Source: Pseudalkalibacillus sp. SCS-8 (GTDB taxonomy: Bacteria; Bacillota; Bacilli; Bacillales; Fictibacillaceae). From it: a DNA stretch of 64,000 nucleotides. The DNA lies in the NCBI RefSeq assembly GCF_040126055.1, contig NZ_CP143541.1:1364001-1428000 (forward strand). Reading direction: 5' to 3'. The position numbers and the translations under genes are program-made. This document shows positions 1 to 64,000 of the stretch, piece by piece; within the stretch, counting starts at the first letter, position 1; each line of letters starts with the position of its first letter. The notes below the pieces were generated by a model. That model saw only the letters and a list, made by a program, of their open reading frames with translations, made no database searches and was not told the origin of the DNA.

Positions 1-885
1 ACCATGTTTTACAGGAACCCGCTCGACGATTTGTTGTAATGTCAGTTTCTTCATTTCGTTTTCCACTTCGCGATAGGAAAGGTTGTAGACCTCAGAAATT
101 TCCTTTGTAGCAACGAATCCATATCTCCTCAAAAACTCTTCTAATGGAGGTGGAGAGCATTTTTCAGGTAATTCGCCAAGAAGTTCTTCCAGAATATGCA
201 CGTAAACATCATAGGAATACATCCCTGTTATTTTGATTCCTTCATTGGACGTATCACTGAAAAAAACGAGGGACGGAAGTTGATTGACTTCCATTTCTTG
301 AGTGGTTTTCACGTCGCATTGGAATGCTTTCACAGCTGTTTCAGAATGTAGGTCTTTCTTGAATTCTTCTACATCCAAACCTGCTTCCTCCGCACAGCTT
401 GTGAGGACGTCCAGCTTTGTGATGTTCTGCTTTTGCAAGAAGAGGACTTCTCTCAGTTTCCGTAAGAAAAGCATCCCGCTTGTTTTACCTTGTAGTTCTG
501 CAGCTTTTACAGCTATTGATGCGATATAGGGAGTCTGAATTGGATCTTCAAACCAAACGTCACCATCACATGACATACCTGATCGATTGGCCGTAATCTC
601 CCATTTCTTTGCGACATCTTCCTTTGTACACATCCCGTTTCGTTTCTGGACGACAGAATTCCAATAATCGATACGTCCGCCCATCAGATGTCTCAAGCGA
701 AAATGGGTGCCGTATTCGATTTGCAGTTTTTTTATTACGGGTTCCAGCCCCCAGCATTCTGGACATAAAGGATCCACGAATGAATAGATTTCAATCGGTC
801 GTTTCTTGGGAGAAAGAGGAAGTTCGCACTCTTCACATTCAGTTTCAGATGACATTTTTGTGTTCGATCCATTTTCAAGTGCCAA
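1..885 (-). CDS. spxH: ClpXP adaptor SpxH (YjbH), 3' end off window
   Basis: Adaptor that delivers the transcription factor Spx to ClpXP; thioredoxin-like DsbA fold. The reading frame is open from about 885 to the left edge, so the C-terminus is missing (probably fewer than 25 residues, judged against the B. subtilis protein). Seen: [10 protein letters not shown] near the N-terminus (CxxC-like pair), SGMSCDG, and a C-terminal helical segment ending VPVKHG at the edge. The start is read as TTG at 885 because AAGGAG lies 8 bases upstream; an ATG at 855 is an alternative without a good ribosome site. It lies 24 bases after the globin gene, as in the yjbIH operon. Identification is firm; the start is less so. 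Confidence 0.9.
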
Positions 886-909
886 TGGTTATTCTCCTTT
901 CTCTCGTTC

Positions 910-1290
910 TTATTCAGGATGGTTAACCATATGATAAGCCGTCATCGTCAATCGGCTGATTATTTGTTCCTTATAGGGGCTTTCCAAATCTACTTCTTCC
1001 ATCGCTTCTTTCATACATGACAACCATGCCTCAGCTCGTGTTTTTGTTATTGGAAATGGAAGATGTCTTGCACGTAACATTGGATGCCCATGTTCCGCCG
1101 TGTATAGCGTAGGTCCACCAAGAAATTGAGTCAAAAATTGTTTCTGTTTACGCATCGTTTCAGTTAAGTCATCCGGAAAAATCGGTGCTAGGTCCGGGTG
1201 GTGCTGCACGCGGTTATAAAAAGCTTCTACCAGTTTTTCAATCATATGTGATCCACCAATGTTTTCAAATGGTGTCTGTTGATTATCCAT
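910..1290 (-). CDS. yjbI: Group II truncated haemoglobin YjbI
   Basis: Haem-binding 2-on-2 globin of 126 residues, the usual length for group II. Family landmarks are visible: FYNRV (B10 tyrosine region), HGHPMLRARH with the proximal histidine, and the group II tryptophan in AEAWL. It is immediately upstream of spxH on the same strand. In the family these globins bind oxygen and handle peroxide or NO; here the pairing with the Spx adaptor suggests a role in redox or thiol stress. Ribosome site AAGGTAGG precedes the ATG. Confidence 0.92.
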   Translation of the reverse strand: MDNQQTPFENIGGSHMIEKLVEAFYNRVQHHPDLAPIFPDDLTETMRKQKQFLTQFLGGPTLYTAEHGHPMLRARHLPFPITKTRAEAWLSCMKEAMEEVDLESPYKEQIISRLTMTAYHMVNHPE

Positions 1291-1414
1291 AAATTGTAAC
1301 CTACCTTATTTTGTTCCAAGAAGTTCATACTTATTTTAGCAATGCTGTCCTTCATTCGGCAAACAATCTGATTGAGGGACTTATTTATGAAAGGTGAGTC
1401 AGTCGAATGCGGAA

Positions 1415-1463
1415 TAAAAAAAGAGTGAACATGATGAAGACTTGAGCGTCTTCCCGTTCACCC
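1415..1463 (-). terminator. Rho-independent terminator after yjbJ
   Basis: On the minus strand, GTGAAC near 1461 pairs with GTTCAC near 1425, with inner pairing GAAGAC/GTCTTC, followed by a run of T (A-run at 1415-1422 on the plus strand). It sits directly after the stop of the transglycosylase gene. Confidence 0.75.
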
Positions 1464-1477
1464 TTACAGGTCTGAAT

Positions 1478-2092
1478 TTATACGTTTAGATAATTGTGCA
1501 TCACTTTCTTCACATAGTTGGTGGTTTCGTTGAATGGTGGTATTCCATTATATTTTTCTACATTTCCTGGTCCAGCATTATAAGCGGCAAGCGCTGTCTG
1601 GATATTGCCATCGAAACGATCGAGCATCTCACGAAGATACTTAGCGCCGCCCATAATATTGTCTTTTGGATCATATGGATTCTTGACATCCAGCCATTCT
1701 GCTGTCTTAGGCATAAGCTGCATAAGTCCCATGGCACCAGCAGGGCTCGTACTTAACGCATTATAATTCGACTCCTGCTTGATGACAGCATGGATCAGCG
1801 AAGGGTCAAGCTTATATCTTTCAGCAGCTTCATTTATGTAGTTGGAATAAGGTTTGTCATGTGTATCTGACTGTATTCTGTCCAGTTGCTGTGGCTTTTG
1901 GAGCTGCCCGAGTGCAAATGGCTTAGCAGATGAATGGATCATTCTCCGGTTCGTTACAGGCTGTAGCAAGGATTGTAGCTCTTGCTGGAATAAAGGATTC
2001 CAGGAAAGGCGCGGTAAAGAAGGACCGCTTCCATTATTGAATCGACGGATGGATTGAAGGTGAAGAAAGGATTGTATCCACTGGCTATTCAT
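1478..2092 (-). CDS. yjbJ: SLT-type lytic transglycosylase (YjbJ-like)
   Basis: Peptidoglycan-cleaving lytic transglycosylase of the soluble Slt/MltC class. The C-terminal half carries the domain: KQESNYNA with the catalytic glutamate, [13 protein letters not shown], and [12 protein letters not shown], then the closing YV..V..NY segment. The N-terminal ~90 residues are low-complexity with no recognisable domain, and I see no clear signal peptide. Start at 2092 (MNSQW) is preferred because GTAGGG lies about 6 bases upstream; in-frame ATGs at 2098 and 2125 are possible. Position between yjbI and yjbK matches B. subtilis yjbJ. A hairpin terminator follows. Confidence 0.88.
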
Positions 2093-2162
2093 GATCATCC
2101 CTACTTTCTTAAGTACCCTCATCATACCAAATGATGTCAGTTCACAACAGTTGGAATTTCAT

Positions 2163-2747
2163 TTAGGAGAGAGATTCTTTATGATCAAAAAAGCGTTTAA
2201 TCTTATTCGGGGTTTCTCTCAAAGGGATTTGAAATTTCTGAAGCAATTCTTTAAATTCCTTTTCACCTTGTTTCCGGTTTGGAACCTCGAACTCCACTTC
2301 AAAATCTTCAACGCTTAAATATTTTGAATGGTCTAAGACAAGAAGACCGGATTCATATGGACGCTCATGACGTGAAGTCATTAAAGATCCTGAACAGTGC
2401 AGGCTTGATGGTTGAATTTCGAACGTCTTTTCGATGTGTCTTAATACTTCACTTTCTGGAGTCTTCGTTCCTTCAATCATATGACGTGCTTCATCTTCTG
2501 TCAGCGTGTCGCTGAACTCCATTAGATCTTCGCCATGAGGCTGTTTCAGCGTCAACGTATACGTGTTTTGTTTTTTCCTGATCCGGAGCGCACTTCCGTT
2601 TTTCTTGAGTGTATCGGCATCTGTATCGAAATAATAATTCGTTTGAGTTGTGAAGGATGTTTCAGGAATGGAAAAGTAATTCATCAGGTCTTGGAATTCT
2701 TCCTTAGTCAATAGGTTCTTCAGTTCAATTTCAACTTCTTGATTCAA
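2163..2747 (-). CDS. yjbK: CYTH-domain protein YjbK
   Basis: Member of the CYTH (triphosphate tunnel) family, which hydrolyses or binds inorganic or organic triphosphates. The signature ExExK is present as EVEIELK at the N-terminus, followed by alternating charged beta-strands (ALRIRKKQ, TLTLKQP, FEVEFEV). I read the start as TTG at 2747 because GAGGTG is 6 bases upstream and this places the ExExK motif right at the N-terminus as in other YjbK proteins; an ATG at 2768 would add seven residues without a ribosome site. Next to the small alarmone synthetase gene, as in B. subtilis. Substrate is not known from sequence. Confidence 0.85.
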   Translation of the reverse strand: MNQEVEIELKNLLTKEEFQDLMNYFSIPETSFTTQTNYYFDTDADTLKKNGSALRIRKKQNTYTLTLKQPHGEDLMEFSDTLTEDEARHMIEGTKTPESEVLRHIEKTFEIQPSSLHCSGSLMTSRHERPYESGLLVLDHSKYLSVEDFEVEFEVPNRKQGEKEFKELLQKFQIPLRETPNKIKRFFDHKESLS

Positions 2748-2877
2748 AATGAGCACCTCGATTAGCAATTTTTCCGTGTTATTATCTCATATCCATAAAG
2801 GGTCTACAATTATTATCAAGCTGGAAAATATGATACACTTATAGTTGGTAATCAGATTTATACATAGGAGGACCATG

Positions 2878-3267
2878 ATGACTACAAGACTAGAAGTGAC
2901 ATCAACTGAGATACAGGACAACATCATACAATTCAATACAAACAGTGAAAATCTACCTGAGAACTTAACATTGGAACCATCTGGACAAGTTCTTGTAGAC
3001 TCGGATTCCCTATCATTCATTTATATATTAGAAACGGACGACAGCTTCATCTATGTGTCCATTCCAAAGGACCACTGGACCGGGCTGAAGAAAGTCATGG
3101 AGGAAGAGAAAGAAGCTGTCTTGAATCTATCGGACCATCAGACCATTTCATTAAAAGGTTTGAAGGATGAGATGGATTACCTTACACAGAACATTTCAGG
3201 GAATGCTAATTACGGAAGTGAAATGATGAGCAGTGTGGAGGAGATCTTCCAACCAGAGAAAGACTAG
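2878..3267 (+). CDS. yjbL: YjbL-like conserved hypothetical protein
   Basis: Small acidic cytosolic protein of 129 residues with no motif I can assign a function to. Its place between yjbK (divergent) and yjbM supports YjbL. AGGAGG ends at 2871; the second ATG at 2878 has better spacing than the ATG at 2875. No signal peptide or membrane segment is visible. It likely begins the plus-strand operon running through the alarmone synthetase, NAD kinase and pseudouridine synthase genes. Confidence 0.6.
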   Translation: MTTRLEVTSTEIQDNIIQFNTNSENLPENLTLEPSGQVLVDSDSLSFIYILETDDSFIYVSIPKDHWTGLKKVMEEEKEAVLNLSDHQTISLKGLKDEMDYLTQNISGNANYGSEMMSSVEEIFQPEKD

Positions 3268-3317
3268 ATCTTCTCTTCACTCAGATTTCCCGAATATTAA
3301 ATTTCGGTGGTGGTAAG

Positions 3318-3944
3318 ATGGACTGGAACGTTCTATTGAATCCTTATAAACAAGCAGTGGAAGAACTTAAAATCAAACTTAAAGGCGTAAGGGAACAATG
3401 TCTCATTGAAAATAAACATTCGCCGATTGAATTTGTCACGGGCAGAGTGAAGCCGATTGCAAGTATACTGGATAAGACGAAACGGAAGAACTTATCATTG
3501 GATGAAATTGAAACGGAAATCCAGGATATTGCTGGTATCCGTATCATGTGCCAATTCGTTGATGATATTTACGCTGTCATCCATCTGTTAAGTAATCGGA
3601 AAGATCTCAAGATCATTGAAAAGAGAGATTATATAACCAATAAGAAACCAAGTGGGTATCGTTCTTTCCATGTTGTTGTTTCGTATCCAGTTCAAATTGG
3701 TGAAGGTGAAAAGCATTTGCTCGTTGAAATACAAATTCGTACATTGGCGATGAATTTCTGGGCGACCATTGAGCATTCTTTAAACTATAAGTATTCCGGC
3801 GCAATTCCGAAGAACATCGAGAACCGGTTGCAGCGTGCAGCAGAGGCTGCATTCCGACTAGATGAAGAAATGTCGCTGATTAAAGGTGAAATTCAAGAAG
3901 CGCAAAAGATCTTTGAGCAGAAAGAGAAGCGGAAGCTTACATAA
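3318..3944 (+). CDS. sasB: Small alarmone synthetase (YjbM/SasB/RelQ)
   Basis: Single-domain (p)ppGpp synthetase of 208 residues, the usual length for the RelQ type, with no hydrolase or regulatory domain. Visible elements: GRVKPIASI near residue 40, DIAGIRIMC, GYRSFH, and EIQIRTLAMNFWATIEH. These are the conserved RelA_SpoT synthetase blocks for pyrophosphate transfer from ATP to GDP/GTP. It precedes NAD kinase by 31 bases, the same arrangement as yjbM-yjbN. A GGTGGTGG tract stands before the ATG. Confidence 0.93.
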   Translation: MDWNVLLNPYKQAVEELKIKLKGVREQCLIENKHSPIEFVTGRVKPIASILDKTKRKNLSLDEIETEIQDIAGIRIMCQFVDDIYAVIHLLSNRKDLKIIEKRDYITNKKPSGYRSFHVVVSYPVQIGEGEKHLLVEIQIRTLAMNFWATIEHSLNYKYSGAIPKNIENRLQRAAEAAFRLDEEMSLIKGEIQEAQKIFEQKEKRKLT

Positions 3945-3975
3945 TCGACACTAGTAAAGTGAGGATTTGATAGCC

Positions 3976-4770
3976 ATGAAATTTTCGATTATATCAAAAG
4001 GTGATGAAACATCCGCAAAGCTTGAAAAACGGATCAAATCTTATTTGTTGGATTTCGACCTGTCTTGGGATGAGAAGGAGCCGGACATCGTCATATCCAT
4101 CGGTGGAGACGGAACCTTGCTTCATGCGTTCCACCATTATATTGAGCGTGTCGATGAAACGGCTTTTGTCGGTGTGCATACTGGTCATCTCGGTTTTTAT
4201 GCAGACTGGACGCCGGAAGAGGTAGAAAAGCTTGTCATACATATCGCAAAGACACCTTTCCAAATTGTCGAGTATCCGTTACTGGAAGTGACTGTAAGAT
4301 ATCTGAATGATGACAAAGAGAGCCGCTATTTGGCGATGAACGAATGTACAGTAAAGAGCGTGGAGGGCTCACTTGTCATGAATGTGGAAATTAAAGGTGA
4401 GGAGTTTGAAACATTCAGGGGAGATGGTTTATGTATCTCCACACCTTCAGGAAGTACGGCCTATAATAAGGCTCTAGGTGGAGCAATCATCCATCCATCC
4501 TTACCGTCCATCCAACTGGCAGAAATGGCATCAATCAATAACCGTGTATTCCGTACTGTAGGATCGCCGCTCGTCCTGCCTCAGCATCATACGTGTCTGT
4601 TAAATCCGGTCAACGATGTCGACTTTCATATTACAATCGATCATCTCTTTCTCCTGCATGAAAAAGTCAAATCAATACAATGCAGAGTAGCTGAGGAGAA
4701 GGTACGATTCGCCCGATTCAGACCGTTCCCATTCTGGAAAAGAGTCAAGGAATCCTTTGTAAAGGAATAA
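3976..4770 (+). CDS. nadK: NAD kinase
   Basis: ATP-dependent phosphorylation of NAD to NADP. The diagnostic [11 protein letters not shown] is present around residue 40, with the downstream GHLGFY and the [15 protein letters not shown] substrate-binding blocks. Length 264 residues is normal. Start taken at the ATG at 3976 with GAGGA upstream; an in-frame TTG three codons earlier is unlikely. Corresponds to B. subtilis yjbN/nadF and is followed after 24 bases by yjbO. Confidence 0.95.
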
Positions 4771-4794
4771 TGAAAGGAAACGAGTAGAAGGAAT

Positions 4795-5697
4795 ATGAAG
4801 CAAACAGCGTTTTCATGGTCGGTCGATTTTTCTGAGGCGGGCATGTTATTGCGAGATTATCTCATCAGGAAGAAAATGATTTCCAGACAGGCATTGACAG
4901 ACATCAAGTATAAGGGAGGCGCACTCTTCGTAAACGATGAGAGTGTTACGGTAAAACGTCGACTATGCGAAGGTGACGTTGTGAAGGTCGTATTCCCCAA
5001 AGAGGAAATCAGCCTTTCCATGGAACCTGTTTCAATCCCTTTGAAGGTTTTATATGAGGATGAACATTTCCTTGCTGTCAATAAGGCGCCTTGTCTGCCT
5101 ACGATTCCTTCTCGGTTTCAAAACGATGAATCCCTTGCTCAAGGGGTTCTTCATTATTTTCAGGAGAATGGAATTCCATCTACGATCCATACGATCAACC
5201 GCCTGGACCGAGACACCTCTGGAATCGTCCTTTTCGCCAAGCATCGTTACGGGCATTCCTTGCTCTCCCGCCAGCAACAATCAAGGAAGCTCAACCGTAC
5301 GTATGTTGCCCTTTGTCATGGTACACCCGCCATTGAAAAAGGAATGATCGATCGACCGATTGGCAGAAAAGAAGGGAGTATCATTGAGCGTTGTGTAACG
5401 GACGGGGGCCAGCAGGCGATTACACGTTATGAGCTGAAACAGAGCTATGAGGACTATTCCCTTGTGGAGCTGAAACTGGAAACGGGGAGAACCCATCAAA
5501 TACGGGTTCATATGGCCTCCATCGGATATCCTTTGCTTGGAGATGACTTGTATGGCGGTGAGCGATCCATGATTGATCGTCAAGCTCTCCATAGCAGGAC
5601 GATGCGATTTTACCACCCATTCAAAGAGAAAGAGGTAAATCTTGAAGCACCTATTCCAGATGATATGAAGAAGTTGATCCAAAGAGAAAGAGGATGA
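4795..5697 (+). CDS. yjbO: RluA-family 23S rRNA pseudouridine synthase YjbO
   Basis: Isomerises uridine to pseudouridine in RNA. The catalytic block INRLDRDTSGIVLFAK, with the essential aspartate, lies near residue 140; ETGRTHQIRVH and GYPLLGDDLYGG follow. The N-terminal ~80 residues look S4-like (RKKMISRQAL, FVNDESV, GDVVKVVFP). 300 residues, typical of the RluD/YjbO class. Exact RNA target cannot be read from sequence. Last gene of the yjbL-yjbO run, ending at a strong hairpin. Confidence 0.9.
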   Translation: MKQTAFSWSVDFSEAGMLLRDYLIRKKMISRQALTDIKYKGGALFVNDESVTVKRRLCEGDVVKVVFPKEEISLSMEPVSIPLKVLYEDEHFLAVNKAPCLPTIPSRFQNDESLAQGVLHYFQENGIPSTIHTINRLDRDTSGIVLFAKHRYGHSLLSRQQQSRKLNRTYVALCHGTPAIEKGMIDRPIGRKEGSIIERCVTDGGQQAITRYELKQSYEDYSLVELKLETGRTHQIRVHMASIGYPLLGDDLYGGERSMIDRQALHSRTMRFYHPFKEKEVNLEAPIPDDMKKLIQRERG

Positions 5698-5726
5698 CCC
5701 GAGCGGTCACCCTCTTTCGTTTTTTA
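5689..5726 (+). terminator. Rho-independent terminator after yjbO
   Basis: AGAGG-TGACC pairs with GGTCA-CCTCT and is followed by TTTCGTTTTTT. It overlaps the last codons of yjbO and separates it from convergent prpE. Confidence 0.8.
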
Positions 5727-5728
5727 TA

Positions 5729-6469
5729 TCAATCATCGAAAGATCTAAACTTTTCTTCAACGACCGGCATGCTTGATGGAACGGAGACGGTTGTATCTTC
5801 AGGATAACGATAGGCTGTTAAGCTGCCCCCGAACACACATCCTGTATCAATATTGATCGTATTGCCCGCACGGCGTGGTTCTTTCACTGGTGTATGTCCA
5901 TAGACGATGATTGGATCACCGCCGTACTTCTTCGCCCAATCTCGTCGAATAGGCATGCCATCCTCATGTCTTTCTCCTGTAATATCACCGTAAAGGACGA
6001 AGGTCCGTACTCTCTTATGGGTATGGCCAATCAAGTCTTCTCTTATGCCAGCATGGGCGACGACTAATCGATTTTCATCAAGTTGTAAATAAAGAGGAGC
6101 AGCTTCAAACATTTTCTTGAAACGTTTAGAAACATCTTGTTTCTGCTTGGACGATAATTGATTGAACTCTTCTACAGTTGTCTCAAGTCCATGTTTGATC
6201 TGGACATTCCGGCCTAGGAAATAGCGATACAATTTGTCACAGTGATTCCCAGGAGAATACAATGCGGTGTCTTGTTTAACAAGTCGGTATACAAACTCAA
6301 TCACTTTAATGGAAGCAGGACCACGATCCGTCAAATCACCAAGGAACACCAACTTCCTTCCTTCAGGATGCGATAAGTCTCCATCGTGATTTTGGTAACC
6401 GAGTTTTTCAATCAGCTCAATCAATTCATTGTAACAACCATGTATATCCCCAATGACATCGTATCTCAT
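5729..6469 (-). CDS. prpE: PrpE, bis(5'-nucleosyl)-tetraphosphatase / serine-threonine phosphatase
   Basis: PPP-family metallophosphatase. The metal-binding signature is complete: GDIHGCY (GDxHG) at residues 7-13, GDLTDRGP (GDxxDRG) near 45, SPGNHCDK (GNHE-like) near 75, then AHAGI and YGHTP for the remaining histidines. 246 residues. In B. subtilis PrpE hydrolyses Ap4A and acts in spore germination signalling. AGAGGTG lies before the ATG. Confidence 0.93.
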
Positions 6470-6864
6470 AATTTCACCTCTTGGTAATGATATCCGTATG
6501 AAGATTATTTATAAAATAACAAAAGTGGAAGGAAAAAGCACCTGCAGGCTGACCGGAAAATTCGATTACTCTTATTTTATGCTAGAAATCTGCTGAACTT
6601 GGAACGATTGAAGCTGTTTTGAGCGATTCACAAGCCCTTTTTTCTTTTTACTGGCCGATTTAGCATCGAAATGGCTTTGTACTCCGTTAAAAAAGGACGA
6701 AGCAGCAGTTTATCTACCAAAAATGAAGATTTATCTACGAAAAATTGAAATTATCTACGAAAATTCAGGATTATCTACAAAAATGAAGAATTACCTACAA
6801 AAACATATATTTATCTACAAAATGGATTTTCAGGTGGAAAAAAGTGATTCGAGCCGCCAAAACT
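6470..6864. other. Intergenic stretch with a 20-bp periodic repeat
   Basis: No protein gene is supported here. It lies between the divergently placed ends of rodA and prpE upstream sequence and holds the six-copy repeat listed separately at 6710-6830. An open frame over the repeats is repeat-encoded, poor in ribosome sites and rejected. Confidence 0.6.
6710..6830. repeat. Six copies of a 20-bp repeat, core TTATCTACRAAAA
   Basis: TTATCTAC (one copy TTACCTAC) starts at 6710, 6731, 6751, 6771, 6791 and 6811, so the spacing is 21, 20, 20, 20, 20 bases. The sequence between cores is AT-rich and variable (AATGAAGA recurs twice). Twenty bases is close to two helical turns, so all cores face the same side of the DNA. 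Confidence 0.9.
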
Positions 6865-6895
6865 TAAAAAGCACCTGCTTGAAGCAGGTGCTTTC
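6865..6895 (-). terminator. Terminator after rodA-like gene
   Basis: AAAGCACCTGCTT pairs with AAGCAGGTGCTTT around a one-base loop region; on the minus strand it ends in TTTTTAAG. Directly follows the stop at 6897. Confidence 0.85.
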
Positions 6896-6896
6896 T

Positions 6897-8081
6897 TCAA
6901 TCAAACATATAATTCCGTGTTCGCGACCTGACATTCAATACAAGTCCGATGGCAATCATGCTGGCTAGGATGGAGCTTCCTCCATAACTGAGAAACGGCA
7001 ATGGAATACCTGTAATCGGTAAAAGGCCGATTGTCATACCGATATTTTGGAAAACCTGGAAGGTGATCATGCCGATGACGCCTGCACATAAATAACTTCC
7101 GAACGGATCATTACTTTCCAAAGCAGTCTGGATGATCCGGTAAATTAATAGGAAGAACAATGAAATTAGGAAACTGGTCCCCATGAACCCGAATTCTTCA
7201 CCGACAACTGAGAAGATAAAGTCGGTTTGTGGTTCTGGGATGGTAACATTTCCTCCTGTAAAGCCTTTCCCATATAATTGGCCTGATCCAATCGCTAACA
7301 GTGATTGGACAAGCTGATAACCTTCCTCTTGATCAAATTCATACGGTTGAAGCCAACCGTAGAACCGGTCAAGCTGATAAGGCTTTAAAAGATAGGTAGT
7401 GAAAAATTCCGTGAAATATAAATAGATTAATACTAATGACGTAATAACAGCTGTCAATAAGAACGACAACAGCAGTATGATTCGCCACCGAATTCCCGAA
7501 ACTAACAATAAGCTTCCGATAATGGCAATGAACACCATTGTCGTCCCGAGGTCGGGTTGTTTGACGACAAGGAGGACAGGAGGAAGCGAGACTAAGGCGA
7601 CCTTTCCTACGAGAAGGAAATCATCCTTTATGGTTCGATTCTTATATTTTTCATTGTGGACAGTGATCAAATTGGCGATTGTAATGATCAATGCGACCTT
7701 CATGATTTCAGAAGGCTGAAATGCTACTCCGCCATATCGGTACCAGCTGTGAGCTCCGTTGATGTTAGGAACAATCGCTTGAGGTGTACCTGCGTTCGGA
7801 TCGACTAAAGGAATAATCGCAATTCCGAGCAAGAGAAACATACCAGCGCCATAGATATACCAGGACAACTTCAAGAATTGATCGAAGTCCAGGATCATCA
7901 CAAATGCAATGGCTACGAAACCAACTGCATACCAGACCAATTGTTTAATGACAAAACTTGGTTCGTAGAGACCGACTGCACTATAGATCGCTATGCAGCT
8001 TGAACAGATCAAAAGAAATAAGATGAAAAGTAGGTTATAATCAATTTGTTGAAAAGGGGATTCTTTTTCTTGGTTTGTCAT
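6897..8081 (-). CDS. rodA: FtsW/RodA/SpoVE-family peptidoglycan glycosyltransferase, RodA type
   Basis: Polytopic SEDS-family membrane protein of 394 residues that polymerises lipid II into glycan strands, working with a class B PBP. About ten hydrophobic segments are visible. The catalytic-aspartate block is VVKQPDLGTTMV; the C-terminal signature is GIPLPFLSYGGSS. RYGGVAFQPSEIMK is the usual conserved cytoplasmic segment. It is not part of the B. subtilis yjb order, so it may be a second RodA-like copy; the cognate PBP is not in the window. Whether it serves elongation or sporulation is not decided by sequence. Confidence 0.88.
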   Translation of the reverse strand: MTNQEKESPFQQIDYNLLFILFLLICSSCIAIYSAVGLYEPSFVIKQLVWYAVGFVAIAFVMILDFDQFLKLSWYIYGAGMFLLLGIAIIPLVDPNAGTPQAIVPNINGAHSWYRYGGVAFQPSEIMKVALIITIANLITVHNEKYKNRTIKDDFLLVGKVALVSLPPVLLVVKQPDLGTTMVFIAIIGSLLLVSGIRWRIILLLSFLLTAVITSLVLIYLYFTEFFTTYLLKPYQLDRFYGWLQPYEFDQEEGYQLVQSLLAIGSGQLYGKGFTGGNVTIPEPQTDFIFSVVGEEFGFMGTSFLISLFFLLIYRIIQTALESNDPFGSYLCAGVIGMITFQVFQNIGMTIGLLPITGIPLPFLSYGGSSILASMIAIGLVLNVRSRTRNYMFD

Positions 8082-8185
8082 GCGTGCTACCTTCCTTACT
8101 TAGAAGTTCAATCAAAATCATAACATCTTTTTACTGAAGGAACTATGCATTTCATGAAAATAAATTGAAAACATCCCTATGAAAA

Positions 8186-8214
8186 TTGACAAAGTTGAGT
8201 CTGTTTCTTAGGAT
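8186..8214 (+). promoter_or_regulatory. SigA-type promoter for mgtE
   Basis: TTGACA at 8186-8191 and TAGGAT at 8209-8214 with a 17-base spacer. The leader to the mgtE start is only about 60 bases, too short for an M-box riboswitch. Confidence 0.55.
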
Positions 8215-8278
8215 TAGACTGTTACATAGTTGATTAAAATGATCAGTAACAATGTACCCTGAAGAGAGGGGGATCTAG

Positions 8279-9631
8279 ATGGAACAAATGGAGGATTACG
8301 AGTTTCAACATGTCATTGATGCATTGGACAGGGAGGACATTGATCAGTTTCGTGCCGATTTTCTCGACATGCATCCATATGACCAAACGAGACTCTTTAG
8401 GGAACTAGGTGATGAACAACGTATCCGTTTATATGGATACCTTTCACCTGAGGAAATGGCTGAGATATTTGAGAATATTGACATAGAAGACACAAAGGCA
8501 TACTTATTCGAGATGCAGCCGTTTTATGCGGCTGAAATGCTCGGTGAGATGTATGCCGACGATGCTGTAGACGTGTTGAATGATCTCGAGGCTGAACAGC
8601 TAGCCAGTTATTTGACGATCATGGATGACGAGGCTGCTCAAGAAATCAAAGAGTTGCTTCATTATGAGGAAAAAACGGCCGGAAGTATCATGACCACCGA
8701 ATTTGTGTCGATTCGTGCCCACCAAACAGTAGTGGAAGCGATGCAAATCTTGAGGAAAGAAGCACCGGACGCCGAAACGATTTATTATGTGTTTGTCGTC
8801 GATGAAATGAAGAAGCTTGTCGGAGTCATTTCATTGAGGGATTTAATCATAGCTGATGAAAACACTTTCGTTTCGGAGGTCATGAATGATCGAGTCGTAT
8901 CCATTTCGGTGGGGGAAGACCAGGAAGAGGCGGCGCGCATGATGAGAGACTATGACTTCCTTGCTCTACCCGTTGTTGATTTCCAGAACCATTTATTGGG
9001 AATCATTACAGTCGATGATATTGTCGATGTCATCGATGAAGAAGCATCTGAAGATTATTCCAAACTTGCCGCAGTATCCGATATGGACACCGTCGACCGA
9101 AATCCGATGCAGGCAGCGAAACGGAGACTGCCATGGTTGATCATCCTGTTATTCTTGGGAATGATAACCGCAAGTTTAATCGGACAGTTTGAAGATACGA
9201 TCAACCAAGTCGCTATACTCGCAATCTTCATTCCGCTGATTGCAGGAATGGCAGGAAATACCGGGACTCAAGCACTGGCAGTAGCCGTCAGAGGAATTGC
9301 AACAGGAGAAACAGATAAACAAGATTTGAAAAGTCTCATCCTCAGAGAAGCCGGCACTGGTTTGATTACAGGAACAACCTGCGGAGTTGTCATTACCGTA
9401 ATCATATACTTATGGCAAGGTTCGATTCATCTCGGTCTTTTGGTAGGAGTCTCCATACTCCTTACATTGATTGTCGCGACACTTGCTGGTGCTTTAATAC
9501 CGTTGATGATGCATAAGATGAAAATCGATCCTGCGGTTGCATCCGGACCATTCATCACAACCATTAATGATATCATCAGTGTTCTGATCTATTTCGGAAT
9601 GGCGACTGCCCTCATGAAGTACCTTATATGA
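8279..9631 (+). CDS. mgtE: Magnesium transporter MgtE
   Basis: Mg2+ channel/transporter of 450 residues with the normal order: MgtE_N superhelical domain (~20-130), paired CBS domains (~135-260, starting at AGSIMTTEFVSI) and a five-helix C-terminal membrane domain with GNTGTQALAVAVRG, the pore signature. The cytosolic domains close the pore when Mg2+ is plentiful. GAGAGGGGG precedes the ATG. Stands alone with its own promoter and a bidirectional terminator. A second Mg2+ transporter (CorA) is at 38.8 kb. Confidence 0.95.
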   Translation: MEQMEDYEFQHVIDALDREDIDQFRADFLDMHPYDQTRLFRELGDEQRIRLYGYLSPEEMAEIFENIDIEDTKAYLFEMQPFYAAEMLGEMYADDAVDVLNDLEAEQLASYLTIMDDEAAQEIKELLHYEEKTAGSIMTTEFVSIRAHQTVVEAMQILRKEAPDAETIYYVFVVDEMKKLVGVISLRDLIIADENTFVSEVMNDRVVSISVGEDQEEAARMMRDYDFLALPVVDFQNHLLGIITVDDIVDVIDEEASEDYSKLAAVSDMDTVDRNPMQAAKRRLPWLIILLFLGMITASLIGQFEDTINQVAILAIFIPLIAGMAGNTGTQALAVAVRGIATGETDKQDLKSLILREAGTGLITGTTCGVVITVIIYLWQGSIHLGLLVGVSILLTLIVATLAGALIPLMMHKMKIDPAVASGPFITTINDIISVLIYFGMATALMKYLI

Positions 9632-9637
9632 AGAGGC

Positions 9638-9684
9638 TAAAAAAAAACCTTTGGAGACCGTGAAACGGCACCAAAGGTTTTTTC
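9638..9684. terminator. Bidirectional terminator between mgtE and the M50 gene
   Basis: AAAAAACCTTTGG pairs with CCAAAGGTTTTTT, giving a T-run on both strands. Serves mgtE (plus) and the RiPP-like operon (minus). Confidence 0.85.
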
Positions 9685-10873
9685 AGTCTACTTGAACGGA
9701 ACGCTTGTCTTTCATGAAATTGTATTTCGTCCTTGCTCCTTTGAGCCATAACAACCCATTTACGATTGAAATGGTGACAATAAGCAGCCCGTCCCAAAAA
9801 TAGAAGCTATTCAACTCATTCTGAGAGATTTGATGGAAGGTATTCGTAGCTACTGTGTAAAAACCAGGTGCAGAGTAAAAGACGAACAGAAGGATAGCGA
9901 TACTTGCACCAATAGCATACAATCCTGTAAAGACTTGTACATAGTTTCGTTCAACTTGGTTCAGTTGTTCACGTAATGGGATTTCGCCGTGATTGATTCC
10001 TAATCTTTCTTTCAAAAAGAGTTTCGCATAATCATGTAAACCTGGAACATTAATCATATTCATAAGAATGTAGTAAAGATCCGTCCGTAAGAAAATCAGA
10101 CAGTGCCATCCGAACCTGAAAACTAAGATGAAAGCTGTCAGTTCCATTAGTTGTGGATAAAAAGCAGGGTTGGATAATTGAACAATCAACGCGATGAACA
10201 ACATGATTCCGTCAAAGAACATTCCCCCAAGATAAGGAATGTACCTCTGATTCTTTGGAATGGACCAAAGTCCTGTCATATCCGCTTCAACGACAAGCCA
10301 ATATAATCGTAAGCTCAATCGGAAAGTAACCGGTATCCCGAGTCTGACTGCAGCGAGATAGTGACCGATTTCGTGGAGAATAGTCAGTCCCCAGGATAAA
10401 ACAAAAAGTACCAAGAGGCTAAGGCCCATGGATTCAAATACGAACATATCTTCATAGGATGGTAACAATGCAGGCTTATAGATAAACAAACCGATACACG
10501 ATAAAGATAAGATCACATAGAGGGGAATTGTGATCGGGTTATAAAAGACCATTCCTAATCTCTTCACGTTTTCATTGAATGGAACCGAAGTATTTTCTGC
10601 TTCTTCACAAGCTTCCCCATCAATTTCTGCAACGAGACCGATCTCCTTAAGATCAGTTACAAACTCACTAACATCCACATCGATCTCTCTTTTTTGGAGT
10701 TGGGTTGTAATTTCCTCGATGGTGTTTGTACCATCCAAGAGCTCGATGATTGCTACGGCCTCATAAGGAACTCGTATGAACGTACCTGTTATGGAGGAAC
10801 CAACTGTATATTCATCTCCATCCTTCTGGACAGAGAGATCGACAGTCACTTTTGATTCAGGGGTAAGTATCAT
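9683..10873 (-). CDS. M50-type membrane zinc metalloprotease with PqqD-like N-terminus (peptide maturation)
   Basis: 396-residue membrane protein. LTILHEIGHYLAA is an HExxH zinc site in a transmembrane segment, as in site-2-protease relatives annotated as putative peptide zinc metalloproteases (the YydH class that matures the YydF peptide in B. subtilis). The first ~90 residues (YEAVAIIELLDGTNTIEEI, then LKEIGLV) have the winged-helix look of PqqD/RRE domains that bind RiPP leader peptides. Multiple hydrophobic segments lie on both sides of the zinc site. The ATG begins one base after the ThiF-like gene's stop, so the two are probably translationally coupled. Inferred role: cleavage and perhaps export of the modified peptide at 12189-12251. 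Confidence 0.75.
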   Translation of the reverse strand: MILTPESKVTVDLSVQKDGDEYTVGSSITGTFIRVPYEAVAIIELLDGTNTIEEITTQLQKREIDVDVSEFVTDLKEIGLVAEIDGEACEEAENTSVPFNENVKRLGMVFYNPITIPLYVILSLSCIGLFIYKPALLPSYEDMFVFESMGLSLLVLFVLSWGLTILHEIGHYLAAVRLGIPVTFRLSLRLYWLVVEADMTGLWSIPKNQRYIPYLGGMFFDGIMLFIALIVQLSNPAFYPQLMELTAFILVFRFGWHCLIFLRTDLYYILMNMINVPGLHDYAKLFLKERLGINHGEIPLREQLNQVERNYVQVFTGLYAIGASIAILLFVFYSAPGFYTVATNTFHQISQNELNSFYFWDGLLIVTISIVNGLLWLKGARTKYNFMKDKRSVQVD

Positions 10874-10874
10874 G

Positions 10875-12023
10875 TTAAACGACTTCTCTTTCCTTTTTTG
10901 ATATGGTCAATAACGTTTCTAAATCTACTGGCTCTCCTGCTTCAGGAGTCCTGCTCCCACAGGTTGGACAATCATCGTGTTTTTCCCAATTGGTAATGGA
11001 TGTCATCTGATAGGTGATCGTATCCAATTCATAAGTTGAGGAGTGGGGAGTACGATCCGCGAATCCTCCCAGATGCTTTGCGATCTCATTTGTTAATAGA
11101 CCGGTCAAAATTGCGACATTAGGTGGATAAGCTGTATTCCGCTTCTCAAAAGAAACCCCATAGACAGACTTCAACTGGTGCTCGAATTCGCTGCTTTTTC
11201 GAAGTGAATCAATCAAACTACAGTCGTAACAGCCACCTTCATCAGAGATAAACTTCTGCCAAAGGATTGTTTTGTTTCCTAATCCACCTTGGAGGAAAGG
11301 CTTACGATTCTTCACGCATGCAAAATTGACCCATCTCGTTGAGAGGATAGTAGGTTGATCGATTCCATTCACGATGATATCTGCTTGTTTGACCAGTTCA
11401 TCAATGCAGCTCGCGTTTACCACTTTTAAGTTATGTACTTCAATTTCTATGTCCTTATTGATTTTTTTTAGACGTTCTCCGGCTGCTACTGTTTTCAGCG
11501 TTCCGATTTCATCTTCTGAATAAAGGAACTGTCTGTTCAAGTTGCTTAGTTCTACCGTATCGTAGTCCAGCCCGATGATCTTGCCGACACCTAATCCAGC
11601 AAGGCTTGCAGTCAGCATACTGCTTCCGCCGAGACCCAAAACGAGCACGGTCGAATCCTTCAATCTTTCCTGAAATACGTATTTATTTGTTTGGAGATCA
11701 GCAAAATTGGAATAGTAATTGATGTTCGCTCGATACCGTTCCTGGTCATGATCACTCAAGGTAGCGATTCTCGTCCCATCGGCATCTTCTATTAGTTTAT
11801 GTTCATCCAATTCTTCGATCATATCCATGACTTCCTGTTCGGAAACTTGGTGTTCAGCAGCAATATCAGTAATGGATTTTGTACCATCGAGGGAATGTAG
11901 AATTTTTCTGATGGTTCCGTCTGCATCTTCAATCTCAAGGCTGCCGTCCTCTAAACCGATTTGAATTTTATCTTCTTGTTCAATGATTGGGGTATAAATC
12001 ACTTTAAATAACGGTTTCAACAC
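10875..12023 (-). CDS. ThiF/MccB-like adenylyltransferase with PqqD-like N-terminus
   Basis: E1-type enzyme of 382 residues that would adenylate a peptide C-terminus. The nucleotide-binding loop GLGGSSML and the following LDYDTVELSNLNRQFLYS are the hallmark ThiF blocks; GGCYDC and DCPTCG give a CxxC...CxxC zinc site. The first ~100 residues (IRKILHSLDGTKSITDIA, ELDEHKLIED) look like a PqqD/RRE leader-binding domain. TTG start at 12023 with AGGAGG 7 bases upstream. No ThiS or MoaD partner and no thiamin or Moco gene is nearby, so a vitamin-pathway role is unlikely; a microcin C MccB-like role on the adjacent 20-residue peptide is the best inference. Confidence 0.78.
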   Translation of the reverse strand: MLKPLFKVIYTPIIEQEDKIQIGLEDGSLEIEDADGTIRKILHSLDGTKSITDIAAEHQVSEQEVMDMIEELDEHKLIEDADGTRIATLSDHDQERYRANINYYSNFADLQTNKYVFQERLKDSTVLVLGLGGSSMLTASLAGLGVGKIIGLDYDTVELSNLNRQFLYSEDEIGTLKTVAAGERLKKINKDIEIEVHNLKVVNASCIDELVKQADIIVNGIDQPTILSTRWVNFACVKNRKPFLQGGLGNKTILWQKFISDEGGCYDCSLIDSLRKSSEFEHQLKSVYGVSFEKRNTAYPPNVAILTGLLTNEIAKHLGGFADRTPHSSTYELDTITYQMTSITNWEKHDDCPTCGSRTPEAGEPVDLETLLTISKKEREVV

Positions 12024-12062
12024 ACTTCCTCCTCATTGAAAAATATATGTCTGTAAATGAAA

Positions 12063-12162
12063 GTAGAAGGGCCAGTCCGATATGCCGTACTCTCCATTGT
12101 TGATTTATGTAAAAAAACGATGCTGGAGTGGAGTTTGGCTTGAGTCGGATAGTCCCTTCTAC
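12063..12162. promoter_or_regulatory. Long imperfect inverted repeat between peptide gene and ThiF-like gene
   Basis: GTAGAAGGG at 12063-12071 and its complement at 12154-12162, extended inward by TCCGA on both arms after a few mismatches, with smaller pairing (ACTCTCCA-like against TGGAGT) inside. A T7 run lies inside on the minus strand. It could be an attenuator, processing site or transcript-stabilising structure setting the ratio of peptide to enzymes. It matches no T-box or other leader I can recognise. Confidence 0.5.
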
Positions 12163-12188
12163 ATGGATCCATTTAAGTTATTAATGGA

Positions 12189-12251
12189 TTACCAGTTGTG
12201 ACGTACAAGTGGTACTAGCTTTTCAACTTTTTTGATTTTGATCTTTTTCAT
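12189..12251 (-). CDS. 20-residue peptide, candidate RiPP precursor
   Basis: Encodes MKKIKIKKVEKLVPLVRHNW. The lysine-rich first half would be the leader and VPLVRHNW the core (inference). Evidence that it is translated: a near-perfect AAAGGAGGG 8 bases before the ATG and a consensus promoter (12322-12350) directly upstream. It is followed on the same strand by the adenylating enzyme and the metalloprotease, both with leader-binding-like domains. Too short for routine annotation. It could instead be a regulatory leader peptide. Confidence 0.6.
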   Translation of the reverse strand: MKKIKIKKVEKLVPLVRHNW

Positions 12252-12283
12252 AAAAAGTCCCTCCTTTATGTAAAGTTTCAAAA

Positions 12284-12310
12284 TTCTATATCTTTTGTAA
12301 AAATATAGAA
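12284..12310. promoter_or_regulatory. Perfect 8-bp inverted repeat in the peptide gene leader
   Basis: TTCTATAT at 12284-12291 and ATATAGAA at 12303-12310 around an 11-base centre. It lies just downstream of the -10 element, a position suited to a repressor operator or a 5' UTR hairpin. Confidence 0.45.
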
Positions 12311-12321
12311 CTTATATATTT

Positions 12322-12350
12322 ATAATATTTTAAAAACTTACACATTTCAA
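12322..12350 (-). promoter_or_regulatory. SigA-type promoter for the peptide operon
   Basis: On the minus strand TTGAAA (12350-12345), 17-base spacer, TATTAT (12327-12322). Very AT-rich surroundings. Places the start of transcription about 60 bases before the 20-residue peptide. Confidence 0.6.
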
Positions 12351-12540
12351 TATATTTCTTATAAAATCTCCAAAATATTTTTCGACACCTATATTATTAA
12401 ATATATTTACATTTTGATGGTGGGTTTTCTTATCGCTTTTCCCTGGTCCTCATTTGGAAAGTATGTAACAATCGAGGTCAAAAGGTGTGTAAAACAGTTG
12501 ACTATTTCAATGGAATAATCAATTGGACAGGGAGGTTGTT

Positions 12541-14382
12541 ATGGAAGAGACACATTCATTCATGTCGCTATTCATTGTCGTACTTGTCGCATTCCTCACA
12601 CCGATTGTATTGAATAAATTCAAGATACAAATCCTTCCGGTAATCGTGGCCGAAATCATGGCAGGACTCATCATTGGAAAAACTGGGTTTGATATTGTAG
12701 AAACCGACTCTTTGTTAAAGACGTTATCAACACTTGGTTTCATTTATTTGTTGTTCTTGAGTGGGTTGGAAATTGATTTTTCCATCTTTTCTTCAAAAAC
12801 GAAAAAGTCGAACAAAAAAGATCCGAGTGGTATCGCACTCCCATTTATCATTTTCGGACTTATGATGGGTCTTTCATATGGCGTTTCCTGGTTGTTTGTA
12901 TGGGCAGGATTCATTGATAGTGCTTTCCTGATGTCGTTGATTATAGCGACGATATCATTAGGAATCGTCGTTCCGACGTTGAAGGATGCAGGAGTCATCA
13001 AGTCTGAGCTTGGTCAAACGATCCTCCTCATTACGGTCATTGCTGATTTGGCTACGATGATTCTTCTTGGGGTGTTCGTTTCGGTCTATTCGCCAGAGGG
13101 GAAAAATACCTGGTTATTGTTGCTGCTCTTTGCGGCAGGATTGGCTCTTTATTTTATCGGAAAATATTTCAGGAAACGTTCTACATTTGAAAGCCTGACA
13201 AAAGGTACGATTCAAATTGATACGAGGGCCGTTTTCACCTTGATCATCGTACTTGTAGCGCTCTCTCAAAAAGTGGGGGCTGAAAGTATTCTCGGAGCAT
13301 TTTTGGCTGGTGCACTCGTATCTTTATTGTCACCGAACCCATCAATGGTACAAAAGCTCGATTCCTTCGGTTACGGCTTCTTGATTCCGATCTTCTTTGT
13401 CATGATCGGTGTAAGGCTTGATTTATGGGAGTTGTTATCAGACATGCAAGTATTGATGTTAATGCCATTCTTACTGCTTGCATTCATGGTGACGAAGGTT
13501 GTTCCGGTTCTATGGTTGAAAAAATGGTATAAGGTGAATACGGTGTTGAGTATCGGTATCCTATTGTCTTCAAAATTGACGTTGGTCATTGCTGCTGCTG
13601 AAATTGGCGAACGGATGAATATAGTAGATTCGAGAATGTCTTCCGCAATCATCCTGGTTGGAGTAATCAGCAGTATAGTCGGACCGATTTTCTTCAAAAA
13701 GGTATTTCCTAAAACGAGTAAGGGAGAAAAGAAGACGATGGCGATTCTCGGTGCAAACAGTATTACATTGCCATTATCTAAAAAGCTGTATGAAGATTAT
13801 CAAGTATCGCTCTATCATTTGAACTCGAACAAGCTGGATCAGCATTATTCAGAAGATCATTCATCTATTTATGATGTTCATCTAATAGAAGCTTTCGAGG
13901 TAGAGGAGCTTAAGCAAAAAGGAGTTTTCGAGACGGATCTGCTGCTCGTTTCCACCCATGATGATGATGTAAATGCTAACATCGCTATAAAGGCCAAGGA
14001 GCATGATATCGAAAGGATTATTGTCCGCATTGAAGATCATGATAAAGCAGAGCGTTTGAGAAATGAGAACATAGAAGTGTATTCTAAATTCGCTTCAACC
14101 ATCATGCTGTTGGAGGCAATGATCAAATCTCCAAGCATCATGAAGTTATTCACCAATCAGGATAATATGTTATCTGAAGTTGTTGTGAACAATGGCGTCC
14201 ATGCCGGAAAACCGATTAAACGCCTTGAATTTTTAGGGGATACCATCATTGCCCGTATCTTCAGAGACAATGAGTCGATCGTGCCGCATGGTGATACGGT
14301 TCTGAAAGTCGGCGATCGATTGGTTGTCACTGGTAGCAAAGATTGTGTGGAAAGGTTGAAAACGCATATCAATGCATCATGA
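12541..14382 (+). CDS. yjbQ: CPA2-family cation/proton antiporter with TrkA domains (YjbQ-like)
   Basis: Monovalent cation:proton antiporter of 613 residues. About 12 hydrophobic segments (1-400) form the Na_H_exchanger domain, with GAFLAGALVS as a conserved transport segment. A cytosolic TrkA_N region follows (MAILGANSITLPL, residues ~405-520), then a TrkA_C region (~530-613, ending KVGDRLVVTGS). ATG at 12541 has CAGGGAGGT 5 bases upstream. Length and position close to fabI match B. subtilis yjbQ. Likely K+ or Na+ efflux gated by nucleotide; the ion is not determined. Confidence 0.85.
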   Translation: MEETHSFMSLFIVVLVAFLTPIVLNKFKIQILPVIVAEIMAGLIIGKTGFDIVETDSLLKTLSTLGFIYLLFLSGLEIDFSIFSSKTKKSNKKDPSGIALPFIIFGLMMGLSYGVSWLFVWAGFIDSAFLMSLIIATISLGIVVPTLKDAGVIKSELGQTILLITVIADLATMILLGVFVSVYSPEGKNTWLLLLLFAAGLALYFIGKYFRKRSTFESLTKGTIQIDTRAVFTLIIVLVALSQKVGAESILGAFLAGALVSLLSPNPSMVQKLDSFGYGFLIPIFFVMIGVRLDLWELLSDMQVLMLMPFLLLAFMVTKVVPVLWLKKWYKVNTVLSIGILLSSKLTLVIAAAEIGERMNIVDSRMSSAIILVGVISSIVGPIFFKKVFPKTSKGEKKTMAILGANSITLPLSKKLYEDYQVSLYHLNSNKLDQHYSEDHSSIYDVHLIEAFEVEELKQKGVFETDLLLVSTHDDDVNANIAIKAKEHDIERIIVRIEDHDKAERLRNENIEVYSKFASTIMLLEAMIKSPSIMKLFTNQDNMLSEVVVNNGVHAGKPIKRLEFLGDTIIARIFRDNESIVPHGDTVLKVGDRLVVTGSKDCVERLKTHINAS

Positions 14383-14390
14383 ATAAATGA

Positions 14391-14421
14391 ACGGGAGTGA
14401 TTAATCACTCCCGTATTTTTT
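14391..14421 (+). terminator. Terminator after yjbQ-like gene
   Basis: Perfect 10-bp stem ACGGGAGTGA/TCACTCCCGT followed by ATTTTTT. Confidence 0.9.
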
Positions 14422-14482
14422 CATAAGAAAAGAGAAAAAGGGAATCATTTTTATTGTACAGTGGATTCATGATATACTGTAA

Positions 14483-14499
14483 TTAGGACTTGGTCATAA
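14483..14499. promoter_or_regulatory. FapR-like operator upstream of fabI
   Basis: TTAGGACTTGGTCATAA is an inverted repeat with one mismatch between arms and agrees at 13 of 17 positions with the FapR-type TTAGTACCTGGTACTAA pattern. It lies just downstream of a TATACT -10 element (about 14473), the usual site of FapR control of fatty-acid genes by malonyl-CoA. Confidence 0.6.
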
Positions 14500-14548
14500 T
14501 AACAAATCATAAGTAACTGAAAATAAAAATTTTCTAGGAGGTCGAATG

Positions 14549-15325
14549 ATGGGTCTTTCATTAGAAAACCGTACATATGTCATCATGGGAGTGGCGAATA
14601 AAAGAAGTATCGCTTGGGGTATCGCACGTTCGTTGAGCGAAGCTGGTGCTCGTTTGGTCTTTACGTATGCAGGAGATCGTTTTGAAAAGAACGTTAGGGA
14701 TCTTGCTGAATCATTAGATCGAAATGATTCTCTTGTTATTCCGTGTGATGTCACAGATGATGAACAAATCAAGGATGCGTTCACACGTATTAAGGAAGAA
14801 GTGGGTGTCATCCATGGTGTCGCGCACTGTATCGCGTTTGCGAAAGTGGAAGAACTGAAAGGCGAGTATCTCAATACGACTCGTGAAGGTTTCCTGTTGG
14901 CACATAACATCAGCTCTTATTCCTTGACGGCAGTTGCAAAGGAAGCGCGGGAACTCATGACAGAAGGTGGCAGTATCGTAACGATGACTTACCTTGGAGG
15001 AGAGCGCGTCGTCAACAATTACAATGTGATGGGTGTTGCGAAAGCCTCGCTTGATGCGAGTGTGAAGTATCTCGCAAATGATCTCGGGAAGGACGGAATC
15101 CGTGTAAATGCGATTTCAGCTGGACCGATCCGTACACTCGCAGCCAAAGGTGTTGGTGATTTCAACAGCATTTTGAAAGATATTGAAGAACGAGCACCAT
15201 TACGCCGTACGACTACAACCGAAGAAGTCGGGGATACCGCGTTATTCCTGATGAGCGACCTGTCAAGAGGTTTGACAGGAGAAATCCTCCATATTGACAG
15301 TGGATTCCATCTTCTTGGGAGATAA
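14549..15325 (+). CDS. fabI: Enoyl-[acyl-carrier-protein] reductase FabI
   Basis: NADH/NADPH-dependent enoyl-ACP reductase of type II fatty acid synthesis; classical divergent SDR of 258 residues. Seen: GVANKRSIAWGIAR for cofactor binding, the catalytic Tyr-x6-Lys in YNVMGVAK, and SAGPIRTLAAKG. The second of two adjacent ATGs is taken as the start from spacing to AGGAGG and from the B. subtilis N-terminus. Preceded by a FapR-like box. It marks the left border of the slot that holds spore-crust genes in B. subtilis. Confidence 0.96.
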   Translation: MGLSLENRTYVIMGVANKRSIAWGIARSLSEAGARLVFTYAGDRFEKNVRDLAESLDRNDSLVIPCDVTDDEQIKDAFTRIKEEVGVIHGVAHCIAFAKVEELKGEYLNTTREGFLLAHNISSYSLTAVAKEARELMTEGGSIVTMTYLGGERVVNNYNVMGVAKASLDASVKYLANDLGKDGIRVNAISAGPIRTLAAKGVGDFNSILKDIEERAPLRRTTTTEEVGDTALFLMSDLSRGLTGEILHIDSGFHLLGR

Positions 15326-15340
15326 ATATAGTGAATTGAG

Positions 15341-15371
15341 AAGACCCTATTATCAATAGGGTCTTTTTTTT
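15341..15371 (+). terminator. Terminator after fabI
   Basis: AAGACCCTATT/AATAGGGTCTT stem followed by eight T. Confidence 0.9.
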
Positions 15372-15377
15372 GTGCAT

Positions 15378-15410
15378 AAAAAAAAGCTGACACTTTTAAG
15401 AAAGTGTCAG
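15378..15410 (-). terminator. Terminator after the first cysteine-rich protein gene
   Basis: CTGACACTTT pairs with AAAGTGTCAG; on the minus strand it runs into CTTTTTTTT. Confidence 0.85.
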
Positions 15411-15430
15411 ACAGCCGTTCAACGACTAGA

Positions 15431-15697
15431 TTAGTCGTGAATACGAATACCTTGGATCTGGCGACAGTCAAGGATAACAACATCTCTGTTCCCATAATCT
15501 TGAATAAAAGTAGCACAGCAAGTTTCTTCATCGAGACATGAGAAGATCAGGTTATCCGTATCTTCCGTTTCGCCACTGACGATTGCGTCAACTTTCGTAC
15601 CTGGACGAAGTTTTCGAAGCTGATCACAAATACATCCATCACACTTGGAAGCTCTCTTTTTCTTATTACAGCCGCACTCATTGTCAAATAAACTCAT
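15431..15697 (-). CDS. Cysteine-rich small protein, probable spore surface component (paralogue A)
   Basis: 88 residues with nine cysteines: an N-terminal basic/Cys stretch (ECGCNKKKRASKCDGCIC), a beta-rich middle with PGTKVDAIVSG and a C-terminal ILDCRQIQGIRI. No signal peptide. I do not recognise a named family with confidence, though clustered cysteines and position next to fabI recall the crust proteins CotY/CotZ. A clear paralogue lies at 29464-29757, at the other end of the glycan cluster. Start at 15697 has AGAAGGAGG upstream; the longer frame to 15796 has none. A SigK-like -10 (TATAGTATA) lies 61 bases upstream. Confidence 0.75.
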   Translation of the reverse strand: MSLFDNECGCNKKKRASKCDGCICDQLRKLRPGTKVDAIVSGETEDTDNLIFSCLDEETCCATFIQDYGNRDVVILDCRQIQGIRIHD

Positions 15698-15757
15698 TTC
15701 TTTTCCTCCTTCTAGGACAGTTGTATGCACCCTACAATGCATATATTTAAGGGTTAC

Positions 15758-15766
15758 TATACTATA
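15758..15766 (-). promoter_or_regulatory. SigK-like -10 element TATAGTATA
   Basis: On the minus strand TATAGTATA, one mismatch from the CATAnnnTA late-sporulation SigK pattern, with an AC dinucleotide about 17 bases further upstream. The same core occurs before the paralogue at 29.8 kb and before the sugar operon at 18.9 kb. Confidence 0.45.
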
Positions 15767-15950
15767 TTGACTTGGACGTGGATGTGAATGGGTCAAGACC
15801 TACTTGTACCAAAAAATGGATGTTAGCCTGTCCGCTTAAGTCTATTTCTACTAGAAAGGTATGTTTGTCCATACTCAATACCATTAATTAACATATATAT
15901 AATTGAGCATCTTGTAAGATGTTTAATTTCTTATATAAAGGAGCAAACAA

Positions 15951-16151
15951 ATGGCAACGTATGTGTTTTTACGAGCTTTAGAGGGTCAAACTCTTTCTGA
16001 AGTGATGATTGAAGGTATGGATGGCATGATTCTGACAAATGTTGTGCTTGTTCAAGCAAACGCTCAATATGCTATTTTCAACCAGGCTGGATCTGGCGGA
16101 ATTGGTCAAATCATGGTTCCGATCAACAACATTTCAGGAATCATTATGTAA
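15951..16151 (+). CDS. Small hypothetical protein next to coat-like genes
   Basis: 66 residues, hydrophobic and Gly/Asn/Gln-rich, without a cysteine, signal peptide or recognised domain; VPINNISGIIM closes it. AAAGGAG precedes the ATG by about 8 bases and a strong terminator follows, so it is a single-gene transcript. Its position, divergent from the cysteine-rich protein and before the glycan genes, suggests a small structural spore protein, but nothing in the sequence proves it. Confidence 0.65.
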   Translation: MATYVFLRALEGQTLSEVMIEGMDGMILTNVVLVQANAQYAIFNQAGSGGIGQIMVPINNISGIIM

Positions 16152-16157
16152 CAGGAC

Positions 16158-16188
16158 GTGAGACTCGGGATGAGTCTCACTCTTTCTT
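16158..16188 (+). terminator. Terminator after the 66-residue protein gene
   Basis: GTGAGACTC/GAGTCTCAC stem with a GGGAT loop, followed by TCTTTCTT. Confidence 0.8.
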
Positions 16189-16246
16189 ATACTTAAGGAA
16201 AGCAAGTATTTTTTTTGGAGCTTTCTTATTAATTTGGAGTGCTGAC

Positions 16247-17170
16247 ATGAAAAAGCTAACAATATTGTTCATTACAAAGCCGATGCAGCATCATATTGAA
16301 CGTAGTACGTATTATCTTGGTAAAGAGCTCGAAAAATTTAGTAATTTGACATATCACCATGTGGATGGAAATCTACCAGATATCATTCGTCAAATGTCTA
16401 TTAAACCCGATTTCATCCTATTCAATGATTTGAAACCGGATTACTGTCCATGGATGCGAAATGTCGATCAGGTCAAGATTCCAAAAGGGACCCTTGTTCA
16501 TGACCTTCATTACCGTATTCCTAGAAGGAAGAGGATGTATCAGAAGGATCAGATTCCTCACCTTTTCGTTCAGTATCGTGAAGCGTTCTGCAAATGGTTT
16601 CCTGAATTTGTCGATCAAATGATTTGGCTTCCTCATCATGTACCTGCGGAAATCTACCGGGATTACTCATTCGAGAAAGACATTGACATCTTGATGATGG
16701 GAAGTCTCATTCCACATCTATATCCGCTTCGATTACGAATGTTCCAGAAGCTAAAGCTGCATCCAGGGTTCAAATATTTTGATCATCCTGGCTATAAAGG
16801 AATTCCAGCAGACAACAGATATGTCACCGGACCAAGATATGCGCAAACGATGAATCGAGCGAAAATCTTTTTAACCTGTGATTCAATTTATAAATTTCCA
16901 GTCCTGAAATATTATGAAGCACTAGCTTGTAGGACATTGTTGCTTGCCTCAGGTTCAGCTGAACTGAAGGACCTTGGGTTCATAGACAAAGAGACATATG
17001 TTGAAGTGAATGAAACGGATTTCTACGAGAAAATAATGTTTTATTTAAAAAACGAGAGTGAACGTAATCGTATTGCATTAAACGGGATGAAACTTGTCCA
17101 ACAGAAGCATACGACTCAAATAAGAGCAAAAGAGTTGCTCGCACATATCCAACAAATTGTGAAACGATAA
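16247..17170 (+). CDS. CgeB-like glycosyltransferase
   Basis: 307-residue protein of the glycosyltransferase group 1 / spore maturation CgeB type. The C-terminal half shows the GT-B nucleotide-sugar region: DIDILMMGSL, then RAKIFLTCDS, and KYYEALACRTLLLASGS (the E-x7-type donor-binding segment), then a closing helix. No membrane segment is seen, so it is cytosolic. In B. subtilis CgeB acts in modifying the outermost spore layer under SigK. First gene of a three-gene run ending with the sulfotransferase. GGAG lies 7 bases before the ATG. Confidence 0.78.
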   Translation: MKKLTILFITKPMQHHIERSTYYLGKELEKFSNLTYHHVDGNLPDIIRQMSIKPDFILFNDLKPDYCPWMRNVDQVKIPKGTLVHDLHYRIPRRKRMYQKDQIPHLFVQYREAFCKWFPEFVDQMIWLPHHVPAEIYRDYSFEKDIDILMMGSLIPHLYPLRLRMFQKLKLHPGFKYFDHPGYKGIPADNRYVTGPRYAQTMNRAKIFLTCDSIYKFPVLKYYEALACRTLLLASGSAELKDLGFIDKETYVEVNETDFYEKIMFYLKNESERNRIALNGMKLVQQKHTTQIRAKELLAHIQQIVKR

Positions 17171-17185
17171 AGGAAGGACATTATT

Positions 17186-17935
17186 ATGGGGATTACAAAG
17201 CCGAAAGTATCAATTATTATACCGTTTTATAATTGTCCATACGTTGACAGAGCGATTGAAAGTGCCCTGGCTCAAACGTATTCCAATTGTGAAATCATTG
17301 TCGTGGATGATGGTTCGACGATGCACATCGACCGAGTCAAACCATATACGAACAAAATCAACTATATTCGAAAAGAAAATGGCGGCACCGCGACCGCATT
17401 GAATAGGGGAATTGAAGCAGCATCAGGTGATTACTTCACATGGCTTAGCTCGGATGATCTGTATCACCCTGAAAAAGTCGAAAAGCAGCTTGAATTCATG
17501 CAGAATTTGAACGCAGAAATCTGCTACGGCAATTATTATTTGATGAATGAACAAGATGTAATAGATGGAAAACCTGTTGGGGTAGGGGTCAAGTCCAAAT
17601 GGCATTTCCTTAGGGCGATGAGGTCCGGTTGTATCATCAACGGATGCACCGTAATGGCTCGGATCGACCTGCTGAAGCGTGCAGGTCTATTTGATGAAAC
17701 TCTCCCTTTTACCCATGATTATGACTTATGGTTGAGGCTATCGTCATATTCTACTTTCCACTACCTACCAGAACCCCTTGTATATTACCGTATTCATGGG
17801 AATATGGGATCGAAGAAAAATAAAGCAGCCATAAATATCGAAATCCATACAGTTAAACGGAAGCATCGAGATATGATCAGCCGGTTAATCAACATGAATG
17901 CACCACAAAGGCAATCAAGATTCTTCCACAGGTGA
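17186..17935 (+). CDS. GT2 family glycosyltransferase (copy 1)
   Basis: Single-domain GT-A inverting transferase of 249 residues. VSIIIPFYNC starts the fold, IIVVDDGST binds the nucleotide, NGGTATALNRG follows, WLSSDD is the DxD-equivalent metal site and HDYDLWLRL holds the catalytic base region. It ends VYYRIHGNMGSKK. Closely related to the GT2 at 22783-23532, with the same motif spacing, so the pair arose by duplication. No membrane segment. Lies 15 bases after the CgeB-like gene. Sugar specificity unknown. Confidence 0.85.
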   Translation: MGITKPKVSIIIPFYNCPYVDRAIESALAQTYSNCEIIVVDDGSTMHIDRVKPYTNKINYIRKENGGTATALNRGIEAASGDYFTWLSSDDLYHPEKVEKQLEFMQNLNAEICYGNYYLMNEQDVIDGKPVGVGVKSKWHFLRAMRSGCIINGCTVMARIDLLKRAGLFDETLPFTHDYDLWLRLSSYSTFHYLPEPLVYYRIHGNMGSKKNKAAINIEIHTVKRKHRDMISRLINMNAPQRQSRFFHR

Positions 17936-18024
17936 ACGATTGGAAAACATTTTACGTTTGTCCAATCTATTGATGTATAACCACATAGATTGATATCTAG
18001 ATTATATAGAAAGGAAGAAAAATA

Positions 18025-18804
18025 TTGGACACATCAAACCAGAACGGTCTGCCGCCCTTTTTCATGAATTCCATTCCGAAGAGCGGTACACACTTACTCA
18101 AGCAGATCCTTATGGGCATTCCGGGAATGCAGCACCATCCGGATAAAGGGATATTTGGACACTTTCACACACAACCCCCTAAGCAATTGAATTGGATCAG
18201 AACCCTTGATCACAATGAATTTGCAAATGGGCATCTCTATTATTCTCCCGAGTGGGAAGCGTTCTTCAACGAATTGAATATGAAGCAGATCTTTATCTTC
18301 AGGGATCCACGTGATGTCATCGTATCCTATGCCTATTTCATACCAAAACTCGAGATCCATCCCTTATATCCAACTTTTAATCAGCCAGGCTTTACCCATC
18401 GAGACAGACTAAAGTTCCTTATTGAAGGAGGAGATCCCATCACTTCAACGAAATATGAACAGCCCGATGTGAATAAATGGTTTACGAGCTTCTCAGATTG
18501 GATGGACCGGAAAAACATTTTTACAGTGCGGTTTGAAGATCTGACAACATCGAATGTGAAGAAGTATCAGGTTCTCCACAAGATGGTGAAATTCTTATGG
18601 GACGATCAACCTGTTCCGTATACACGTCCTGTGATGGTCGGTAAAATGGCCCTGAACATCAAGCCAGAGTCATCGCCAACGTTCCGTAAAGGAAAAAGTG
18701 GCGGCTGGCGTGAGGAATTCGATGAAGAACTGAAGCAGCTTTTCAAAGAAAAGGCAGGTCAACTGCTCATCGATCTCGGCTATGAAAAGGATTTAGATTG
18801 GTGA
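18025..18804 (+). CDS. PAPS-dependent carbohydrate sulfotransferase
   Basis: 259-residue cytosolic-type sulfotransferase (Sulfotransfer_1 fold). All landmark segments are present: the 5'-phosphosulfate loop IPKSGTHLL near residue 18-26, the 3'-phosphate motif IFRDPRDVIVSY near residue 91, and the C-terminal RKGKSGGWREEF near residue 220. It transfers sulfuryl from PAPS to a hydroxyl or amine of an acceptor; with glycosyltransferase neighbours and a PAPS module 7 kb downstream, a glycan acceptor is the natural inference. TTG start with AAAGGAAG 7 bases upstream. A terminator follows at once. Confidence 0.85.
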   Translation: MDTSNQNGLPPFFMNSIPKSGTHLLKQILMGIPGMQHHPDKGIFGHFHTQPPKQLNWIRTLDHNEFANGHLYYSPEWEAFFNELNMKQIFIFRDPRDVIVSYAYFIPKLEIHPLYPTFNQPGFTHRDRLKFLIEGGDPITSTKYEQPDVNKWFTSFSDWMDRKNIFTVRFEDLTTSNVKKYQVLHKMVKFLWDDQPVPYTRPVMVGKMALNIKPESSPTFRKGKSGGWREEFDEELKQLFKEKAGQLLIDLGYEKDLDW

Positions 18805-18832
18805 AACGGCACTTGGACAAGTGCCGTTTTTT
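18804..18832 (+). terminator. Terminator after the sulfotransferase gene
   Basis: AACGGCACTT/AAGTGCCGTT stem followed by TTTT. Separates the first glycan transcript from the long sugar/PAPS operon. Confidence 0.85.
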
Positions 18833-18883
18833 CATTTTTATCCATTTTCATAGGGGGTTGTCTATGCTACCAAATGTCCACTA

Positions 18884-18892
18884 CATAGTATA
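18884..18892 (+). promoter_or_regulatory. SigK-like -10 element CATAGTATA before the sugar/PAPS operon
   Basis: Exact match to CATAnnnTA, 49 bases before the epimerase start and after the upstream terminator. AC pairs lie 13-15 bases further upstream, so the -35 match is weaker. It is the only promoter-like element I see for the ten-gene run 18941-29406. Confidence 0.5.
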
Positions 18893-18940
18893 GAAATAAA
18901 TGGAAAAGGATTAATTAAACATAATGGGAAGGAGCTTTGT

Positions 18941-20023
18941 ATGAAGGTAGTAACGATTCTCGGAACGAGACCAGAAATCATCCGACTAAGCCTGATCCTG
19001 AAACAGCTTGATCAATGGGCAGAAAAGCATGTTATCGTGCATACCGGTCAGAATTTCGTTTACAACTTAAGTGAAATCTTCTTTAAAGAGCTTGAACTTC
19101 GTATGCCCGATTACATTTTACAAAATGAACAACAATCATTAGGTCAGCAGCTTGGGACAATGTTTACGCGAATTGAAGAAATCCTGGTAAAGGAAAAGCC
19201 AGACAAAGTCCTCGTATTGGGAGATACGAATAGTGCATTAAGTGCGATTCTGGCGGAAAGGATGGGAATCCCTGTCATTCATATGGAAGCGGGAAATCGT
19301 TGCTTTGATTTGAATGTGCCAGAGGAAAAGAATCGAAAAGTTATCGACGCTATTTCGACTTATAATCTCCCCTATACGCCGAACAGTAAAGAAAACCTCA
19401 TCCGTGAAGGTGTTCCCTCTAATCGGATTCTATTATTCGGTAATCCCATCTATGAAGTCTTACTGAACTATCAAAACAAAATCGATCAAAGTACCATTCT
19501 AAAGAAATTGGATATCGAGCCTCGAAACTATTTTCTTGTCACGACACATCGTGCTGAAAATGTTGATGATCCAATCCACCTTAGAGAAATATTCGAAGGG
19601 TTGAACGCAATTGCGGAAAAATTCGATAAACCGGTCATTTGCAGTATCCACCCTAGAACAAAGAGCCGCTTGGAGAAGCAAGTCGGTTTGAAGCATCACC
19701 CTCATATCCGCTTTTTTGAGCCGTTCGGATTCTTTGATTTTGTCCACCTGGAGAAGCATGCCTTTTGTGTTCTAACAGACAGTGGAACGGTTCAAGAGGA
19801 ATGTTGTATTTTCCAAGTGCCAACCGTAACGATACGAAACAGCACGGAACGTCCTGAAACAGTGGACTGCGGAAGTAACGTCGTGTCAGGGCTCGATCGT
19901 AGACGGATTGTAGATGCTGTTTCAATCATGGTGAACAATAAGACTGGCTGGGATTGTCCAGTTGGCTATCTTGAAAATGCTGTATCACAAAAAGTGGTTC
20001 AATTTATATTAGGAGGTCGCTAA
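18941..20023 (+). CDS. Non-hydrolysing UDP-HexNAc 2-epimerase (WecB/FnlC/CapG-like)
   Basis: Epimerises C2 of a UDP-N-acetylhexosamine. 360 residues with GTRPEIIRLSLIL at the N-terminus, HTGQNF, VLGDTNS, HMEAGNR, VTTHRAENVD, and TDSGTVQEECC in the donor site. With the dehydratase and reductase genes that follow, the trio matches the FnlA/FnlB/FnlC (CapE/F/G) route to UDP-L-FucNAc, where this enzyme performs the last step; a plain ManNAc-forming role is the alternative. First gene of the long operon; AAGGAG precedes the ATG. Confidence 0.85.
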   Translation: MKVVTILGTRPEIIRLSLILKQLDQWAEKHVIVHTGQNFVYNLSEIFFKELELRMPDYILQNEQQSLGQQLGTMFTRIEEILVKEKPDKVLVLGDTNSALSAILAERMGIPVIHMEAGNRCFDLNVPEEKNRKVIDAISTYNLPYTPNSKENLIREGVPSNRILLFGNPIYEVLLNYQNKIDQSTILKKLDIEPRNYFLVTTHRAENVDDPIHLREIFEGLNAIAEKFDKPVICSIHPRTKSRLEKQVGLKHHPHIRFFEPFGFFDFVHLEKHAFCVLTDSGTVQEECCIFQVPTVTIRNSTERPETVDCGSNVVSGLDRRRIVDAVSIMVNNKTGWDCPVGYLENAVSQKVVQFILGGR

Positions 20024-20026
20024 ACA

Positions 20027-21013
20027 TTGCGAAACAAGACAATTTTAATAACGGGAGGAACCGGGTCGTGGGGCCATGAACTTGTCAAACAATTACTTGA
20101 AAAGGACCCGAAGGAGATTCGGATCTTTTCCCGGAATGAGGCAAGTCAGGTGCAAATGCAGCACGAGTTTGAGTATAACCCGAAACTAACCTTCATCATT
20201 GGAGATATAAGGGAATATCAGGGTCTGTCCAAAGCTACTGAAGGTGTCGATTATGTATACCACCTTGCCGCTCTAAAGCATGTCCCCATTTGTGAGCATC
20301 AACCCTATGAAGCTTTGAAAACCAATGTGCTTGGAACTCAGCATGTCATTGAAGCAGCGATTGAAAATAACGTTGAGAAGGTTATCTATATTTCTACAGA
20401 TAAGGCGGCAAATCCGTCAAATTTCTATGGAATGACGAAAGCGATTGGAGAGAAATTGATTATCTATGCCAATCTGTTGAGTAAAAAGACGAAATTTGTC
20501 TGTGTAAGAGGAGGGAATGTCCTCGGAACAAATGGAAGTGTCATCCACATCTTCAAGCGCCAAATCGAGCAGAAAGGGGAAATCGGAATTACGGATAAGA
20601 GGATGACCCGTTTCTTCCTTACGCTACAAGATGCAATCAAGCTGTTGTTCAAGGCAACATACGAAAGTAAAGGTGGAGAGATCTTCGTCATGAAGATGCC
20701 TACATGCAAAATCCTCGATTTAGCTGAAGTATTAATTGAAGCTTCTGGAAAGAAGGATGTTAAAATCATTGAATCTGGTATACGTCCTGGTGAGAAATTG
20801 CACGAAATCCTTTTATCAGAATACGAGAGTAACACGACGGTATATTTTGATGAAGAATATTTCGTCATCCTGCCGACCATCGAACTGGAAAACTTGGATG
20901 CGTTTTACAGTACGTTCAAAAAAATCGACTTGCATAGCTACAGCTCACATGAATGCTTGATGACGAAAAAGGAAATCAAAGAGATGCTGCATAAAGGCGG
21001 GTTTTTATCATGA
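20027..21013 (+). CDS. UDP-GlcNAc 4,6-dehydratase, FnlA/CapE/PseB-like SDR
   Basis: Extended SDR of 328 residues. ILITGGTGSWG is the NAD(P) loop; HLAALKHVPICE and STDKAANPSNFYGMTK carry the active site (Lys at YGMTK). VRGGNVLGTNGSV and the GIRPGEKLHE block identify the polysaccharide-biosynthesis CapD/FlaA1 subgroup acting on UDP-GlcNAc. TTG start at 20027 with AGGAGG about 10 bases upstream, 3 bases after the epimerase. Stop overlaps the next ATG by 4 bases (ATGA). Confidence 0.86.
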   Translation: MRNKTILITGGTGSWGHELVKQLLEKDPKEIRIFSRNEASQVQMQHEFEYNPKLTFIIGDIREYQGLSKATEGVDYVYHLAALKHVPICEHQPYEALKTNVLGTQHVIEAAIENNVEKVIYISTDKAANPSNFYGMTKAIGEKLIIYANLLSKKTKFVCVRGGNVLGTNGSVIHIFKRQIEQKGEIGITDKRMTRFFLTLQDAIKLLFKATYESKGGEIFVMKMPTCKILDLAEVLIEASGKKDVKIIESGIRPGEKLHEILLSEYESNTTVYFDEEYFVILPTIELENLDAFYSTFKKIDLHSYSSHECLMTKKEIKEMLHKGGFLS

Positions 21014-21843
21014 AGATCCTGGTTTTAGGTGGAAGGGGGATGGCAGGTCATGTGGTTACCAATTATTTGATCAAACTTAAAAGGTATGATGTGAGCTTTA
21101 CACATCGCGATCGTTCCCTTAAGGAAGGAATCCATCTGGATGTCACCAAATTTGATGAAGTCAGAGCCTTGATCCAATCCACTAAGCCGGATGTCGTCAT
21201 AAATTGTGTAGGCATTCTGAATGATCATGCTACACGAAATCTTCATGAAGCCATCAGAGTTAACACACTACTCCCTCATATCCTTTCTCATGAACTGTCA
21301 AGAATCGGAAGTAAATTGATCCATATCAGTACAGATTGTGTGTTCGAAGGGAATCGAGGGAAATATACGGAGTTTGATCCACCAGATGGTACAAGTACCT
21401 ATGCAATCACCAAAGCGAACGGTGAAGTCATCACATCCCCCCATCTTACGGTTCGTACCTCGATTATTGGTCCAGAGCTGAAAAATGGCATCGGTTTGTT
21501 TCAATGGTTCATGAAGCAGACCGGCGATGTGAACGGATACGTGAAGGTATTCTGGAATGGTGTTACGACATTAGAATTGGCCAAAGCGATTCATGCTTTC
21601 CTCGATTCTGAACTTTCCGGCCTCTATCATTTGACTGCACCTGAAACCGTTTCAAAATATACCTTGTTAGAGAAGATCCAAAAGACGTTCAATAAGGATG
21701 ATGTTACACTGATTCCTTACGACAAGGTTGCATGTGACAGGACATTAGTCAATACGAAGAATGAAATCCACTTTCATGTTGCCTCATATGATCAAATGCT
21801 TCAGGAGTTGCGTGACTGGATGAGAGAGCATGAAAACAGCTAG
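21010..21843 (+). CDS. NDP-4-keto-6-deoxy sugar reductase, RmlD/FnlB/CapF-like
   Basis: 277-residue reductase-type SDR: LVLGGRGMAGHVV cofactor loop, DVVINCVGIL, HISTDCVFEG, TYAITKANGE (Tyr-x3-Lys), RTSIIGPEL. In the FnlA/B/C scheme it reduces the 4-keto intermediate to a 6-deoxy-talose product that the epimerase then converts. Shorter than CapF because the cupin domain of that enzyme is absent. ATGA overlap upstream and a 14-base overlap with the next gene show tight coupling. Confidence 0.82.
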   Translation: MKILVLGGRGMAGHVVTNYLIKLKRYDVSFTHRDRSLKEGIHLDVTKFDEVRALIQSTKPDVVINCVGILNDHATRNLHEAIRVNTLLPHILSHELSRIGSKLIHISTDCVFEGNRGKYTEFDPPDGTSTYAITKANGEVITSPHLTVRTSIIGPELKNGIGLFQWFMKQTGDVNGYVKVFWNGVTTLELAKAIHAFLDSELSGLYHLTAPETVSKYTLLEKIQKTFNKDDVTLIPYDKVACDRTLVNTKNEIHFHVASYDQMLQELRDWMREHENS

Positions 21844-22732
21844 GAAACGAATCCTCATCACTGGAGGGAGCGGTTACACTGGTCGCCATGCGTTCAATTA
21901 TGCAATGAATTCTGGTATGGAGGTCACTTGTATTGGAAGGAAATTAGACGAACAGGACACAGAGATAGCTAACCATTTTATTGCATGTAACCTCCACGAC
22001 CTTGATCATATCAACCAACTAATGAAACAATACCAACCTGATTATGTTTTACATCTGGCAGGATTCAATGATGCTGCCTTATCTTGGACATCCCCTCATT
22101 CGTGCCTGACAACCAATGTCGTAGGGACTTTGAACCTATTGGAAGCACTCCGAAACCACTCTCCGAGCTCTAGAAGCTTGATTATCGGTTCAGCTCTACA
22201 GTTTCAACCTCACATTGAAAACCCGCCACATCCTTATAGCCTTAGTAAAACGATGCAGGTACTACTATCAGAAGCATGGCGGGATTTGTTTTCATTGGAT
22301 ATAAAAGTGGCGAAGCCCTCAAACTTGATAGGTCCTGGTCCTTCCAATGGCATCTGCTCAATAATTGCAAGGAAGATCACAGCTGCTGAGTGTTCAGGTG
22401 GATCTATCGATATCCATATCGATAATGGACTTGATCAACGAGATTTCATCGACATACGGGATGTAGTCGATGCATATTTCAAGATCTTGACAGCTGAGAC
22501 TCGACAAATGTTTTTTGAGATCGGATCTGGAACGAGCAGGACGATGAAAGAAATGATGAGCTATTACAAGGGTTTGACTGAACAACCTTTCACTGTCAAC
22601 TACAAACAAATGAAAGCAGCGTCCCCAGTAAAGACTGACTTGACCGCTATACAATCAATCGGGTGGACCCCGAGTTATTCCCTTCATACATCATTAAAGG
22701 ATACGCTTTCCTACCAAAGGTCCCAAATATGA
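21830..22732 (+). CDS. NAD-dependent epimerase/dehydratase (extended SDR)
   Basis: 300 residues with ILITGGSGYTGRHA, HLAGFNDAALS, SALQFQP, YSLSK (Tyr-x3-Lys), KPSNLIGPGP and RDFIDIRDVVDAY. The last segment resembles GDP-mannose dehydratase / 4-keto-6-deoxy reductase relatives, so it probably makes a second deoxy sugar, but substrate and reaction cannot be fixed. Overlaps the previous gene by 14 bases and is followed after 50 bases by a GT2 gene. Confidence 0.75.
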   Translation: MKTARKRILITGGSGYTGRHAFNYAMNSGMEVTCIGRKLDEQDTEIANHFIACNLHDLDHINQLMKQYQPDYVLHLAGFNDAALSWTSPHSCLTTNVVGTLNLLEALRNHSPSSRSLIIGSALQFQPHIENPPHPYSLSKTMQVLLSEAWRDLFSLDIKVAKPSNLIGPGPSNGICSIIARKITAAECSGGSIDIHIDNGLDQRDFIDIRDVVDAYFKILTAETRQMFFEIGSGTSRTMKEMMSYYKGLTEQPFTVNYKQMKAASPVKTDLTAIQSIGWTPSYSLHTSLKDTLSYQRSQI

Positions 22733-22782
22733 GAAATACAAATTCCATTCTATTGATTTAAAGTTGAAATGAGGAAACAGAT

Positions 22783-23532
22783 ATGTTCAAAAAAAATCCA
22801 AAGGTAAGTGTCGTCATACCCTTTTACAATTGTATGTTTGTGGGAGAGGCGATCAGGAGTGTATTGAGACAAACCTACAAGAACTATGAAATTATTGTGG
22901 TGGATGATGGCTCAACAATCAACCAACACCTCATCCATCCTTATTTGGATAAAGTGAAATACATCCAAAAACCAAACGGTGGAACTGCAAGTGCTTTAAA
23001 TAAAGGGATCGATACGGCTGGGGGAGATCTCATCGCCTGGTTGAGTTCGGATGACATCTTTTTAAGAGGGAAGTTGTCCAAACAAGTTGCTGTCATGGAG
23101 GAAACAGGGGCAGATTTGGTATATTCGAATTTTAATCATATTAATGAACAGAGCAAAATTACGAGAAGGAATGTCGGCATCGTGTTGGATAATCGTTTGG
23201 ATTTTTTGAAGCAGCTGCCAAAAAGCTGCCCGATTAATGGGAGTACCGTTCTCATAAAGAAGGATCTGTTCTCGACGATCGGATTGTTCGATGAGTCTTT
23301 GAAATATACTCAGGATTATGACATGTGGATTCGAATGGCTGGTAAAGCGCACATCCATATGATAAATGAACCTCTCATAAATTATCGCCTGCATGAAAAG
23401 ATGGGATCGAAGCAACATGTCGAACATCAGTGGAAAGAAATCGCGATGATCAAAGAAAAATATCGTGGAATGCTTGCCAGGTTAATCCATTGTGAAGAAC
23501 TCGGAAAAGGGGATGATTGTGATGACGATTAA
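22783..23532 (+). CDS. GT2 family glycosyltransferase (copy 2)
   Basis: 249 residues, the same length and motif order as the GT2 at 17186: VSVVIPFYNC, IIVVDDGST, NGGTASALNKG, WLSSDD, QDYDMWIRMAG, NYRLHEKMGSKQ. The C-terminal tail is acidic (GDDCDDD). The two paralogues probably add similar sugars to different acceptor positions, or the same repeat unit twice. No membrane segment. Confidence 0.85.
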   Translation: MFKKNPKVSVVIPFYNCMFVGEAIRSVLRQTYKNYEIIVVDDGSTINQHLIHPYLDKVKYIQKPNGGTASALNKGIDTAGGDLIAWLSSDDIFLRGKLSKQVAVMEETGADLVYSNFNHINEQSKITRRNVGIVLDNRLDFLKQLPKSCPINGSTVLIKKDLFSTIGLFDESLKYTQDYDMWIRMAGKAHIHMINEPLINYRLHEKMGSKQHVEHQWKEIAMIKEKYRGMLARLIHCEELGKGDDCDDD

Positions 23533-23576
23533 GCTCACGGTCTTGTATGTCACATCGATGAGGAAGGTCATTCTTC

Positions 23577-24776
23577 ATGGCTAAACAAAATCCAATTGAA
23601 ATCAGTGTCATCATACCGACGTACAATAAATATCCTCAGAATCTATTGACGCTTTACTCCCTCGAGCATCAAAGCTTCGATCTCTCTAAGGTGGAAGTCA
23701 TCATGATCGATGACGGCTCAACCGATCAAACGAAAAAGGTGCTAGAATCACATCCATTTCCATTTTCTTTCTATTACATCAGAAGTGAAAAAAATATAGG
23801 CAGACCTGCAGCTCGAAACCTGGGATTGAAGGCCGCAAGAGGTAACATCATCATCTTTTTGGATGCTGAAATCCTAGTAAGATCCAATTTTCTTCAGATT
23901 CACCACAGTTATCATCAACAGACGCCAAATCTTGTTGTCACAGGGATCATGTTCCTTAAACGTTTGTACTCTGTATTGTTTCCGGACTTTTCACAGAAGC
24001 AGTTGGAGGAGTGTAGAGAATTGATGATGAGACATCGTGGAATGGCGCAAAAATTCGAAGACTTTACGAATTCCCCTCAGGTGATCCCTCTTATTGAAAA
24101 GAGAGATATCTTCAGACAGAACTATACACGGATGAGCCTCCCTACTCATTTTGAAACGCTTTATAAATATCTCATTATTAACAATTACGGTTATAGCCTG
24201 ACAAACTATCAAATCCCTTGGCAGCTGTTTGGAACAGGTCATGTATCGGTTTCTAAAAAAGCAATTGATCAGGTAGGCCCGTTTGCCGAATACCCAGGTT
24301 ACGGTTGGGACGATTGTGAAATGGGTTATCGGTTATACAAAAACGGGGCCACTTATGTAACAGATCGACGACTGATTAGTTACCACCAAGAACACCCAGT
24401 TTTGACCAGTATTAAAGATGAATCCAAGAAAAACTATTATCGGTTTCAAGAGACGTATAAAGAGGTTGATCAGATGATCATCAGTCTCACTTTCTTACCA
24501 CATCCCTACAATCTCCATGAAACCAATCAAATTTACATTCAATATCAACAATTGATGAATGAACATCTCTCAAAACTTCCTGTGATAAGAAGAACGTTCT
24601 ATCTGATGTTACGAAAAATCGGTGTTTTAGCAAGCCAAAAGAGTAAACTTACAAACTTGAAACCAGAGTTAAGCCATGAGGATAGGAAGAAATTAAAAGA
24701 TGAAAGGCTATTTCTGAAGAGCTTGAATCGTTATGAGCTGTTCATCGAGTGTTTTGAAAGGTTGGAAAACCTGTGA
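23577..24776 (+). CDS. GT2 glycosyltransferase with galactosyltransferase-type C-terminal motif
   Basis: 399 residues. N-terminal GT-A domain: VIIPTYNKYPQN, VIMIDDGSTD, RPAARNLGLKAARG, FLDAEI (DxD-type). Around residue 225-260, GTGHVSVSKKAI and YPGYGWDDCEMGYRL match the Glyco_transf_7C region seen in galactosyltransferases and chondroitin-type polymerases. The C-terminal ~100 residues are helical and basic. This is a candidate chain-forming enzyme for the cluster. AGGAAGG precedes the ATG. Confidence 0.8.
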   Translation: MAKQNPIEISVIIPTYNKYPQNLLTLYSLEHQSFDLSKVEVIMIDDGSTDQTKKVLESHPFPFSFYYIRSEKNIGRPAARNLGLKAARGNIIIFLDAEILVRSNFLQIHHSYHQQTPNLVVTGIMFLKRLYSVLFPDFSQKQLEECRELMMRHRGMAQKFEDFTNSPQVIPLIEKRDIFRQNYTRMSLPTHFETLYKYLIINNYGYSLTNYQIPWQLFGTGHVSVSKKAIDQVGPFAEYPGYGWDDCEMGYRLYKNGATYVTDRRLISYHQEHPVLTSIKDESKKNYYRFQETYKEVDQMIISLTFLPHPYNLHETNQIYIQYQQLMNEHLSKLPVIRRTFYLMLRKIGVLASQKSKLTNLKPELSHEDRKKLKDERLFLKSLNRYELFIECFERLENL

Positions 24777-24829
24777 GAATCCTGTGATGGAAGTACTAAT
24801 AAGGTGTTGATTGAAAGGATGCTATGTAA

Positions 24830-25864
24830 ATGAAAATAACATTTGTTGCTCTCACTCTTTGTAAGGGAGGAGCACAAAGGATGCTGGTGGAGCTTGCAAA
24901 TGGATTGGCTCGTAAAGGCCATGATGTCAGTTTCCTGATGCCTCCTCAAGGGGTAATTGAATACCCGGTTCAAGTAAAAGTCATACGAACGAGCGGCAGT
25001 ATGATTACCGTAAATGATATTCCAAAGAGTGATGTAATCGTCTCCAACTTCTACACCTTGGTTCGAGTGTGTGAAGAAGCGAGTCATGCTGGTAAAGGTA
25101 CCCACGTCCGAATTAGTCTTTGTTATGAACCGGTTTTTCTGCCAGATCATGAAAAATCGTTTCGAAGCTACCATCAAAGCAAGAATTTGATCGTTCTATC
25201 CAATTGGCAACAGCAGCTTATCCGATTAAACCATGGAATTCATGGAGAAATTGTTCCAGTGGGCGTCAGTGCGGCCTTCCGTAATATCAGGAAAAACAAC
25301 CCTGGTAATGGCATCCGAATCAGTGGAATGCTGAGAATTCCAGAAGGAGGCTACTCCTGGCATAGAGAACAAGAGTACTTGATTGAAACATTCACAGCGA
25401 TTAAACGTAAATTTCCGCATGTTTCGATCAATCTCATTACCCCGCCGAGTGAACTAAGGTCCTCTAATACCCTTCGAAGATATCATGCTAATCCGCTTTT
25501 CAATTCGCTTACTCCTCAAGATGATCAACAACTCAACCAATATCTGAACAACACAGATATCTTTGTAAGCTCTTCTACTTATGATACTGCCTCATTGCCT
25601 GGACTTGAAGCGATGAAATGTGGTGCAGCTTTGGTCACCGTTTATTCAGGAGGGAATATGGACTATTGCCGTCATGAGGAAAACTGCTTAATGTCATACA
25701 GATATGAGAACAAACTTGCTCAACATTTAACTACTCTAATCAACAATCCTGCTTTGCGTATTCGAATAGCACGTGAAGGAGAGAAAGAGGCTAGCAAATG
25801 GACATGGGCAAGAAGTGTCAAGTTGTTTGAAAGAGCAATCCAAACATTCATGAAAAGGAGGTAA
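24830..25864 (+). CDS. GT4 family glycosyltransferase
   Basis: GT-B retaining transferase of 344 residues: CKGGAQRMLVELANGLARKGHDV at the N-terminus (acceptor side; conserved GG-A motif), LSNWQ, PVGVSAAF at the domain joint, and in the donor domain DIFVSSSTYDTASLPGLEAMKCGAALVT with the E-x7-E arrangement. AAAGGATG upstream. The stop is 4 bases before the ATP sulfurylase start, so glycan assembly and sulfate activation share one transcript. Confidence 0.83.
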   Translation: MKITFVALTLCKGGAQRMLVELANGLARKGHDVSFLMPPQGVIEYPVQVKVIRTSGSMITVNDIPKSDVIVSNFYTLVRVCEEASHAGKGTHVRISLCYEPVFLPDHEKSFRSYHQSKNLIVLSNWQQQLIRLNHGIHGEIVPVGVSAAFRNIRKNNPGNGIRISGMLRIPEGGYSWHREQEYLIETFTAIKRKFPHVSINLITPPSELRSSNTLRRYHANPLFNSLTPQDDQQLNQYLNNTDIFVSSSTYDTASLPGLEAMKCGAALVTVYSGGNMDYCRHEENCLMSYRYENKLAQHLTTLINNPALRIRIAREGEKEASKWTWARSVKLFERAIQTFMKRR

Positions 25865-25868
25865 GCGG

Positions 25869-27014
25869 ATGGTCGGGAATCCTCATGGAGGAACATTAAT
25901 CAATCGAATTGAACAATTGAATGGAAAAACTATCAAAAGTCTCACTAAAGTGAATTTGACTCCCGTTCAGCTGTCCGACTTAGACTGCATAGCAAAGGGT
26001 GTTTATAGTCCACTTGAAGGCTTTATGAACAAGGATGATTATTCTTCTGTTTTAAACAGGATGCGGTTGAAGAATGGCGTTGTTTGGACAATTCCAATCA
26101 CCTTATCCATTTCAAAAGAGCAATCAAAAAACATTAGAGTTGGTGAAGAAGTGGCTTTGATGCATGAAGGCCTAGCTTACGGTTGGATGGAGGTAGAAGA
26201 CATCTATGATGTCGATTTATTGGAGGAAGCAACACGGATATATGGGACAACCGATTTGGAACATCCCGGTGTAGCGAGGTTACTAGGAGGTCCTTCTCGT
26301 AACATCGGTGGAAAGATTACGATGTTCAGAGAAGTACCAACCCTTTTTCCAGATCATGCACGAACGCCTGTGGAAACAAGGAAACTTTTCGAAGACAGAG
26401 GATGGAAGACCATTGTTGGCTTCCAAACTCGAAACCCGATTCATCGGGCCCATGAATATATCCAGAAAACAGCATTAGAACATGTTGATGGATTATTCAT
26501 CCACCCTTTAGTAGGAGAAACCAAACCGGATGACATACCCGCTGACATAAGGATGGCTTGTTACAACGTTTTGATCGAGAATTACTATCCAAAAGACCGT
26601 GTTCTTTTAGGAACTTTATCTTGTTCCATGCGATATGCTGGACCAAGGGAGGCTGTGTTTCATGCTCTTGTTCGAAAAAATTACGGTTGTACGCATTTCA
26701 TCGTTGGTCGTGATCATGCAGGAGTAGGTGATTATTACGGGACATACGATGCCCAGCACATCTTTGAAGCATTCTCACCTGAAGAACTAGGCATTGTCCC
26801 GGTATGTATGGAGCACAGTTTCTATTGCCGAATCTGTGAGCAGATGGCGTCTTCAAAAACGTGCCCTCATGATCGAACAGCACATATCCATCTTTCCGGT
26901 ACCATGGTGAGGAACATGTTAAAAAAAGGCGATGTCCCACCGAAGTACTTTAGTCGGCCAGAAGTCATTGAACAACTCCTTCAATATTATGGTCGACCAA
27001 AGGATGAAAAGTGA
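25869..27014 (+). CDS. sat: ATP sulfurylase (sulfate adenylyltransferase)
   Basis: Makes APS from ATP and sulfate. 381 residues, the normal homo-oligomeric bacterial length. GFQTRNPIHRAHEY is the ATP/sulfate site (QxRN and HxxH), and VGRDHAGVGDYYG the second nucleotide loop; MASSKTCPHD near the C-terminus is also conserved. AAAAGGAGG lies before the ATG inside the end of the GT4 gene. In B. subtilis sat sits in an assimilation operon with cysH and cysC; here no reductase is present and the neighbours are glycosyltransferases. Confidence 0.95.
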   Translation: MVGNPHGGTLINRIEQLNGKTIKSLTKVNLTPVQLSDLDCIAKGVYSPLEGFMNKDDYSSVLNRMRLKNGVVWTIPITLSISKEQSKNIRVGEEVALMHEGLAYGWMEVEDIYDVDLLEEATRIYGTTDLEHPGVARLLGGPSRNIGGKITMFREVPTLFPDHARTPVETRKLFEDRGWKTIVGFQTRNPIHRAHEYIQKTALEHVDGLFIHPLVGETKPDDIPADIRMACYNVLIENYYPKDRVLLGTLSCSMRYAGPREAVFHALVRKNYGCTHFIVGRDHAGVGDYYGTYDAQHIFEAFSPEELGIVPVCMEHSFYCRICEQMASSKTCPHDRTAHIHLSGTMVRNMLKKGDVPPKYFSRPEVIEQLLQYYGRPKDEK

Positions 27015-27017
27015 TTA

Positions 27018-28784
27018 ATGAGCCTGGATATCATCATTACATTCAGTGTGATCGGTCTCATGTTCCTTCTGTTGATGGTCAACTGGTATAGTGCAGAGAT
27101 CATCGTATTAAGTGCCGTCATCCTGCTGATTTGGAGTGGCATCCTGACCATCCCCGAGGCATTCAATGGTTTCACCAATGAAGGGGTCCTGACAATTGCA
27201 TCTCTTTTCATCATTTTATATACCATCCAGCAGCATCCGGCGTTTTTAAAAATAACCAGAATCGTATTTGGTAATAGTCAAACACTTCAAAGTGGCTTAG
27301 GACGTATGATGGTGGTGACCGGATCATTCTCAAGCTTCATGAACAATACACCGCTCGTCGTCATGCTTACGCCAATCGTAAAGAGATGGTCTGAAAAATA
27401 TGACATTTATCCTTCTAAACTTTTAATCCCTCTTTCCTATGCGGCAATCATAGGAGGCATGTGTACATTACTAGGAACATCAACAAATCTCGTGGTGCAT
27501 TCGTTACTCCAAAAGGAAGGTCAAGAAGGTTTTTCCTTATTTGAACTCGGTTTCATAGGGGTCCCTTTCTTTATTATCGCTTTCATTTATATGTGTCTCT
27601 TCGGTCACCGTTTGTTACCTGAACGGACTGTCGTTCATAGGACGGATTTACAAAAAAATCAATTCAATGTGGAAGCCATCATTACGGATGATTTTCCGTA
27701 CATCGGTAAGACGATTGAGCAAGCAGGTTTAAGACACTTGGATAAAGGCTACGTCATGGCGATTTTACGCCAAGGTGAATGTATCTTCCCAGTTTCACCA
27801 ACACAAAAAATCAACTCCGGCGACCATCTTTTGCTTATCGGAGAAGAAACCTGCTCTGAAGAAATTAAACGGTTCGATGGAATCATCATTCAACCGTTGA
27901 GCATGGAATTTTCACATCATGTTTCGGATTTACAGCTTATCGAGGCGACCATACCCAAGGACTCCTCTTATATTTCATCATGTATTAGAGAAATCGGTTT
28001 CCGTTCTGAGCATGGTGGAGTCGTTGTGGCGGTCTACCGAAAAGGTCAACGCTTGAATCATAAGGTTGGATCGATCCGGTTGAAGGCCGGAGACACGCTT
28101 TATATTTTAGCTGGGAATAGTGAAGGACGATATGAGCGGTCAACAAAGAATTTGGTTTTGTTGTCTACTCATACATCTGTAAAGGAGATACGGATAAGGG
28201 ATTGGATTCCGATTTTTCTATTCGGTGGTATGCTCTTTACAGTCACGGTGGGGTTGGTAGAAGTTACCCATGCTGCAATTACCACAGCTATAATCCTGCT
28301 TTTGATAAAGAGTATCACATTCGATCAAGCGAAGGATGCGATCAAATGGGATGTTTTATTTGTCATCGGTGGTGCATTCGGGATTGCAGAGGCGATGATC
28401 AAAACGGGTGCTGCTCAATACCTTGCTGATTTATTAATAAGTCATATGGATAAGGTGACACCGTTTCTCTTGTTAGTCTCTGTCTATGCATTGACGAATC
28501 TATTGACCGAATTGATTACGAATAACGCAGCTGCTGTCATCATGTTTCCGATTGCGATGGCATTCGTCCAAGAGCTGTCAATGAACCCTGAGCCGCTTGC
28601 GGTTGCAATAGCCATTTCAGCTTCAGCCAGCTTTTCCACACCTGTCGGATATCAGACGAATTTACTTGTCTACAGCTCTGGCCAATACCGGTTCATGGAT
28701 TTTCTTAAGGCAGGTATACCTTTGAATTTGATCGGTTTTGTCATATCCATGCTGATCATACCACTCATTTGGCCATTAACTTGA
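27018..28784 (+). CDS. SLC13/DASS-type permease with two TrkA_C domains, probable sulfate importer
   Basis: 588 residues. Hydrophobic segments at ~1-200 and ~395-588 flank two soluble TrkA_C (RCK-C) domains (~215-375; GDHLLLIGEE and GDTLYILAG endings). SSFMNNTPLVVMLTPI and the repeat TELITNNAAAVIMFPI are the paired SNT/NT-type sodium-anion motifs of the family. Proteins of this layout include sulfate transporters. It is placed between sat and the APS kinase gene, which supports sulfate as substrate. Start ATG is 3 bases after the sat stop. Confidence 0.82.
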   Translation: MSLDIIITFSVIGLMFLLLMVNWYSAEIIVLSAVILLIWSGILTIPEAFNGFTNEGVLTIASLFIILYTIQQHPAFLKITRIVFGNSQTLQSGLGRMMVVTGSFSSFMNNTPLVVMLTPIVKRWSEKYDIYPSKLLIPLSYAAIIGGMCTLLGTSTNLVVHSLLQKEGQEGFSLFELGFIGVPFFIIAFIYMCLFGHRLLPERTVVHRTDLQKNQFNVEAIITDDFPYIGKTIEQAGLRHLDKGYVMAILRQGECIFPVSPTQKINSGDHLLLIGEETCSEEIKRFDGIIIQPLSMEFSHHVSDLQLIEATIPKDSSYISSCIREIGFRSEHGGVVVAVYRKGQRLNHKVGSIRLKAGDTLYILAGNSEGRYERSTKNLVLLSTHTSVKEIRIRDWIPIFLFGGMLFTVTVGLVEVTHAAITTAIILLLIKSITFDQAKDAIKWDVLFVIGGAFGIAEAMIKTGAAQYLADLLISHMDKVTPFLLLVSVYALTNLLTELITNNAAAVIMFPIAMAFVQELSMNPEPLAVAIAISASASFSTPVGYQTNLLVYSSGQYRFMDFLKAGIPLNLIGFVISMLIIPLIWPLT

Positions 28785-28797
28785 GGAGGAGATAGAG

Positions 28798-29406
28798 ATG
28801 GGATCGAACCTATTTTGGCATCAACAGGATGTTTCAAAAAAAGCCAGACAAATCTTACAAGGGCATAAGAGCTTCGTCATCTGGTTTACAGGTCTTTCGG
28901 GATCAGGTAAATCAACAATCGCGAATAAATTGGATCGTGCCTTGTATCGGAATTCTGTTTCTACGTATTTATTGGATGGAGATAACATCAGAATGGGATT
29001 GAATAGTGATTTAAGCTTCAAGCCAGAAGATCGTGCGGAAAATATCCGTAGGGTAGGAGAAGTGGCAAGGCTGTTCGTCGATGCAGGTATAGTGGTTTTA
29101 GCGACGTTCGTTTCACCGTATAAGAAAGATCGTGAATTTGTCCGGAGCTTGTTGAACAAAAATGAATTCATTGAAGTTTATGTAAAGTGTAACATGGATA
29201 CGCTTAAAGCACGCGATCCAAAAGGGTTATACAAAAAAGCTCTAAATGGCGAGATTGAAAATTTCACAGGGATTTCAGACCCATATGAACCACCAGAGAA
29301 TCCGAATATAGTCGTGGATACGACAATGATGTCTGCGAGTGTTTGTGTAAAGCAAATCCAAAATTATTTATATAATAATGGTTACTTATCAAAACTTAAG
29401 AAATAA
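28798..29406 (+). CDS. cysC: APS kinase
   Basis: Phosphorylates APS to PAPS, the sulfuryl donor. 202 residues, the typical length. WFTGLSGSGKST is the P-loop, LLDGDNIRMGLN the APS site, EDRAENIRR and FVSPYKKDRE follow, and DPKGLYKKA is conserved. GAGGAGG upstream. Last gene of the ten-gene operon; a hairpin follows. With sat and the permease it forms a complete PAPS supply line for the sulfotransferase at 18.0 kb. Confidence 0.96.
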   Translation: MGSNLFWHQQDVSKKARQILQGHKSFVIWFTGLSGSGKSTIANKLDRALYRNSVSTYLLDGDNIRMGLNSDLSFKPEDRAENIRRVGEVARLFVDAGIVVLATFVSPYKKDREFVRSLLNKNEFIEVYVKCNMDTLKARDPKGLYKKALNGEIENFTGISDPYEPPENPNIVVDTTMMSASVCVKQIQNYLYNNGYLSKLKK

Positions 29407-29410
29407 AAAG

Positions 29411-29437
29411 AGGCTGATCATTCTCAGCCTTAATTTA
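29411..29437 (+). terminator. Terminator after cysC
   Basis: AGGCTGA/TCAGCCT stem, 6-base loop, then TTAATTTATTA; the T-run is imperfect. Confidence 0.6.
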
Positions 29438-29463
29438 TTAGGAATTATTCGAGGTCTTAGAGG

Positions 29464-29757
29464 TTAATCGTTCGTGTCCAAAATGATTGCGTCAATTTTA
29501 CGGCAATCGACTAGGACGATGTTACTCTCTTCCCTTTCAAGTTCACTGTTACCGTTATTGTCTTCTTGTACAAATCTTGCACAACATGTTTCCGGGTCAA
29601 AACATAGAAAGACCAGGTCTTCAATTTCTTCCCCATTAACTAAGATTTCTTCTATCTCTGTACCTGGCTGTAGCCTTTTCAGCTCATCACATAAGCAACC
29701 CTCACACTTGGAAGGTTTCTTTTTCTTACCACAATAGTTGTCATCGAACAGACTCAC
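29464..29757 (-). CDS. Cysteine-rich small protein, probable spore surface component (paralogue B)
   Basis: 97 residues, paralogous to 15431-15697: both begin MSLFD, share KPSKCEGCLCDELKRLQPGT-type Cys block (here C-x2-C-x-C), LCFDPETCCARF and end with IVLVDCRKIDAI. An acidic insert (NSELEREES) distinguishes it. GTG start at 29757 with AAAGGAGG 6 bases upstream. A CATAGTATA element lies 54 bases upstream, matching paralogue A. Disulfide-linked coat or crust protein is the inference; no named family is claimed. Confidence 0.75.
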   Translation of the reverse strand: MSLFDDNYCGKKKKPSKCEGCLCDELKRLQPGTEIEEILVNGEEIEDLVFLCFDPETCCARFVQEDNNGNSELEREESNIVLVDCRKIDAIILDTND

Positions 29758-29810
29758 ATGAATCCTCCTTTCCAACATACTGCCTTATAAAGCGTGGCTA
29801 AGGTTATTAC

Positions 29811-29819
29811 TATACTATG
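29811..29819 (-). promoter_or_regulatory. SigK-like -10 element CATAGTATA
   Basis: Exact CATAnnnTA on the minus strand before paralogue B, in the same relative position as the element before paralogue A. Confidence 0.5.
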
Positions 29820-29913
29820 AGACTTGAAAAATACTGGGTAGGACAAAGCCTATAGACGTACAAAAATGGTTGTCTGCCTCTGTTGATCGATAAAAGTTCT
29901 TAGAATCTTGTTA

Positions 29914-29953
29914 CCAAAAATTAAAACCAACATACCCTATAGAGGTGTTGGTT
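29914..29953 (-). terminator. Terminator after the 47-residue CxxC protein
   Basis: AACCAACA at 29925-29932 pairs with TGTTGGTT at 29946-29953; on the minus strand it continues TTAATTTTT. Supports a transcript for the small gene just upstream of it. Confidence 0.7.
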
Positions 29954-29963
29954 CTAATTGTTA

Positions 29964-30107
29964 TTAATTCGGTTTCCAGGTGACTCTCCCGCAGGATTTG
30001 CAGCCCGTTTGTTCTGTTTTCTCAAAAAGATTCTTCTTTTGCTTCGTTGATCTTCTACGTTTCACTTGTTTATACAATTCTATGACATCCTTCTTGTTCA
30101 ACTCCAT
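29964..30107 (-). CDS. 47-residue basic protein with a C-terminal CxxC
   Basis: Small basic protein: starts MELNKKDVIELYKQV, has a K/R-rich centre (RRRSTKQKK) and ends CKSCGRVTWKPN. Evidence for a real gene: its stop is followed within 11 bases by a strong terminator, and GATGGAG lies upstream. The start could be the ATG at 30107 or the TTG two codons later, which has the better spacing to GGAG. No family recognised; the CxxC tail could bind zinc or cross-link in the coat. Confidence 0.5.
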   Translation of the reverse strand: MELNKKDVIELYKQVKRRRSTKQKKNLFEKTEQTGCKSCGRVTWKPN

Positions 30108-30159
30108 CACTCCATCATAATGATAGTGTATCTTATTCGTACAAGATGAAGAAGGTGTA

Positions 30160-30918
30160 CTATTTTCTATAAAATGGATTGATGATTTTTGTTTCGTTTT
30201 TTTTGTTCGTTTGCTTGAATGGATCCATTTTGGATGTCGGATTTGAATTGTTCATATATTTGAACGGATCGAATGGAGGGGCTTTTTTCTCCGTTTCTGG
30301 CCTCTCGAGAGAAGGCTTTTCCGGCCAGGTAGTATGAAGCTGGAATGAAGAAAGGTGAGGATTAATTGGTGTAAGGACTTTTCGAAGCAGCGACTCGTAT
30401 GTTTCTGGAGGGATTGACGAAATATCTTGAGTAGATCCTCCAGATCCCCATTGAAGTACAAGGTAAGTCAACCATTCTGTAAGATCTTCAAGTCGATCAG
30501 GGTTCCAATAGATTTTCATGTTATTTGTAGGAATATTCATATGAAACATTTTAAAAATCCAATCTTTGGTTGATCGATAGGGACCAACTTTGTTTTCATA
30601 AGAAAATTGATAACCATCAGCCTCCACTAGAAGGAACAGATTTGGATCTTTTTTTTCAATCAAGGAGATTGTAAGATCGGCAGGACCTTCCTTAGATGAC
30701 AGGGTAAGATCTGTATGCTTAAGGAGTTGATTCAGCCGTAAATTCTCTTTGGGGCTTAAGCCGATCACACATACCGTCTGACCATTCAAGTGACCTTTCA
30801 ATTCATTATAGCGATTCTCCCAAACCAATCCCCAGAAGATGACAATCTGCTTCATCGCTTGAAGTTCATTTATAGGCAGTCTACATAGCTCTTTTCTATT
30901 AAAAAACACAGGATACAA
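30160..30918 (-). CDS. Hypothetical protein, divergent from a coat-like gene
   Basis: 252 residues, no recognised domain. Central part is globular (TVCVIGLSPKENLRL, WGSGGSTQDIS); the C-terminal ~50 residues are Pro/Asn/Lys-rich and disordered-looking with repeated DPFK and NPF motifs (PFDPFKY, MDPFKQ, INPFYRK). TTG start at 30918 is preferred because GGAGGAGGG is 6 bases upstream; upstream ATGs have no ribosome site and would overlap the shared promoter region. Probably spore-associated from its divergent SigK-like promoter. Confidence 0.65.
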   Translation of the reverse strand: MYPVFFNRKELCRLPINELQAMKQIVIFWGLVWENRYNELKGHLNGQTVCVIGLSPKENLRLNQLLKHTDLTLSSKEGPADLTISLIEKKDPNLFLLVEADGYQFSYENKVGPYRSTKDWIFKMFHMNIPTNNMKIYWNPDRLEDLTEWLTYLVLQWGSGGSTQDISSIPPETYESLLRKVLTPINPHLSSFQLHTTWPEKPSLERPETEKKAPPFDPFKYMNNSNPTSKMDPFKQTNKKNETKIINPFYRK

Positions 30919-30975
30919 AGCATTCCCTCCTCCAAAAATAGGCATTAATCTTTGTGTCATTAGCCGTCGTATTCC

Positions 30976-30984
30976 CATAGTATG
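30976..30984. promoter_or_regulatory. Shared divergent SigK-like element CATAGTATG
   Basis: Reads CATAGTATG on plus and CATACTATG on minus, each one base from CATAnnnTA, centred between the two divergent genes. Distances to both ribosome sites are compatible with use in both directions. Confidence 0.4.
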
Positions 30985-31025
30985 TATTGAATCTTCAGTT
31001 CATGATGAAGAAAGGAAGGGAAACT

Positions 31026-32207
31026 ATGAGTCATAAAAAGCACAAAATACCTAAAGCTCAGAATAGCTTACAGGATGAGTGTATACGCGTACAAAAAGTG
31101 TACGACTGGGTAACCGATGCACTTACCGTTCGTAAGACGGTTCTTTTTACCCGGGAACAGATTTGTGAAATTGAAGAAGCGATGGAAGATCCAAGTCGTC
31201 GCCCTTTACGTATCATCTGTGAACCGCCGGAAACACCACCAATTTTCCCTCTTAACAACAGAAGAAGTCATGACCATGATCATGATGATGATAGGCTTGA
31301 ATTCATCTGCGAGCAGGTCGGAGAAAAGCGTGATGTAACCGTTTCGACGAATGGTGGATTTGTTGATGCGCAATTGGTGGAATTATTAATCAGTACGGAT
31401 CTCAGAATTCTCGTTGTGGATCGCCACGGTTGCATCGTAACGAAGTCGAACATCAATGCATCTGTATTTGAATCCTTCGTACTTTGCTATCCTGACGGAA
31501 CAGATCTGTTCTGTAAAGTTTCGAAGATCTTCTGCCGCATTCCTTCTGGTACAGTACTTCTTAATTCTCCAGCACCTGAAAGCTTCGATATCGAGATTAC
31601 ATTCTGTCTGGATATCCAGGTTGAAGCTGAAGTTAAACTGGAAGTACTTGCGAAGTTCTGTTCACCACGGGATAACGATCTGATCGCACCTGATGTCGTC
31701 GATCAATGTCCTAAGGTAGAATTTCCGCCACAATGCCCAGATATCTTCCCGCGACCTAACTGTGACTGCGCTGCTGAAGGGGAAGCAAGTGGAGAAACAG
31801 GGGAAGATGCTACACACTCTGGAGAGCTGGCTGTTCTCGTTAACATTTGCCCAGACTGCAGCTTAGTGGATAGTGAATTACGTGCAAGCTTCAGAGATGA
31901 AGATAACAGCGATGGAAGCGACAGCTTCGACTTCACGGCAACGACATTCGATCAAGATACACTTTGCTGTGAGAAGACGAAAGACGGCTTGAAGTTGATC
32001 ATCAGTGGAGAAGGTAAAGTAGACGGTCGCACAGTGGATTATAACTTCGCAGTTGTAGATGGAGACTCAGGTACACAGTATCAGCTGCAGCTCATCGATC
32101 GCAGAGGCAGAACGCTCTTTGATTCTGATGTAGTCGAAGCAGAAGAAGGCGAAGTCAAGGTCGAAGATTGTGTCACATTCGATGACATCAAGATGAAGAG
32201 AGTATAA
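31026..32207 (+). CDS. Large acidic cysteine-containing protein, probable spore coat/exosporium protein
   Basis: 393 residues starting MSHKKHKIPK. CIRVQKVYDWV near the N-terminus is a motif I know from many Bacillus spore-surface hypotheticals. A His/Asp stretch (SHDHDHDDD) lies near residue 90, then beta-rich repeats with paired cysteines (CFDIEITFCLD-like, NICPDCSLVD, LCCEKT) and a strongly acidic C-terminus. No signal peptide. AAAGGAAGGG precedes the ATG at 31026; the frame is open 13 codons further upstream without a ribosome site. Function not assigned beyond likely surface structure. Confidence 0.7.
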   Translation: MSHKKHKIPKAQNSLQDECIRVQKVYDWVTDALTVRKTVLFTREQICEIEEAMEDPSRRPLRIICEPPETPPIFPLNNRRSHDHDHDDDRLEFICEQVGEKRDVTVSTNGGFVDAQLVELLISTDLRILVVDRHGCIVTKSNINASVFESFVLCYPDGTDLFCKVSKIFCRIPSGTVLLNSPAPESFDIEITFCLDIQVEAEVKLEVLAKFCSPRDNDLIAPDVVDQCPKVEFPPQCPDIFPRPNCDCAAEGEASGETGEDATHSGELAVLVNICPDCSLVDSELRASFRDEDNSDGSDSFDFTATTFDQDTLCCEKTKDGLKLIISGEGKVDGRTVDYNFAVVDGDSGTQYQLQLIDRRGRTLFDSDVVEAEEGEVKVEDCVTFDDIKMKRV

Positions 32208-32216
32208 TAGCCAAAT

Positions 32217-32249
32217 TGAAGAGCGGGGTGACTCGCTCTTTTATTTTTT
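32217..32249 (+). terminator. Terminator after the coat-like gene
   Basis: AAGAGCG/CGCTCTT stem followed by TTATTTTTT. Confidence 0.8.
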
Positions 32250-32329
32250 GGATGATCATTGCTTTTATTGTGGAGGTACACACTTCTACCAATAGATTGA
32301 GGTTCTTGTAAAGTCTGGAGGGGGATATA

Positions 32330-32338
32330 CATAAGATA
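32330..32338 (+). promoter_or_regulatory. SigK-like -10 element CATAAGATA
   Basis: Exact CATAnnnTA, 43 bases before the coiled-coil gene start. No clear -35 AC pair, so weaker than the others. Confidence 0.35.
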
Positions 32339-32380
32339 ATGATAATAGGGATATATCCCGTTGAGGAGGGAGCCTCTATA

Positions 32381-33262
32381 ATGAACCGACATAAAGAAAT
32401 GAGTTACGATCGGCTTGTTTCTCGCACGAAATATTACCAAGAGAAATCATTGGAGCTCGAAAAGAAATTATTATTCGCAGAAGAAAAGATGGAACAACTG
32501 GAAATACAGCTCAAGGAAGCTATAGAAAATGATGACCTAAAGAATGAATTAGAGAAAAAAGAAGAAGAGCTTGAATCCTACCATCAAGAGGTTCATCGGT
32601 TGAAAATGTTATTATCACAATCCAATCAGGCTGCAATGGAGAAGAAAATCAAAGGATTTGAAGAGCTGTTAGAAACGGTGGAAAAAGAAATCAATGATAA
32701 AGAAAAGCAAATTGACAGCTACAGAAGTAAAATCAAAAGTTTGGAGAAAAGGGTCAAGGTCCAGAGTCATGCACCTGAAGATGTCCATTTGACTGAAGTC
32801 GAGAAAGAACACCTGCAGCTAACCGCTTATTTCAATCACAGTCTCATTTGCCGCAATGATGCGTCCTACGTCATCCATGGAAGCTTCCATATGACCAACA
32901 ATGGAATGGAGAAGCTCAGTAAACCGATGATCTGTTTCCGCTTCCAGCCCATTGACTATACGAACCTAAAGGGAAAGATCAGTTCTATGGAACAGTCGAA
33001 TGTAAAGGACGATAAGCAGGACGGTCTTCAATGGATTTATATAGAGAATGAATGGGCCCAACAGGCGAAAGAGAGAGGGGAAATTTGGATTACTCCTTTG
33101 CACGATCTTACAATTGCGCCAAATCAGACGATTTCATTGACCGATTTCCAAATTCCAATAAAGAAACAATTTGAAGACAATATTGTGATTGAAGCCTTCG
33201 TCTATTTTCAAGATCAGGATTTCCGTGTAAGAGCAATGAATCAGATCGCTCTCAATTTCTAA
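32381..33262 (+). CDS. Coiled-coil protein with C-terminal beta domain
   Basis: 293 residues. Residues ~10-140 form a long Glu/Lys-rich coiled coil (heptads through ELEKKLLFAEEKMEQLEIQL onwards). Residues ~155-293 are a beta-rich globular domain (VIHGSFHMTNNG, MICFRFQP, ISLTDFQIP, IVIEAFVYF). No signal peptide or transmembrane segment. Start taken at 32381 after GAGGAGGGA. No family recognised; coiled coil plus beta domain and the preceding SigK-like element suit a coat morphogenetic scaffold, which is inference. Confidence 0.65.
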   Translation: MNRHKEMSYDRLVSRTKYYQEKSLELEKKLLFAEEKMEQLEIQLKEAIENDDLKNELEKKEEELESYHQEVHRLKMLLSQSNQAAMEKKIKGFEELLETVEKEINDKEKQIDSYRSKIKSLEKRVKVQSHAPEDVHLTEVEKEHLQLTAYFNHSLICRNDASYVIHGSFHMTNNGMEKLSKPMICFRFQPIDYTNLKGKISSMEQSNVKDDKQDGLQWIYIENEWAQQAKERGEIWITPLHDLTIAPNQTISLTDFQIPIKKQFEDNIVIEAFVYFQDQDFRVRAMNQIALNF

Positions 33263-33355
33263 TACCCGAAAAAAGTCATCATTTTTCGAATATTATATCA
33301 ACAAAGCGGGTATAGAAATCATAAATAAACAATGGATGTAAAGCAGGTGATCCTT

Positions 33356-33598
33356 ATGGGGTATGTACCACCATATATTTCTGATCAACGAATGATCTAT
33401 GGAAGTCGAGATCAAGACGTATACTCTACCCTCAAATACAAATTAGAACCGGTAGAAAGAGCTCACTTCAAAAACGTATCTGAGAAAATGAATGAAATGG
33501 AACGGCCTGGAAGAATGAAGTCCGATCATCAGAAGCCGTTCCAAAAAATATTGACAGAATTAACAGGAAAAGGATCAAATGTGAACGAAATAGTATAG
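33356..33598 (+). CDS. Small hypothetical protein
   Basis: 80 residues beginning MGYVPPYISDQRM, polar and basic, no domain or signal seen. Start chosen at 33356 because AGGTGA is 5 bases upstream. Followed directly by a terminator, so it closes the spore-associated stretch. CATAAATAA lies 24 bases upstream, one mismatch from the SigK -10 pattern. Confidence 0.6.
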   Translation: MGYVPPYISDQRMIYGSRDQDVYSTLKYKLEPVERAHFKNVSEKMNEMERPGRMKSDHQKPFQKILTELTGKGSNVNEIV

Positions 33599-33645
33599 GA
33601 CTGACAAAGGATCGATCAGATCGAATGTCAGCCCTATTTTTTTTA
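33598..33645 (+). terminator. Terminator after the 80-residue protein gene
   Basis: GGACTGACA pairs with TGTCAGCCC with inner pairing around GATCGATC, then TATTTTTTTT. Confidence 0.8.
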
Positions 33646-33675
33646 TGTATCCTTCTGTGAATGGTGTGATGGTTC

Positions 33676-34572
33676 ATGAATTTGATTCAATTAAATCATA
33701 TTTGTTATTACTTTAATGGTCCAGTTAATGTCGGGTACTTGAATCAAGGTGAATATGGCGTACTGATTGATACCGGAATCGATCAGCAGGCGATGAAGAA
33801 AATTTTGCGACAGCTGAACGATCGTTCATTACCTCTCACTCATCTTTTTATTACGCATGCACATACTGACCATTATGGTGGTGCCCACTATTTACAGCAG
33901 CAAAAGGATATTCAAACCATCGCTCCTATGATTGAAGAGGCGATCCTTCAAAACCCTATTTTGGAGCCTATCTATTTATTTAACGGTAACCGTCCATTAA
34001 ATGAGCTTCGGAACAAATTCCTTGAAGCAATGCCGATTCGCGTCGATCACGTCGTTTCTGAGGGGTTGTTTCTTTTTGGATCGATTGAATCCGAAATTAT
34101 ACTACTACCCGGTCATAGCATTTACCAGGTCGGGGTAAAGGTGGAGCAGATTCTATACGCCGCAGACAGCTATTTTGGGATGGAACAGCTTGAAAAACAT
34201 CGGATTCCTTTTTTGATTGATGCAGATGCAACGTTAGCATCGCTTGAAAAACTTTTAGCCATGAACGGGATCGGTATGGTTCCAGGTCATGGGCAATATG
34301 AAGAAGATCCGACAAAGACACTCATATTGAATTATGATCATCACGTAAAAATCATTTCGAGTATGTATGAAATCCTGAATACGTATCCATTGGGATGTTC
34401 CTTCGAGGTATTCATGCAAGAAATGTGCAGAAGGTGGGAGGTCAAGCTTCCGAATTTATCTGTTTGGACACTTTATCGTACAGCGGTTTCTGCTTATCTT
34501 TTAAAAGGAATCGAAGATAATAAGATCCGCTATGAAATAAAAGATAATGTTCTCCACTTTATTTCAATTTAG
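33676..34572 (+). CDS. Metallo-beta-lactamase fold hydrolase
   Basis: 298 residues. FITHAHTDHYGG is the HxHxDH zinc motif at about residue 57; LLPGHSIYQ and YAADSYFG supply further ligands, and MVPGHGQYEED the last histidine. C-terminal ~90 residues form a helical winged-helix-like tail, as in glyoxalase II-like/RNase-unrelated MBL hydrolases. Substrate unknown. Its 3' end overlaps the convergent DUF421 gene by 14 bases. Confidence 0.85.
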   Translation: MNLIQLNHICYYFNGPVNVGYLNQGEYGVLIDTGIDQQAMKKILRQLNDRSLPLTHLFITHAHTDHYGGAHYLQQQKDIQTIAPMIEEAILQNPILEPIYLFNGNRPLNELRNKFLEAMPIRVDHVVSEGLFLFGSIESEIILLPGHSIYQVGVKVEQILYAADSYFGMEQLEKHRIPFLIDADATLASLEKLLAMNGIGMVPGHGQYEEDPTKTLILNYDHHVKIISSMYEILNTYPLGCSFEVFMQEMCRRWEVKLPNLSVWTLYRTAVSAYLLKGIEDNKIRYEIKDNVLHFISI

Positions 34573-35251
34573 CTTGTGTATGCTTCGTAATGAATAATTC
34601 GTCTGGAGATTGCCACTCAGCATGAAGGACGTCACCAACATGAACGATGTCTTTTTCCAAAAGCTTTTTCTTCAACCATGCCTCATTTCTTCCAAGTTCT
34701 TGTAGATTGTCATATACAATCTCACCATCTAGAATTAACGAGATCGGTAAGGTGACTTCTTCTTCAGGAAGTTCCATGTCTTCCCGCTTAACCATATCAA
34801 CATTGGATTTTGGCAATACACTGACTGTTCCATTCGTTTCTAATATGGCATATTCCACATCATAAATCGTAAAGTACCCCTTCTGTCGAATCAAACCTTG
34901 TAACTGATTGATATCAAGCTTACTTTTCTTCAATGCTGGGTATACCAGTTTCCCTTTATGAATGACAATGACGGGCTGGCCTTCAAGCAGACCTCTGACC
35001 CCTTTCTTTTTCTGTGTCCAGAACTCAATCAAAAAAATAAGTAGTCCCCAAACGATTAGTGCATATAGAATCGAAAAAATATGTACATTTTCATCATAAA
35101 TCGCATTCCCCAGCAATTCTCCCAAAATTAACGAAGAAATGAAATCAAAGGGTGTAATTTGCGAGATTTGGGTTTTTCCGAGCAGGCGAGTTACGATGAA
35201 AAGCCCTGCAAACCCCAATATCAACTCCAATGTCAATTGCATGAAGTCCAC
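34559..35251 (-). CDS. DUF421 family membrane protein (YetF-like)
   Basis: 230 residues, the usual length. Three N-terminal membrane helices (LELILGFAGLFIVTRLLGK, then DFISSLILGELLGNAI, SILYALIVWGLLIFLIEF) precede the DUF421 soluble domain with GQPVIVIHKGKL and VEYAILETNG. GTG start at 35251 with GGAGG 7 bases upstream; the longer frame to 35377 lacks a ribosome site and adds a non-conserved tail. In Bacillus such proteins (YetF, YdfR) occur in the spore membrane or forespore programme; function unknown. Confidence 0.82.
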   Translation of the reverse strand: MDFMQLTLELILGFAGLFIVTRLLGKTQISQITPFDFISSLILGELLGNAIYDENVHIFSILYALIVWGLLIFLIEFWTQKKKGVRGLLEGQPVIVIHKGKLVYPALKKSKLDINQLQGLIRQKGYFTIYDVEYAILETNGTVSVLPKSNVDMVKREDMELPEEEVTLPISLILDGEIVYDNLQELGRNEAWLKKKLLEKDIVHVGDVLHAEWQSPDELFITKHTQAKLK

Positions 35252-35391
35252 ATGAATTCCTCCGTTTAATGACGTTCTACCTTCAGTTTGTTCATCGACA
35301 GGGAATAATAAACATGAGTGAAGTGGAAGGGAACGGGTAGGGAGGCGATTTTGTGCTTGTTTCGGAATGAGCATCAATTCGCTCTAAAATG

Positions 35392-35421
35392 AAAAAAACG
35401 ACCTAGAATGGCCGTTTTTTT
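35392..35421 (-). terminator. Terminator after yjcF
   Basis: AAAAACGaCC/GGcCGTTTTT stem with T-run on the minus strand. Confidence 0.65.
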
Positions 35422-35429
35422 AATATAAA

Positions 35430-35864
35430 TCAAATAGGTCTGACTTTTTTCTCCATTGCAACATGAGGGATACCTGCATCCATGAATATGTCTGACTTGG
35501 TTTCATATCCTAATTTATTGTAGAAGATTTCAGCATGGGTCTGCGAATGGAGTTTAATGTGCTGAGCATGTTGATCCGCTGCTGCTTTCTCAATTGCCTC
35601 CATTAATCGTTTACCGATACCTGTTCCTCTGTACTCCTTCAGGATACACACTCTCTCTACTTTAGCATAATCATCAATGAGTCTCAGTCTGGCAGCGCCG
35701 ATTGCCTGATTGCAATCGTATACGACAAAATGGATGCTGTCCTTTTCATATTGATCAATTTCTTCTTCTTCAGGTACGTTCTGTTCTTGAATGAAAACTT
35801 TAGAACGGACAGAATAGGCGTCCCTTAATTGTTCATCATCTGAAACGACCTTCACGAGAGGCAC
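35430..35864 (-). CDS. yjcF: GNAT family acetyltransferase YjcF
   Basis: 144 residues of the ElaA/GNAT type. The acetyl-CoA loop is YRGTGIGKRLM, preceded by VERVCIL and followed by LHSQTHAEIFYNKLGY. GTG start 3 bases after the yjcG stop with GAAAGG inside the end of yjcG. First of the yjcF-yjcG-yjcH set that marks the right border of the coat-gene slot. Acceptor unknown. Confidence 0.88.
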   Translation of the reverse strand: MPLVKVVSDDEQLRDAYSVRSKVFIQEQNVPEEEEIDQYEKDSIHFVVYDCNQAIGAARLRLIDDYAKVERVCILKEYRGTGIGKRLMEAIEKAAADQHAQHIKLHSQTHAEIFYNKLGYETKSDIFMDAGIPHVAMEKKVRPI

Positions 35865-35867
35865 TTT

Positions 35868-36386
35868 TTATCGGACCTTTCCGAGATGGAACGTTTCATA
35901 AACTGTCCATGAGCCATTTTCTAATTGATACAGTAACTGGAATCGATCAACAGTTTCTGTGTGATCAATATCCATCATTTTCAAAGATTCAAGGACATCA
36001 TGGTGCTCTTCATCAGAAAGCTTCTGGGCCAGGGTGATGTGCGGAACAAAATTATATGGGCGCTCACTGTATAGTTCATCTTGGTGGAGCTGCTCATGAA
36101 GTTTCGTAAGTCGTTCCTCTTCTTTCACCTTAAAATAGATGACATTATTGACAGGGTGGAATGAACCTACCTTATACACATGCAAATCAAACGGCTGTAT
36201 GTTATCCGAGATTTCATGTATGTGTTTTGCCATCTCTTTCAATTCATCTTCATCATCGACATCGAAAGGATCTTTTAATGTCAAGTGAGGAGCGATCAAA
36301 GCATAATGTGGATCGTATCGCTTGCGATATGAGTTAACAAGGTCTTGTAGTTTTTTTGATGGAAATATTGCAATACCGTATTTCAT
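35868..36386 (-). CDS. yjcG: 2H phosphoesterase superfamily protein YjcG
   Basis: 172 residues with the two defining HxT motifs, PHLTLKD near residue 33 and PHITLAQ near residue 115. The fold is that of 2'-5' RNA ligases/cyclic phosphodiesterases; B. subtilis YjcG is the nearest known relative. Physiological substrate unknown. Cotranscribed with yjcF. Confidence 0.9.
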   Translation of the reverse strand: MKYGIAIFPSKKLQDLVNSYRKRYDPHYALIAPHLTLKDPFDVDDEDELKEMAKHIHEISDNIQPFDLHVYKVGSFHPVNNVIYFKVKEEERLTKLHEQLHQDELYSERPYNFVPHITLAQKLSDEEHHDVLESLKMMDIDHTETVDRFQLLYQLENGSWTVYETFHLGKVR

Positions 36387-36487
36387 AATTTCCCTCCTCG
36401 TGCTTCATCCAGTTTCTTTTGATATTGAGCACCTTCATTATAGCAAATTTTCTAACTATTTCATACAGGTATTCAATGAACCGTCAC

Positions 36488-37213
36488 TTACTCAGAGAAC
36501 AAGAATTTTAAGGCTTTTGGTATATCCGGCTGCCAATAGGTCCACTTATGATCACCGTCAAATTCTTCATAATAATAATCAAAAGTTTTATTAGAAAATA
36601 CACGGTTCAATTCCCTGTTAGGTTCGATGAAATTCTTCACCTTACCATTTGTCGTCTCCACTTCATCTTCATGCTTACCCGCTACATGGTAGATGGATAG
36701 AAGTGAAGGGTCCTTGAATGCAGACACTCGATCAAGCACACTATCGTCGACGTAAGGGGATTGCAAGGCAACTTTACCAAAAGTCCTTGGGTATTCCAAT
36801 GCTGTTACCAGGGATACCGTCGCGCCGAGTGAGCTGCCGATCAGAGCCCGTGCACTTGCGAGTTCAAGGGTTGAGTATTGATCTTCAATATACGGAAGAA
36901 GTTCATTAACCAGGAACCTGACGTATTTTGCTTGTTGCTCACCTTCTGGATGATACTTCCTTCTGCGGTCCTGGACATCTTTATATGGAACTCCTACGAT
37001 GATGAATTCCTCAATTGCGTGATCCTCAAACAATGTTTCAGCTGATCGATGGATTTTTCCCATATTGAAATAGTCTTTTCCGTCCTGGGCAATTAAAACG
37101 GAATACCTTAATAACGGTGTATAGGATGGCGGTAAATAAACGTGTAGTTCAATTTCTTCACCAAGAATATCGCTATGAATTGTTTGTTGTTCTCGTTTTC
37201 CTTTTTGCTGCAT
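36488..37213 (-). CDS. yjcH: Esterase-like alpha/beta hydrolase YjcH
   Basis: 241 residues of the Fes/esterase D type. Nucleophile elbow GSSLGATVS near residue 128, oxyanion-side AQDGKDYFN near 45, and the catalytic histidine in FDGDHKWTYW. No signal peptide, so cytosolic, unlike secreted enterobactin esterases. Same strand as yjcG/yjcF with a 101-base gap. Confidence 0.88.
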   Translation of the reverse strand: MQQKGKREQQTIHSDILGEEIELHVYLPPSYTPLLRYSVLIAQDGKDYFNMGKIHRSAETLFEDHAIEEFIIVGVPYKDVQDRRRKYHPEGEQQAKYVRFLVNELLPYIEDQYSTLELASARALIGSSLGATVSLVTALEYPRTFGKVALQSPYVDDSVLDRVSAFKDPSLLSIYHVAGKHEDEVETTNGKVKNFIEPNRELNRVFSNKTFDYYYEEFDGDHKWTYWQPDIPKALKFLFSE

Positions 37214-37340
37214 GGAACATCATCCTCCGATTTTTTTCGCTTTTTCAAACAAAAGGATTTATCTGAGATTGATTGTAACATAAATGTTATACTGTTTATA
37301 AGCAAGCCAAATGCGCTGGTATAGAGAGGGGAGTCGCAAG

Positions 37341-37895
37341 ATGAAGAAACGTATACACAGTAAAGAAGTGAAGGCGGCAACAATGGAGCTCCTGAAAGAA
37401 CGTGGAATCCGCATCATTGATGTTGCTGAAATCGTCTACGAAATGCAGATTCCTTATGCCCCGACATTAAAAATGGAAGACTGTATTGAGAGTGTTGAAG
37501 CCGTACTGGAAAAAAGAGAGATCCAACACGCCTTGCTAGTAGGAATTGAGTTAGATAAATTGGCTGAACAAAACAAATTGTCAGAACCGCTCCAATCCAT
37601 CGTCGAAACAGACGAGGGTCTGTTCGGCATCGATGAAACCATCGCGATGGGAGCTGTTTTAGGATACGGAAGTATCGCCATCACAACCTTCGGCCATCTT
37701 GATAAACAAAAGATCGGTATTATTGAAAAATTAGATACGAAGAAAGGGAATGGGGTTCATACATTCCTGGATGATCTGATTGCAAGCCTTGCTGCAAATG
37801 CTTCCAGCAGACTGGCTCACCGCATCCGTGACAGAGAAGAAAACCTGAAAGAAGAAGAAATTCGAAAAAGAGATGAAGAAGAACGAATTGGGTAA
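37341..37895 (+). CDS. PgpA-family phosphatidylglycerophosphatase (YutG-like)
   Basis: 184 residues of the phosphatidylglycerophosphatase A family. EIVYEMQ starts the domain; TDEGLFGIDETIAMGAVLGYGSIAITTFGHLDK carries the conserved acidic residues and the Gly-rich turn. The C-terminal 30 residues are charged and helical. Start at 37341 after GAGGGGAG; the frame opens ten codons earlier. Paralogous to B. subtilis YutG; dephosphorylation of PGP is the family activity. Confidence 0.82.
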   Translation: MKKRIHSKEVKAATMELLKERGIRIIDVAEIVYEMQIPYAPTLKMEDCIESVEAVLEKREIQHALLVGIELDKLAEQNKLSEPLQSIVETDEGLFGIDETIAMGAVLGYGSIAITTFGHLDKQKIGIIEKLDTKKGNGVHTFLDDLIASLAANASSRLAHRIRDREENLKEEEIRKRDEEERIG

Positions 37896-37958
37896 ATGGC
37901 CAATAGGGGACCTGAAATGGTATTTGGGTCCCACCCTTCAAAAATATAAAAAAGTCTA

Positions 37959-37987
37959 TTGACTTTTAAGTAAGATGGAAGTATAGT
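37959..37987 (+). promoter_or_regulatory. SigA promoter for tRNA-Val
   Basis: TTGACT at 37959-37964, 17-base spacer, TATAGT at 37982-37987; 23 bases before the tRNA 5' end. Confidence 0.8.
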
Positions 37988-38010
37988 AGTAATTGTCGTT
38001 GAAAACAAAC

Positions 38011-38086
38011 GATCCGTTAGCTCAGTTGGGAGAGCGCTACCTTGACAGGGTAGAGGTCACTGGTTCGAGCCCAGTACGGGTCACCA
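38011..38086 (+). tRNA. tRNA-Val (anticodon GAC), CCA encoded
   Basis: 76-base cloverleaf. Acceptor GATCCGT pairs with ACGGGTC, D-arm GCTC/GAGC, anticodon stem CTACC/GGTAG with loop TTGACAG (anticodon GAC, reads GUC/GUU), variable AGGTC, T-arm ACTGG-TTCGAGC-CCAGT, then A-CCA. Own strong promoter and a terminator. Single tRNA gene, no rRNA nearby. Confidence 0.97.
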
Positions 38087-38099
38087 TACATACTAAATT

Positions 38100-38133
38100 T
38101 AGCCACTTTCCATATAGGGAAGTGGCTTTTTTA
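38100..38133 (+). terminator. Terminator after tRNA-Val
   Basis: AGCCACTT/AAGTGGCT stem then TTTTTTAT. Confidence 0.85.
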
Positions 38134-38459
38134 TATTAACAATAGACTTATTCATCCGCTAAGTTCTACCGTTCAACTCCTCCTCAAAAATTGTCCAAAT
38201 GATATAGGGAACAAAAAACATCCATAACAATGTGCCAACCACATCGTAATGGATGTTTTGATTACTCATCTAATTCATCCTAATATTCTTCTGTAAATAA
38301 ATATGAGAGTTATGAAAGTGTTCAACAATAGAAGTCAGGGTATATTAGATTTACAATTGATGTGTAGGATGCTTAGGTGAAGGTTGAAAGTAGAGGAGCC
38401 AAAATGGAGCATGATTCTTGTATTTATTTCACTAAACGAAATATAGTGAGATACAATTT
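38134..38459. other. Non-coding gap with an orphan hairpin
   Basis: No gene is supported. At 38216-38258 AAACATCCAT pairs perfectly with ATGGATGTTT, with a further ATGTG/CACAT stem inside; A- and T-runs flank it, so it looks like a bidirectional terminator without an adjacent gene. A weaker TCACTA/TAGTGA hairpin near 38431-38454 probably ends the minus-strand Spo0E-like gene. Confidence 0.55.
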
Positions 38460-38633
38460 CTAAGAAATCTTTTTAAGTTCAACCCTTCGATCACGAAGCT
38501 GATTTGAGAGATGAAGATGCAGAAGACGGTCTAATTCTTGACTGCATTTCAATGTTTCTGTCGATGACATGCCGTATATTTTAGCGGTTTCTAACATTTG
38601 TGCACGCTTGCGCTCGATTGTCAATGATAACAT
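38460..38633 (-). CDS. Spo0E-family sporulation regulator (aspartyl-phosphate phosphatase)
   Basis: 57 residues. The family motif SQELD is present in KCSQELDRLLHLH, following a first helix (SLTIERKRAQMLETAKIYG). Proteins of this type dephosphorylate Spo0A~P and delay sporulation. GGAGGGAAGGG precedes the ATG at 38633. Short, single-gene, minus strand between tRNA-Val and corA. Confidence 0.85.
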   Translation of the reverse strand: MLSLTIERKRAQMLETAKIYGMSSTETLKCSQELDRLLHLHLSNQLRDRRVELKKIS

Positions 38634-38789
38634 TACCCTTCCCTCCGTATATAGAAAGATTAGCCTTGTACATTATCATACAAAAATAAAAAAAAGAAAA
38701 TAGATTCGTCTAAAGTTCTTAAGATTCGACAGAAATAGAATGGGACTTATAATGAATCGACATTCATTTTCAGTACTGGTGGTGAAAGC

Positions 38790-39845
38790 ATGAGTAAAGA
38801 AAAAGAAATGGAAAAGAAGAAAGGGCTTCCTCCAGGATCCCTTGTCTATGTAGGAGATGAGGAAGCCTCCAAAACAAAAATATCCATAATCGATTACCTT
38901 GGTGAGAATTTAGTTGAAAGGAAAATGAATCATATAAAGGATATCTTTCCATACACAGATTCCAATTCCGTTACCTGGGTGAATATCGAAGGTCTGGACG
39001 ACATCAGCGTATTTAAAACGATTCGAGATGAGTATGGTGTCCATCCATTGTTGATTGAAGACATACTAAACACGGAACATCGACCGAAAATCAATATCTT
39101 GAATGATTACGTCGTTATGATATTGAAGATGGTTTGGTTCAATAAGGAAGAGGTCGAGATTGAAGAGGAACAGATCAGCATCATCATTAAAGACCAGACA
39201 ATTTTCACGATTCAGGAGCGGGAAGGGGATGTACTCGAACCTGTCCGAAAAGCGATTCGCCAAAACCTAGGAAAGATCCGCCATATGTCAGCAGGGTATC
39301 TCGTTTATTCGATTCTCGATGCAATCGTCGACCAATATTTGATTGAATCAGAGAGGATCTCTTCAGACATCGAGCAGATTGAGGAAGATATGGTGATGAA
39401 CCCGGATCAAACGGTCCTTCAGCAAATTTATTATTATAAAAACATCGGGATGCATTTACGGAAGATTGTCTGGCCTGTAAAAGAAATCATTACAGGTCTT
39501 GAGAAAACAAAAGTAATCGACTTGAATACAGGATTCTATTTGAAGGATGTTAGTGACCATATCATTCACGTCATGGATACCGTTGAAATGACGAGAACGA
39601 TGGCTGCGAATTTATTGGATGTTTATTTTTCCAGTGTGAGCAACAAGATGAACGAGGTCATGAAAGTATTGACGATCGTTTCGACGATTTTCATTCCCTT
39701 GACATTTGTCGCAGGAATTTACGGTATGAATTTCATGTACATGCCCGAATTGGATGAACCTTATGCCTATCCGGTGGTTTGGGGATTGATGATTGCGATG
39801 ACGCTTGGCATGATACTTTATTTCAAGAGAAAACGTTGGTTCTGA
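38790..39845 (+). CDS. corA: Magnesium/cobalt transporter CorA
   Basis: 351 residues: a cytosolic funnel domain with long helices, then two C-terminal membrane helices. The invariant YGMNF (GMN) selectivity motif follows the first helix at about residue 312, with MPELDEPYAYP as the periplasmic-side loop and a basic tail (KRKRWF). Pentameric Mg2+ channel by family. GGTGGTG precedes the ATG. Single gene. Confidence 0.94.
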   Translation: MSKEKEMEKKKGLPPGSLVYVGDEEASKTKISIIDYLGENLVERKMNHIKDIFPYTDSNSVTWVNIEGLDDISVFKTIRDEYGVHPLLIEDILNTEHRPKINILNDYVVMILKMVWFNKEEVEIEEEQISIIIKDQTIFTIQEREGDVLEPVRKAIRQNLGKIRHMSAGYLVYSILDAIVDQYLIESERISSDIEQIEEDMVMNPDQTVLQQIYYYKNIGMHLRKIVWPVKEIITGLEKTKVIDLNTGFYLKDVSDHIIHVMDTVEMTRTMAANLLDVYFSSVSNKMNEVMKVLTIVSTIFIPLTFVAGIYGMNFMYMPELDEPYAYPVVWGLMIAMTLGMILYFKRKRWF

Positions 39846-39909
39846 TTATAATTAGACGATAGACTGATATAATGGGAGGAGTTTACATTCGAAAATTGGA
39901 AGTGGAAGT

Positions 39910-41430
39910 ATGACGAAAGAAGATATTCTAACGGGGATTAAAGAAAAATCAACAATGAGACCACTTGTACTCGCAGCAGTCATCCTAGCGATGTTCATGG
40001 CTGCGATTGAGGGGACAATCGTATCGACTGCCATGCCGAGTATCGTAGCTGATTTAGGAGGCTTCCGGTTATACAGTTGGGTTTTCTCAGCCTATTTATT
40101 GATGCAGGCTGTCACCATCTTGATTTATGGGAAGCTTTCGGATTTGTTCGGCAGAAAGCCGGTTTTTACATTCGGGGTCAGCATGTTCATGATCGGGTCT
40201 TTCTTGTGTGGATTGGCTGAAACAATGGAAGCATTGGTCTTATTCCGGTTCATCCAAGGTTTAGGAGCTGGGGCGGTCATGCCTATTGCAACCACGATCG
40301 TCGGAGATATGTATACGATGGAAGAACGAGCGAAAATCCAGGGGTATCTTGCTAGTGTATGGGGAATATCAGCCGTTATCGGACCCGCCTTAGGCGGATT
40401 CATCGTCCTCTATTGGAACTGGTCATGGGTATTCTGGTTGAACATTCCCCTTGGTATCCTCGCTATATTAGGGACGCTTTTATTCCTTCATGAAGATGTT
40501 GAAAAGAAGAAGCATAATATTGATTATCTTGGTGCGTTTTTGATTTTCGCGGCCGTAAGCAGCCTGATGTTCGCATTGATTCAAGGTGGTGTAGCTTTCC
40601 CTTGGACCTCTTGGCAGATCTTTGGCTTATTCGGTTTTTCCGTTATAAGCGTCGTATTTTTCATCTTACAGGAAAAGAGAGCCCAGGAACCGACTATGCC
40701 CCTTAGCATATGGCAGGATCGATCCATTACGATTGCGAACCTTGCTTCGTTGACCAGTGGAGCGATATTGTTCGGTATATCCTCCTTTCTTCCGGCTTAT
40801 GTGCAAGGTGTGATGGAGGAATCTCCTCTGGTCGCTGGATTTACGTTGACGACGATGTCCATAGGGTGGCCGATCGCCTCGACTCTAGCCGGAAAATTAA
40901 TTATAAAATGGGGCTTCCGTACCGTTGCGGTCGGCGGGGGGATTGCACTTGTCATCGGGTCGGTTTTCTTCATGATGCTTGACCCATCAAAAGGTCCGAT
41001 CTGGGCTGGAATCGGTTCATTCATCATCGGTGTCGGAATGGGGCTCTCGACAACAACCTTCATCGTGTCCATTCAATCTGCCGTTGATTGGAAAAAGCGA
41101 GGGGTAGCGACGGCTTCAAATATGTTCATGAGGATCCTAGGTAGTGCGATCGGTGCTACACTACTAGGTGGGGTTCTGAACAATAAGCTTCATGCTTATC
41201 TGCAAGAGAAAGGTGCAGATCTTAAGGAATCCTTATCGATTGATGCTGCCAATATCCTTCTTGACGAAAAACGTCGCGAGGAATTGAGCAGGGAGACATT
41301 AGCAATTCTGCAGGAAGGATTCAACCTTGCATTAGACCGTGTATATATCGGTGTGTTCATCCTTGCAGTTATTAGCTTCGTCCTTATCATTTTCCTACCG
41401 AAAAAAGACAAAACAGATCATGAAACGTAA
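39910..41430 (+). CDS. DHA2-family MFS drug efflux transporter (EmrB/QacA type)
   Basis: 506 residues with 14 predicted membrane segments. Motif A is GKLSDLFGRKP near residue 75, the DHA2 segment AAIEGTIVSTAMPSI near residue 34, and motif C-like GPALGGFIV near 155. Proton-driven export of hydrophobic cations or drugs is the family role; substrate unknown. No MarR or TetR regulator adjacent. Followed by a bidirectional hairpin. Confidence 0.9.
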   Translation: MTKEDILTGIKEKSTMRPLVLAAVILAMFMAAIEGTIVSTAMPSIVADLGGFRLYSWVFSAYLLMQAVTILIYGKLSDLFGRKPVFTFGVSMFMIGSFLCGLAETMEALVLFRFIQGLGAGAVMPIATTIVGDMYTMEERAKIQGYLASVWGISAVIGPALGGFIVLYWNWSWVFWLNIPLGILAILGTLLFLHEDVEKKKHNIDYLGAFLIFAAVSSLMFALIQGGVAFPWTSWQIFGLFGFSVISVVFFILQEKRAQEPTMPLSIWQDRSITIANLASLTSGAILFGISSFLPAYVQGVMEESPLVAGFTLTTMSIGWPIASTLAGKLIIKWGFRTVAVGGGIALVIGSVFFMMLDPSKGPIWAGIGSFIIGVGMGLSTTTFIVSIQSAVDWKKRGVATASNMFMRILGSAIGATLLGGVLNNKLHAYLQEKGADLKESLSIDAANILLDEKRREELSRETLAILQEGFNLALDRVYIGVFILAVISFVLIIFLPKKDKTDHET

Positions 41431-41466
41431 AAAGGAGGTTGACATTCCGTGTCAGCCTCCTTTCTC
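41430..41466. terminator. Bidirectional terminator between MFS and VOC genes
   Basis: GGAGGTTGAC/GTCAGCCTCC stem flanked by A-run on the left and TTTCTCT on the right. Confidence 0.8.
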
Positions 41467-41469
41467 TAT

Positions 41470-41838
41470 TTAACATTTTTCTAAGAACTCAATACGATTG
41501 TTGAACGGATCAAAAAATGAGAATCGCTTCATACCAGGAATTTCGGTTTCTTCTTTGGTTTTGACACCTTCTTTGATGAGGTGATCTTTGACCTGCTCCA
41601 AATTTGAAATTTCAAAAGCAGGGTGTCTTTTACTTTGTTCGGTATGAGGCTCTGTACCGATGTGAAGTTCAATACCAGCAACTTCGTACCATAATCCACC
41701 GTTTGGTTTTAACGCGTCAGGTTTCTCAATTTCCTGCAAACCTAGAACACCCGTATAAAAGCTCCGGGCAGTATCCTCTTCACCTGTCGGGATACATACT
41801 TGGACATGGTGCAATCTTTCAAAACGAATTTTTGTCAT
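41470..41838 (-). CDS. VOC (glyoxalase/dioxygenase) superfamily protein
   Basis: 122 residues, two beta-alpha-beta-beta-beta modules. LHHVQVCIP starts module one with its metal histidine, ELHIGTEP is the middle strand, and HPAFEIS / FSFFDPFNNRIEFLE close module two with a glutamate ligand. Start at 41838 follows GGAGG and overlaps the TSUP gene by 4 bases. The longer frame to 42003 is inside the TSUP gene and rejected. Reaction unknown. Confidence 0.85.
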   Translation of the reverse strand: MTKIRFERLHHVQVCIPTGEEDTARSFYTGVLGLQEIEKPDALKPNGGLWYEVAGIELHIGTEPHTEQSKRHPAFEISNLEQVKDHLIKEGVKTKEETEIPGMKRFSFFDPFNNRIEFLEKC

Positions 41839-42578
41839 GATAGCTTTCCTCCAATCATTTGATACATTAATTGTAGTAAAAGTAAAATCGTGATAACTCT
41901 CAGAATGAGTTTGACGGTAGACTTTGAAAATTTCCCTGCGAGTCTGACGGCTATCTGTGCTCCAATCAATGAACCGAGAGCTAGAGGGAACGCAATATTC
42001 CAATCCAAGTGTCCTGCAAAATAAAAGCTGACAAATGCTCCTAAACAGCTTAAGAAGGTATTGAACCGGGTATAGGCTATCGTTCTGAGATATGAAACAC
42101 CCTGGTAAAAGAACAGATACATCTGAAAGGTCGCTTGCCCAGGACCGAACATGCCGTCATAGGTGCCGATGCCGAAGAGACCTGGGTATGACCATTTGGT
42201 AAGTCGCTCTGTCCCATCATCAACCTTTGGAGGTTTTTTCAAGAACGATAGGAGGAAAGCGAAGATCAACAGGCCGATTCCAATCAACAACATCGTCTTT
42301 TCAGATAGGGAGGAGGCGATTAATCCACCGATTACACCACCAGCAAGGCTGAATGGGGCTATTTTGGCAGCAGATTGGAATTGGACTTCCTTTTTCCTCA
42401 ACAATACATAAAAACTTGAAAATGAACTGATCATATTTGAAAACTTATTTGATGCGATTGCCGTGTGGATTGGAACTCCCGCGACAAGCATGGCAGGCAG
42501 GTTGATCAAACCACCGCTTCCCGACAAGGTTCCGATGAACGTAGCAATGAAACCAATAGTGATTAATAATAGGAACAT
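41835..42578 (-). CDS. TSUP (TauE/SafE) family membrane permease
   Basis: 247 residues with about eight hydrophobic segments. GTLSGSGGLINLPAML near the N-terminus and GIGTYDGMFGPGQATFQM in the middle are the two family repeats. Family members export sulfite/sulfoacetate or related organosulfur anions; here the substrate is open. Overlaps the VOC gene and is divergent from ccpC. Confidence 0.87.
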   Translation of the reverse strand: MFLLLITIGFIATFIGTLSGSGGLINLPAMLVAGVPIHTAIASNKFSNMISSFSSFYVLLRKKEVQFQSAAKIAPFSLAGGVIGGLIASSLSEKTMLLIGIGLLIFAFLLSFLKKPPKVDDGTERLTKWSYPGLFGIGTYDGMFGPGQATFQMYLFFYQGVSYLRTIAYTRFNTFLSCLGAFVSFYFAGHLDWNIAFPLALGSLIGAQIAVRLAGKFSKSTVKLILRVITILLLLQLMYQMIGGKLS

Positions 42579-42702
42579 TACTGGTACCTTCTTCCAAGTG
42601 TTCTTATAGTGTTATCTTATGGCAGTATTCGTTATAATAAAATGACGAATAATTTATACTTTATGATAAGAAAAACTTATGGACCAAGGTGTGTGAAGAG
42701 TC

Positions 42703-43584
42703 ATGCAAATGACGGAATTCCATGTACTGAATATACTCGCAGAAGAACTGAACATGCGGAAAGCTTCGGAAAGGCTTTATGTTTCACAGCCCGCACTTAG
42801 CCAGAGGCTTCAATCCATTGAACAGCGTTGGGGCGCGAAGCTGTTCATCCGTTCTCAAAAAGGGTTGACCTTGACACCAGCTGGTGAAAAGGTAATTGAA
42901 TTTGTCAATCAGACCATACAGACAGAAGAAGAAATCAGAGACGAAGTATTGTCGATGGGAGATGTCGTTCATGGAACATTGAAATTAGCGGTCGCTTCCA
43001 TCATCGGACAGTATTGGCTCCCGAAGGTATTGAAGGAATATGTCGATCGTTATCCGAATGTCAAGATATCGTTGGTTACGGGATGGAGCAGTGAGGTTCA
43101 GCGCCAGCTTTATCGTGATCATTTCCATGTCGGTGTCATCCGAGGATATCCGGATTGGAAAGGTCCAAAAGAACATTTGTTATCGGATGAGCTCCATCTG
43201 GTCGATACGAAGATCAGGTCACTTGGAGAGTTGGAGGAAACGACAAGACCGTTCATTCAATTCAAAAGTCACTCCACCTATTATCAGGAAATTCAGGACT
43301 GGTGGGTCAGACAATTCAAATCCTCACCGAAACGGACGATCGTCGTCGATCAGATTGAAACGTGCAAGCAAATGGCATTGAATGGGATCGGTTATGCGAT
43401 ACTGCCTTCCATCAGCTTGCCGAAACAGGATCCTCACTTCCATACGATTCCGATCATGAATGAAAAAAAGGAACCGTTGATACGGGATACGTGGATCATT
43501 TATAGTGAAGCGGCCCAACAACTGAAGCAGGTGAAAGCCTTCATCGATCTCATAAAAGAAATGAAGGAAAACGGTGTTACTTAA
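42703..43584 (+). CDS. ccpC: LysR-type regulator CcpC
   Basis: 293 residues. N-terminal winged helix (EELNMRKASERLYVSQPALSQRLQ), C-terminal substrate-binding domain (LAVASIIGQYWLPKVL, SLVTGWSSE, VDQIETCKQMALNGIGYAILPS). The N-terminus and the binding core agree closely with B. subtilis CcpC, the citrate-responsive repressor of TCA genes citB and citZ. Next to dapH-dapL as in B. subtilis. Divergent TSUP gene upstream. Confidence 0.9.
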   Translation: MQMTEFHVLNILAEELNMRKASERLYVSQPALSQRLQSIEQRWGAKLFIRSQKGLTLTPAGEKVIEFVNQTIQTEEEIRDEVLSMGDVVHGTLKLAVASIIGQYWLPKVLKEYVDRYPNVKISLVTGWSSEVQRQLYRDHFHVGVIRGYPDWKGPKEHLLSDELHLVDTKIRSLGELEETTRPFIQFKSHSTYYQEIQDWWVRQFKSSPKRTIVVDQIETCKQMALNGIGYAILPSISLPKQDPHFHTIPIMNEKKEPLIRDTWIIYSEAAQQLKQVKAFIDLIKEMKENGVT

Positions 43585-43648
43585 CAACAGAAGGAAAATA
43601 CGATAAAATGAATCCGATTGAAAGAGAAAATGAAGGAGGAAACGGATT

Positions 43649-44368
43649 ATGAAAATGATGGATGCAAACGAGATCATCTCGTTTATTCAAAATAGTGAAA
43701 AGTCTACACCTGTAAAGGTACATATTAAAGGGGATATTGAAGGAATCGATTTCGGTTCGAACACGAAAGCCTTCATTACTGGGAACACTGGTGTCCTTTT
43801 TGGTGAATGGAAGGAAATCAAAAACGCAATCGAAGAAAACGAAGCTTCAATTGAAGATTATGTCGTAGAGAACGATCGCCGAAACTCTGCGATTCCTTTG
43901 CTGGACCTGAAAGGTGTACAAGCCCGAATTGAGCCTGGCGCGGTCATTCGTGACCAAGTTGAAATCGGCAAGAATGCAGTAATCATGATGGGCGCAATGA
44001 TTAATATCGGATCCGTCGTTGGTGAAGGTACAATGATCGATATGAACGTGGTATTGGGCGGTCGTGCAACTGTAGGAAAGAATTGTCACATCGGTGCTGG
44101 GTCCGTGTTGGCAGGGGTCATTGAACCTCCTTCTGCAAAGCCTGTTGTTGTTGAAGATGGGGTTGTAGTTGGTGCAAATGCTGTCATTCTTGAAGGTGTG
44201 ACAGTTGGTGAAGGTTCTGTTGTCGCTGCAGGAGCGGTCGTAACAGAAGATGTCCCTCCAATGTCTGTCGTAGCTGGAACACCAGCAAGGGTCATCAAGA
44301 AAATTGATGAGAAGACGAAAGGGAAAACAGAAATCAAGCAAGAATTACGCCAGTTGAAAGAAGATTAA
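43649..44368 (+). CDS. dapH: Tetrahydrodipicolinate N-acetyltransferase DapH
   Basis: Acetylates tetrahydrodipicolinate in the acetyl branch of lysine/meso-DAP synthesis. 239 residues with an N-terminal DapH_N domain (residues 1-85) and a left-handed beta-helix of hexapeptide repeats ([20 protein letters not shown] onwards; [21 protein letters not shown]). AGGAGGAAA before the ATG. Followed after 22 bases by dapL. Confidence 0.95.
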
Positions 44369-44390
44369 TTGAAAAAAGGAGAGGGCAGAA

Positions 44391-45515
44391 ATGATGTCAC
44401 GCGATGATCTCATCGAAATCCGCCGCTCTCTTCACCGTATACCAGAGCTGGGTTTTCAAGAAGTGAAGACCCAGCGCTTTTTGTTGAATCACATCCAATC
44501 GTTACCTCAAGAAAACCTTGAGGTCGTTGAATGGAAGACAGGACTATTGGTGAAGGTGCATGGAGCGAAACCTGATAAAACAGTGGGTTACAGAGCTGAT
44601 ATTGATGGGTTGCCAATTGAAGAGGAGACGACTTACGAATTTAAATCAGAGCATCCAGGCATGATGCATGCTTGTGGCCATGATTTCCACATGACTATCG
44701 CCTTAGGTGTGCTTTCCCATTTTGCATCAAATCAACCGAAGGATAACCTGTTGTTCGTATTTCAACCAGCTGAAGAAGGCCCAGGAGGAGCATTGCCGAT
44801 CTTGGAAAGTGAGGTATTCAATGCCTTCCGTCCTGATATGATGGTTGCCCTGCATATAGCACCGGATCTGCCTGTCGGTACGATTGGGACGAAAGAAGGC
44901 TTATTGTTCGCCAACACTTCTGAGCTTTTCATCGACTTGACGGGGAAAGGCGGCCATGCGGCTTATCCGCATAAAGCGAATGATATGGTCGTAGCAGCAA
45001 GTAATCTTGTTTCCATGATGCAGACGATCGTTTCAAGGAATATCGACCCGTTGGACTCGGCTGTCGTTACAATCGGTAAAATCACTGGTGGGACGAAGCA
45101 GAACATCATTGCTGAGAAAGCTCGGATCGAGGGAACGATCCGGACATTATCACCAGAAGCGATGGGCAAAGTGAAGAAACGGATCGAAGCACTTGTTGCT
45201 GGTATTGAAACCGGGTTTGAATGTGAAGCTGAAATCGATTATGGTTCGAACTATTATCAGGTGGATAATGAACCACAATTGACTCGAGAATTCATGAAGT
45301 TCGTCCAGGATAGCAAGTATGATCTTATTGTAAGTGATAAGGCGATGACTGGAGAAGATTTCGGTTATTTCTTGAAAGAGATTCCCGGATTCATGTTCTG
45401 GTTAGGCGTCGATACACCATACGGCCTTCATCATTCAAGAATAGAGCCGAAGGAAGATGCTCTTGAAGTAGCGGTGAATTTGCTCATTGAGTACCTAAAC
45501 TATAAATCGAATTAG
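44391..45515 (+). CDS. dapL: N-acetyldiaminopimelate deacetylase DapL
   Basis: M20-family metallohydrolase of 374 residues that removes the acetyl group to give LL-DAP precursor. Metal motifs: [28 protein letters not shown], and the C-terminal LHHS. The dimerisation domain ([14 protein letters not shown]) is in the middle. AAAGGAGAG lies before two adjacent ATGs (44391, 44394). Ends at a strong terminator. Confidence 0.93.
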
Positions 45516-45541
45516 AGTCCGAGTTAGGGCTCTTTTTTTTT
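45514..45541 (+). terminator. Terminator after dapL
   Basis: AGAGTCC/GGGCTCT stem followed by ten T. Confidence 0.85.
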
Positions 45542-45570
45542 TGGTTGAAAATGTTGGTTAAGGGGTTGAG

Positions 45571-45820
45571 GACCGAAATGAGTGTCAGGAATAGCGGAAA
45601 AGATCTTCATAAGGGCGATGAAGATCAAAATAAGCTCAGAATCCAGCGGAAAAGATCCTCAATAGGGCGATGAAGATCAAAATGAGCTCAGAATACAGTG
45701 GAAAGGATCTTCATAAGGGTGATGAAGGACAAAACACCCTCAAACAATAGCAGAAATGTCCTTCATACAGCGAATGAAGGACAAAACGATATCAAAATAC
45801 AGCGGATGTGTCCTTCAAGC
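45571..45820. repeat. 52-bp tandem repeats, each with an internal hairpin
   Basis: Units begin at 45594, 45646, 45698, 45750 and (partial) 45802, exactly 52 bases apart, with a partial unit before 45594. Each unit has inverted arms, for example GATCTTCAT/ATGAAGATC in unit 1 and GTCCTTCAT/ATGAAGGAC in unit 4, so the stem is kept while its sequence changes. The array lies between the dapL terminator and ykuS. Confidence 0.9.
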
Positions 45821-45891
45821 GTATTCATGTATGTGCATATCGCCTGCCACATACGGTTAACTTAAGAGAAAGTATGGAGGAGGTGGAAGGT

Positions 45892-46140
45892 ATGCCACGA
45901 ATTGGAGTAGAACATTCATTATCTGCTGTACAAGAGGCTTTGCAAAGTAAAGGATATGAAGTGAAGCAGCTTCAGCAAGAACAAGATGCCGCTGATTGTG
46001 ATTGCTGTGTAATCACAGGACAGGATGAAAACGTAATGGGGATCCAGAATACCATGACACAAGGATCTGTCATCAATGCACATGGAATGTCAGCAGATGA
46101 TGTTTGTCAACAAATCGACCAACGTTTCCAACAACAATAA
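45892..46140 (+). CDS. ykuS: UPF0180 protein YkuS
   Basis: 82 residues starting [10 protein letters not shown], with the family segment [15 protein letters not shown] and a Cys pair ([10 protein letters not shown]). Start at 45892 follows GGAGGAGG; the frame extends back into the repeat array but without a ribosome site. Function unknown. Position after dapL matches B. subtilis. Confidence 0.9.
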
Positions 46141-46156
46141 TCCATAATAAAAGGGA

Positions 46157-46186
46157 AAGGGATAGCTGTCAGCTATCCCTTTTTTC
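46157..46186 (+). terminator. Terminator after ykuS
   Basis: AAGGGATAGCT/AGCTATCCCTT stem then TTTT; also usable by the convergent ChaB-like gene. Confidence 0.85.
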
Positions 46187-46393
46187 TTAGTCATCTTTTT
46201 TGACCCAATTGTCATTTTCATTCTTTGTGTATTTCTCTTTTACTGCACTCCATGCAACTTTGTGAGCCGTCTTCTCTTGATCATACTGTTCACTCGCTGA
46301 ATTGAAAGCCTCTTTATAGATTTCTTGAGCGTGTTTTTTTAGTAGGTTATCCTTTACTTGGTCAGGCAGTTCACTTTTCTTATCGTATGGCAT
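46187..46393 (-). CDS. ChaB-like small protein
   Basis: 68 residues: PYDKKSELPDQVKDNLLKKHAQEIYKEAFN matches the ChaB family (LPxxVxxxLPxxAQEIYKxAFNxA) and AWSAVKEKYTK closes it. ChaB was named as a regulator of the ChaA antiporter in E. coli, but no chaA is adjacent. AAAAGGAGGG before the ATG. Confidence 0.85.
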   Translation of the reverse strand: MPYDKKSELPDQVKDNLLKKHAQEIYKEAFNSASEQYDQEKTAHKVAWSAVKEKYTKNENDNWVKKDD

Positions 46394-46448
46394 AAAAAAG
46401 TACCCTCCTTTTGATAAGAAGGGTACCCTGAAAGTTGGTCAGATAAAC

Positions 46449-47294
46449 TTAGTCGTTGTTTTCGTTTTTGTGAATATAGACTTGATGTGGGAATGGGATT
46501 TCGATTCCGTTTGCATCAAGCGCTTGTTTCATTGCTTTACGTAATTCACGCTCGACAGCCCACTGCATATTCGTTTTCGCTTGAGCAATGACACGGATGA
46601 CAACATCTGATGAACCAAGCGACTGTACGCCGACTACATTCGGTCCATCCACGATGTCCTCGTTGGATTCTGCAACACGATCACATGCCTCCTGCAGGAC
46701 TTGGATCGCTTTATCAATATCATCATCGTATGAAATACCGATATCGACCAGCGCTCTCATGTTTCCACGAGTATGATTGCTCACTGTACTGATGTTACGG
46801 TTTGGTACGTAATGTAATGTTCCATCGAAACCACGAATATGTGTGGTACGTAAACCAGTTTCTTCAACAATTCCATCCATTCCGGCTGCAGTTACATAAT
46901 CTCCAACATCAAGCTGCTTTTCGAGTAGGATGAAAAATCCAGTAACAACATCACTGACTAGTCCTTGTGCACCAAAACCAATTGCAAGTCCTATAACACC
47001 TGCACCAGCAAGTAAGCCAGCTATGCTGATGCCGAAGGTTCCCATTACGACAACAACCAATATGAAAATTAATACATATCCGTAGATGCTTTTAGTCAAA
47101 CTTTTAAGGGTTTGTGCTCTTCCTTCGGACATGTCTTTCTTTTCTTCCAGCTTTTGAAAGGAAGAATTGATGATCCGGTTCCCAATTCCTTTTGCAATTC
47201 CATACACAATAAGAATGAGGATAAGTTTAATTGTTACGATTCCAAGATTTCTTAATACTTCTGCCCATTGAATATTAGCTATAATTTCTGGCAA
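46449..47294 (-). CDS. ykuT: MscS-family mechanosensitive channel YkuT
   Basis: 281 residues. Three N-terminal membrane helices; the third is Gly/Ala-rich (AGLLAGAGVIGLAIGFGAQGLVSD), the pore helix of MscS. VGDYVTAAGMDGIVEETGLRTTHIR and VPNRNIS mark the beta domain; the alpha/beta C-terminal domain follows. Opens on membrane tension to release solutes. TTG start with AAGGAG about 10 bases upstream. Same relative position as ykuT in B. subtilis but on the opposite strand to ykuS. Confidence 0.9.
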   Translation of the reverse strand: MPEIIANIQWAEVLRNLGIVTIKLILILIVYGIAKGIGNRIINSSFQKLEEKKDMSEGRAQTLKSLTKSIYGYVLIFILVVVVMGTFGISIAGLLAGAGVIGLAIGFGAQGLVSDVVTGFFILLEKQLDVGDYVTAAGMDGIVEETGLRTTHIRGFDGTLHYVPNRNISTVSNHTRGNMRALVDIGISYDDDIDKAIQVLQEACDRVAESNEDIVDGPNVVGVQSLGSSDVVIRVIAQAKTNMQWAVERELRKAMKQALDANGIEIPFPHQVYIHKNENND

Positions 47295-47652
47295 TTAACG
47301 TCAACTCCTTATTACATAATCGCTAGGCTAGTATCACTATAACGAATACAAGCGGTAAATCGCAATCGATATGTCCATTTATAAGTATATCCTTTGAGAT
47401 AGTAGATGAAACACGATAAAATAATGAAGGGCAGGTCTTTTCCCGATTAGATAATGAAGAAATTGGGAATAGTAATCTTGTCGATGAGGCTATTTTAAAT
47501 TAATTCTCATTTAATATTGACTATTAAAAATGGATTAACTATAATATAGCTGTAGATATAATGGAGTTAAGAAAGGGGAAGTAGCAGGACAAGCTTACCT
47601 GTACTTGAACCTTTTTTAATAAAATCTTTCATCTTTCAGGAGGTTTTACACA
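47295..47652. other. Intergenic region carrying the ykuU promoter and a leader hairpin
   Basis: No gene. It holds the SigA promoter at 47517-47545 and, in the leader near 47593-47625, AGG-CAAG/CTTG-CCT pairing followed by TTTTTT, which resembles an attenuator. An AT-rich stretch just upstream of the -35 has a loose resemblance to Fur/PerR sites but is not convincing. Confidence 0.45.
47517..47545 (+). promoter_or_regulatory. Consensus SigA promoter for the peroxiredoxin gene
   Basis: TTGACT at 47517-47522, 17-base spacer, TATAAT at 47540-47545. Leader to the start codon is about 100 bases. Confidence 0.8.
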
Positions 47653-48195
47653 ATGGCAGAACGTATGGTAGCAAAACAAGCACCGCGCTTCGAAATGGAT
47701 GCGGTACTTCCAAACAAAGAATTCGGTAAAGTAAGCCTTGAAGAAAACATGAAAAATGACAAGTGGACAGTCCTTTTCTTCTATCCAATGGACTTCACTT
47801 TCGTTTGCCCGACAGAAATCACTGCACTAAGTGATCGTTACGATGAGTTTGAAGATCTAGATGCTGAAGTGATTGGTGTATCCACTGATACAATCCACAC
47901 TCACCTTGCATGGATCAACACGAACCGTGATGACAACGGTCTTGGACAATTGAAATATCCACTAGCTGCAGATACGAACCACAAAGTATCTGAAGAATAT
48001 GGCGTTCTTATTGAAGAAGAAGGTGTAGCACTACGCGGGCTATTCATCATCAGCCCAGAGGGTGAACTTATGTACTCTGTAGTGAACCACAACAACATCG
48101 GACGTGACGTTGATGAAACACTACGTGTACTACAAGCACTTCAAACTGGTGGACTTTGCCCTGCGAACTGGAAACCAGGTCAAGAAACTCTTTAA
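47653..48195 (+). CDS. ykuU: 2-Cys peroxiredoxin YkuU
   Basis: 180-residue AhpC/Prx1-type thiol peroxidase. Peroxidatic cysteine in FTFVCPTE near residue 52, resolving cysteine in GGLCPANW near residue 170, so a typical 2-Cys enzyme. ALRGLFIISPEG is the conserved arginine segment. AGGAGG before the ATG. Its own strong promoter and terminator; position matches B. subtilis ykuU. Confidence 0.94.
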   Translation: MAERMVAKQAPRFEMDAVLPNKEFGKVSLEENMKNDKWTVLFFYPMDFTFVCPTEITALSDRYDEFEDLDAEVIGVSTDTIHTHLAWINTNRDDNGLGQLKYPLAADTNHKVSEEYGVLIEEEGVALRGLFIISPEGELMYSVVNHNNIGRDVDETLRVLQALQTGGLCPANWKPGQETL

Positions 48196-48217
48196 TATTC
48201 AATCAGCAAATCTAGAG

Positions 48218-48247
48218 AAAGGCTGGCCGTCTGGTCAGCCTTTTTAT
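48218..48247 (+). terminator. Terminator after ykuU
   Basis: AAAGGCTGGCC/GGTCAGCCTTT stem followed by TTAT. Confidence 0.85.
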
Positions 48248-48441
48248 ATCGAAGAATTAATCAGAAAATTAAAACATTTATATGGGCATTCCTTATAACT
48301 CCTGTCATCCTGGCTTTTTCAACCTGTTAGAAAATGTGTGATGGACGAATAAGAGCAAAATTATGGTTATTTATTTCGGAATCCGTTATATTATGTATAT
48401 TATGACTTTTTAAACAATACATAAAAAAGGCAGGTGTCTTC

Positions 48442-50196
48442 ATGGAAACATTCAAACGTTTGAAAGAGTTTTATTGGCCTTATCGCAAGTATTTCTTCTT
48501 ATCCGTTTTTTCTTTATTGTTCGTTTCAGGAATCACAGTCATCTACCCGATGCTGCTCCAATTTACAATCGACGAAGTCATTATATCGGGACAATATAAG
48601 TGGATACCTTACTTAGCGATCGGTTTCATACTCGTGATGATGATAAAAGGGACAGCGACGTTTTTTCATCAATATTTGGGAGATCTTTTCGGGGTCACGG
48701 CGGTATATAAATTACGAGAAGCACTCTATAAGAAACTTCAGTATTTACCGTTCAGATATTATGACAATGCGAAGACCGGAGACCTGATGTCACGATTGAC
48801 TGCTGATGTCGAGGGGTTTCGGTTCTTTTTATCCTTCGGTTTCGCTCAAATCATTAACTTCCTCCTATTGGTTTCGTTCAGTTTAGCTGTCATGTTCTAC
48901 TATTCGATTCCATTGGCTCTCGTCACACTAGGGATGCTGCCATTCCTCGCCATTGCGGTGTATCGATTTGACAAGCGTGTCCATCCTGCCTTCAGAGGGA
49001 TTCGGAAATCAATGGGACGCTTGAATACAAAGGTGCAAGAAAACGTCAGTGGAATCAATACGATCAAGTCTTTGTCCAGAGAAGACTTTGAGATCGGAAA
49101 GTTTGTAAACAATAACAAGGATTATCGAGATAATTACTTGAATACATCCGATATTTGGGCGAAATACTTCCCACTGATGGAGCTGATCGGACATTTGTGT
49201 GTCGTATTTCTGCTTTCATATGGTGGGTATCTCGTGTTTGAAGGAAGCTTGCAGCCAGGTGAATTAGTGGCGTTCTTCAGCCTTGTCTGGTACATCATCT
49301 GGCCAATCATGATGCTCGGATTTGTCATCAACACGTTCTCCCAGTCCAAGGCTTCTGGAGAACGTCTTCTCGAAATATTGGATGAACCAGAGGATATTCA
49401 GGATGTAGAGGATCCTCTTGAAATGGAAACGCTCAACGGTGATGTCGAATTCGTAAATGTGACGCACAAATATGCAAGTGAAGATGAGCTTGCATTAAAG
49501 GATGTATCCTTCAAAGCCCCTAAAGGAACGACGATTGGGTTGTTGGGGGCGACCGGTGCCGGAAAAACGACGATTACACAATTGATTTCAAGATTCTACG
49601 AACCGATCGAAGGTTCCATACTCATAGATGGCAGGGATATAAAAGAGTATGCCATCAAGTCCTTACGGAAAAATGTCGGTGTCGTCCTTCAGGAAACATT
49701 TTTATTTTCATCTACGATACGCGATAACATCGCTTATGGAGATGCCGATGTCGCATTCGAAAAAGTCGTAGACGCTGCCAAGCGTGCACAAGCGCATGAT
49801 TTCATCACGGAATTGCCTGATGGCTACGACACAGTACTCGGAGAAAGAGGCATGGGATTGTCTGGGGGGCAAAAACAACGCATCGCCATTGCAAGGGCGA
49901 TTTTATCAGATCCGAGCATACTCATTCTTGATGATGCGACAAGTGCAGTTGATATGGAAACGGAATTCAAGATACAAAAGGCATTCCAGGAAGTGATGAA
50001 GGATCGTACGACATTCATCATCGCTCACCGTATCTCCTCCTTGAAGCATGCAGATGAAATTCTTGTTCTTGAAGAAGGCAGAGTCGCTCAACGAGGAACA
50101 CACGATGAATTGATCAATCAGGAAGGTATGTACAGAAGAGTGTACGATATCCAATATCAAGATAAAGCTGCTATCAAGGAAAAGAAGACAGGTTGA
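48442..50196 (+). CDS. ABC exporter half, degenerate catalytic site (YknU-like)
   Basis: 584 residues: six-helix ABC_membrane domain (1-~310), then ATPase domain (~335-584). Walker A GATGAGKTT, signature LSGGQ at residues 473-477 (canonical), Walker B ILILDD where Asp498 replaces the catalytic Glu. The next gene has the opposite defects, so the two proteins should form a heterodimer with one active ATP site (BmrCD, TM287/288 pattern). Lengths fit B. subtilis YknU/YknV. Substrate unknown; drug or lipid export is the family range. Confidence 0.88.
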   Translation: METFKRLKEFYWPYRKYFFLSVFSLLFVSGITVIYPMLLQFTIDEVIISGQYKWIPYLAIGFILVMMIKGTATFFHQYLGDLFGVTAVYKLREALYKKLQYLPFRYYDNAKTGDLMSRLTADVEGFRFFLSFGFAQIINFLLLVSFSLAVMFYYSIPLALVTLGMLPFLAIAVYRFDKRVHPAFRGIRKSMGRLNTKVQENVSGINTIKSLSREDFEIGKFVNNNKDYRDNYLNTSDIWAKYFPLMELIGHLCVVFLLSYGGYLVFEGSLQPGELVAFFSLVWYIIWPIMMLGFVINTFSQSKASGERLLEILDEPEDIQDVEDPLEMETLNGDVEFVNVTHKYASEDELALKDVSFKAPKGTTIGLLGATGAGKTTITQLISRFYEPIEGSILIDGRDIKEYAIKSLRKNVGVVLQETFLFSSTIRDNIAYGDADVAFEKVVDAAKRAQAHDFITELPDGYDTVLGERGMGLSGGQKQRIAIARAILSDPSILILDDATSAVDMETEFKIQKAFQEVMKDRTTFIIAHRISSLKHADEILVLEEGRVAQRGTHDELINQEGMYRRVYDIQYQDKAAIKEKKTG

Positions 50197-50210
50197 CGGG
50201 GGTGAATGAG

Positions 50211-52019
50211 ATGGAGACAAAATCAAATACAAAGAAAAGGTTTCATTATTCGCAAGATCGAGCGATCGAAAAGCAATTCAATTGGCAACAGCTTTTCCGA
50301 TTATTTGGATTTATGAGTCCATATAAAAAAAACCTGCTGCCTAAAGCAATCATCACGATGTTGATTACAACTGGAGTCCGTCTGGTCATACCGATCTTCA
50401 TCGGGGTGCTCCTGTTCGACCATGCGATCAAAGATAAGGACGAAGGTCTGCTCGTACAGCTCATTGTCGGTATCCTTGGGCTATATATCCTCTCCTGGAT
50501 AGCAAATACCTTCAGAATTAAATGGACCAATCAGTTAGGGCAATATATCATCTATGATATCCGTCAAGGTTTGTTCAAGCATATTCAGCGTTTATCGCAT
50601 CGTTTCTTCGATCAGCGTTCAGGAGGCTCCATCCTCGTCCGGATCATCAATGATGTAAACTCACTTCAGGAGTTGTTTACGAACGGGGTCATCAATCTTT
50701 TGATGGACTTCATCCTATTGGTTGGTATACTCGTCATCATGTTCGTGCTGAGTCCTGAACTTACTCTTGCGATCATGATTGTACTCCCAATCATGTTCTT
50801 CATATCAACGAAGCTACGACGCAATATTCGAAGGTCCTGGCAAACTGTACGGATAAAACAAGCAAAAATGAATTCCCATTTGAATGAAAGCATCCAGGGA
50901 ATACGCGTTACACAATCGTATACGCAAGAGCGAGAGAATATGGGCTTTTTCGAAGGTGTGAATGGAGAAACATTCGAAAGCTGGCGTGATGCAACCAAGA
51001 AAAGTGCCGTATTCAGACCGTTTGTTGAAATGTCGAATGCAATTGGAACAGCTATTTTGATCTGGTATGGTGTCCACCTTATCAGGAACGGAATGGACTA
51101 TGGCGTATTCGTCACCTTTGCTTTTTATCTCGGTATGTTCTGGGAACCAATCTCCAGAATGGGGCAGGTATACAATCAATTACTAGTCGCGATGGCTTCC
51201 AGTGAACGTATATTTGAATTCCTTGATGAGAAACCGAATGTATCTGAGAGGAAGGATGCAATTACCTTCAAAGACATTGACGGTAAAATCGAATTTGAAG
51301 ATGTCGAATTTGCCTATGATGAAAAGCGTAAAGCATTGGACGGAATCAATCTGACGATTGGAGCAGGAGAAACAGTTGCGCTTGTCGGCCACACAGGCTC
51401 AGGAAAAACGACGATTGCCAACTTGATCAGCCGGTTCTATGATCCTACTAAGGGTAAGGTGAAAATTGACGATGTCGATTTAAAGGATGTTAAACTGGAT
51501 AGCCTGCGTCAGAAGGTAAGTGTCGTCTTACAGGACACGTTTATCTTCTCTGGGACGATTATGGAAAACATACGGTTCGGTAAGCCTGATGCTACTGATG
51601 AAGAAGTGATTCATGCTGCGGAAGCGGTAGGCGCAGGTGCATTCATTGAAAAATTGGATAATGGATATGAAACAGAGGTAGAAGAGAGAGGGAATGTCTT
51701 GTCAGTAGGGGAAAGGCAATTGATTTCCTTTGCACGGGCCTTGTTGGCTGACCCTAGAATCCTCATACTTGATGAAGCTACTGCAAGTATTGATACAGAA
51801 ACCGAATTGAAGATCCAGAATGCGCTCAAGACGTTATTGAAAGGGCGAACAGCGATCATCATCGCCCACAGGCTATCTACAATCAGAGAAGCAGACAATA
51901 TCTTCGTGCTCGATCATGGCACCTTGATAGAACAAGGAAATCATGATTCCTTAATGAAGCAAAAGGGAGAGTATTACGATTTAATCGTTTCCCAATTCAA
52001 AATGCTAGATGCGATGTAA
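50211..52019 (+). CDS. ABC exporter half, catalytic-Glu subunit (YknV-like)
   Basis: 602 residues with the same layout. Walker A GHTGSGKTT, signature altered to LSVGE (residues 497-501), Walker B ILILDEAT with Glu522 intact. Combined with LSGGQ from the partner this makes the single canonical site. Start at 50211 after GGGGGTGA; it begins 14 bases after the first subunit gene. A short basic N-terminal tail precedes the first membrane helix. Terminator follows. Confidence 0.88.
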   Translation: METKSNTKKRFHYSQDRAIEKQFNWQQLFRLFGFMSPYKKNLLPKAIITMLITTGVRLVIPIFIGVLLFDHAIKDKDEGLLVQLIVGILGLYILSWIANTFRIKWTNQLGQYIIYDIRQGLFKHIQRLSHRFFDQRSGGSILVRIINDVNSLQELFTNGVINLLMDFILLVGILVIMFVLSPELTLAIMIVLPIMFFISTKLRRNIRRSWQTVRIKQAKMNSHLNESIQGIRVTQSYTQERENMGFFEGVNGETFESWRDATKKSAVFRPFVEMSNAIGTAILIWYGVHLIRNGMDYGVFVTFAFYLGMFWEPISRMGQVYNQLLVAMASSERIFEFLDEKPNVSERKDAITFKDIDGKIEFEDVEFAYDEKRKALDGINLTIGAGETVALVGHTGSGKTTIANLISRFYDPTKGKVKIDDVDLKDVKLDSLRQKVSVVLQDTFIFSGTIMENIRFGKPDATDEEVIHAAEAVGAGAFIEKLDNGYETEVEERGNVLSVGERQLISFARALLADPRILILDEATASIDTETELKIQNALKTLLKGRTAIIIAHRLSTIREADNIFVLDHGTLIEQGNHDSLMKQKGEYYDLIVSQFKMLDAM

Positions 52020-52055
52020 AAAGGAGCTGACCTTTCGAGGTCAGCTTCTTTCATT
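52020..52055 (+). terminator. Terminator after the ABC pair
   Basis: AAGGAGCTGACC/GGTCAGCTTCTT stem then TCATTT. Confidence 0.8.
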
Positions 52056-52128
52056 TAGGTCTTACCAAATACATTATGCTCAACACTTCACAAACTTACA
52101 GATGGCTGTTAGAATGAATGGCGACAGA

Positions 52129-52146
52129 TTGTGAATTTTGTCACAA
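52129..52146. promoter_or_regulatory. Rex operator upstream of the cytochrome bd genes
   Basis: TTGTGAATTTTGTCACAA matches the Rex box TTGTGAAnnnnTTCACAA at 13 of 14 defined positions. Rex represses cyd and fermentation genes when NADH is low. It lies 138 bases before the start codon. Confidence 0.75.
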
Positions 52147-52283
52147 ACTAAGTTTTAAACTGAATTGTAACATTTCGCAACTTGTTCTCGTTTTCATGAA
52201 AATTGAATAAGGGTAAAGAACAATGTATGCACGAAAATGATTCGTTCGAGAAAATCTTGTAACAAATTTTGGGGGGATGAAAG

Positions 52284-53612
52284 ATGCCAGAACTCGATAG
52301 CGCCATGTTAAGTCGATTGTTGACAAGTCTTACATTAGGATTCCATATCATCTTTGCAACGCTAGGTGTCGGAGTCCCCTTGCTGATTAGTGGAGCTGAA
52401 TGGATCGGTATTCGTCGTAATGATCCACATTATCGACTTCTTGCGAGAAGATGGACAAGAGGGTTCGTCGTAACGGTTGCTGTCGGTGTTGTTACAGGAA
52501 CATGTATCGGTCTTCAATTATCATTATTATGGCCGAGCTTTATGGAGGTAGCGGGTCAAGTTATCGGATTACCGTTATTCTTGGAGACGTTTGCTTTCTT
52601 TTTTGAAGCCATTTTCTTAGGGATCTATCTCTATACATGGGACCGGTTCGAGAACCCCTATTATCATTGGTTGATATCAGTGCCTGTCGTCATCGGTTCG
52701 TCGGCGTCCGCTTTTTTCATATCAACCGTTAATGCTTTTATGAATGCACCGAAGGGCTTTAAGCTCGATAATGGCAAGTTAACAGAAATCCAGCCACTGG
52801 TGGCGATGTTCAATCCGGCAACACCGACGAAAGCGGCACATGTCATTTCATCCGCCTATTTGACGTCCGCTTTTGTACTTGCAGCAGTTACAGCTTTTCT
52901 TATTTTGAAAAAGGGACAGACAGAGTATTACAAGAAGGCGTTACATTTCACCATGGTCACTGCATTCGTTTTTGCCATTGCTACGGCTATCATCGGCGAT
53001 TTTTCAGGAAAATATCTTGCAAAATATCAACCTGAAAAATTGGCAGCTGCTGAATGGCATTTCGAAACGGAAAAGGGTGCGGATCTGATTGTAGGGGGAG
53101 TGTTGGATGAGAATGGTGAAGTAAAATATGCGCTTCGTCTACCTAAATTCTTGAGTATCCTTGCCCATGGCGACCCAAATGCTGAAGTAATTGGTCTTGA
53201 GGAATTTCCGAAAGAAGAGACCGCTCCATTGTTCATCCACTACCTTTTTGATTTGATGGTCGGTATCGGAATGTTTTTAGCAGCTCTATCAACCTTATAC
53301 CTTGTCCTGCAAAGGTGGAACAGATCATGGCACCATTCGAGGGTGTTCTTGTGGGCAATTGTCGCTTCGGGACCTCTTTCTATGCTCGCCATCGAAGCAG
53401 GATGGATTTTTTCAGAGGTAGGGCGTCAGCCATGGATTTTATGGCATGTCATGAAGACAGTGGAGGGTGCTACGACAAGTGACCATGTCGGTGCGATGTT
53501 CCTCCTCTTCCTCGGTCTTTATATTGTACTTGGCTGGATCTGTACGGTTGTATTGCTGAAAATGTTCAAGGATAACCCGGTTGAGACAGAATTCGAGCAG
53601 ATGGAACGGTAA
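52284..53612 (+). CDS. cydA: Cytochrome bd-type quinol oxidase subunit I (CydA/YthA family)
   Basis: 442-residue membrane protein. Haem ligands: His in LGFHIIFA near residue 21, His in KAAHVISSAY near 189, Met in DLMVGIGM near 325; proton-path glutamates in LETFAFFFEAIF near 97-105; GRQPW is the family signature. The Q-loop is short, so it belongs to the short-loop class; length matches B. subtilis YthA better than CydA (468). Reduces O2 to water using menaquinol. Rex box upstream; subunit II follows after 11 bases. No cydCD in the window. Confidence 0.92.
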   Translation: MPELDSAMLSRLLTSLTLGFHIIFATLGVGVPLLISGAEWIGIRRNDPHYRLLARRWTRGFVVTVAVGVVTGTCIGLQLSLLWPSFMEVAGQVIGLPLFLETFAFFFEAIFLGIYLYTWDRFENPYYHWLISVPVVIGSSASAFFISTVNAFMNAPKGFKLDNGKLTEIQPLVAMFNPATPTKAAHVISSAYLTSAFVLAAVTAFLILKKGQTEYYKKALHFTMVTAFVFAIATAIIGDFSGKYLAKYQPEKLAAAEWHFETEKGADLIVGGVLDENGEVKYALRLPKFLSILAHGDPNAEVIGLEEFPKEETAPLFIHYLFDLMVGIGMFLAALSTLYLVLQRWNRSWHHSRVFLWAIVASGPLSMLAIEAGWIFSEVGRQPWILWHVMKTVEGATTSDHVGAMFLLFLGLYIVLGWICTVVLLKMFKDNPVETEFEQMER

Positions 53613-53623
53613 GGAGGGCTAGT

Positions 53624-54643
53624 ATGGAGATACAATTACTTGGTATAACCGTTCTTTGGATTTTCCTTTATGGGTATTTGATCGTCGCGTCCATTGATTT
53701 TGGTGCTGGGTTCTTTGCCTATTATGGAAAAATCACGAAGAGGGATCATATCATCAATAACATTATCAGTCGGTATCTGTCGCCTGTTTGGGAAGTTACG
53801 AATGTCTTTTTTGTCTTCTTCTTTGTAGGCTTGGTCGGTTTCTTTCCAAGCACGGCGTATTACTACGGGACAGCATTGCTTGTCCCAGGAAGTATTGCTC
53901 TCGTACTTCTTGCCATTAGAGGCTCTTTTTACGCTTTTGGTAATTATGGAGCGAAAGACAGTCACCTGTATACGTTTCTATATGGTGCGACAGGATTGCT
54001 CATTCCCGCTTCCTTATCCACTGCACTCACTATTTCAGAAGGCGGTTTTATTGTGGAAGAAAACGGGGCTGTGATTTTCCTTGTGGAAGAATTGTTCACC
54101 AGCTTCTATTCTTGGTCGGTCGTGTTGCTGGCAATCGTGAGTGTGCTCTATATAAGTGCAATGTTTTTGTCCTTTTATGCAAGTAAAGCGAAGGATTGGG
54201 CTGCGTTGGATTTGTTGAGGAAGTATGCCCTCTTTTGGAGTCCACCAACCATTTTAGCAAGCTTTCTTGTCTTTTTAGCATTACGTGACCATAATCTTGA
54301 GCACTTTAACAGCATGCTTGAATATTCCTATTTTTTCCTGATATCCTTTATCTGTTTTAATATAGCTGTGTGGTTTGTCTATCGGAATAAACGTTACGGA
54401 ATGGCCTTCATATTTGTGATGCTGCAATTCTTTTTCGCCTTCTTCGGGTATGGTATTTCACATTTACCATATATTCTATATCCTTACATTACAATCGATG
54501 CAGGCTTTACGAATGAAACGATGGGTATAGCATTAGTCATAGCCTTTATCGCAGGACTTCTTCTACTCATTCCATCATTGATTCTTCTTATGCGTATGTT
54601 CTTATTCGATGCTAAATATGTAGAAGGAAGCAGGGAAAAATGA
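53624..54643 (+). CDS. cydB: Cytochrome bd-type quinol oxidase subunit II (CydB/YthB family)
   Basis: 339 residues, about eight to nine membrane helices. SIDFGAGFFAYYG near residue 25 and SPVWEVTNVFFVFFFVG (the W-E-x-N motif) near 60 are typical of subunit II. It supports haem assembly in subunit I. AAGGAGG before the ATG. Ends 59 bases before ktrC. Confidence 0.9.
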   Translation: MEIQLLGITVLWIFLYGYLIVASIDFGAGFFAYYGKITKRDHIINNIISRYLSPVWEVTNVFFVFFFVGLVGFFPSTAYYYGTALLVPGSIALVLLAIRGSFYAFGNYGAKDSHLYTFLYGATGLLIPASLSTALTISEGGFIVEENGAVIFLVEELFTSFYSWSVVLLAIVSVLYISAMFLSFYASKAKDWAALDLLRKYALFWSPPTILASFLVFLALRDHNLEHFNSMLEYSYFFLISFICFNIAVWFVYRNKRYGMAFIFVMLQFFFAFFGYGISHLPYILYPYITIDAGFTNETMGIALVIAFIAGLLLLIPSLILLMRMFLFDAKYVEGSREK

Positions 54644-54702
54644 TTCAGATGTATGGTACAATATGATGAGATTTAACGTTAATGGCAATTGGGGGAGTAA
54701 TT

Positions 54703-55365
54703 GTGAAAAAGCAATTCGCTGTAATCGGTTTAGGACGCTTCGGTGGAAGCATTTGCCGTTCTCTAAGCAACAATGACATGGAGGTGCTTGCAATAGACAG
54801 TGATGAAGATCGTGTTAACGAATTCTCTTCTATTGCTACCCATGCTGTCATTGCAGATGCCACAGATGAAAGCGTTCTGAAAAGTCTGGGTGTGCGAAAT
54901 TTTGATCATGTTATCGTTGCAATCGGTGATAACATTCAAGCTAGTATCTTGACGACACTGATCCTTAAGGAATTGGGTGTTGCCCATATTACGGTAAAAG
55001 CACAAAATGATTATCATGAAAAAGTGCTCAGAAAGATAGGCGCTGATCGTATCGTCCATCCTGAAAGGGATATGGGGCAACGGATTGCGCATAATATCAT
55101 GTCGAATAACGTTCTCGATTACTTGGAGCTTTCAGATGAACACAGTATTGTCGAATTGATTGCAAGTAAGAAAATGCATGACAAAACCCTTATTGAATTG
55201 GATATACGCGCGAATTATGGTTGTAACGTCATGGCCATCAAACGGAACGATGATATTGTCGTATCTCCTCAGGCTACACATACCATCCGAGAAGGGGACA
55301 TCTTGATTGTTATTGGTGCGGATAATGACATAAGCCGTCTTGAAAAGCATCTGTTGATGGAATAG
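54703..55365 (+). CDS. ktrC: Potassium uptake regulatory subunit KtrC
   Basis: 220-residue RCK protein that gates a KtrD-type K+ channel. RCK_N: FAVIGLGRFGGS (GxGxxG) and the ribose-binding aspartate in AIDSDEDRV; AIGDNIQASILTTLILKELG and GADRIVHPERDMGQRIA follow. RCK_C (~135-220) ends EGDILIVIGADND and would bind c-di-AMP by family knowledge. GTG start at 54703 after GGGGGAG. Closely matches B. subtilis YkqB/KtrC. No ktrD nearby. Confidence 0.93.
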   Translation: MKKQFAVIGLGRFGGSICRSLSNNDMEVLAIDSDEDRVNEFSSIATHAVIADATDESVLKSLGVRNFDHVIVAIGDNIQASILTTLILKELGVAHITVKAQNDYHEKVLRKIGADRIVHPERDMGQRIAHNIMSNNVLDYLELSDEHSIVELIASKKMHDKTLIELDIRANYGCNVMAIKRNDDIVVSPQATHTIREGDILIVIGADNDISRLEKHLLME

Positions 55366-55380
55366 AAAGCTTTCACATAA

Positions 55381-55413
55381 AAAAGGCTGCTCCTTTGATA
55401 GGAGCAGCCTTTG
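55381..55413. terminator. Bidirectional terminator after ktrC
   Basis: AAAGGCTGCTCC/GGAGCAGCCTTT stem with A-run on the left and TTTGTCATTT on the right. Confidence 0.85.
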
Positions 55414-55421
55414 TCATTTCA

Positions 55422-56978
55422 TTAAGATAAGTTGTTTGGGTCATTGAAATCAGTGTTATCAGCATTATTGTTTGATCGGTTAACGCTCATTTGATCGATC
55501 TTAGCATCCAAATTTCGAAGATGCTTAGCTGCAAACTCTTTTCCACCCAGTCCAAAGGATAGGCCGAACGCAAGGGCCAGTGCTCCAAGAATGAGGATGA
55601 ACGCAGAATTGACAATGGAGTCTGCTACTCCGAGTTGATCAAGAGCCATGAAAAAGGCTAATACGATGATTGTATACTTTGCAACACTAGCTAACACTTG
55701 ATAGCTTGGACCTTCAAGAATATTGAGAAGCAGCTTCTTGACAAGGTTTCCAATGTAGAGGCCAATGGCAAGAATGATAATCGCAGCAAATAATGCTGGC
55801 AGATATCCAATTATGGCTGCTGCAAGTGAAACAAGGAAATCCAACTGGATCAGTTCAAGAGCTTCTACTACAAACAAGAGCACTACGAAGATTTGAGCTA
55901 CATAACCGACAATCTCAGAAAGGCTGACTCTTGATTCAGATGGATTCCATCTACCGATTCCCATGTGCTTCAGAATGGAATTGAACCCTAGTCGTTCAAG
56001 TAGGGAGGTAACAATGGAACGTATCCATTTTCCAACGAACATTCCGACCAAAATCAAAGCGATAGCGACCGCAATGTTCGGCAGCATAGTCAAAATGTCG
56101 TTCAGCATGGCGATGGCAGGATCGGATATGCCTTTAATATCCAGCTGCTCTAGTGCTGAAATGACCGTCGGAATCAAAATCAAGACAAACACGATTGTGC
56201 CGATGACAGAAGATAAGCTTGTTCCCTCAAAGAATTTCGAAAGGCCGAGACGCTCTGCAGCTCGTTCAGTCCCGATACTCTTCAAGAAGTTTGTCAGAAT
56301 ATCCCGGACGATCTTCGCCACAACCCAACCAATCAGGACGATCAGTGCTGCAGCAAACAGTTTCGGTAAGAATGCAAGAAGGCTTCCGATCATGTTTGCA
56401 AATGGTTCGCTTGTCCCTGTTATTTCAAGTGCTGATAGAACACCAGGTAAGAAGATTAATAGTACTAAATAGAATACGATTTTCGAAGCGTTATGAATAG
56501 CTTTACTTGCTTCTTCATCGCTCTTTGTGATGTTCCATTTCCTCAACAGCTTCTCTACACCTGTCCCTTTACTGAACTTTCTCACTGCCCAGCTAAGAAC
56601 AGATGCAACAATCCAGCCTAATAGAAGGATCAATGCAGCCTTCAATACATTCGGCACCGTCGCAGTGATCGCTTCTAACATACTGACAAGCGGTGTTGCG
56701 ATGAAACTCAAGCTAAGTATGTTGAAGAACATGATGAAGACGAAGACAAGAATCAAATAGTAGACGATTTTACTTACGATTTTTTCTGATGAATATTTCT
56801 TGTTTTGCCCTCTAAACAGTTTGTCGTCCACACTGGTCTTTTTTAAAGCACGACGGACGACACTTTCAATTCCTTTCGCGATGATCCAGCCTACAAGCAG
56901 GACCAATAGTGCTACGATCAGGTCAGGTAGTTTGCCAAGGTAGGCGGACCATTCCTGCATGATTGAGTTGTAGTTCAT
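55422..56978 (-). CDS. TM_helix-repeat small-conductance channel-like protein
   Basis: 518-residue membrane protein built from five repeats of a Gly-rich helix followed by a basic amphipathic stretch: LLVGWIIAKGIESVVRR, LLLGWIVASVLSWAVRK, VLIGWVVAKIVRDILTN, ILVGMFVGKWIRSIVTS, LAIGLYIGNLVKKLLLN. This matches the TM_helix (mechanosensitive channel, CmpX-like) family. Start at 56978 follows AAAAGGAG. Hydrophilic, Asn/Asp-rich C-terminal tail. Likely osmotic or envelope-stress role. Confidence 0.82.
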   Translation of the reverse strand: MNYNSIMQEWSAYLGKLPDLIVALLVLLVGWIIAKGIESVVRRALKKTSVDDKLFRGQNKKYSSEKIVSKIVYYLILVFVFIMFFNILSLSFIATPLVSMLEAITATVPNVLKAALILLLGWIVASVLSWAVRKFSKGTGVEKLLRKWNITKSDEEASKAIHNASKIVFYLVLLIFLPGVLSALEITGTSEPFANMIGSLLAFLPKLFAAALIVLIGWVVAKIVRDILTNFLKSIGTERAAERLGLSKFFEGTSLSSVIGTIVFVLILIPTVISALEQLDIKGISDPAIAMLNDILTMLPNIAVAIALILVGMFVGKWIRSIVTSLLERLGFNSILKHMGIGRWNPSESRVSLSEIVGYVAQIFVVLLFVVEALELIQLDFLVSLAAAIIGYLPALFAAIIILAIGLYIGNLVKKLLLNILEGPSYQVLASVAKYTIIVLAFFMALDQLGVADSIVNSAFILILGALALAFGLSFGLGGKEFAAKHLRNLDAKIDQMSVNRSNNNADNTDFNDPNNLS

Positions 56979-57292
56979 TTTGCCATCTCCTTTTCTATAT
57001 GTTGATGGTATAACACTACCCTTCCTTCCGTTCGAGCTAAACATGGGAGTGTCGTGTATGAACTAGGCCGGAACTCTCATTTATATGTGCTGTATATGTG
57101 ACCATTTGCGTTTGCAGTTGTCATTTTGTACCGTAAAGATACACAATCTTATTCCAAATTTGAAGAAAAGTGGTGAAGAGTGGAAATTTTTCTTATATAT
57201 TTCTCGAAAATAGGATATTATTATTATATTAATCTCCAATTATCGACATCGTTATACAAATTAAATTAGTAATGTCCATGGGGAGTTGTAAG
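56979..57292. other. Divergent promoter region, channel gene / EPS operon
   Basis: No gene. Plus-strand candidate promoter: TTGTAC near 57125 and TTATTC 17 bases on. The last 100 bases before the operon are very AT-rich. No repeat or riboswitch recognised. Confidence 0.35.
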
Positions 57293-58873
57293 ATGCCATA
57301 TAATGCGAAGCAAGAAGCCATCACATATTACAGATCAGAACTTATGAAAATCATCCACACGATGAATCAGCCTGAACGGAAAGAAAAGCAAAGCGCCTTC
57401 AGAAATCTTTATGAGATGTTTGAGCGTTTGGAAGAATATTGTAGTCTTTTCCGATTGAATGATTTACATAAATTGACGGTGTTCCTTATCACCAAGATTG
57501 AATTGTTAAATGGACATGTCCGAATCAAGCCAGGTGATGAGCGTTTATTCATGAGTGGCTTACGTATGTTGTACAACGAATTGACGGATTATCAAGATTT
57601 CGGATCGAAGAGAAGAAAAGCGAGATTAACTGCACCCACAAAGAAGTCAAGGACGATATTCGTCTATGACCAGGATGAACTGTTTGTCAAATGGCTCCAG
57701 GACCAATTGGTTGATTCTGAATATCAGCTTATCGATCTATCAGTGAAACGTATTAATTTTGAAGCTCTGGAAGATAATCCGGACATCTTTATCATCAATT
57801 TTGCTGGAAAGCAAGAAGGGGAAGAATGGGTCACATTCATCCGAGAGCATTATTCCGCATCCTTGCCAATCATCGCTTTAACCACATCTGATCATCACCT
57901 GGAGCATATTGATATCCTTCAATACAACATTACACATATCGTTAAGAAACCGTTTGAACCTAGCCTGTTATTCGCGTATATGGATCATGCAATTAAGCAG
58001 AACAGGCTCGATGTGAATGTTTCATCAATGCGTACTCAAGATATGAAACATCAAAGAAATGAAATCGAAGCTCTCATCAAAAAGGAATGGATGAGGTTCC
58101 AACGATTTCAGGCAATGTTTTCTCTTATTTGGATCAAGGTTGATGGAATCTCAAGATACGACGTACTCAATCAATTGAAATTAAGCATTTCCCAGACGAT
58201 TAGACCTTATGATGAGTTATATATCTGGTCCCCAAGTTCTTTGATGCTCTTGCTTCCAGTGACGCCGCTGGAAGGTGCTGTTGCTGTTGGAAATCGAATC
58301 ATTGAAATGGTCGATTCAAAAGAACTGCCTTATGCCAAGGATGTGTACTGGGGAGCAATCCAAAGTGAAAATGAGTATAGTTCTTATGAGCAGCTTTTGG
58401 AGAGATTAGAAGCTGATGTAAATCCGGTAACATCTGTTCAAAGATCCATAATAATCCCAAGACTTGATGAAGGGACAAGGAACGAACACAATGAGAGGAT
58501 AAAAGTTCTGCTCATTGACGACGACCTCGTTACATCAACCATCCTCTCGAATCATCTTGATGAAGAAAAATGGGAGCTTGAAGTTTGCAGCGAAGGAGTA
58601 GATGCTTTAGATCATACTCTCCAATACCTCCCAGATATCATCCTATGTGAGAGCAAGCTGAAAGACTTGGATGGATACTCTTTCTGTCTTCAAGTGAGAC
58701 AACTGCCTAAGCTTGAGAACACGATTTTTTGTTTTCTGACTGAACAGGAGCTTAAGCATTACATTATTCGGGCGTTTCACATCGGCGCAGATGACTATTT
58801 CTTGAAACCTTTCTATATAGAAGAATTGGAAGTGCGTTTGCAAAGGCATCTTCACGTCAGGAGTCGGGTATAG
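57293..58873 (+). CDS. Pseudo-receiver / degenerate GGDEF regulator, probable c-di-GMP receptor
   Basis: 526 residues. Order: N-terminal helical region (~1-110, HPt-like in length), receiver-like domain 1 (~120-240; phosphoacceptor position is Asn169), degenerate GGDEF domain (~255-390), receiver-like domain 2 (~405-526; acidic pocket Asp409-411 kept, phosphoacceptor replaced by Glu453, Lys in FLKPF kept). In the GGDEF domain the active-site loop is SPSSL (313-317), yet the inhibitory-site motif RPYD (304-307) is exactly five residues before it, as in real cyclases. So it should bind c-di-GMP without making it. First gene of an exopolysaccharide operon. Start at 57293 after GGGGAG. Confidence 0.75.
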   Translation: MPYNAKQEAITYYRSELMKIIHTMNQPERKEKQSAFRNLYEMFERLEEYCSLFRLNDLHKLTVFLITKIELLNGHVRIKPGDERLFMSGLRMLYNELTDYQDFGSKRRKARLTAPTKKSRTIFVYDQDELFVKWLQDQLVDSEYQLIDLSVKRINFEALEDNPDIFIINFAGKQEGEEWVTFIREHYSASLPIIALTTSDHHLEHIDILQYNITHIVKKPFEPSLLFAYMDHAIKQNRLDVNVSSMRTQDMKHQRNEIEALIKKEWMRFQRFQAMFSLIWIKVDGISRYDVLNQLKLSISQTIRPYDELYIWSPSSLMLLLPVTPLEGAVAVGNRIIEMVDSKELPYAKDVYWGAIQSENEYSSYEQLLERLEADVNPVTSVQRSIIIPRLDEGTRNEHNERIKVLLIDDDLVTSTILSNHLDEEKWELEVCSEGVDALDHTLQYLPDIILCESKLKDLDGYSFCLQVRQLPKLENTIFCFLTEQELKHYIIRAFHIGADDYFLKPFYIEELEVRLQRHLHVRSRV

Positions 58874-58875
58874 CG

Positions 58876-59922
58876 ATGAAGGTCTTATTCATTTATTTAC
58901 TACTGATGGCAATCGGCTATATCTCACTAGTCATCTTAACAGTGTTCATTTATCTTGTTATTCGAAAAACGATTCGGAACCACTATGTAAGGAAGAAAGT
59001 CGCCTATTATCTTTATATTTATCCGAAAGTCATTCGACAAATTGAAGAAGGGGCAACACCGAGAATCATCGGGGTACATAGCAAGTGGAAAAGGGAAGTC
59101 CTCAGAAACGTTCTGATTGAGGCTGCGTCAATTTTCAAAGGAAAAGAAGAGATGGATCAGATTCATGTTTTATCGGATACGATCGGTTTGACCAAAGACC
59201 TTGAAAAGAAATTAAATGACAAGAAGTGGTGGATTGCTGCAGATGCGACACGAGTCGTAGGCCGTCTCAGGCTGAAAAGCTTGGCACCAGCCCTTATCCA
59301 AAACATCACTTCAGAACATTATGATCTTTGGGCTTCCTCGGCACGTGCTCTGAGTCATATGGATTATCATAAAGTATTGATTGAATTCATCTTTGAAAAT
59401 GAAAAGAAACTTAATGAATGGTCGATCATCCGGATTATCGACATGCTGAAAGATCTTTCAGAAGAAAATGTGGAAATCATTATTGAAAAGATGGAATCGT
59501 GTTCTCCTTCATTAAAAAGTTTATTCATTGAAATTCTAGGTAAAAGTCGTGCCTACACAGCACTCTCTCATATTGAGAAATACTTGGATTCCCATGAAAG
59601 TGAATTAAGGGTCAAAGCCCTACGTGCACTTACTGATTTGAATATGACGACACGTCCTGAAAAAGTCATCAGCTTCCTGGAAAGTGAAAATTGGATCGAG
59701 CGGTTGAGCGCCACACTCGCGGTAAAGGCTTGCCGTCTTCGAGAGGGGATCACCCAACTTGTACCTTTATTAGCAGATGCGAATTGGTGGATTCGGTACA
59801 GGGCTGCTGAAACATTATACGCTTTTGGAACGATTGGAATTCGAAAGCTAGTAGACGTACAAAACCATCATGAAGATAAATTTGCTAGAGAAATGGCTGA
59901 ACGAATTCTTTCAAATCAGTAA
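58876..59922 (+). CDS. Membrane-anchored HEAT-repeat protein
   Basis: 348 residues. One N-terminal membrane helix (residues ~4-30, YLLLMAIGYISLVILTVFIY), a basic juxtamembrane stretch, then HEAT-like alpha-helical repeats from about residue 110 to the end (WWIAADATRVVGRL, LWASSARALSHM, LRVKALRALTDL, WIERLSATLAVKAC, WWIRYRAAETLYAFG). A cytosolic scaffold is likely, linking the upstream regulator to the synthase. Begins 2 bases after the upstream stop. Confidence 0.8.
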   Translation: MKVLFIYLLLMAIGYISLVILTVFIYLVIRKTIRNHYVRKKVAYYLYIYPKVIRQIEEGATPRIIGVHSKWKREVLRNVLIEAASIFKGKEEMDQIHVLSDTIGLTKDLEKKLNDKKWWIAADATRVVGRLRLKSLAPALIQNITSEHYDLWASSARALSHMDYHKVLIEFIFENEKKLNEWSIIRIIDMLKDLSEENVEIIIEKMESCSPSLKSLFIEILGKSRAYTALSHIEKYLDSHESELRVKALRALTDLNMTTRPEKVISFLESENWIERLSATLAVKACRLREGITQLVPLLADANWWIRYRAAETLYAFGTIGIRKLVDVQNHHEDKFAREMAERILSNQ

Positions 59923-59940
59923 AAGTAGAGGGGGATGGGA

Positions 59941-61365
59941 ATGCTTAATGAACTTTTTCATATATTCAATGTTTTCATTTTCGTGTATGTCATTATCGTA
60001 GATGGTTTTTATTTGATGCTCTTCTTCCTATCATTTAAGCAGATTCAAGAGTATTTAAAGCGATCTCCCTACAATGAGATAAAAGAATTCCGTCTATCGA
60101 GCCTCACAACACCGATTTCCATCATTGTCCCAGCTTATAATGAGGAGAAAACGATCTCAAACAGTATCTCGTCATTGTTGCAGATCAACTATCCAGAGTT
60201 CGAAATCATCGTCGTTAATGATGGCAGCAACGACGAGACGATCGAACGACTAAAAAATGATTTTTCTTTAATTGAAATTCCGATCATGGCCGTTCGTAAA
60301 AAAATCAAGACTGAAACAGTACATAAGATGTATCGTTCCACCAAACATCCTTCTCTACTGGTTATTGATAAAGAGAATGGTGGTAAGGCAGATTCATTGA
60401 ATGTGGGTATCAACTTTTCCACCTATCCTTACTTTTGCAGTGTCGATGCAGACTCGATGCTTGAGCCGGACTCATTGATGAAAGCGATGAAACCGTTTTT
60501 CGAAGGTGGAGAAAACGTCGTTGCCTGTGGTGGAATCATTCGGGTCATCAATGGTTGCTCTGTGGAGAATGGCTATTTGAAAAAGGTCCGTCTACCTAAA
60601 AACAAATTGGCGATCAGCCAAGTCATTGAATATTTAAGATCTTTCCTTATGGGGCGGCTCGGATTGAGCAGTCTCAATAATCTTCTTATCGTCTCTGGAG
60701 CATTTGGCATCTTCCGAAAGCATGAAGTGCTTGAAGTAGGTGGGTATGATGTCGATAACCTAGGTGAAGACATGGAATTGATTGTCAGTCTTCAGAAATA
60801 CCTGTATAAGACAAAAAGTGATGCAAAGGTGTTATTCGTACCAGACCCTGTTTGTTGGACAGAGGTTCCGGAGGATTTAAGAAGTTTAGCCAAACAACGG
60901 ACAAGGTGGCAGGTGGGATTACTCCAAACATTGATCAAGCACAAAGATACGTTATTCAATCCTCGCTATAAATCGATGGGACTCCTTGCTATGCCATACT
61001 TCCTATTTGTCGAACTACTAGGGCCTACGATCGAATTGCTGGGCATGCTCTTTGTCATTGTAGGTTTATATTTTGACTTGGTGAACATCCCATTTGCGAT
61101 TCTCTATTTCGTCTTCACCCTTGTATTTGGAGTTTTCCTTTCGGTTACGGCGATTTTACTTGAAGAATACAGCTTTAGAAAATACGAAAGAGTATCCGAT
61201 CTCTTTCGACTCCTCTTTTATAGTATTCTTGAAAACTTTTGGTTCAGACAAATCAATGCTGTTTTCAAAACTTGGGGCTTCATACGATTCATGAGAAAAG
61301 ATAGACGTTGGGGATTACAGAATCGAAAGGGCTTTTCACAAACGGACCAACAACAAGTCATGTAA
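59941..61365 (+). CDS. Processive GT2 polysaccharide synthase (PgaC/BcsA/YdaM type)
   Basis: 474 residues. N-terminal helix, then the GT-A domain with ISIIVPAYNEEKT, IIVVNDGSND, ENGGKADSLN, SVDADSM (DxD), GED and QRTRWQVG (QxxRW), the set that marks processive synthases, then three to four C-terminal membrane helices (~355-440). It would polymerise and extrude a beta-linked glycan. No PilZ domain is present, so c-di-GMP control would come through the receptor-like first gene. Start at 59941 is set by spacing to GAGGGGG. Confidence 0.87.
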   Translation: MLNELFHIFNVFIFVYVIIVDGFYLMLFFLSFKQIQEYLKRSPYNEIKEFRLSSLTTPISIIVPAYNEEKTISNSISSLLQINYPEFEIIVVNDGSNDETIERLKNDFSLIEIPIMAVRKKIKTETVHKMYRSTKHPSLLVIDKENGGKADSLNVGINFSTYPYFCSVDADSMLEPDSLMKAMKPFFEGGENVVACGGIIRVINGCSVENGYLKKVRLPKNKLAISQVIEYLRSFLMGRLGLSSLNNLLIVSGAFGIFRKHEVLEVGGYDVDNLGEDMELIVSLQKYLYKTKSDAKVLFVPDPVCWTEVPEDLRSLAKQRTRWQVGLLQTLIKHKDTLFNPRYKSMGLLAMPYFLFVELLGPTIELLGMLFVIVGLYFDLVNIPFAILYFVFTLVFGVFLSVTAILLEEYSFRKYERVSDLFRLLFYSILENFWFRQINAVFKTWGFIRFMRKDRRWGLQNRKGFSQTDQQQVM

Positions 61366-61389
61366 GTTAGTGAGTAAGGGTGGATTCAG

Positions 61390-62487
61390 ATGAAATATAG
61401 GTTTATCGTATTGATGTTTCTGACTCCGATGTTGATTTTGGCGGTATTGCCATTCTTATTATGGCAGCTGAAGGATGTCGAACATAAATCAATTCAGGTG
61501 ATTGATAAAACAGTCCCAAAGAACGATTATCGAGAACACTTAGGGTTATTCTGGCTGCTTGATCATAGAAAGGCTGTAAAAGCTGATGGGGAGTATTACA
61601 GGAAGGAAACGGATTATTATGGATATGATCCGGAAAGCCAATCAGGAGAGACTGGGCTTGAAATCGAGAAGGAAGTTGACTTGATCTATGTAGCCGACAC
61701 CTATGGGATTTATACAGAGGATCTCCGAGATAAACCGACGGGTGAACGGTCAAAGCTGATTTATGGAGGGCTTACGATCTTCGATTGGAATAAAATTATT
61801 GAAGCGAAAGATGAAGATGTTACTTTGATTTTAGAATTCAATTCAATCGCATCTCCAACAGATCATACGACCCGTTCAATCGTTGAAAAGGAAATGGGCT
61901 TCCAATGGTCTGGATGGATCGGGCGGCATTTCAAAGATCTTTCTAGTGATGAAATCCCTCCCTGGTTGATTCGGAATTACGAAAGCCAGTACAGAGATGA
62001 TTGGCGTTTTGAAGGGGAAGGACTTACCTTCGTCCATGAAAGCGATCGGGTCGTCGTTTTGAATGAGGAAGATATTCGTGGACGGGTATTATTTAAATGG
62101 CTCGATCCAGGCGTTCAGCATTACCCTAAGGCAACAAACAGTCGTTATCATTATTGGTTTGACATCATCGAACCTGATGAAGATACGCTTATTGAAGCGG
62201 AGTATGAAATCGACATGGTGAAGAGTGGACGGACTAAGCTGGAGGAAAACGGGATTCCGACCCATTTTCCAGCAGTCATCCGTTTGCCGGATGAACGAAA
62301 ATATTATTTTGCGGGGGACTTTGCAGACATACCAGTGGATTATAATTCGAGATGGACACTACCCGATGTCTTTTATGGAATTTATTCCTTCTTCCATCCA
62401 GATGAAGAATTTTTTTGGAAAAGTTACATCCCTATGATGGATCAGATATTGGAAGAGACTAATTCCAGCACGGATGGTTCTCTATAG
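61390..62487 (+). CDS. Secreted/membrane-anchored protein of unknown function in the EPS operon
   Basis: 365 residues: one N-terminal signal-anchor (IVLMFLTPMLILAVLPFLLW), then an extracellular domain rich in aromatic and acidic residues (FWLLDHRKAV, YVADTYGIYTED, IFDWNKI, FQWSGWIGRHF, VIRLPDERKYYFAGDFAD). Several segments suggest a glutamine-amidotransferase-like or glycosidase-like fold, but I cannot name a family. By position it would modify, guide or cut the exported glycan. Confidence 0.7.
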   Translation: MKYRFIVLMFLTPMLILAVLPFLLWQLKDVEHKSIQVIDKTVPKNDYREHLGLFWLLDHRKAVKADGEYYRKETDYYGYDPESQSGETGLEIEKEVDLIYVADTYGIYTEDLRDKPTGERSKLIYGGLTIFDWNKIIEAKDEDVTLILEFNSIASPTDHTTRSIVEKEMGFQWSGWIGRHFKDLSSDEIPPWLIRNYESQYRDDWRFEGEGLTFVHESDRVVVLNEEDIRGRVLFKWLDPGVQHYPKATNSRYHYWFDIIEPDEDTLIEAEYEIDMVKSGRTKLEENGIPTHFPAVIRLPDERKYYFAGDFADIPVDYNSRWTLPDVFYGIYSFFHPDEEFFWKSYIPMMDQILEETNSSTDGSL

Positions 62488-62505
62488 AAGTAAGGAGCGT
62501 ACAAG

Positions 62506-64000
62506 GTGAAACGATTGAAAAACTTTTCGTTATGGTTCATATTTTTAGCAACATTCGGCTTTGCTGGTGGAGGTTATTTCCTTCTATTCTTAATCGTTCC
62601 TTTTGAAGAATGGCTTGTCAATAAAGGAGTTTCACAAAGTCAAATCGACAATCTCCTCTCGTATTTCGTATACGGGTGGATTATTTTCGGGTTTTTGATA
62701 TCCTTCCTATATTTCATATTTTTTGTTAAGAAGAATAGAAAGATTGTGAGTTATGTTCTGGTTTTCTTTACAACCTTGAATGCAGCTTTTGTTTTCTATT
62801 TATTCATGAATACGGACTCTGCAATTGTAGCGATGAGTAGAGGTGAGGTCGAGCAAACAACAGATCAGCTGACCTTTGGACCTTATCCGGATAAGGATTC
62901 TTTACGGAATCTGAAAGAAGAAGGCTATGATGGTGTCATTACATTATTAAGTCCGACCATAATCTTTGAGAACGAACTGCTTGATAAGGAAATGCAAAAT
63001 GGGGAAGAAATCGGATTGAGCATTCATTCTTTTCCGATGCTCCCCTGGGTTGGAGATAACGGAGAATCGATAAATGGAATCGTCAACCTGGTGAAGGATA
63101 ACCCTGACAAGAACTTCTATGTCCATTGTTATTTAGGTAAGCACCGCGTTGATCTCATCAAGCAGACGATATTGAAAAGGTTGGAGGGACAGACCGAAAC
63201 TTCTTCAGAAAGTGCACGGATTCTTATACCATCGGAATTCATCCGTGGAAATGTCTATACCTATGATAGAGAGTCCATCATTCTCGGACCTTATCCAACA
63301 CCAGAAGAATGGCTCAAACTGGTCAGGTTGAATATCGGGGAAATCGTCACCTTGCTCGATGAAAATTCAAGCCGTTTTATGGAGGAAAAGAAGATCGCTA
63401 AAGAACAAGGGATGCTTTTCACCCCTTTTACTTTGGACTCAAAGTCTCCTGATCCAAAGCAGCTGGAGAACATCAGCAATTATCTAAGAAACGCACCGCA
63501 TAAAGTTTATGTACACGGTTTTTCAACAGAAAGGAAAATACGGGCATTGGAATTGATGCTCAGTAAAGGACTCCTTCCTGTTAAACAGGAGCTGTTATAC
63601 GACGAGTTTAATAAGGACAGCCTAGATATTGTAGGGGAATGGCTTGTGTTAGGAGCTGGGCTGAGAGCCGAACAGGCTTCCGTGTTAAAGCAGGCTGGAA
63701 TCAACACTGTCATGTATGCAGGGAATACGAAGGACTATGGCTCACATTTGATGGACGCAATCCTAAAAGAAAATTTGAAGTTGGAGTTTATTCCTTATAA
63801 AGGGAAAGATATCGATGATTTATACCAGCTAGCGTCCCATATTGCAAAATATGATTCTCAAACCTATCTGTATGGGTTGAAGGGAAAAGACAAAGCCACG
63901 TTACATAAGATGCTTGAAGGCATGTTGTATGGGGTGAAAGATGAAGAATTGCACGATTTGAAGGTTAAGAATGGAGCGTTTAACGTAAAGGCAAGAAAAC
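62506..64000 (+). CDS. Membrane-anchored dual-specificity-phosphatase-like protein, 3' end off window
   Basis: Open frame from a GTG at 62506 (AAGGAG upstream) to the right edge, at least 498 residues. Three N-terminal membrane helices (~8-30, 50-75, 83-105), then phosphatase-like repeats. Repeat 1 has an intact CX5R loop, VHCYLGKHR with Cys208 and Arg214. Repeat 2 (starting LGPYPTPEEW) has VHGFSTERK, where Gly replaces Cys. Repeat 3 is more degenerate (YGLKGKDK). Repeats 1 and 2 both start FGPYPD/LGPYPT, showing internal duplication. It may dephosphorylate a polysaccharide-linked phosphate or a tyrosine; the direction of the catalytic domain relative to the membrane is not certain. Confidence 0.72.
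   Translation, partial: MKRLKNFSLWFIFLATFGFAGGGYFLLFLIVPFEEWLVNKGVSQSQIDNLLSYFVYGWIIFGFLISFLYFIFFVKKNRKIVSYVLVFFTTLNAAFVFYLFMNTDSAIVAMSRGEVEQTTDQLTFGPYPDKDSLRNLKEEGYDGVITLLSPTIIFENELLDKEMQNGEEIGLSIHSFPMLPWVGDNGESINGIVNLVKDNPDKNFYVHCYLGKHRVDLIKQTILKRLEGQTETSSESARILIPSEFIRGNVYTYDRESIILGPYPTPEEWLKLVRLNIGEIVTLLDENSSRFMEEKKIAKEQGMLFTPFTLDSKSPDPKQLENISNYLRNAPHKVYVHGFSTERKIRALELMLSKGLLPVKQELLYDEFNKDSLDIVGEWLVLGAGLRAEQASVLKQAGINTVMYAGNTKDYGSHLMDAILKENLKLEFIPYKGKDIDDLYQLASHIAKYDSQTYLYGLKGKDKATLHKMLEGMLYGVKDEELHDLKVKNGAFNVKARK

Follow-up and report, generated by a model that had tools for sequence, protein, structure and literature searches.

A precursor, RRE-ThiF and RRE-M50 cassette of Bacillales: a candidate uncharacterised subclass of ThiF-like-adenylyltransferase RiPPs

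ThiF-like RiPP enzymes have come under study only recently, and from one activation step they give rise to very different products. The known RRE-ThiF enzymes adenylate the carboxylate of their precursor, which is then captured by a nucleophile to give a phosphoramidate (MccB), a bicycle (PaaA), a thiolactone (GrcB), an indolylamide joining Trp-4 to Ile-1 (IndF) or, in the case of EnfB, what is proposed to be a backbone imide with residue -3 taking part (PMC12150305, PMC12250964). In EnfB, residue D225 has been proven essential (PMC12250964). A precedent for the maturation of a Bacillus RiPP by an M50 protein is EpeP, which cleaves the epipeptide and is thought to export it (PMC10885120); a partial parallel with YydFGH had been drawn in an earlier, sequence-only reading of the DNA studied here. 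We analysed a stretch of 64,000 nucleotides from Pseudalkalibacillus sp. SCS-8 (hereafter the window), which contains a peptide gene followed by genes for a ThiF-like enzyme and an M50 protease. Our best reading is that this trio represents an uncharacterised subclass of ThiF-like-adenylyltransferase RiPPs. The sequence-only reading did not recognise the combination as characterised; the exact combination, like any subclass with an RRE-bearing M50 partner, was indeed not found in the main texts of the open literature searched, although it may be a numbered, uncharacterised cluster of the ThiF-mining studies, while the parent class, the RRE-ThiF RiPPs (GrcB, EnfB, IndF, PaaA, MccB), is known.

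The cassette consists of one operon on the minus strand, whose limits (9683-12251) had been given exactly by the sequence-only reading, and the genes of the two enzymes follow that of a 20-aa peptide (Table 1). On either side lie ORFs that, read by eye, we take to be mgtE (8279-9631) and a KefB-like antiporter gene (from ~12541). In six of the seven congeners compared these two genes are separated by a gap of ~15-75 bases, the seventh having no antiporter gene, and it is this junction that the cassette occupies in SCS-8. Flanking repeats were not evident by eye at the junction in the congener sequences compared. The cassette itself contains no transporter, immunity or sensor gene; no radical SAM gene was found beside the trio among the ORFs read by eye, and no thi or moa genes lie near it.

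Table 1. Features of the cassette and of its two enzymes (positions in the window)
Feature	Position	Strand	Remarks
Whole cassette	9632..12540	.	sits where most congeners join mgtE straight to the antiporter gene
Inverted repeat, A/T-flanked, between the converging mgtE and M50 genes	9640..9685	.	seen in the sequence; absent from the list of a simple terminator scan
RRE-M50 membrane metalloprotease (predicted)	9683..10873	-	396 aa; starts right past the ThiF stop
D265, third-ligand candidate	10079-10081	-	invariant
HEIGH zinc-binding motif	10361..10375	-	residues 167-171
N-terminal RRE of the M50 protein (predicted)	10610..10873	-	~residues 1-88; PqqD match, hhalign, model pLDDT 58-89 (blocks of 10), Foldseek
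RRE-ThiF adenylyltransferase (predicted)	10875..12023	-	GTG start, 382 aa
SNLNRQ ATP-binding motif	11529..11546	-	contains R164
N-terminal RRE (winged-helix) of the ThiF protein	11769..12023	-	~residues 1-85; aligned with PaaA residues 6 onward
Long imperfect hairpin in the precursor/ThiF gap	12063..12162	-	z -3.7 in the window
Precursor peptide gene, MKKIKIKKVEKLVPLVRHNW	12189..12251	-	ATG start, 20 aa; leader ~residues 1-12, variable core ~13-20
TTACATA motif	12267..12273	-	22 nt before the start codon
Sigma-70-like promoter candidate, TTGAAA-17-TATTAT	12322..12350	-	upstream of the peptide gene; consensus match, not above shuffles

The trio was looked for in genomes of the family (34) and of the order (397), from which the loci were then fetched. 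Among the latter, 17 contain ThiF-M50 pairs, and 13 Bacillales genera share the gene order precursor(s)-ThiF-M50, which bears out the earlier view of a RiPP-like trio. For instance, Metabacillus indicus (L010, same genome as L046) encodes MKKIKIKKVEKLVALVNHHA ahead of a ThiF protein 51% identical and an M50 protein 46% identical to those of the window, in the same order. At E 1e-50, the 398 genomes of a phylum-wide search contained no such pair beyond the order. A distant pair was noticed on a Streptomyces plasmid (L105); no precursor was recognised at that locus. The ThiF and M50 trees are congruent in all main groups, here called A (window-like) to D, each of which carries its own cores, and both are discordant with the host families. 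Groups A, B and C are all represented in the family of the window, yet the window's closest kin come from a different one (f44), a distribution that argues for horizontal spread. Judged by its sequences, the cassette is compact and mobile. A phage or prophage origin was considered and rejected: M50 relatives are absent from viral contigs, the ThiF protein gave three weak partial matches, none of them in phage records, and in PHROGs a single family of unknown function is similar to it. An E1-E2 defence system was likewise rejected, having yielded weak partial matches only.

The precursors combine a conserved leader with a variable core. In the seven group A loci, which belong to four genera, the first 12 residues (MKKIKIKKVEKL) are identical, and the differences found in the corresponding codons are all synonymous, apart from one ATG/TTG change of the start codon. 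Because of this, leader and core can be told apart as conserved and variable, and the precursor is, by its codon pattern, under purifying selection. The cores of this group are VPLVRHNW, VALVNHHA, APLAVHNA, APLANHYA and VPLICHYR. Group B has the leader MKI(E/K/V)V(K/R)KxE(K/Q)L(K/T/A)PT and ends such as YVPYAG, VIPYGG, ILVPPPYGG, QYRPPHTS and IDMWYPYLS; group C, on the leader MKIxAKKVEK, includes MDAELCPGLGSC, RDMELCMGSPVC and VAAGCCCCCGCC, with MDQVNV on a similar leader, and comprises relatives with Cys-bearing cores; group D carries MKKIVVRKLxTVxVPQLRPGT in three copies, and one further core, ETPAQVRSAGF, stands outside these groups. Loci of groups other than A hold from one to five tandem precursors with differing cores. 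The other ThiF-M50 pairs read are all preceded by a related leader save two: L091, whose arrangement is divergent, and the Streptomyces pair (L105), at which no leader-bearing micropeptide was found. Hence the expectation that the peptide would be conserved beside homologous enzyme pairs is borne out, while that of a conserved RHNW-like C-terminus is not: the last 6-10 residues change as a block from clade to clade, and the final residue is Trp, Ala, Arg, Gly, Ser, Cys, Thr, Val or Phe, and never Asn, in the relatives read. Only position -3 is constant in the cores of groups A and B: it is occupied by His or Tyr in 17 of 17 distinct cores, a pattern rather than a statistic since related species share history.

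The ThiF protein matches the Pfam ThiF family with an E value of 1.2e-44, and the nearest solved structures to its profile in the PDB are MccB (1.1e-48) and PaaA (2.1e-45), as the description "MccB-like" had anticipated. The PaaA alignment starts at PaaA residue 6 and extends past the RRE into the ThiF fold, so that the protein consists of an N-terminal RRE fused to a ThiF/E1 domain, as in the RRE-ThiF RiPP enzymes. R164, K177 and D222 are invariant in an alignment of seven ThiF sequences, and their spacing is identical to that of R167, K180 and D225 in EnfB; with the Arg, the Lys and the Mg-binding Asp intact, the enzyme is predicted to be active in adenylation. The adjacent short precursor, with its conserved leader and variable core, also fits this class on sequence grounds. 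Four invariant cysteines (C265, C268, C352 and C355) are compatible with the structural zinc site of the superfamily. The AlphaFold models, built from two-sequence alignments, are too poor for both catalytic domains; the low-confidence model of the ThiF protein (pLDDT 47) also ranks MccB first.

The M50 protein matches the Pfam families PqqD (2.2e-4; 21.9 bits, just below the cut-off of 23.4) and Peptidase_M50 (0.018), and the latter family, though weak in the window protein, is matched by all six of its relatives. H167, E168, H171 and D265 are invariant among the relatives aligned. An HExxH motif with a distal Asp in a membrane protein is what is expected of an M50 (site-2) protease, and points to an intact zinc-protease site. 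The M50 RRE aligns with that of the ThiF protein in hhalign (91% probability, residues 39-85 to 41-85). This N-terminus was modelled by AlphaFold with fair confidence, the catalytic part not confidently, and the top Foldseek matches of the N-terminal model are RREs, several of them leader-bound (lasso B1, TbiB1, TruD, a LynD-type heterocyclase, PbtF and PqqD), and belong to lasso, cyanobactin, thiopeptide and PQQ systems. None of these matches passes E 0.001, and in VIA several RREs superpose with Z ~7 and an rmsd of 2.6-2.7 (~80 residues), a few non-RRE folds doing as well or better; therefore the fold match is support rather than proof that the N-terminus is a PqqD-like winged-helix RRE. Given the RRE that profile and fold comparison indicate at each N-terminus, both enzymes appear built for reading the same leader. 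The assignments to the M50 proteases and of PqqD-like N-termini to both enzymes, made from the sequence beforehand, are thus upheld. The daptide M50 model NF041824 scores 22.4 bits against this protein, far from its cut-off of 300.

Other genomes show what these enzymes may be combined with. A Niallia relative of the ThiF protein has a WWIII-type, enterofaecin-like precursor (MKKVTVRRATKVEATTWWIII) and adjoins the A+B clade with weak support (81/86). Further ThiF relatives (L015, L107, L109 and L110) are paired with MFS or ABC transporters and have no M50 partner, and for this reason the M50 protease seems to stand in for a transporter. The closest M50-only relatives, RRE-M50 proteins that form a sister group and have no ThiF partner, are encoded beside CWWC micropeptides and MASE12 sensors, an arrangement that by its gene content looks like a signalling system.

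As for expression, the peptide gene had been credited with a strong ribosome site and a strong promoter. The ribosome site, AAAGGAGGG, is present ahead of its ATG; the strong promoter is not borne out, since promoter-like sites are rarer in the region (5, one of them upstream of the peptide on the minus strand) than in shuffles (7.6). The TTACATA motif is also found 37-44 nt before the first precursor in the other A loci and in three loci of the PYGG type (B). In the upstream regions (<=250 nt) of 19 loci it occurs 10 times against 1.0 expected from shuffling, in 9 of the 19 loci, compared with 1 against 0.9 on the opposite strand. A Spo0A-box-like TGTCGAA lies upstream in 2 of the 19. The gap between precursor and ThiF gene contains a hairpin, of unrelated sequence, in nearly every relative (z mostly -2 to -9), a layout that suits a partial terminator by which the precursor is made in excess of the enzyme. 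The inverted repeat downstream is a probable two-way terminator by its sequence. No known RNA element was found in the locus.

It is very probable that the trio makes a small modified secreted peptide, and we think it probable that this is an RRE-ThiF (ThiF-like adenylyltransferase) RiPP whose C-terminus is adenylated and captured intramolecularly and whose leader is cut by the M50 protease. In the ThiF protein, the RRE would bind the basic leader KKIKIKKVEKL and the ThiF domain would adenylate the C-terminal carboxylate of the precursor; the acyl-adenylate may then be captured within the peptide, yielding a small C-terminal ring or another C-terminal modification. By analogy with the characterised enzymes, C-terminal adenylation followed by intramolecular capture is the economical expectation, and a fairly likely one. 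The exact linkage is not readable, and the cross-links of characterised ThiF enzymes are not transferable, because the window's core has neither Cys nor Glu and lacks a Trp at -4. His or Tyr at -3 would be the leading candidate to act as the capturing group or to assist catalysis; His-acyl products are labile, which counts against this explanation. The M50 protein would bind the same leader via its own RRE, cleave it at or within the membrane and probably release the short modified core outside the cell, and such a release would account for the missing transporter gene. We infer C-terminal activation and cyclisation, the cleavage site, export and any bioactivity, as competition agent or signal. 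A more specific version, a transporter-less three-gene RiPP subclass in which two RREs read one 12-residue leader, the ring is closed through the side chain of His/Tyr -3 and the M50 protease both cleaves and secretes, is rather doubtful; a ring of this kind was not found reported for the ThiF-like RiPP enzyme family.

With regard to role only, and compatibly with the RRE-ThiF RiPP reading, the trio may make a modified pheromone for a receptor elsewhere in the genome, a suggestion that we regard as tentative. Pherotypes typically combine a fixed leader with hypervariable cores, an immunity gene is absent, and the neighbours of the closest M50-only relatives point the same way. Nevertheless, the cassette lacks a sensor, its product could equally be an antagonist, and MASE12, absent from 16 of 16 trio genomes tested, was rejected as the receptor of the trio. 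It is improbable that the product is instead a peptide-nucleotide Trojan horse, with AMP (or CMP) left on the C-terminus by the ThiF protein and the leader trimmed by the M50 protease before export: MccB is the best PDB relative of the ThiF protein, and a microcin C precursor of 19 residues is known from Bacillus (PMC12250964), yet MccB chemistry needs the C-terminal Asn that the family lacks, and the cassette has no mccC-like exporter, mccE or mccF. The parallel with microcin C proposed from the sequence stands for the enzyme; membership of that system is not supported. There is an equally slim chance that the peptide is a reusable carrier of the pearlin type, on whose C-terminal residue the ThiF protein builds and from which the M50 protease frees a modified amino acid, as TglG and TmoG do with scaffold peptides (PMC10885120); there is no PEARL or tailoring enzyme, the clade-wise covariation of the precursor ends is as expected of a peptide product, and in several species as many as five precursors, differing in their cores, are retained. 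Finally, that the protein is a thiamin or molybdenum-cofactor enzyme and the peptide incidental, which would have undone the sequence-only reading, has only the ThiF domain in its favour and is excluded for practical purposes, as the NCBIfam ThiF/MoeB models all score far below cut-off (105.9 vs 275 bits), the genome has, by names read by eye, its own ThiF/MoeB homologue between thiG and thiD in the thi operon plus a TcdA-like protein, and the surroundings of the cassette lack such pathway genes.

The family is compact, its peptides are cheap to synthesise, several core groups occur on one leader, and the protease to which the modification is coupled has a recognition domain to match. Being compact, with short peptides and matched RREs, it makes three questions directly testable: what picks the group that captures the acyl-adenylate, whether an M50 protease can do the work of a transporter, and whether a leader is passed by two RREs from one enzyme to the other.

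Compared with the described systems, the cassette shares different elements with each. Daptide clusters show a weak whole-length likeness of their M50 protein to ours (22 bits), and the other daptide enzymes are absent; the core Cys and radical SAM enzymes of the GRC thiolactone RiPP are not found either. The resemblance to microcin C (MccA/MccB) lies in MccB, the closest solved structure family (E 1e-48). The cassette differs in having a C-terminal Trp instead of Asn, a longer leader and no nucleotide-tailoring, export (MccC-type) or immunity (MccE/F-type) genes, its flanks being mgtE and the KefB-like gene. PaaA of pantocin A (PaaP/PaaA/PaaB) aligns across both RRE and ThiF domains (E 2e-45), but the cassette has no Glu-Glu core, follower peptide or PaaB, and has an M50 protease. 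In the epipeptide system of B. subtilis (EpeX/EpeE/EpeP, YydFGH) a small modified peptide is likewise matured, and presumably exported, by an M50 membrane protease, whereas the modifier is a radical SAM epimerase, not found in the trio, rather than a ThiF protein, and an immunity transporter (EpeAB) is present. The indolylamide cluster of S. pneumoniae (IndA/IndF/IndP) has the same minimal set of precursor, RRE-ThiF enzyme and zinc protease and makes by adenylation a C-terminal macrocycle, which for the present cassette is only proposed; it differs in its M16 protease (IndP), its transporter and its NWYFI core with Trp at -4, of which the cassette has neither the core nor the M16 protease. Enterofaecin (EnfA/EnfB) possesses a set of four transporters in place of an M50 protease with its own RRE, and the WW(I/V) end of its core (WWIVI/WWIII), absent from the cassette, recurs in the Niallia relative; in both systems a precursor of ~20 residues with a short basic leader accompanies an RRE-ThiF enzyme with equally spaced Arg, Lys and Asp adenylation residues.

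A peptide of about 20 residues, MKIRKLKK(I/V)KxTCWWC with a hypervariable tail, was observed at loci (L057-L104) encoding relatives of the window M50 protein without a ThiF gene. The peptide gene lies directly upstream of the M50 gene in 35 of 43 such M50-only loci, and membrane sensors of the MASE12-HD or MASE12-histidine-kinase type adjoin it in 41 of the 43. The M50 proteins at the CWWC-peptide loci belong to the same family as that of the trio (precursor, RRE-ThiF adenylyltransferase and RRE-M50 protease). Among the genomes tested, MASE12 was present in all four with the M50-only CWWC system and was found in none of the 16 with trios. Peptide, M50 protein and MASE12 sensors constitute an apparently uncharacterised system, separate from the trio; this system looks like peptide signalling with pherotypes.

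Positions and sequences of the features discussed
Feature	Location	Description
Inverted repeat	window 12284-12310	TTCTATAT ... ATATAGAA; within the AT-rich stretch separating promoter-like site and precursor
M50-only examples	L057:5041-7588; L059:3525-7444; L102:5013-7494	
Group D trios	L094, L099, L100	three identical precursors, MKKIVVRKLxTVxVPQLRPGT, with RRE-ThiF and RRE-M50
Micropeptides	L107, L015, L110	MSLKMETIKNKAALLGGVPG; MVRKTVIKSSVAGLGLEG; MKIRKLSNKQVSKTAVEPR

In L094, the one group D locus read whole, a gene for an oligopeptide-binding (SBP_bac_5) protein separates ThiF from M50 and an MFS-like protein is also encoded, together hinting at peptide re-uptake or immunity. The precursor of L119 (genome G467), MKIKAKKVEKIKPTVAAGCCCCCGCC, combines the trio type of leader with a core consisting of a cysteine run. 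Strongly divergent ThiF-M50 pairs occur at L101, in G139, a genome with two different trios, and at L105, on a plasmid of Streptomyces sp. NBC_00464. These two cluster together in both the ThiF and M50 trees, on long branches, and their clustering may be an artefact.

The inverted repeat upstream of the window precursor is a possible operator. In the congener G005 (L121), the antiporter gene found downstream of mgtE in congeners appears to have been lost, a start-like remnant, ATGGAAGAGACTGA, being all that represents it.

At L107, L015 and L110, RRE-ThiF relatives accompany micropeptides, and MFS or ABC transporters are present instead of M50. ThiF relatives are present on Salmonella plasmids too (matches H10-H13). 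RRE-ThiF and MFS genes also occur on a Pantoea plasmid (L109), with a 17-residue peptide, MKFTKFNASNATLAAVG; this layout resembles that of pantocin A, but the peptide has no Glu-Glu core.
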